Below the pieces are notes generated by a model. The model saw nothing but the letters and a program-made list of their open reading frames with translations, searched no databases and was not told the DNA's origin. A stretch of DNA of 22,584 nucleotides from an uncultured Clostridia bacterium (lineage in GTDB: Bacteria > Bacillota_I > Bacilli_A > RF39 > UBA660): positions 1 through 22,584 of the forward strand of contig CAMZBG010000019.1 of NCBI GenBank assembly GCA_947304495.1, in the 5' to 3' direction. Positions 1 through 22,584 of this stretch are shown here, piece after piece (the first letter of the stretch is position 1; every line of letters begins with the position of its first letter). The position numbers and the translations under genes were made by a program.

Positions 1-731
1 TGGAAATTCGTGAATTATTAACTGAATATGGTTACGATGGAGATAATACTCCAATCATCAGAGGTTCTGCTCTTAAAGCTCTTGAAGGAGATCCTGAATG
101 GACAGCTAAAATTGATGAATTAATGGATGCTGTAGATACTTGGATTCCAACTCCAGAAAGAGATAACGACAAACCATTCTTAATGTCAATCGAAGACGTA
201 TTTACTATTACAGGACGTGGAACTGTTGTTACAGGTCGTGTTGAAAGAGGTAAATTACAACTTAATGATGAAGTTGAAATCGTTGGATTAAAAGACACTA
301 AGAAAACAGTTGTAACTGGTATTGAAATGTTCAGAAAACAACTTGATTATGCTGAAGCTGGAGATAACGCTGGTGTTCTACTTCGTGGTATTAACCGTGA
401 AGAAGTTGAAAGAGGACAAGTTCTTGCAAAACCAGGAAGCGTTCATCCACATAAGAAATTCAAAGCACAAGTTTATGTACTTTCTAAAGAAGAAGGTGGA
501 AGACATACTCCATTCTTTACAAACTACAGACCTCAATTCTACTTCAGAACTACTGATGTTACTGGTGTAATTACATTACCTGAAGGAACTGAAATGGTTA
601 TGCCTGGAGATAATGTAACAATGACAGTTGAATTAATAGCACCAATTGCTGTTGAAAATGGTACTAAGTTCTCTATCCGTGAAGGTGGAAGAACTGTAGG
701 TGCTGGTTCAGTATCTGAAATTATTGAATAA
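1..731 (+). CDS. tuf: Elongation factor Tu, 3' part (5' end cut by window edge)
   Basis: This is the translational GTPase that delivers aminoacyl-tRNA to the ribosomal A site. The reading frame is open from base 3 (GAA) to a TAA at 729-731, giving about 242 residues against a usual ~394. The GTP-binding P-loop and NKxD motifs are therefore upstream of the window. What remains is the end of the G domain (MEIRELL, then the GSALKALEG segment around the SALK guanine-binding motif), followed by beta-barrel domains 2 and 3. Recognisable stretches are [32 protein letters not shown] and the C-terminal [13 protein letters not shown]. Codon use is typical of a highly expressed gene in an AT-rich genome. 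A strong terminator follows directly. Identity is certain. Confidence 0.98.
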
Positions 732-736
732 TGAAT

Positions 737-761
737 AAAAAAGCGAGCAATCGCTTTTTTT
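737..761 (+). terminator. Intrinsic terminator of tuf
   Basis: Perfect 10-bp stem AAAAAAGCGA / TCGCTTTTTT with a GCAA (GNRA-type) tetraloop, running straight into a T-tract. It lies 5 bases after the tuf stop codon and separates tuf from the pot operon. Confidence 0.93.
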
Positions 762-773
762 ATTTGTTATTAA

Positions 774-802
774 TTTACATATTTTTATTTAGGTGATATA
801 AT
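774..802 (+). promoter_or_regulatory. Sigma-A type promoter of the pot operon
   Basis: TTTACA (774-779), a 17-bp spacer and TATAAT (797-802). The predicted start is near 809, giving a leader of about 28 nt before potA. No riboswitch or operator is evident in this short leader. Confidence 0.75.
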
Positions 803-836
803 GATAATAGAAGAATAGGAGTTTAAGTGTGATATT

Positions 837-1913
837 ATGGAAAAAGTAATTGTTAGATTAGAAAATTTTAGTAAAAGTTTTGGTAAAAAGGAAGTTATAA
901 GCAATATAAACTTGGATGTTTATGAGAATGAGTTTATAACTTTTTTAGGTTCATCAGGTTGTGGAAAAACGACTATTTTGAGGTCTATATCTGGTTTGGA
1001 TAATCCAACAAGCGGAAAAGTATATATTGATTCAGTTGATGTTACTAATTTGGAGGCACCTCAAAGACAAGTTAATACAATATTCCAAAATTATGCTTTA
1101 TTTCCATTGATGACAGTTTATGATAATATTGCATTTGGACTTAAAATGAAAAAGGTTGATAAGAAACAAATAGATAAGCGAGTGCATGAAATGCTAGATC
1201 TTGTTCATTTAGAAGGATATGAAAATAGATATCCTAGAGAATTATCAGGTGGTGAACAGCAAAGAGTATCTTTAGCTAGAGGACTTATCAATAAACCAAA
1301 AGTTTTACTTTTAGATGAGCCTATTTCAGCATTAGATTTGAAACTTAGAAAAGAAATGCAAATAGAACTTAAAAGATTACAAAGAAAATTAAAAATAACT
1401 TTTATATATGTTACTCATGATCAAGATGAAGCATTATCAATGAGTGATAGAATTGCTATTATTAAGAATGGAAGAATAGAACAAATAGGTAAACCTTGGG
1501 AACTATATGATACACCAAAAACTTTGTATGTTGCTTCGTTTATTGGAGATGCTAATATATTTGATTCTAAGGTAGTTAAAGTAGATGAAAAGAAAAATTT
1601 AGTATATTTAAATAATAATGTAGTTGGGTATATAGATGGCCGTAGTTATAAAATAAAAGATAAAGTAAAATTTGTAATTAGACCTGAAAATATTAAAATA
1701 TCACGTACTCGTAAAAAAGAAAATGGTACAGTTGGAATTATTGATGAACTAATATATGATGGATCTAATACTAATCTTATTGTCGATGTAGAAAATAAAC
1801 CTATTAAGGTCTTGATTTTTGGTAATGATGTCAGATATGAATTAGGACAAAAACTATACTTATATTGGGATATTGAAGATGTAGTTATCTTTGGTGATAA
1901 TAATGAAAAATAA
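837..1913 (+). CDS. potA: Spermidine/putrescine ABC importer, ATPase PotA
   Basis: Cytoplasmic ATPase that powers polyamine uptake through PotB/PotC. At 358 residues it has the usual length. Visible motifs are the Walker A GSSGCGKTT (residues 38-46), Q-loop FQNYALFP (83-90), ABC signature LSGGEQQ (136-142), Walker B LLLDEP (157-162) and switch histidine THD (193-195). A C-terminal TOBE-type regulatory domain follows from about residue 235, with the RPENIKIS stretch typical of PotA/MalK-type ATPases. One small oddity is FPLMTV where this family usually has FPHMTV. The start ATG at 837 has a GTGTGAT SD just upstream. It is the first gene of the operon, and its 3' end overlaps potB by 11 nt when potB starts at 1903. 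The family could in principle serve another solute, but the PotD-like protein downstream supports polyamines. Confidence 0.95.
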   Translation: MEKVIVRLENFSKSFGKKEVISNINLDVYENEFITFLGSSGCGKTTILRSISGLDNPTSGKVYIDSVDVTNLEAPQRQVNTIFQNYALFPLMTVYDNIAFGLKMKKVDKKQIDKRVHEMLDLVHLEGYENRYPRELSGGEQQRVSLARGLINKPKVLLLDEPISALDLKLRKEMQIELKRLQRKLKITFIYVTHDQDEALSMSDRIAIIKNGRIEQIGKPWELYDTPKTLYVASFIGDANIFDSKVVKVDEKKNLVYLNNNVVGYIDGRSYKIKDKVKFVIRPENIKISRTRKKENGTVGIIDELIYDGSNTNLIVDVENKPIKVLIFGNDVRYELGQKLYLYWDIEDVVIFGDNNEK

Positions 1914-2748
1914 GATATATAAATGGCTATTTACAATACCGGTAATTATCTATAGTATAGTTTTGATATTATTACCACTGGTATATATATTTATCATTAG
2001 TTTTTATAAGAGTGATTCTTATGGAGGAATGATACATATATTTACTTTAAACAATTATATTCAATTATTTAATGTTGTCTATTTAAAAATATTTACACAG
2101 TCAATTATTATTGCATTAGTAGTAACTTTTATATGCGTTTTAGTATCTTATCCGTTTGTCTTAGCTGTTAGTCATAAGAATAAGATATTACAAAAGAAAT
2201 TGATTACTTTAGTTATGATACCATTTCTTACTAACTCTTTAATTAGAATGTATGGTTGGATAGTATTACTTAGAAAATCAGGAGTTATAAATACTTTGTT
2301 ATTAAACCAAGGATTTATTAGTAATCCACTTAAACTTATGTATAACAATTTTGGAATAATTGTTGGTATGGTATATACGCTTATTCCTTTTATGATACTT
2401 CCACTTTATAGTTCTGTATCAGCAATAGATTCTAGAATATTAGAAGCTTCTTATGATTTGGGAGCTAATAAATGGAAAACTTTTTGGGAGATAATTATTC
2501 CGCAAACAAAGCCGGCATTATTTAATGGATCACTTATGGTCTTTACACCAGCACTTGGATATTTCTTTATTGTCGATGTTTTAGGTGGCGGAAAGATTAT
2601 GATTTTAGGTAATTTGATTAAAAATCAATTTTTAACCGCAAGAAATTGGCCTTTTGGTGCCGCTATTTCAGTATTTGTATTAATAATTACATTTGCTATT
2701 ATTGGGGTATATAGAAAAAGTGGCGGTAAATTAGAGGACTTGGGGTGA
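1903..2748 (+). CDS. potB: Spermidine/putrescine ABC importer, permease PotB
   Basis: Inner-membrane permease with about six hydrophobic segments, the first at residues ~7-30. The cytoplasmic EAA loop that docks on the ATPase is clear (EASYDLGANKWKTFWEII, about residues 180-197). I chose ATG 1903 over an in-frame TTG at 1891 because GGTGAT at 1893-1898 sits 4 nt before it, giving 281 residues. It overlaps the end of potA by 11 nt, which suggests translational coupling. Its own TGA stop lies inside the SD of potC. Family members (PotB/PotH) form a heterodimer with PotC/PotI. Confidence 0.93.
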   Translation: MKNKIYKWLFTIPVIIYSIVLILLPLVYIFIISFYKSDSYGGMIHIFTLNNYIQLFNVVYLKIFTQSIIIALVVTFICVLVSYPFVLAVSHKNKILQKKLITLVMIPFLTNSLIRMYGWIVLLRKSGVINTLLLNQGFISNPLKLMYNNFGIIVGMVYTLIPFMILPLYSSVSAIDSRILEASYDLGANKWKTFWEIIIPQTKPALFNGSLMVFTPALGYFFIVDVLGGGKIMILGNLIKNQFLTARNWPFGAAISVFVLIITFAIIGVYRKSGGKLEDLG

Positions 2749-2752
2749 TACG

Positions 2753-3544
2753 ATGAAAAACAATAGATTTATAGATAATTTGTGTCTAATATTGGTGTTT
2801 ATTTTCTTGTTTTTGCCAATTGTTATTTTAATTGTATTTTCATTTAATACTTCGAGACTTAATATTGTTTTTGAGGACTTTACTTTAAATTGGTATAAGG
2901 AATTAATGCATAATAAAGTTTTATTAGGAGCTTTAGGTAATACATTACTAGTTGCTATTACTAGCACATTGGTATCAACTATAATTGGTACTATTTCAGC
3001 TTATGGGCTTAAAAAATATAACTTTTTTGGTAAAAAATTAGTAAATGAATTATTATATATTCCAGTAATAATACCTGAGATAGTGTTAGGAATATCACTT
3101 TTATGTATTTATTCATTTATGAAATTAGAATTAGGAATGTTTAGTTTAATTCTTTCACATATTGCGTTTTCAATACCATTTGTTATCATAAATGTCAATA
3201 GTGCAATTGAAGCAATGAATCCACATATCGAAGAAGCGGCAGCTGATCTTGGGGCTAGTAAATTAAAAACATTTTCAAGAGTAGTTTTACCTAGTTTAAT
3301 GCCTGGAATTATGTCTGGGGCTGGACTTGCGTTTACACTTTCTTTAGATGATGTTGTTATCAGTTATTTTACGGCTGGCCCAGATAGTAATACATTACCG
3401 CTTCAGATATTTTCAATGATTAAATCGGGAGTTACACCAGATGTAAATGCACTAATTACAGTAATGTTATTGATGATATTTATCGGTTTATTTATATCAA
3501 TGAGTTTTAGTCTAAGAGCACTAAAGAAAGAAGGTGCTAGATGA
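2753..3544 (+). CDS. potC: Spermidine/putrescine ABC importer, permease PotC
   Basis: Second permease of the importer, 263 residues with about six membrane segments. The EAA docking loop is EAAADLGASKLKTFSRVVLP (about residues 160-179). It starts 4 nt after the potB stop, with the SD GGTGAT (2744-2749) overlapping that stop. It ends in an ATGA overlap with potD, so potB-potC-potD should be translationally linked. The LSLDDVVISYFTAGP stretch in its last third is typical of PotC/PotI permeases. Confidence 0.93.
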   Translation: MKNNRFIDNLCLILVFIFLFLPIVILIVFSFNTSRLNIVFEDFTLNWYKELMHNKVLLGALGNTLLVAITSTLVSTIIGTISAYGLKKYNFFGKKLVNELLYIPVIIPEIVLGISLLCIYSFMKLELGMFSLILSHIAFSIPFVIINVNSAIEAMNPHIEEAAADLGASKLKTFSRVVLPSLMPGIMSGAGLAFTLSLDDVVISYFTAGPDSNTLPLQIFSMIKSGVTPDVNALITVMLLMIFIGLFISMSFSLRALKKEGAR

Positions 3545-4569
3545 GAAAAAAACTAATTGTTTTAATGATAATTATTTTATTATGTACAGGTTGTAGGGAA
3601 GATAAAAAGATAAGAGAATTAAATGTAATGAATTGGTCTAGTTATATTCCTAGTAGCGTTATAAGTGATTTTGAAAAAGAAACAGGAATAAAGGTCAATT
3701 ATATGACTTATTCATCTAATGAAGAATTATTAGCTAAGATATCGGTAGCAAAACCAGGAACTTACGATTTGATATTTCCTAGTGATTACATGGTAGAAAT
3801 TATGACTAATAGGGGTCTAATTCAAGAAATTGATAAAAGTAGGATAAAAAATATTCATAATTTAGATTCAGAATATATGAATATGGACTATGATAAAGGT
3901 AATAAATATACATTACCATTTATTGCTACTTCAACAGTAATATCTGTCAATAGAGACTATATAACAGATGAAATAAAAAGTTATAATGATTTATTAAATC
4001 CAGATTATAAAGATGAGATAGTTTTGATTGATGATCAGCGAATAATTATTGGAATGGCACTATTAGCTAATGGATTTGATATGAATTCAACTAATGAAGT
4101 AGAACTTAGAATAGCTAAAAATTGGTTATTGAAATTGAAAGATAATATAAAGGCTTACGATAGTGATAGTCCTAAGAATTTCTTGATATCAAAAGAAGCT
4201 ACATTAGCAGTTATATGGAATGCCGAAGGGGCTCTTGCTAATATGGAAAATAGTAGTATCGAGAATCTTGTTCCAGTTGAAGGAGTGGCACTTAGTACTG
4301 ATAATTTTGCTATTCCAAAAGGGGCAAAAAATGAAAGTGAATTATATGAATTTATCGATTACATATTAAGACCTGAGGTTATGACAGCAATTATTGAATC
4401 TTATCCATATAAGAGTATTAACATTGCTTCATATGATTATTTGGGAAATGACTATATTAATAACAATGCTGCTAACTTTGGTAGAGAAGTTGTAGAAACA
4501 GGCCATTTTGTTAAAAATATTGGGGAATATGTATCAATGTATGACAAAGTGTGGGCTGAAATAAAATGA
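3541..4569 (+). CDS. potD: Polyamine-binding lipoprotein PotD
   Basis: Extracellular, membrane-tethered substrate-binding protein that captures polyamine and hands it to PotBC; 342 residues, the family norm. The N-terminus is a lipoprotein signal with lipobox LCTGC, so the mature protein starts at Cys18. The mature region opens with the classic family sequence LNVMNWSSYIP, followed by FEKETGIKVNYMTYSSNEEL and YDLIFPSDYMV. The start ATG overlaps the potC stop (ATGA) and is preceded by AAGAAGGTG. Whether it prefers spermidine, putrescine or another amine cannot be read here. The agmatine pathway operon immediately downstream makes putrescine or agmatine plausible. Confidence 0.93.
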   Translation: MRKKLIVLMIIILLCTGCREDKKIRELNVMNWSSYIPSSVISDFEKETGIKVNYMTYSSNEELLAKISVAKPGTYDLIFPSDYMVEIMTNRGLIQEIDKSRIKNIHNLDSEYMNMDYDKGNKYTLPFIATSTVISVNRDYITDEIKSYNDLLNPDYKDEIVLIDDQRIIIGMALLANGFDMNSTNEVELRIAKNWLLKLKDNIKAYDSDSPKNFLISKEATLAVIWNAEGALANMENSSIENLVPVEGVALSTDNFAIPKGAKNESELYEFIDYILRPEVMTAIIESYPYKSINIASYDYLGNDYINNNAANFGREVVETGHFVKNIGEYVSMYDKVWAEIK

Positions 4570-4586
4570 AAATGGATGGTGGTATT

Positions 4587-5261
4587 ATGAGTGAAGTAAA
4601 AAAATATTTTAAGGAATTAAATAAATTTGATATTTGTTTACTTAGTGCAGCTGTTATTCTAATATTAGGTGTAGGCGCAATTCTTAAATGTAATTTTTTA
4701 ACAATTATATGTGCATTTATTGGATTCTTTTCGGCATTTAATCAAGGAAAAGGAAAAGTTATTGGGCAAATAATAGGATTAGCTGTATGTGTGTTATATT
4801 CAATTGTATCTTATCAGAATAAATATTATGGAGAAGTAATAATTTATATAGTTATAATTCTTCCTTTGTATTCGATTGGAATATACACTTGGATGAAGAA
4901 TAAAAATAAGGAGAGTTCTAGAGTAAATCAAAGCGATATATCAAAAAAAGAATGGTTGATTATTGCACTATTAAGTATGCTATTATACTATTTGTTATAT
5001 TTGCTATTAAAATACTTTGATACAAGTAGTCTATATATATCAACACTATCAATGGTAATTAATTTAATTGCGACATATTTATTGGTTAGAAGAAGCAGAT
5101 ATAGTTTTCTATTTTATATAGTTAATGCTGTTATATTATTTACTTTATGGATTATACCAGTTATTGATGGCGATATAATGCAAATACCACTTGTTTTTGA
5201 TGCATTATTGTTATTTGCAAATGATATTTATGCACTTAAAAATTGGATTAAGAATAAATAA
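4587..5261 (+). CDS. PnuC-family vitamin transporter (nicotinamide riboside type)
   Basis: A 224-residue integral membrane protein with about seven hydrophobic segments. Length and topology fit PnuC, which moves nicotinamide riboside (relatives move thiamine or riboflavin) by facilitated diffusion with intracellular trapping. Family-like signs are an early FSAFNQGKGKVIGQIIGL segment, a central YTWMKNKNK loop after the fourth helix, and a C-terminal FANDIYALKNW segment resembling the NDxYxxxxW end of PnuC. The open frame extends up to ATG 4566, which overlaps potD. ATG 4587 has the better SD (GGTGGT, 4579-4584) and gives a standard N-terminus. No terminator separates it from potD, so it is the last gene of the pot operon. 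The substrate is not deducible. Confidence 0.75.
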   Translation: MSEVKKYFKELNKFDICLLSAAVILILGVGAILKCNFLTIICAFIGFFSAFNQGKGKVIGQIIGLAVCVLYSIVSYQNKYYGEVIIYIVIILPLYSIGIYTWMKNKNKESSRVNQSDISKKEWLIIALLSMLLYYLLYLLLKYFDTSSLYISTLSMVINLIATYLLVRRSRYSFLFYIVNAVILFTLWIIPVIDGDIMQIPLVFDALLLFANDIYALKNWIKNK

Positions 5262-5293
5262 AAGGATTTCTTATTAAGAAATTCTTTTATTTT
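5260..5293 (+). terminator. Intrinsic terminator of the pot operon
   Basis: 13-bp stem with one G-U pair (AAAAGGATTTCTT / AAGAAATTCTTTT, loop ATT) followed by ATTTTT. It starts at the pnuC stop codon. Confidence 0.88.
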
Positions 5294-5299
5294 TGAAAT

Positions 5300-5333
5300 A
5301 ACAATTGATAATTGTTTTTTATTGTGGTAAAAT
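5300..5333 (+). promoter_or_regulatory. Promoter of the agmatine operon with an inverted repeat over the -35
   Basis: TTGATA (5305-5310), a 17-bp spacer and TAAAAT (5328-5333). The -35 lies inside a perfect 7-bp inverted repeat, AACAATT-GAT-AATTGTT (5300-5316), which could be an operator for a dimeric regulator. Downstream, within the predicted leader, AGCC/GGCT (5347-5350 / 5356-5359) can form a small hairpin. Confidence 0.65.
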
Positions 5334-5391
5334 TTAATTATAAAATAGCCCGATTGGCTTTGTGTCTAGGGTAGGAAGGAGAGATATTTTA

Positions 5392-6378
5392 ATGCCAAAA
5401 AGAGACTACATTACGACATTGGACTACACAAAAGAAGAACTTTTAGATATCATTAATTTAAGTATTCTTATTAAAAAGAATATTAAAGCAGGATATCCAC
5501 TGAATGTTTTGTATCATAAAACATTAGGAATGATTTTTGAACAAGCATCAACAAGAACAAGAGTATCTTTTGAAACAGCGATGACACAACTAGGTGGCCA
5601 TGCTCAGTATTTAGCTCCAGGTCAAATACAACTTGGAAAACACGAGAGTATGAAAGATACATCAATTGTGTTGTCTAGACTTACAGATGTAATAATGGCA
5701 CGTGTACAACAACATAATACTGTCGTTGAATTAGCTAAATATTCAACTGTACCAGTACTTAATGGTATGAGTGATTGGAATCATCCAACACAAGAAATGG
5801 GTGATATTATCACTATATTTGAACACATGCCAGAAGGTAAGACCATCGAAGATTTGAAAGTTGTTTTTGTTGGTGATTGTACACAAGTATGTGCATCACT
5901 AATGATGATGATTACTAAAATGGGCGGACATTTTGTACATTATGGTCCAAAAGATTTTCAACTTCGTGGTGAATACTTAGATATTGCAAAAGAAAATTGT
6001 CGTGTCAGTGGTGGAAGTTACTTAATTACTGATAATCCAGAAGAAGCTTTAAAAGATGCCGATATTATCTATACGGATGTATGGTATGGATTATACGAGG
6101 CAGAACTTCCAAAGGAAGAAAGAATGAAGATTTTCTATCCTAAGTATCAGGTAAACAGAGAAATGATCAACAAGTGTGCACCAAATGTTAAATTTATGCA
6201 TTGCTTACCAGCAACTCGTGGTGAAGAAGTTACTGATGAGATTATGGATGATCCAGAAGTATCTATTTGCTTTGATGAAGCAGAAAATCGTCTTACAGCC
6301 ATGAGAGGACTACTTGTATATTTGATGGGCAAGAAGGATGAAACTATCGAGATATGTAATAAAAATTTAGGAAGGTAA
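5392..6378 (+). CDS. ptcA: Putrescine carbamoyltransferase
   Basis: Converts N-carbamoylputrescine plus phosphate to putrescine and carbamoyl phosphate; cytoplasmic, 328 residues. The carbamoyl-phosphate site STRTR (residues 53-57), HPTQ (131-134) and HCLP (270-273) are intact. Where ornithine transcarbamylases have the ornithine-binding SMG loop, this protein has [12 protein letters not shown] (229-240), the arrangement seen in putrescine carbamoyltransferases. Together with aguA downstream this sets the specificity. I chose ATG 5392 because AGGAAGGAGAG (5373-5383) is correctly spaced; an in-frame GTG at 5362 lies before that SD. It is the first gene of a ptcA-permease-aguA operon. Synonyms are ptcA and aguB. 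An ornithine carbamoyltransferase is the alternative, but the context argues against it. Confidence 0.92.
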
Positions 6379-6381
6379 AAA

Positions 6382-7764
6382 ATGAAAACAAAGAAAAAAT
6401 TTAGATTATTTGATGCCATATTAGCTACAGTATGTATTACTTTGGTTGCAGAATCAGTAATGCCTACAGCTGCTATTGGTAACTCACAATATTTCTGGTG
6501 GATATTCTTAATTATCGGGTTCTGCTTACCTTATGGTATGATTTCAGCTGAACTTGGTACAGCATATCCAAGCGAGGGGGGAATGTATGATTGGGTTGAA
6601 AGAGCATTTGGTTCTAAATGGGCTTCAAGAGTTGCATGGAATTATTGGATAAATTTCCCATTGTGGATAGCATCACTTGCAGTTGCCATTACAGATGTCA
6701 TAGCTGGAATATTTGATATTGAATTATCATTGTTTTGGCTATTAGTTATACAACTAGGATATACTTGGTTAGTTAGTTTACTAGGAACACAAAGAATTGG
6801 TGAAAGTAAATGGATTGTTAATATTGGAACATTCTTTAAAATACTTTTCATGGTAGGACTTGGATTCTTAGGAATTTATGTTTATGTTAAGACTGGAGAA
6901 AGTGCTAATCCAATTGAAAGCTTTGCAGATTTACTTCCAAGTATGGATTTAGTTGGTTTATCTTTCTTATCAATTATTATATTTAACTTCTTAGGATTTG
7001 AAGTTATTGCTACATTTACTGATGATATGAAAAATCCTAAAAGAGAAATACCAAAAGCTTTAATTATGGGTGGTGCATTAATGGCATTATTCTATGTACT
7101 TCCAGCAACTGGTATCAATATTGCTATGAGTATGGAAGATGCTGAAGCTAGTGGTATTACAGAGAGCTTTATGATTTTACTTACTAAACTTGGTATGGAT
7201 GCAAATTTAGTAAGAATTATAGTTATTATCGTAGGACTTATGTTTATTTATACGATGATTGCTAATATTGTATCTTGGTCATTTGGAGTTAACTCTGTTG
7301 CTAAATATAGTGCAGATGATAAAGGATTACCAGTAATATTTGGTAAAATTAATAAAGAAGGTGTTCCTTATATGGCATCTATCCTTAATGGAGCTACTGC
7401 ATCTGTAGTTATTATTGTCGGAGTAATCTTAGATAGATATACAAATGTAAGTAATCTATTCTGGACATTCTTGTCATTAAGTTTGGTTACACTTCTTGTA
7501 AGTTATATCCCAATGTTCTTAGCTTTCTTAAAATTAAGAAAAGTAGATGGAGATGCAAAGAGACCATATAAAGTACCTGGTGGTAACGGATTAATAAAAG
7601 TATTTGCTTTAGTACCATTTGTATTATTAATATTAGGTATAGTATTTACAATGTTTGGTGACTTTAGTATGGAATACATAAGTGATAATCTACCACTTAT
7701 CGTTGGTGTTATTATATCATTTATAATTGAAGAAATAGTCGTATCTGATGTAACACCTAATTAA
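6382..7764 (+). CDS. aguD: APC-family amino acid/amine antiporter (agmatine/putrescine type)
   Basis: A 460-residue polytopic membrane protein of the amino acid-polyamine-organocation superfamily with about 12 hydrophobic segments. Diagnostic features are an early TM1 stretch with SVMPTAAIG, the conserved [23 protein letters not shown] segment after TM2 (positively identifying the APC fold), and [26 protein letters not shown] around TM6. It starts 3 nt after the ptcA stop, and its SD AGGAAGG overlaps the end of ptcA. Sitting between ptcA and aguA, it matches AguD of lactic acid bacteria, which exchanges external agmatine for internal putrescine. The substrate is inferred from context, not from residues. 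Confidence 0.85.
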
Positions 7765-7796
7765 TAATAATATTCAAAAGAATATGGAGAGGTAAT

Positions 7797-8903
7797 ATGA
7801 AAAGATTAAAAAGTACTCCTAGAAGAGATGGATTCAGAATGCCTGGTGAATTTGAAAAGCATGCAGGAACATACATAATTTGGCCACAACGACCTGACAA
7901 CTGGAGAAATGGTGGAAAACCAGCTCAAAAAGTATTTGCTGAAGTAGCAAATGTAATTGCAAAATATGAACCAGTAACTATTTTGGTTAATCAAGATCAG
8001 TATGTAAATGCTAGAAATATGCTAGGACCTAAAGTTAGGGTAGTTGAGATGAGCAACAACGATTCTTGGGTAAGAGATAGTGGACCATCTTTTGTAGTTA
8101 ACGATAAGGGTACCGTTCGTGGTATCGATTGGGGCTTTAATGCTTATGGTGGCCTTGTTGAAGGTATATATTATCCATGGGATTTTGATGATTTGTTAGG
8201 CGGTAAGATATGTGAACTTGAAAGTGTCGATGCATACGATGCCGGTGACTTTATATTAGAGGGTGGATCAATTCATGTAGATGGACAAGGAACAGCTATG
8301 GTTACTGAAGAATGTTTGCTTGCTCCAGATCGAAATCCTTCAATGACTAAAGAACAAATCGAGAAAAAATTAAGAGACTATTTGAATATTGAAAAAGTAC
8401 TATGGATTCCTAGAGGAGTTTATGGTGATGTTGATACGAATGGTCATGTTGATAATATGTGTAATTTTGTTAAGCCAGGCGAAGTTGTCCTTGCTTGGAC
8501 TGAAAATACCAAAGATCCACAATATGAAAGAAGCATTGAAGCATATAATTATTTGAGTAATGAAAAAGATGCTAAAGGTAGAAAATTAAAAATACATAAA
8601 TTATGTTGTCCTTCACCTATAGTTATTACAAAAGAAGAAAGTGGTGGAGTAGACGTTGTTGAAGGTACTTTGCCAAGAAAAGAAGGCGACAGGATGGCAG
8701 GATCTTATGTAAACTATTATACTGGAAATGGTTTTATTGCTTTACCAGTGTTTGGTGATCCAAATGATAAGAAAGCAGTTAGATTATTAAGAAAACTATA
8801 TCCAGGTAGAAAGATAGAAACAATATCTGCTAGAGAAATCTTATTAGGCGGTGGAAATATTCACTGTATTACTCAACAAGTACCTAAAGGTAATGGAAAA
8901 TAA
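7797..8903 (+). CDS. aguA: Agmatine deiminase
   Basis: Hydrolyses agmatine to N-carbamoylputrescine and ammonia; cytoplasmic, 368 residues, a member of the guanidino-group-modifying (pentein-fold) family. The catalytic cysteine is in GGGNIHC, and by my count it is Cys357, the position known from Enterococcus agmatine deiminase. The catalytic histidine is in DTNGHVDN. Substrate-pocket motifs [10 protein letters not shown] and [13 protein letters not shown] are intact. GGAGAGG (7786-7792) is well spaced from ATG 7797. It is the last gene of the operon and is followed at once by a terminator, so no carbamate kinase gene is co-transcribed. Identity is near certain. Confidence 0.95.
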
Positions 8904-8931
8904 AGATTGTGTAGTAACACAATCTTTTTTG
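8902..8931 (+). terminator. Intrinsic terminator of the agmatine operon
   Basis: 11-bp perfect stem AAAGATTGTGT / ACACAATCTTT with loop AGTA, then more T's. It begins inside the aguA stop codon. Confidence 0.93.
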
Positions 8932-8960
8932 TTGAGAAGAAAATATTAATATGATATACT
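8932..8960 (+). promoter_or_regulatory. Promoter of the YugP-like gene
   Basis: TTGAGA (8932-8937), a 17-bp spacer and TATACT (8955-8960). The predicted transcript starts near 8967. That lies downstream of an in-frame ATG at 8965 and supports a start at 8980 for the gene that follows. Confidence 0.6.
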
Positions 8961-8979
8961 TATAATGAAAGTGTGTGAT

Positions 8980-9627
8980 ATGATGATACAATATTTAATT
9001 TATATTGCTAATGGATTAATATTATCAGGATTTATAGGTTATTTTTTCTTAGTTGTTTTTAGCAATAAGAAAATTACTAATAGCAATGGATTTAATGTAA
9101 CAAAGGATATTCTAAATGAGTATGATAGTATTAACATTATCGAAAATAAAAGTTATTTTACGGTATATAATATTAAAAGAAAAGTTATTAAAATAGCTAG
9201 TAAGTGTTATTATGGAAATACCCTTAGTGATGTAGCTATTCCATTAATTGAGGCTGGAACTTCAATAATACATGATAAAAAGAATAAATTTATCAATGTA
9301 TGTAGTAATATTTTACCAAATTTAAAATTATTATATATATTACCAATGTTAGCAGTTATTTTAAATACTAATAGTTATGGTACTACAGATGCTAAAATCG
9401 GTATTATTATACTTATTGTTCTATGTTTTATATCTTATATGGTTATAGGTATTAAGACTGAAATATATAATTGGTTAGGTAAAAAAATAAGTAAATCAGA
9501 TGTAAGTAAAGAGAACGTTCCTAAGGTAATTAATTTTGTCAATAAAGTTATTTTAATGGATAAATTTATATTTCTTGGTGAAGCAGTAATGATTATTAGA
9601 TTTGTGGCTATGTTGCTTAATAATTAA
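8980..9627 (+). CDS. YugP-like (putative zinc peptidase family) membrane protein lacking the HExxH motif
   Basis: 215 residues; not a confident family call. The layout matches the YugP/Zn-peptidase-2 family (about 225 residues): an N-terminal membrane helix, then a GFNVTKDILNEY segment like the 'SGxxAAxxIL' start of that domain, a short beta-rich stretch, then LSDVAIPLIEAGTSIIHD where YugP proteins have the zinc-binding AHEVGHALQH. The Glu and Gly align, but both zinc-ligand histidines are replaced (IEAGT for HEVGH). Two or three hydrophobic helices follow (ILPNLKLLYILPMLAVIL and IGIIILIVLCFISYMVIG). If the match is right, this is a catalytically dead paralogue. ATG 8980 is preferred because ATG 8965 falls within the promoter region. 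It is a monocistronic gene with a weak SD. Confidence 0.5.
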   Translation: MMIQYLIYIANGLILSGFIGYFFLVVFSNKKITNSNGFNVTKDILNEYDSINIIENKSYFTVYNIKRKVIKIASKCYYGNTLSDVAIPLIEAGTSIIHDKKNKFINVCSNILPNLKLLYILPMLAVILNTNSYGTTDAKIGIIILIVLCFISYMVIGIKTEIYNWLGKKISKSDVSKENVPKVINFVNKVILMDKFIFLGEAVMIIRFVAMLLNN

Positions 9628-9813
9628 GGTTATAAAAATAAATATACCTTTATATAATAGTGTAAAATTTGATCTTTTGATAACAATATGATGATGGAGT
9701 TATTATTTATAACAGAAATAATGAACAGATGGAATTATTTGGTAATGTTAAGATATTTAATAATGAATAGTTATATAGTATTAAAATAGACATATAATTT
9801 ATCAGGTGATGAT
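9628..9813 (+). other. Intergenic region with possible gene remnant and weak promoter
   Basis: A bulged hairpin (AAGGTTATA ... TATACCTT, about 9626-9650) with a T-poor tail may be the terminator of the gene before it. From about 9684 to 9770, one frame without a start codon reads YDDGVIIYNRNNEQMELFG, then a few more residues to a stop. It looks protein-like and may be a decayed coding fragment. A competing 33-codon frame opens at ATG 9688. TATAAT at 9793-9798 is a plausible -10 for the carboxypeptidase gene, with only a poor -35 (TTATAT, 9771-9776). None of these is certain. Confidence 0.3.
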
Positions 9814-10956
9814 ATGAAAAAAATATGTCTATTTTTTATTATGTTAATTATACCAATTTCTGTTTATGGAGAAGATTTAAATTTAGCTGAGAACGCTAAA
9901 AGTGCTATTTTAATTGAAGTGTCAACAGGAGAAATCTTATATCAGAAAAATGCCAATGAGCGATTAGCACCAGCGTCGATGACTAAGATTATGTCTTTAA
10001 TACTGATAATGGAAAATATTGAAAATGGAAATCTTAAATGGAATGATATGGTAGTTGTTTCTAAGAATGCTGCTTCGATGGGTGGCTCTCAAATCTTTTT
10101 AGAGCAAAATGAGATTATGAGTGTTGAGGACTTAGTTAAGGGAATATGCGTTGCTAGTGGTAATGATGCCACAGTAGCCTTAGCAGAAAAAATTGCTGGA
10201 ACAGAAAAAGCTTTTGTAAAATTAATGAATGATAAAGCTAAAATGTTGGGATTAAGAAATACTAATTTTGTTAATTCTACAGGATTAGATGCTGAAGGGC
10301 ATTATTCAAGTGCTTATGATATGGCAATGATGGCTAAAGAATTAGTACGACATCAAAAAATATTAGAGTTTTCTAGTATATATGAAGATTATTTAAGAAA
10401 GAATACAGCTAATAGTTTTTGGTTAGTGAATACTAATAAATTAGTTAAGTTTTATTCATATGTCGATGGACTTAAAACAGGATATACATCTGATGCTGGA
10501 TATTGTCTAACAGCTACCGGTAAGAAAAAAGATATGCGCTTAGTAAGTGTTGTTATGGGTGAAGAGAGTAGTGAGATGCGTAGTTCGGATACAATGGCTA
10601 TGTTAGACTATGGATTTAATATGTATAGTATTGAAAAAGTAATTGAAAAAGAAAAAGCAATTGGCAGTGTCGATGTTAATTTAGGAGAAAAAGAACATAC
10701 AGATATAGTTTCAAAGAAAGATATTACGGTATTAAATAATACTCAGATGAACAAAAAGGAAATAAAATATGATATTAAAACAAATAAGATTATAGCACCA
10801 GTTAAAGCTGGAGATATAGTAGGTAAAATAGTGGTGTATACGAATGGTAAATATAGTTATGATGTTGAATTAACAGTATTAAATGATATTAAAAAAGTTA
10901 ATATATTTGTTTTAATGCTAAGAAATTTAAAAGATGTATTTAGTATAAATATATAA
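9814..10956 (+). CDS. D-alanyl-D-alanine carboxypeptidase (DacA/DacF-type, peptidase S11)
   Basis: Low-molecular-weight penicillin-binding protein that trims the terminal D-Ala from peptidoglycan stem peptides outside the membrane; 380 residues. A signal peptide covers residues 1-19. The active-site triad of motifs is complete: SMTK with nucleophile Ser55 and Lys58, SGN (115-117) and KTG (221-223). After residue ~270 there is a PBP5-C-type beta domain, and the chain ends in a hydrophobic/amphipathic tail (VNIFVLMLRNLKDVFSI), as expected for membrane attachment. The SD GGTGAT sits 3 nt before ATG 9814. It is convergent with the minus-strand deacetylase gene and shares a bidirectional terminator with it. 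Confidence 0.93.
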   Translation: MKKICLFFIMLIIPISVYGEDLNLAENAKSAILIEVSTGEILYQKNANERLAPASMTKIMSLILIMENIENGNLKWNDMVVVSKNAASMGGSQIFLEQNEIMSVEDLVKGICVASGNDATVALAEKIAGTEKAFVKLMNDKAKMLGLRNTNFVNSTGLDAEGHYSSAYDMAMMAKELVRHQKILEFSSIYEDYLRKNTANSFWLVNTNKLVKFYSYVDGLKTGYTSDAGYCLTATGKKKDMRLVSVVMGEESSEMRSSDTMAMLDYGFNMYSIEKVIEKEKAIGSVDVNLGEKEHTDIVSKKDITVLNNTQMNKKEIKYDIKTNKIIAPVKAGDIVGKIVVYTNGKYSYDVELTVLNDIKKVNIFVLMLRNLKDVFSINI

Positions 10957-10979
10957 AAAATCAGGATAACCTGATTTTT
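10956..10979. terminator. Bidirectional terminator between convergent genes
   Basis: Perfect 10-bp stem AAAAATCAGG / CCTGATTTTT with loop ATAA, so it works in both directions. It touches the stop codons of the carboxypeptidase (plus strand) and the deacetylase (minus strand, stop at 10978-10980). Confidence 0.9.
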
Positions 10980-11943
10980 ATTTATTTACTTTAATGCTTT
11001 CATAAAATAGTGGCAATATAATATAATTTCTTGCCTGTAAATATTCTATGGCTCTTGGTAAAATAGCTAATGTTTGATAACTATAATCGTGAAATAGTAC
11101 TACTTCAATATTTTCATTGATAGAGCCAGTAAAATTATTCCAAGCAATATCTGAATTGGCTACATATCCGCCATCACCATCTTGAGCTGTCCAATCAACC
11201 CAACCATAATTACGTTTTTTTAATTCTTCCATAATCTTATTGACATTACTACCACTTAGAGCTCTAGCAGTAGCTGATCCTCCAGGAAATCTAACAATAT
11301 TAGTTGTGATACCAGTTCTTTCTTTAATTAAATTTTCTTGTGTTTTTACTTGATTTATAAAGGAATCAGCATTTGTATAAAGCCCATTAAATATAGCATG
11401 AGAATATGTATGATTAGCTATTGTATGTCCATTATCAACAATTTTCTTATATGTTTCTTTGCAGGAATAGCTTTTGTTATCATAGCATGTATCTTTATCT
11501 AAACCAATAGTAAAGAAAGTTGCTTTTACTTTATATTTTTTTAAAATTGCTAAATATTCATCTGTTAGATGATATGGACCATCATCAAATGTTAAATAGG
11601 CAATTTTGTAGTTCGTTTCATTTTTAGTTATTTTATTTTCTAGTTTCTTAGCTAATTCAAATACATTACTTTTTTTATTAGCAATATTTGCTTCTAGATG
11701 TTTTAAATCTTCTATTTCTTTTGATAAATTATTATTAATATTGGCTGCTTCATTAGTGTTCTTTTTAACTTCTTCAGCAGCAATAGTTAGCTCTTTATTT
11801 TTCTCGATTTCTTTTTTTATAAGAAAATAATTATTGATGGTAAGTAGTGACATAGCAATAAGACTAATAGTTATCAAAGTTATGATGATAAAGCTTTTTT
11901 TAGCTTTTCTTCGTTTTCTTGCCAAATTTCTAGTTCTTCCCAT
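10978..11943 (-). CDS. Membrane-anchored polysaccharide deacetylase (NodB domain, CE4)
   Basis: 321 residues. A short basic cytoplasmic tail (MGRTRNLARKRRKAKKS) and one membrane helix (~17-38) lead to an extracellular coiled coil rich in Glu/Lys/Asn (~40-105), then a NodB domain. Metal and catalytic motifs are TFDDGP (118-123, Asp120/Asp121), NHTYSH (His178 and His182), RFPGGS (218-223), and LFHDYS near the C-terminus. The family removes N-acetyl groups from peptidoglycan or surface glycan. The start ATG lies inside the upstream small gene, overlapping it by 64 nt in another frame. There is no strong SD, so translation is probably coupled to the upstream gene. An internal start cannot be excluded, but it would remove the basic N-terminus. 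Confidence 0.9.
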   Translation of the reverse strand: MGRTRNLARKRRKAKKSFIIITLITISLIAMSLLTINNYFLIKKEIEKNKELTIAAEEVKKNTNEAANINNNLSKEIEDLKHLEANIANKKSNVFELAKKLENKITKNETNYKIAYLTFDDGPYHLTDEYLAILKKYKVKATFFTIGLDKDTCYDNKSYSCKETYKKIVDNGHTIANHTYSHAIFNGLYTNADSFINQVKTQENLIKERTGITTNIVRFPGGSATARALSGSNVNKIMEELKKRNYGWVDWTAQDGDGGYVANSDIAWNNFTGSINENIEVVLFHDYSYQTLAILPRAIEYLQARNYIILPLFYESIKVNK

Positions 11944-12155
11944 GAATTTTTCTTTTCATCCTTTGTTTTATTGATTTCATTTTGATATTCTTGATTTCTT
12001 TTGTTTAGTATTTTGTTATTTCGTTTTAAATTAAGAATATAAGTTTCTAATTTTTTGTTGTCATATTTAGTCTTTTCTAGTTTAAAACATGAATATATGA
12101 AAATACTAAAGAAAAGAACTACGATAACTATTACTGCTTTTTTCACTACAATCAT
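11880..12155 (-). CDS. Small single-pass membrane protein with coiled coil
   Basis: Up to 91 residues: a hydrophobic N-terminal helix (AVIVIVVLFFSIFIYSCF), then a highly charged Asn/Lys/Glu helix likely to form a coiled coil. This resembles FtsL/DivIC-type proteins in architecture, but I see no family signature. A promoter lies just upstream, placing the transcript start only ~4 nt before ATG 12155. A GTG at 12146 (giving a VKKAVIV N-terminus) has a GAGATGAT SD-like match 4 nt upstream and may be the true start. Its last 21 codons overlap the deacetylase gene in another frame. The shared TM-plus-coiled-coil design suggests the two products may interact; that is inference. Confidence 0.6.
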   Translation of the reverse strand: MIVVKKAVIVIVVLFFSIFIYSCFKLEKTKYDNKKLETYILNLKRNNKILNKRNQEYQNEINKTKDEKKNSWEELEIWQENEEKLKKALSS

Positions 12156-12165
12156 CTCATATATT

Positions 12166-12194
12166 ATGATAACTCATAATAATAATTTTATCAA
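12166..12194 (-). promoter_or_regulatory. Promoter of the minus-strand coiled-coil/deacetylase operon
   Basis: On the minus strand, TTGATA (12194-12189), a 17-bp spacer and TATCAT (12171-12166). The predicted start is around 12159, so the mRNA leader is very short. Confidence 0.6.
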
Positions 12195-12210
12195 TATTTT
12201 TAAGATGAAA

Positions 12211-12231
12211 AAAATAGCATTTTAGCTATTT
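12211..12231 (-). terminator. Intrinsic terminator of the DUF378 gene
   Basis: On the minus strand, stem AAATAGC / GCTATTT with a 6-nt loop followed by a run of T's. It lies just after the DUF378 stop and upstream of the minus-strand promoter for the next operon. Confidence 0.85.
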
Positions 12232-12241
12232 GAATAAATGA

Positions 12242-12439
12242 TTAATGATCTAAATCTTTAGTAAAGATACCAATCTGAATTAAACCTGCTAGCATGACTA
12301 AAACATAGACAATTCTAGTCAATAGTGAACCATCTCCAAGTAGGTATTCAACTAAATTAAAATTTAATAATCCTACTAAACCCCAGTTTATGCATCCTAC
12401 TATTCCTAATGCTAAGGCACTCTTATATAATGTATTCAT
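12242..12439 (-). CDS. DUF378 family small membrane protein
   Basis: 65 residues with two hydrophobic helices (ALALGIVGCINWGLVGLL and LLTRIVYVLVMLAGLIQIG) joined by the FNLVEYLLGDGS loop. The INWGLVG motif and this size are typical of DUF378, a family of small bacterial membrane proteins of unknown function. A strong SD (GGAGGA) precedes the ATG on the minus strand. It is monocistronic with its own terminator. Confidence 0.88.
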   Translation of the reverse strand: MNTLYKSALALGIVGCINWGLVGLLNFNLVEYLLGDGSLLTRIVYVLVMLAGLIQIGIFTKDLDH

Positions 12440-12548
12440 ATCTATCCTCCTTGATAATTATATTTTTACCAAAAATTATATAATTATTCATCATATTAAG
12501 AAAAATTAAGCCATATAATTTACCATAAGATAAAAAATGGGGTGAAGC

Positions 12549-13619
12549 GTGAAAAAAATATTTTTAAGTTTATTTTTAATTGGTTTATTTTTGACAGGAT
12601 GTGCTAAACATAATGAAAAGGAAGTGTTAAAAGAATTTCAGACAAAAGTAAATGATACTAATTCATACTATTTATCTGGTGAAATGGAATTAGTGAATAA
12701 TGAAGATGTATATAATTATAAGATAAGTGTATCATATAAAAAAGAAGACTATTATAAGATTGAATTAGTAAATGTAATAAATGATCATAAACAGATTATT
12801 TTGAGAAATGATGAAGGAGTATATATTGTAACACCATCACTTAATAAGAGTTTTAAATTTCAGAGTGATTGGCCATATAATAATTCTCAAGTATATCTTT
12901 TAGCAAGTTTATTAGATGATATTCTCAATGATGAAAAGAGAACATTTGAGGATAGTAAGGAAGGTTATATCTTTACTTCAATGGTAAACTATCCAAATAA
13001 TGAGAAATTAGTTAAACAAAAAATATATTTTGGTAAAGATTATTTGCCAACAAAAGTTGAAGTATTAGATGCTGATGGTAAAGCTCAGATTACAATGAAG
13101 TTTGATAAAATTGATTTAAAGACGGAATTTAATGATACTTATTTTGATTTAAATGCTATTTTAGATACAAATACGGTAACAGAAAATAAAAAAGAAGATG
13201 AAAAGAAAAATGATAATACTGAATCACAAGAACCAAATAGTGAAGAAAAGAATGATATAAAAACAAAGGAAACAGCAACAATTGATGATATAATTTATCC
13301 AATGTATTTACCTGTCAATACGTATTTGACAGGTCAAGAAAAGGTGAATACTGATGAAGGTGAACGATTAATATTGACTTTTACTGGAGATAAATCGTTT
13401 GTTTTGATGGAACAAGTAGCAGAATATAGTAATACACCTGAGATAATTCCAACATATGGCGATGTTGAATTGATTGGTTCATCATTGGCAGTAATCAATG
13501 ATAATTCAGCTAATTGGTTCGATAATGGAATAGAATACTATCTTGTAAGTGATGTTCTTAGTACAGATGAAATGTTACAAGTAGTTAGATCGATTAGTGT
13601 CCTTCCAGTAAGTAAATAA
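12549..13619 (+). CDS. Lipoprotein with LolA/YdcC-like N-domain and DUF4367-like C-domain
   Basis: 356 residues. A lipoprotein signal ends in the lipobox FLTGC (Cys18). Residues ~20-200 form a beta-rich domain that reads like outer-membrane-lipoprotein-sorting-protein relatives of Gram-positives (YdcC/GerS type): YYLSGEMELVNNEDVYNYKI, repeated strands, and YLPTKVEVLDADGKAQITMKF. A charged low-complexity linker (~205-245, Lys/Glu/Asn-rich) joins it to a second domain (~250-356) with PMYLPVNTYLTGQEKV and SVLPVSK, similar to DUF4367 domains. The start is GTG 12549, with SD GGTGAA upstream; no better ATG is in frame. A TATAAT at 12514-12519 may be its -10. The molecular role is unknown; envelope stress or germination roles of relatives cannot be transferred. 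Confidence 0.7.
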   Translation: MKKIFLSLFLIGLFLTGCAKHNEKEVLKEFQTKVNDTNSYYLSGEMELVNNEDVYNYKISVSYKKEDYYKIELVNVINDHKQIILRNDEGVYIVTPSLNKSFKFQSDWPYNNSQVYLLASLLDDILNDEKRTFEDSKEGYIFTSMVNYPNNEKLVKQKIYFGKDYLPTKVEVLDADGKAQITMKFDKIDLKTEFNDTYFDLNAILDTNTVTENKKEDEKKNDNTESQEPNSEEKNDIKTKETATIDDIIYPMYLPVNTYLTGQEKVNTDEGERLILTFTGDKSFVLMEQVAEYSNTPEIIPTYGDVELIGSSLAVINDNSANWFDNGIEYYLVSDVLSTDEMLQVVRSISVLPVSK

Positions 13620-13645
13620 TTCAAGGTATTAACCTTGAATTTTTC
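13620..13645 (+). terminator. Intrinsic terminator after the lipoprotein gene
   Basis: 8-bp perfect stem TTCAAGGT / ACCTTGAA with loop ATTA, followed by TTTTTC, directly after the stop codon. Confidence 0.9.
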
Positions 13646-13657
13646 TGTTAATAATAT

Positions 13658-13686
13658 TTGTGATTTTGGCTATTATATGATACAAT
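13658..13686 (+). promoter_or_regulatory. Promoter of the beta-lactamase-like gene
   Basis: TTGTGA (13658-13663), a 17-bp spacer and TACAAT (13681-13686). The predicted start is near 13693, giving a leader of about 25 nt to ATG 13718. Confidence 0.6.
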
Positions 13687-13717
13687 TATTTATAGAGTAG
13701 AAAAGTTGGTTGGTAAT

Positions 13718-15238
13718 ATGAATAATAGAGATGATAATCAAGTAAGATTTGATAAGTTATATGAACTATTGGGTGATGAAGTAAATAGCGTCTTTGAAGA
13801 TAAAACTGATAATAAAGATATATTTACTGATAATAATACTCAAGTATTTTCTTCAACCAATGAAGAAGATAAAAATGAACCAACCAATAATGCATTATTT
13901 AATAGTGGCGTGTTGCCTCAAAGAATTCTAAATGAAACCAATACTGAAACGGTTCATGATGAATTAGCCAACGAAGTTACAGAATTAGAAAAAAGAATAA
14001 GTGGCAATAGTGAAGAGAATAGGGTACAAGTACCTCATGAAGTATCGATAAAGGAAGAAAAATTATTCGTAGAAGAAAAACCAATACCAAGTGATACTTA
14101 TTCTAAGAGTGATGTATTTAGAAATAAGAATATAATCTTAAAAGATGATTTTGATGACGGTTTAGACGCTGAAGAAATACGTAGCTTAAGGGATTTATTA
14201 GCTAATAAAAAGTTTTTAAAGTATACTTTAATTTTAGCATTTATTTTTGTATGTATAGTAGTTGGAAAGGCATTTTATTTTGGCGATAAATTAGATGAAT
14301 ATGAAGACTATTATACGGTAATTGAAAAGAAAGAAGAAGAAGTAGCTAAGATATATGAAGGTAGTAAAATAGATAACGAAGTGTTAAAGAAAGTGGCTGC
14401 TAATGAACTTATTACATGTATCAATTCAAAAGTTGATATGGATAATTTATCTAATGAGATAAAAGGTGTAATAAACGAAATAAATGGTTATTATAATCAA
14501 TCAAATAATTATTTTGCCTTTTTATATAAAGATATATATACAGGATTTACGGTTAGTTATAATGCTAATCAAAATATATTTACAGCTAGTACAATCAAAG
14601 GACCTACAGATATTTATATATATGAGATGGCCAGTCAAGGTAAAGTTGATTTAGATGAAGAGCTTACTTATACAGGATACTATGTCAATAATGGTAGTGG
14701 GGTATTAAAGACTAAGCCAATAAATACTAAATATAGTGTAAGAACATTACTAGGCTATTCGACAATATATAGCGATAATGCCGCACATAATATGTTAGAA
14801 GATCATTTCGGTAGAACTAATATGTTAAAGTTTTGGCAAGACAAGGGAACAACAGCAATATTTACTGCTAATAATAATTGGGGAGTTACCAATGCTCATG
14901 ATGCATCAATATATATGAGTGAGTTATATAATTTTTATGTTGAAAATAATGAATATGGCGAAGCACTTATGAATAATTTTATGAATGCTACACCAAAGTT
15001 TATTGTCGGTAAAAATCATTATGTTGTGGCTAATAAGAGTGGTTGGAGTGGTACTGCTATTCATGATGTATCGATCGTTTTTGCAGATAATCCATATATT
15101 GTGGTTGGTTTATCTAATTTGGGTGATACAGATTATTATATGAGTTATTTTAGCAGGGTTAATGATTTAGCTTATAAATTACATACTGAATATTGGAAAT
15201 ATAAAATGAATCAATGTAATAATATAAAACAATACTAA
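13718..15238 (+). CDS. Membrane-anchored class A beta-lactamase-like serine hydrolase
   Basis: 506 residues. A long acidic, Asn/Glu-rich and probably disordered cytoplasmic region (1-~160) precedes one membrane helix (~168-185, YTLILAFIFVCIVVG). A coiled linker and an extracellular serine hydrolase domain (~255-490) follow. The three active-site elements are STIK (Ser291/Lys294), SDN (352-354) and KSG (440-442), the set seen in class A beta-lactamase relatives (beta-lactamase2-type domains). Such domains occur in real beta-lactamases and in cell-wall-acting or non-catalytic proteins. No Glu166-type omega-loop motif is obvious, so antibiotic hydrolysis should not be assumed. ATG 13718 is preferred over TTG 13706. 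It is monocistronic, flanked by its own promoter and terminator. Confidence 0.8.
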   Translation: MNNRDDNQVRFDKLYELLGDEVNSVFEDKTDNKDIFTDNNTQVFSSTNEEDKNEPTNNALFNSGVLPQRILNETNTETVHDELANEVTELEKRISGNSEENRVQVPHEVSIKEEKLFVEEKPIPSDTYSKSDVFRNKNIILKDDFDDGLDAEEIRSLRDLLANKKFLKYTLILAFIFVCIVVGKAFYFGDKLDEYEDYYTVIEKKEEEVAKIYEGSKIDNEVLKKVAANELITCINSKVDMDNLSNEIKGVINEINGYYNQSNNYFAFLYKDIYTGFTVSYNANQNIFTASTIKGPTDIYIYEMASQGKVDLDEELTYTGYYVNNGSGVLKTKPINTKYSVRTLLGYSTIYSDNAAHNMLEDHFGRTNMLKFWQDKGTTAIFTANNNWGVTNAHDASIYMSELYNFYVENNEYGEALMNNFMNATPKFIVGKNHYVVANKSGWSGTAIHDVSIVFADNPYIVVGLSNLGDTDYYMSYFSRVNDLAYKLHTEYWKYKMNQCNNIKQY

Positions 15239-15266
15239 TAACAAACTATTTGGTTTGTTATTTTTA
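15239..15266 (+). terminator. Intrinsic terminator after the beta-lactamase-like gene
   Basis: 8-bp perfect stem TAACAAAC / GTTTGTTA with a 6-nt loop, followed by TTTTTAT. A possible gatC promoter follows closely (TTGTTA 15255-15260, 18 bp, TATACT 15279-15284), its -35 lying inside this terminator. Confidence 0.85.
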
Positions 15267-15309
15267 TATATTTTGTGATATACTTATGTTTAGTGATGGA
15301 GGGATAATA

Positions 15310-15597
15310 ATGGATAAGGATGTATTGAAATCATTAGCAAAAAAATTAATGTTTACGATGGATGAAGAAGAATATGATACATTATCAGGAGAATTTGAAA
15401 TAATTTTAAAGCAGATGGATTTAATAGGAAAAATTGATAATATCGATAAAGTGGAACCACTAGTTTATCCGTTTCCTTTAGATGATGTAAAACTTAGAGA
15501 AGATGAAGCTCATGATGAACTTGCAATCGAAGATATATTAGTTAATAGTGGAAGTAATCTATATAATCAAGTTAAACTTCCTAAGGTGGTGGAATAA
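15310..15597 (+). CDS. gatC: Aspartyl/glutamyl-tRNA amidotransferase subunit C
   Basis: Small helical subunit (95 residues) that stabilises GatA-GatB in the enzyme converting misacylated Asp-tRNA(Asn) and Glu-tRNA(Gln) to the amides. Family signs are the LAKKLMFTMDEEEYDTLSGE N-terminal helix, the IDNIDKVEPLVYPFP hinge (compare the usual 'TxxVxPxxxP') and LREDEAHDEL. The start ATG 15310 follows GGAGGG; the frame extends upstream but without a good SD. It overlaps gatA by 1 nt (TAATG). It is first in a gatC-gatA-gatB operon. Confidence 0.92.
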   Translation: MDKDVLKSLAKKLMFTMDEEEYDTLSGEFEIILKQMDLIGKIDNIDKVEPLVYPFPLDDVKLREDEAHDELAIEDILVNSGSNLYNQVKLPKVVE

Positions 15598-17033
15598 TGG
15601 ATATTACGGAACTAAGAGAAAAATTAGATAGTGGTGAAATAAATGATAAAGATTTATTCGATGAAGCTACTAAAAAAGCCAAAACATATCAAGATGAATA
15701 TAATCCATTTGTAACGATAATGGGTGACTATGATAAGATAGAAAGCAAGAGTATTTTATCAGGAATTCCTTATGCTCTTAAAGACAATATTTCAACAAAA
15801 GGAATTTTAACTACAGCAAGTAGTAACATTCTTAAAAATTATGTTCCAGTATATGATGCGGCGATATATGAAAAACTTAGAGCTGCTGGAGCAATTTTAG
15901 TAGGTAAAACAGTTTTAGATGAGCTAGCTATGGGTGGAACTGGAACTACTGGTCATACAGGGATAGTTAAGAATCCATGGGATGCATCAAGACAAATAGG
16001 TGGATCTTCAGCAGGAAGTGCTTGTGCAGTAGCTTTAGGGATTGTTCCATTTGCTATTGGATCCGATACAGGTGATTCGATAAGAAAACCAGCAGCATAT
16101 GGTGGCATTGTTGGATTTAAACCAACTTATGGAAGAATTAGTAGATATGGTTTATTTGCATTTGCTTCTAGTTTAGATCATTTAGGTGTATTTGCCAGAA
16201 ATGTTAAAGATGTAGCAATAGTAACTGATATGGTCAAAGGACATGATGATAGAGATATGACAAGTTTGCCTGATGATGGTAAACAATATGTTAGCGAAAT
16301 AAATAAGTCTGTTAAGGGTAAAAAACTATTCTATATTAAGGAAGCATTAGATAATAATGGTAATGATGAAGAATTGAATCAGATATTAGATAATTTCAAT
16401 AAAGTTATTGATAAATGTAAGGAAATAGGAATTGAAGTGTGTGAAGAATCTATTTCTCACGAGTTACTTCAAGCTTTATATCCTGCTTATATGTCAATAT
16501 CTTGTGCTGAGGCAACTAGTAATGATGCCAATTTAACAGGTATTCATTTTGGTGTGAGAGGGGAAGGTAATAGCCCAGATGAAATTATTACTGATGCTAG
16601 AACAAAAGGATTTAGTGAATTAATCAAAAGAAGATTTGTTATTGGTAGTTACATATTACAAAGAGAAAATCAAGAAAAATTATTCTTAAATGCATATCGA
16701 GTTAGAAGAATGATTGTCGATAAGATTAATGAATTATTTAAAAAGTATGATGGTTATATTTTACCAGCTGCAGCTAGTATAGCACCAAAGTTTGGTGATA
16801 AAAGTGATAAACTTAGTGATAAATATTTAATTCTCGATAATCATATGGTTATTGGTAATTTTGGAGGATATCCAAGTATTACCATTCCATCTGGCTTTGT
16901 TAACAATATGCCAATAGGAATAAATATAACCGGTAGAGCAAAAGAAGATGATATTGTTTTAAATATAGCTAATAAGCTTGAAGAAACTATGGAATATAAA
17001 AATCAAATAGCTAGGGGGAAAGAAAATGTATAA
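15597..17033 (+). CDS. gatA: Aspartyl/glutamyl-tRNA amidotransferase subunit A
   Basis: Amidase-signature glutaminase subunit that releases ammonia from Gln for transfer to GatB; cytoplasmic, 478 residues. The Lys-cisSer-Ser triad is present as Lys62 (ALKDNI), Ser137 (GGSSAGSA) and Ser161 (SDTGDSIRKPA), with spacing identical to the K79/S154/S178 triad of the Staphylococcus enzyme. The usual GGS before the nucleophile is GDS here, and SIRQPA is SIRKPA. The N-terminus is about 17 residues shorter than in Staphylococcus. Start ATG 15597 shares a base with the gatC stop; GGTGGTGG precedes it. The 3' end overlaps gatB by 8 nt. Confidence 0.95.
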   Translation: MDITELREKLDSGEINDKDLFDEATKKAKTYQDEYNPFVTIMGDYDKIESKSILSGIPYALKDNISTKGILTTASSNILKNYVPVYDAAIYEKLRAAGAILVGKTVLDELAMGGTGTTGHTGIVKNPWDASRQIGGSSAGSACAVALGIVPFAIGSDTGDSIRKPAAYGGIVGFKPTYGRISRYGLFAFASSLDHLGVFARNVKDVAIVTDMVKGHDDRDMTSLPDDGKQYVSEINKSVKGKKLFYIKEALDNNGNDEELNQILDNFNKVIDKCKEIGIEVCEESISHELLQALYPAYMSISCAEATSNDANLTGIHFGVRGEGNSPDEIITDARTKGFSELIKRRFVIGSYILQRENQEKLFLNAYRVRRMIVDKINELFKKYDGYILPAAASIAPKFGDKSDKLSDKYLILDNHMVIGNFGGYPSITIPSGFVNNMPIGINITGRAKEDDIVLNIANKLEETMEYKNQIARGKENV

Positions 17034-18450
17034 GACAGTAATTGGATTAGAAGTTCATTGTGAACTTAAATCAAATAGTAAAAACTTTTCTAGTGCTAGA
17101 AATGGATTTTCCGATATTCCTAATAGCAATGTTTCAGTAGTTGATCTTGGAATGCCAGGAATACTTCCGGTAGTTAATAAGCAGGCAGTAAGAAATGCCA
17201 TCAAGATGGCTTTAGCTATGGAATGTACAATACCAGAATATTTAACATTTGAAAGAAAAAACTATTTTTATCCAGACTTACCTAAAGGATATCAAATTAC
17301 TCAGTTTAAGCACCCAATTGGGGAACATGGATACGTAACAATCAATCTAAATGGAGAAAGTAAAAAAGTATTGATTCATGATACCCATTTAGAAGAAGAT
17401 ACAGCAAGTATGGATCATTATAATGATTATTCATTATTAGATTATAATCGTTGTGGAGTACCACTACTTGAAACAGTTACTGATCCATGTCTAAATTCGG
17501 CTGATGAAGCGGTAGCATTTTTAGAGGAACTTAGGGGAATATTCTTATATACGGATACTTCATATGCAAGAAGTGATAAAGGACAAATTAGATGTGATGT
17601 CAACGTATCACTTATGGAAGAAGATGCTAAAGAATTAGGAACAAAGGTAGAAATAAAAAATATTAATTCATTTAGTGGAGTAAAAGAAGCAATTATTTGT
17701 GAAGTTGCTAGACAAAAAGAGATACTTAATAATGGTGGTACTATCTTACAGGAAACCAGAAGATATGATGAAAATACAAATATGACATACACAATGAGAA
17801 GTAAGGAAGATGCTATCGATTATAGATATTTTACAGAGCCTAATCTTCCACCAATTAAATTAGATAATACGTGGATAGAGGAAATAAAAAGTGAAATACC
17901 TAAATTACCTAATCAAAGATTTAAGACATATATTGAAGAATATGCTATTAATGAAAAAGATGCATATACTATTATTAGAGATAAGAAAATATCAGATTTC
18001 TATGAGGAATGTATTTCAATATTACATGAACCAGTTACAATATCTAATTGGTTGACTGGTGATGTTATGAAATATTTAAATAAAGAAAGTTTAACTATTT
18101 CAGAATCTAAATTAACTACAAAAATGTTAACTGATTTGATTAAGATGATAAATGATGGCAAGATTAGTGGTAAACAAGGAAAAGAATTACTTGTTAGTAT
18201 GATGGATACAGGAAAAGATGCAGAGGTACTAGCAAATGAACTTGGACTTAGTCAGATTAGTAATGAAGAAGAAATTAGAAAAATAATTTTAGAAGTAATA
18301 GATGAAAATAAAAATTTAGTAGATGATTATAAAGCTGGAAAGAGAGTATTTGATTATTTTATTGGTCAGATAATGAAAAAAACTAGAGGTAGAGCTAATC
18401 CAGTTATGACATCTAAAGTATTAAAAGAAGAATTAGATAAATATTTATAG
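17026..18450 (+). CDS. gatB: Aspartyl/glutamyl-tRNA amidotransferase subunit B
   Basis: Kinase/transamidase subunit that phosphorylates the misacylated tRNA and accepts ammonia from GatA; 474 residues, normal length. Visible motifs are VIGLEVHCELKS at the start, LDYNRCGVPLLETVTDP, RCDVNVSL, VEIKNINSF, and YRYFTEPNLPP. A helical domain and YqeY-like tail follow, ending in MKKTRGRANP. An 8-nt overlap with gatA (ATGTATAA) and the GGGGGAAAG SD ahead of ATG 17026 indicate coupling. It is last in the operon. Confidence 0.97.
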   Translation: MYKTVIGLEVHCELKSNSKNFSSARNGFSDIPNSNVSVVDLGMPGILPVVNKQAVRNAIKMALAMECTIPEYLTFERKNYFYPDLPKGYQITQFKHPIGEHGYVTINLNGESKKVLIHDTHLEEDTASMDHYNDYSLLDYNRCGVPLLETVTDPCLNSADEAVAFLEELRGIFLYTDTSYARSDKGQIRCDVNVSLMEEDAKELGTKVEIKNINSFSGVKEAIICEVARQKEILNNGGTILQETRRYDENTNMTYTMRSKEDAIDYRYFTEPNLPPIKLDNTWIEEIKSEIPKLPNQRFKTYIEEYAINEKDAYTIIRDKKISDFYEECISILHEPVTISNWLTGDVMKYLNKESLTISESKLTTKMLTDLIKMINDGKISGKQGKELLVSMMDTGKDAEVLANELGLSQISNEEEIRKIILEVIDENKNLVDDYKAGKRVFDYFIGQIMKKTRGRANPVMTSKVLKEELDKYL

Positions 18451-18467
18451 TAAATTTGTTTGCTATT

Positions 18468-18494
18468 AAAAATTTGACAAAATGTTAAATTTTT
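18468..18494 (+). terminator. Hairpin after gatB that contains the OLE promoter -35
   Basis: 12-bp stem (one G-U) AAAAATTTGACA / TGTTAAATTTTT with loop AAA, 18 nt after gatB. It ends in T5 and can serve as the gatB terminator. The -35 of the next promoter (TTGACA, 18474-18479) lies in its left arm, so it could alternatively act as a DNA operator. Confidence 0.6.
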
Positions 18495-18502
18495 GATATA
18501 AT
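18474..18502 (+). promoter_or_regulatory. Consensus sigma-A promoter of the large noncoding RNA
   Basis: TTGACA (18474-18479), exactly 17 bp, then TATAAT (18497-18502). Both hexamers match the consensus perfectly, making this the strongest promoter in the window by eye. The predicted start is 18508-18511. Confidence 0.85.
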
Positions 18503-18509
18503 TATAACT

Positions 18510-19092
18510 CGATTGATGGCACATTATTCTAGTCAAATTGATTCGTTATGAAGACGGGGATAAATTACCGTTAAAGAGCAAATCTATGAAACCGCTTGTG
18601 TTTGCTTTGGATGCCCAATCTGGGGTGGATGCAGGCGATGAGAATAGTGGATAGAATATAATGGCATATATTTAATTCCATTATTCGTGGAGACCTATCT
18701 TTGTGATAAATCTATACGGAAACTGATGATTTGTTACGAAATAGGATTAAACCTGTTAGGTGATTATAAGTTATCTACAGTGTAGCTTGTCTTGAGTGAA
18801 AGGTTTGGGATTGGCATTAGATATTAAGATGTTTGGCCAAATATCTTAATATTATACCATGAAATTACTTTTGCAAAAGAGTACTAATAACGATGCGTTG
18901 GTGAGGAAAACTCCTAGAGTGCATTATGATATAGGATTGCAGTGGGAACTAAGTGGTAATCAAGTCGTATGATGTGGAAACACCGTACTGTCTTCTTTAA
19001 AGGGGAACCGCAATACTGGTAACGGTATGTAGAAGATAGGGAAATCCTACTTGACCTAAGTCTCAAAGTTAACTATATCGATAAGCCATTAG
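18510..19092 (+). ncRNA. ole: Probable OLE RNA (ornate, large, extremophilic)
   Basis: A gene-free stretch of about 585 nt that is less AT-rich than its surroundings and has many stop codons in all frames. It is full of possible helices. Examples are TGATGGC (18514-18520) with GCCATTA (19085-19091) closing the ends, CTAGTCAA (18529-18536) with TTGACCTAAG (19051-19060, bulged), ACGG/CCGT (18554-18557/18568-18571), a 15-plus-bp hairpin at 18820-18853, and CTGTCTTCT (18988-18996) with AGAAGATAG (19031-19039). OLE RNAs are around 600 nt and are commonly encoded just upstream of oapA. Here the next gene is an OapA-like protein, which is the main basis for the call; size, position and promoter agree. 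OLE forms a membrane-associated ribonucleoprotein with OapA and other proteins, and in Halalkalibacterium halodurans it is linked to stress and magnesium tolerance. I could not align the sequence to the family model. ROOL or GOLLD RNA is the alternative, but neither is associated with OapA. Confidence 0.82.
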
Positions 19093-19112
19093 TTTTTTTC
19101 TTGGAGGATATG

Positions 19113-19634
19113 ATGAAAAGTAATTATAGATGGGCATGTATTGTAACAGTTTTAGCGTTTGTATTGTCGTTAGTGATGTCACTATTAGTAACAACAGCAC
19201 TAGAAAATGTTACACTTATAACATCTATTGTCATTACTTTTCTTTTCATTTTATTAGGAATAATATTTGATATTATTGGCGTATCTGTAACAAGTGGCGA
19301 TGAAGTTGCATTTCATTCGATGAGTGCTAGAAGAATACGAGGAGGACGTGTAGGTGTAAAATTAATTAAGAATGCTCCACAAGTATCTAGTATTTGTTGT
19401 GATGTTGTTGGAGATATATGTGGAATAATATCTGGAACAGCAGGAGTAACTATTGTTATGTTGATTACAATGATGACTAATTGGAATTTTCTTTTAGTTT
19501 CATTAATCGTTACATCGTTAATATCATCATTGACAATTGGTGGTAAGGCTCTTGGTAAAAATTTAGCAATTAATAAAAGTACCGAAGTGGTTACAGTAGT
19601 AGCTAAAATATTATCAATTTTTAGTAAAAAATAA
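19113..19634 (+). CDS. oapA: OapA, OLE RNA-associated membrane protein
   Basis: 173 residues with four predicted membrane helices (about 8-28, 37-57, 99-118 and 124-148). Between helices 2 and 3 is a basic cytoplasmic-type segment, FHSMSARRIRGGRVGVKLIKNA, followed by CCDVVGDICGIISGTAG. The run GVSVTSGDEVAFHSM ... RIRG ... KNAPQVSSICCDVVGDICGIISG matches the conserved core I recall for OapA, the protein that binds OLE RNA and carries it to the membrane. SD GGAGG (19103-19107) fits ATG 19113 best; ATG 19110 and TTG 19101 are in frame but too close to or ahead of the SD. It is separated from the RNA gene by a T7 tract (19093-19099). It is probably partly co-transcribed with the RNA, as no other promoter is visible, and is followed by a terminator. 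Confidence 0.85.
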   Translation: MKSNYRWACIVTVLAFVLSLVMSLLVTTALENVTLITSIVITFLFILLGIIFDIIGVSVTSGDEVAFHSMSARRIRGGRVGVKLIKNAPQVSSICCDVVGDICGIISGTAGVTIVMLITMMTNWNFLLVSLIVTSLISSLTIGGKALGKNLAINKSTEVVTVVAKILSIFSKK

Positions 19635-19641
19635 CATTATT

Positions 19642-19664
19642 AGACTGAAATATAGTCTTTTTTT
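19642..19664 (+). terminator. Intrinsic terminator after oapA
   Basis: Short stem AGACT / AGTCT with a 7-nt loop, followed by a run of seven or more T's interrupted once. The stem is weak but the U-tract is strong. Confidence 0.7.
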
Positions 19665-19704
19665 CTTTTTAGCAAACAAATATTATAAAAATAGATAAAA
19701 ATAT

Positions 19705-19733
19705 TTGACAAATAGGCTTCCTTGTGTTATTAT
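19705..19733 (+). promoter_or_regulatory. Promoter of the surface-protein operon
   Basis: TTGACA (19705-19710), a 17-bp spacer and TATTAT (19728-19733). The predicted start is near 19740, about 25 nt before the first gene, whose SD is GGGGGA. Confidence 0.8.
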
Positions 19734-19764
19734 AGAGTGCGATTTTCTTTAAGGGGGAATATGT

Positions 19765-21405
19765 ATGTACGAAGAAAATAGAAGATTTAGCTGGACTAAT
19801 CTATTTATTAAGATAATTATCGTAATCATTTTCATATTGTTCACAATATGGTTACTATCTTTATCTACAAGAGGTATGTCTAATAAAATCGATGTTCTTA
19901 CTGACAGTGTCTTTTCTGATAATATTGATAGGATGAAGGAAGTAGGAAAGAGTTATTTTACTACTGAGAGATTACCAAAAGAAGTAGGAGACGTTAAAAT
20001 ACTATCACTTCAAAAAATGTATGATCAACATCTTTTACTTGAAGTCAGAGATAAGTATGGAAAGGCTTGCTCTGCAGATAATTCTTATGTTTCAATCGAA
20101 AAACTTGAAAAAGAATATCAGATGAAAGTATACCTAGAATGTGGCAATGAAAGAGACTACATAAAAGTCATTATGGGTTGCTACAATTACTGTGATACTG
20201 ATATATGTGAGAAAGATGAGAAAGAAGAGAAACCAATTGAAAAAGCATTAGAATATGAATATAGCAGATCTACTGCTGGTGCTTGGGGGCCATGGGGAGC
20301 ATGGACTAATTGGTCAACAAATGCGGTTACAAAAACTAATAGTCGTGAAGTAGATAGTAAGATTATTAACGAAACATATACTTACGATAAAGCAGTAACA
20401 CAGGCTAAGTATATTGGAGATGTTACTTGTGATGCTAAAATAGGTGACTATAAATTAGTTTCAAACAGTAATGGTGTATGTAAGTACTCAAAAGGAGCTA
20501 CAAGTACACAAGAGCCAACTTGTCCAACTATTTCAGGGTACACAAATACTGGAGTAAATGAAACAACATGTAGTTATAAGGCAAATACTCCAGACACAAC
20601 AAGTCCACAATGTAAAGACTTGTCTGGATGGTCTAAAACAAGAAGTGGTTTTACTTGCACTTATAAAAAATCAACAACTACTTATGCAAATCCAAGTTGT
20701 AAAGACTTATCTGGATGGTCTAAAACAATAAGTGGTTTTACTTGCACTTATAAAAAATCAACAACTACTTATGCAAATCCAAGTTGTAAAGACTTATCTG
20801 GATGGTCTAAAACAAGAAGTGGCTTTACTTGTAAGTATACAAGAAGTTATAAGGAAGCAGTTGGTGTAAAAGTTATATCTTCATGTGATGGATGTACTAC
20901 TGAAGTTCAAACTGTATATGAAACAAAGTATGAGACTAAAACTGGTAACAAGGCAACTTGTCCAACTGGATATAAGCCAACTGGAAATACTTGCTATAAA
21001 ACAACAACAACGACAGATACAGCAACTGCGACTTGTCCACAAGGTTATTCAAGGTCAGGTGATAGCTGTGTAAAATATGCTACTAAAACAGCAAGTGTAG
21101 TTTGTGATACGGCAAATGGCTATGAATTATCAGGAAATAGCTGTGTAAAGTCAACTACAAAGACAATGACAAAAGATGCTGTATGTGCGGTAGGATATAA
21201 TAAGAATAATAAGTGTTACAAAGATGAGACAACTTATGTAGAAGAAACTGGTACTAAGAGTGTAACATACTATAGATATAGAACTAGAAATTATAGTGGA
21301 GGCTCAACCGATTATAAGTGGAGCATTTCAAATAATGATAAAAATTTACTAGATGCTGGTTATAAATTAACTGGTAAAACAAGAGAAATTGTGGGGGGGA
21401 AATAG
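19765..21405 (+). CDS. Membrane-anchored protein of repeated Cys-pair modules
   Basis: 546 residues, family not recognised. Residues 1-13 are cytoplasmic, followed by one hydrophobic helix (~14-34, IIIVIIFILFTIWLLSL). A globular region (~35-155) contains several Cys. A Trp-rich stretch WGPWGAWTNWS (about 172-182) superficially resembles thrombospondin type-1 repeats. From about residue 217 there are some nine copies of a motif C-x(2-5)-G-[YWD]-x(5-10)-C-x-[YK], for example CPTGYKPTGNTCYK and CPQGYSRSGDSCVK. Three of these are near-identical 29-residue units. The paired Cys suggest disulfides outside the membrane, so a surface or adhesin-like role is possible but unproven. The Thr/Ser/Lys-rich linkers suggest an extended stalk. 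It is first in an operon with the two genes that follow. An ATG at 19761 is out of frame and reads only six codons. Confidence 0.7.
   Translation: MYEENRRFSWTNLFIKIIIVIIFILFTIWLLSLSTRGMSNKIDVLTDSVFSDNIDRMKEVGKSYFTTERLPKEVGDVKILSLQKMYDQHLLLEVRDKYGKACSADNSYVSIEKLEKEYQMKVYLECGNERDYIKVIMGCYNYCDTDICEKDEKEEKPIEKALEYEYSRSTAGAWGPWGAWTNWSTNAVTKTNSREVDSKIINETYTYDKAVTQAKYIGDVTCDAKIGDYKLVSNSNGVCKYSKGATSTQEPTCPTISGYTNTGVNETTCSYKANTPDTTSPQCKDLSGWSKTRSGFTCTYKKSTTTYANPSCKDLSGWSKTISGFTCTYKKSTTTYANPSCKDLSGWSKTRSGFTCKYTRSYKEAVGVKVISSCDGCTTEVQTVYETKYETKTGNKATCPTGYKPTGNTCYKTTTTTDTATATCPQGYSRSGDSCVKYATKTASVVCDTANGYELSGNSCVKSTTKTMTKDAVCAVGYNKNNKCYKDETTYVEETGTKSVTYYRYRTRNYSGGSTDYKWSISNNDKNLLDAGYKLTGKTREIVGGK
20611..20833 (+). 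repeat. 87-bp in-frame tandem repeat, about 2.6 copies
   Basis: Units start at 20611, 20698 and 20785 with TGTAAAGACTT, exactly 87 bp (29 codons) apart. They encode CKDLSGWSKT, then [R/I]SGFTC, a Thr/Lys-rich linker and NPS. The third copy is truncated after its second Cys. The near-identity at DNA level points to recent expansion or contraction by recombination or slippage. Confidence 0.95.
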
Positions 21406-21407
21406 AA

Positions 21408-22304
21408 ATGACTAAACCAATTGTTAGAACGACTGCTGGTATACTACTTTTTGCTAGATTATTATCCGGAAGTGTTGCTTATGCTGTAACTGGTGAATCA
21501 ATGACCGGTGATATCGAACCAACTACTATTACTGAGCTTACTGATAGCACTATAAATACAGTTGATGGTGACGAGTATAGTACTGATAGTTATATTGATA
21601 TGGCATTAAAAAGATTTGATATGCTATTTAATGAAGCTAAAGATGATTTTAAAAGTCGTGGTTTGGAGATACCTGAGGAGCAAGTTAGAGATTATATTTT
21701 ATCAAAAAATATTTCTTGGCTAACTAATGAAATGGTTACTTTGATTGTAGGAGATTCTCCAGATCCTGCTAAAATCCATGTTAATTATCAAACAGTGTTG
21801 TCTATTATTATTAACTATGATTTAAAAGTTTCTCGTGAACAAAATAGTACTAAAGGTTTTATAAAACTTAGCAAAGGAGTTCATGACGAAAAGCAAAGAG
21901 CGATATTGGATGCATATGCCGAAAGATTAGCTCAGTTATATGCTTGTCGAAATGACAGCAAAAAGTATAATGAATTATTTAAACAATTAGTTATTGACAT
22001 GTATGATCCAATGAACGAACTATCTCAACTAGAAGATGCACTTAATATTGCTAATATTGCAGTAACCTTCTGGTTTGCTGGAACTTCATTTGGAAGTGAA
22101 AAAAATGCATCTCTTTCTGACGATAACCGCAACTTGTTAAAACAAGTAATTGTATTTTCAGGAGAAAAGGATGAGGAAGCTATAGCTAATGCTGCGATTA
22201 CTGGTAGTACAAGAAGATTTCGTGAATTATTAGATATGGCATGTGCCGTATATGTCGGTACTGCTTGCCCTTATGTCAGAACGTTGGCACCTTCTGGTGA
22301 GTAA
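21408..22304 (+). CDS. Secreted protein of unknown family
   Basis: 298 residues. A hydrophobic N-terminal segment ending in SVAYAVTGE looks like a cleavable signal peptide (cut after AYA or nearby). No lipobox or later membrane helix is clear. An acidic Thr-rich stretch (~30-58) precedes a mainly alpha-helical domain (SYIDMALKRFDMLFNEAKDD, RAILDAYAERLAQLYACRND, LSQLEDALNIANIAVTFWFAG). Three Cys occur near the middle and C-terminus (ACR, MACAV, TACPY). It starts 2 nt after the previous gene, with GGGGGG as SD, so it is in the same operon. I do not recognise a family. Confidence 0.7.
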   Translation: MTKPIVRTTAGILLFARLLSGSVAYAVTGESMTGDIEPTTITELTDSTINTVDGDEYSTDSYIDMALKRFDMLFNEAKDDFKSRGLEIPEEQVRDYILSKNISWLTNEMVTLIVGDSPDPAKIHVNYQTVLSIIINYDLKVSREQNSTKGFIKLSKGVHDEKQRAILDAYAERLAQLYACRNDSKKYNELFKQLVIDMYDPMNELSQLEDALNIANIAVTFWFAGTSFGSEKNASLSDDNRNLLKQVIVFSGEKDEEAIANAAITGSTRRFRELLDMACAVYVGTACPYVRTLAPSGE

Positions 22305-22359
22305 ATTTATAATTAAATAAATAATAATATTAATTTTAAGAAAAAAGGGAGTTGAAAAA
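22305..22359 (+). other. Short AT-rich spacer with SD
   Basis: A 55-nt stretch of nearly pure A/T without a convincing terminator or promoter, ending in AAAAAAGGGAGTTG, the SD of the next gene. The operon probably continues through it. Confidence 0.4.
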
Positions 22360-22584
22360 ATGAAAAATATTGAAGAAAAGGGAGTAAAAAAAATGAAAAA
22401 AAGAGGATATAAAAATCTTATTATTAGTGCAGTATGTACGGCGTTATTAAGTACTGCTGCAGGCTGTGCGTTATCTAGGGATGAAGAAGTAAGGTTAGTA
22501 AATGAACCTAGTATATTATCTGCTTCTCGTGTATATGGAGAAGAAAGTACAATAACTTCAGTTTTAACAACTGGAGAAGATATG
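22360..22584 (+). CDS. Lipoprotein of unknown family, 5' part (cut by window edge)
   Basis: 75 codons are visible and the frame is open to the window end. There are two in-frame starts: ATG 22360 (MKNIEEKGVKK) and ATG 22393 (MKKRGYKNLIISAV), each preceded by AAAAGGGAGT. From the second start the N-terminus is a normal lipoprotein signal with lipobox STAAGC, so 22393 may be the true start. An 11-residue charged extension before a signal peptide is less usual. The mature part (ALSRDEEVRLVNEPSILSAS...) is Glu/Ser/Thr-rich with no recognisable domain. It probably belongs to the surface-protein operon. Confidence 0.6.
   Translation, partial: MKNIEEKGVKKMKKRGYKNLIISAVCTALLSTAAGCALSRDEEVRLVNEPSILSASRVYGEESTITSVLTTGEDM

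Follow-up and report, generated by a model that had tools for sequence, protein, structure and literature searches.

An OLE RNA–oapA locus in a probably small-genome, RF39-like bacterium and the size range of OLE among its relatives

The locus and its surroundings

The window, by which we mean the whole 22,584-nt stretch analysed here (contig CAMZBG010000019.1), carries on its forward strand a gene for OLE, to our knowledge one of the largest conserved RNAs of bacteria with no biochemical function yet assigned, followed directly by oapA. The features are listed below, with P-numbers assigned by helix order and loop sequence after the available text of PMC12265935 and PMC12286853.

15250-18450, forward: gatC, gatA and gatB, upstream of OLE (Pfam, NCBIfam)
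18474-18502, forward: sigma-A type promoter, TTGACA-17-TATAAT, 12 of 12 consensus matches, TG before the -10 element
18500-19104, forward: OLE RNA (Rfam RF01071)
18553-18572, forward: P4 with an A-rich loop (projected structure; stem name inferred from order and loop)
18593-18637, forward: P5/P5.1, loop GCCCA at 18613-18617 (projected structure)
18642-18686, forward: P6/P6.1, loop with GGCA (projected structure)
18694-18780, forward: P7 (18694-18745) and P8 (18753-18780), both present (Rfam match, projected structure)
18789-18884, forward: P9 arm with the palindromic loop L9.3, GGCC at 18835-18838 (Rfam match, projected structure)
18924-19083, forward: long-range helices of domain 2 (Rfam match, covariation; names P12.2-P14 inferred)
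19103-19634, forward: oapA, Shine-Dalgarno sequence GGAGG at 19103-19107, ATG at 19113, 173 aa, stop ending at 19634
19642-19665, forward: weak terminator-like hairpin and T run 3' of oapA (fold -3.9 kcal/mol)
19765-21405, forward: gene for a 546-aa protein without a Pfam or NCBIfam family, own promoter-like site at 19705-19733

When the whole window was searched with the Rfam covariance models, 18500-19104 matched OLE with 371.1 bits (E = 6.7e-106), membership being defined by a score above the RF01071 gathering score of 50 bits, and the match runs end to end through model positions 1-616 of 616. Besides the score, a size of about 600 nt with a covarying structure and the presence of oapA nearby mark this RNA as OLE. 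The family is further characterised by high RNA abundance and by a place at the membrane within an RNP. No other Rfam family reached its gathering score in the window, and ROOL and GOLLD are therefore absent from it; that one of these large RNAs has been mistaken for OLE has next to no probability and we regard it as ruled out, because the whole OLE model is matched and the neighbouring protein is OapA. The earlier note, which had proposed an OLE RNA–oapA locus from the letters alone, had named a rival large-RNA model and the family of the 173-aa protein as the points to check, and its proposal came through both. It had also described a structured, non-coding stretch of about 585 nt: 144 of the 154 model pairs are standard pairs in the window (structure projected from RF01071) and no open reading frame of at least 60 aa is listed inside OLE on either strand, but the length is 605 bases. 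The OLE stretch has a GC content of 36%, against 29.5% for the window. The window RNA is a full-length OLE, a known class in a type of lineage from which OLE has already been reported; to call it divergent, as had been done, is too strong because it is full length.

The promoter is as perfect as previously described, and 23 of 34 aligned OLE genes have, at the same position, a promoter that agrees with the consensus at 11 or all 12 bases. Given its location, the transcript would start at about 18509, and the start at 18460 proposed earlier takes in promoter DNA. The hairpin behind oapA was considered as a terminator and rejected, as its fold is not significant (z -0.96) and it was missed by the consensus scan.

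Eight bases separate the end of the OLE model (19104) from the oapA start codon (19113). The encoded protein contains both OapA core motifs quoted in the earlier note, which had rightly placed a four-helix protein here, and four long helices are predicted (residues 2-30, 35-61, 88-122 and 126-154). Its D97 and D101 form a DxxxD motif that is invariant in 63 of 63 aligned sequences and that, according to the available part of PMC11332333, separates OapA from CNNM domains, which lack it. The predicted fold is CNNM-like, in agreement with OapA, and OLE lies upstream of an OapA homologue in all 11 related loci given. On the strength of the motif, the predicted fold and the upstream OLE in relatives, the protein belongs to the OapA family. 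Searches of Pfam and NCBIfam returned no match at 0.001, and a search of the PDB by sequence returned a chance match alone (E = 0.64). OapA proteins are characterised by four transmembrane helices and by a group of positive residues on the cytoplasmic side; the present protein has a cluster of positive residues at R73, R74, R76, R79, K83 and K86. Unlike the MpfA, CorB and CNNM transporters, it has DxxxD, adjoins the gene of an RNA partner and, at 173 aa, leaves no room for CBS and CorC domains.

The gatCAB neighbourhood pointed out earlier is real and, among the loci compared, confined to the closest relatives. Across 80 loci, the order gatB–ole–oapA with the downstream 546-aa gene is common to L001, L002, L004 and L006; L003 and L005 are cut off on the upstream side, yet share the 546-aa gene, which is thus found in all six closest loci. 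Neither the gat genes nor the 546-aa gene was found in the other 74 of the 80, within the stretches compared. Downstream of oapA lie two proteins without family assignment. The 546-aa protein has repeated segments and a tryptophan-rich stretch, WGPWGAWTNWS, which we take to resemble thrombospondin type 1 repeats. Elsewhere in the window, 837-8903 holds what by eye appear to be potABCD-like polyamine transport genes, then genes for a carbamoyltransferase, an amino-acid antiporter and an agmatine-deiminase-like protein, and 12549-13619 encodes a lipoprotein whose similarity to GerS stays below the cut-off (58.2 bits versus 175). A gerS-like match also lies near OLE in L056 and L072.

The nearest loci stand on MAG contigs titled Bacilli, Erysipelotrichaceae, Tenericutes, Clostridia, Clostridiales and, in one case, Methanosphaera. 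The last title belongs to the MAG of L001, which holds the nearest OapA relative in the genome collection; because this contig carries gatAB–ole–oapA, it is bacterial and evidently mis-binned. According to their records (Goat_Jejunum, Goat_Colon), L001 and L004 come from goat jejunum and colon, and the genomes of the relatives measure 0.8-1.4 Mb, in line with the gut-dwelling, small-genome lineage suggested before. Mollicutes are wall-less and mostly read TGA as tryptophan. In the window, TGA is the stop codon of 3 of the 19 genes checked, and genes for a polysaccharide deacetylase and a beta-lactamase-fold protein, both wall-related, are present. Since TGA remains a stop and wall-related genes are kept, the lineage is not strict Mollicutes, and the earlier description as AT-rich and Mollicutes-like holds for size and AT content alone. 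Judging by how RF39 has been described in print, the lineage is probably of that kind.

Conserved structure of the RNA

The structure was examined in an alignment of 34 OLE RNAs, comprising the window, the five nearest loci and the 28 longer hits from the 58 genomes of the family to which L004's genome belongs (its 10 short hits were excluded). With the structure that the model gives the window, 88.0% of the cells are standard pairs, compared with 39.7-44.2% when the partners are slid by 1-3 columns. Changes on both sides occur in 113 of the 154 pairs, and the double-change cells number 788, against 142-233 after sliding; none of 500 shuffles reached any observed pairing measure. As the structure comes from the window's own model match, the comparison favours the unslid version, and the statistics ignore kinship; the double changes are numerous nonetheless.

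Domain 2 of the window RNA contains two GNRA-capped hairpins (18967-18988 and 18989-19038), and its P7, P8 and P9 show no large deletion against the Rfam model. A 2024 study (PMC11332333) had already described OLE from reduced-genome gut lineages (RF39 and TANB77) in which OapB and OapC are largely missing, and in this respect the window's lineage resembles variants 1 and 2 of that study. According to its available part, variant 1 (TANB77 type) has shortened P7, P8 and P9 and often misses the OapB site at the end of P13, while P7 and P8 are absent from variant 2 (RF39 type). Unlike variant 2, the window OLE keeps P7 and P8, and compared with the variants described there it also retains a long P9 arm and both GNRA-capped hairpins. 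Its 371 bits would fall within the variant-1 score band of PMC11332333, the model of which differs from that of Rfam.

Protein partners among related genomes

Co-occurrence was assessed in the 58 genomes of L004's family, which are relatives of the window and not its host, and whose completeness is not given, a limit on every absence reported for them. OLE is present in 38 and OapA in 36, all of the latter among the former, so that 36 genomes have both, two have OLE alone, none has OapA alone and 20 have neither. The two genomes with OLE alone are G028, where it lies beside a contig end, and G044. In G044, OLE (L145) has no adjoining oapA, and none was found elsewhere in that genome.

OapB was found in 0 of the 58 genomes. 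The query was the KOW protein encoded between map and infA in Caldanaerobacter, whose PDB match is OLE-associated protein B (7k9b, E = 1.5e-12), and the profile was positive in 4 of 4 Clostridia and in 0 of 6 small-genome relatives. No KOW gene stands between map and infA in L004's genome, where map overlaps infA. L7Ae-type OapC was likewise found in 0 of 58, by a search that was positive in 7 of the 14 controls, B. subtilis among them. The core in this lineage, as judged from the genomes of relatives, seems to be OLE and OapA without OapB or L7Ae-type OapC. In the survey, as far as its available part goes, OapB and OapC occur in about 60% and 45% of OLE species, respectively, and are not obligatory (PMC11332333). 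The ribosomal protein bS21 is encoded in 55 of the 58 genomes, and the motif CCTCC/CTCCT (bS21 SD/ASD mimic) is absent from 34 of 34 aligned RNAs, a weak test in that, among 67 wider matches of which some were misread, a similar pattern turned up in only 4.

OLE and MpfA are reportedly anticorrelated, and MpfA is said to have been proposed as a replacement for OLE. Full CNNM (MpfA-like) proteins occur in 2 of the 58 genomes, namely in one of the 38 with OLE and in one of the 20 without it; a weak CNNM match in G066 (20.2 bits) lies below the cut-off. Because an MpfA-like protein is missing as well from 19 of the 20 genomes without OLE, a simple replacement does not fit, and because CNNM proteins are nearly absent with or without OLE, the reported anticorrelation explains no loss of OLE here.

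Apart from the 20 OLE-less genomes of the family, no OLE was seen in two of seven genomes of L004's genus, which suggests that OLE is dispensable in related bacteria, bearing in mind that these genomes may be incomplete. The 20 absences might also be taken to mean that the window's OLE is a decaying relic, a non-working gene in a shrinking genome, an explanation to which we give very little credence given the compensatory changes, the conserved promoter and the intact oapA. The apparent decay of OLE in L004's genus (G072), where the hit falls into three pieces, was an RNA running to the contig edge and was dismissed.

OLE and oapA share a contig in 35 of the 36 genomes with both and lie on different contigs in G013. 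The gap between them is 9-255 nt in 30 of the 35 same-contig pairs and 511-2523 nt in the remaining five; the tandem ole–oapA order is usual, not required. The prevalence of short gaps, together with the 8-base gap in the window and a T run just 5' of the oapA Shine-Dalgarno sequence, is what one would expect if OLE were mainly a long 5' leader controlling oapA in cis, with no particle of its own. We consider such a role improbable, since it agrees neither with the five wide gaps and the separate contigs of G013 nor with the conservation of the whole RNA, dimer loops included, and since the H. halodurans OLE acts as an RNP (PMC12265935).

We therefore favour, with a probability of about 85% for the locus and the mechanism taken together, a genuine and probably working OLE–oapA locus of a small-genome Bacilli/RF39-like bacterium. 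OLE would be made from its own strong promoter, as the sequence and its conservation suggest, and would fold into the known architecture, P4 to P9 and domain 2 all being present by covariance match and covariation. By homology to the clostridial dimers, it may pair with a second copy through P4, the P5.1–P6.1 kissing loops and the palindromic L9.3, a possibility supported by the conservation of the loops. OapA, a membrane protein with a predicted CNNM-like fold, would bind OLE and hold it at the membrane, by analogy with H. halodurans, in which OapA binds OLE and places the RNA there (PMC12265935, PMC11332333, PMC9723947, PMC12054373). The most likely task of such a particle is divalent-cation and stress homeostasis; H. 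halodurans strains knocked out for OLE or OapA tolerate ethanol, cold and raised Mg2+ poorly (PMC11332333, PMC12265935). In the least certain step, OapA might constitute the membrane or transport part, with OLE replacing the regulatory domains of MpfA-type transporters. With the OLE–OapA complex of H. halodurans and Clostridia the window shares the whole RNA model, an oapA gene directly downstream and DxxxD; it differs in its gatCAB neighbours and in that its relatives lack OapB and L7Ae-type OapC.

Size classes and dimer contacts

OLE matches were obtained in 141 of 241 genomes of the order, scanned with strict filters. The 142 hits comprise 93 of at least 560 nt, 5 of 525-559 nt, 41 of 470-524 nt and three shorter ones (381 nt, 378 nt and a 302-nt piece close to a contig start), and natural OLEs span lengths of about 618 to 378 nt. 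All 10 aligned short forms of L004's family lack P7 and P8; these short relatives of the window thereby match variant 2 (RF39 type), the hallmark of which is the absence of both helices in the available part of PMC11332333. One of the ten, in G045, additionally lacks P5 and P6. Miniature forms of 378-381 nt without P5-P8 were located in three related genomes.

L144:1663-2043, forward: miniature OLE
L142:2016-2393, reverse: miniature OLE
L147:2169-2546, forward: miniature OLE

The miniature also occurs in a second species of G045's genus (2 of 2 genomes), and in G085 it has a different upstream gene. As the three are 90-95% identical and each is followed 4-6 nt downstream by an intact oapA, they represent one lineage and not three inventions. 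They score 134-139 bits with the Rfam OLE model, below the 235-bit floor of the published survey, which used a different model (PMC11332333, available part); this may explain why the literature text searched yielded no description of a miniature OLE. A compensated pair read in the P9 stem of the miniature was withdrawn as wrong. A second OLE locus in G035, cut by the contig end on its 3' side and poorly matched at its 5' end, was not counted. In G234, two full-length OLE hits (L148 and L149) lie on different contigs, possibly because the bin is mixed.

The solved clostridial OLE dimers are bridged by P5.1–P6.1 kissing loops and by the palindromic L9.3 (PMC12265935, PMC12286853), and a dimer contact at P4 has also been described (PMC12265935). 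Both the P5.1 loop (GCCCA) and the P6.1 loop (GGCA(T/C)) occur in every one of the 122 long, mid and short OLEs, including all 43 RNAs of the short class, and in 0 of 3 miniatures. Of the 71 long forms, 59 have a P9 arm of 49 nt or more; among the 40 short forms parsed, the arm of 36 is no longer than 34 nt. No arm was parsed in seven of the 71 long forms, one of the 8 mid forms and three of the 43 short forms, and four long arms were misparsed at 0-3 nt. Among the four longer arms of the short class, GATC is present in L128 and L153 and absent from L130 and L178. The miniatures have a P9 arm of 25 nt with GATC in its loop.

The L9.3 cores were counted by eye, as three automatic parsers misplaced the loop in many arms; the automatic tally for the 71 long forms was 20 GGCC, 9 GTAC, 3 TATA, 2 ATAT, 1 AGCT, 1 TCGA and 35 without a core. 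Inspection of the 79 long and mid RNAs gave GGCC in 47, AGCT in 13, GTAC in 9, TCGA in one and TATA within GTATAC in one; the loop is not self-complementary or is ambiguous in four (L118, L220, L224 and L227), and another four (L107, L106, L096 and L188) have no long P9 arm. A self-complementary core is thus found in 71 of 75 arms, and 24 of the 28 loops that depart from GGCC stay self-complementary, although a strict rule is contradicted by the four exceptions, and kinship keeps the sequences from being independent. GGCC, GAUC and AGCU are the cores reported in the available part of PMC12286853, in which GUAC and UCGA were not found. That L9.3 changes in sequence and yet mostly remains self-complementary supports RNA dimerisation as a selected feature.

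These patterns suggest a tentative reading, to which we would give somewhat less than even odds, in which OLE is a modular RNA dimer trimmed bridge by bridge in this lineage. Full-length forms would keep both loop–loop bridges; forms without P7 and P8 would keep the P5.1–P6.1 kissing and mostly lose the long P9 arm; and the miniature would have lost both P5.1–P6.1 partners together, while keeping the palindrome GATC in its short P9. For a specialist, the points to pursue are the miniature OLE and the exchange of one dimer bridge for another. A lineage that has OLE and OapA without OapB or OapC, with RNAs of about 618 to 378 nt, provides a natural deletion series for what the particle needs. 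If bridge-by-bridge trimming is true, the irreducible particle would consist of OLE and OapA, with P4, a trimmed P9 and domain 2 and without OapB, OapC or the k-turn region, and the constraint that persists would be dimerisation via at least one loop–loop bridge.
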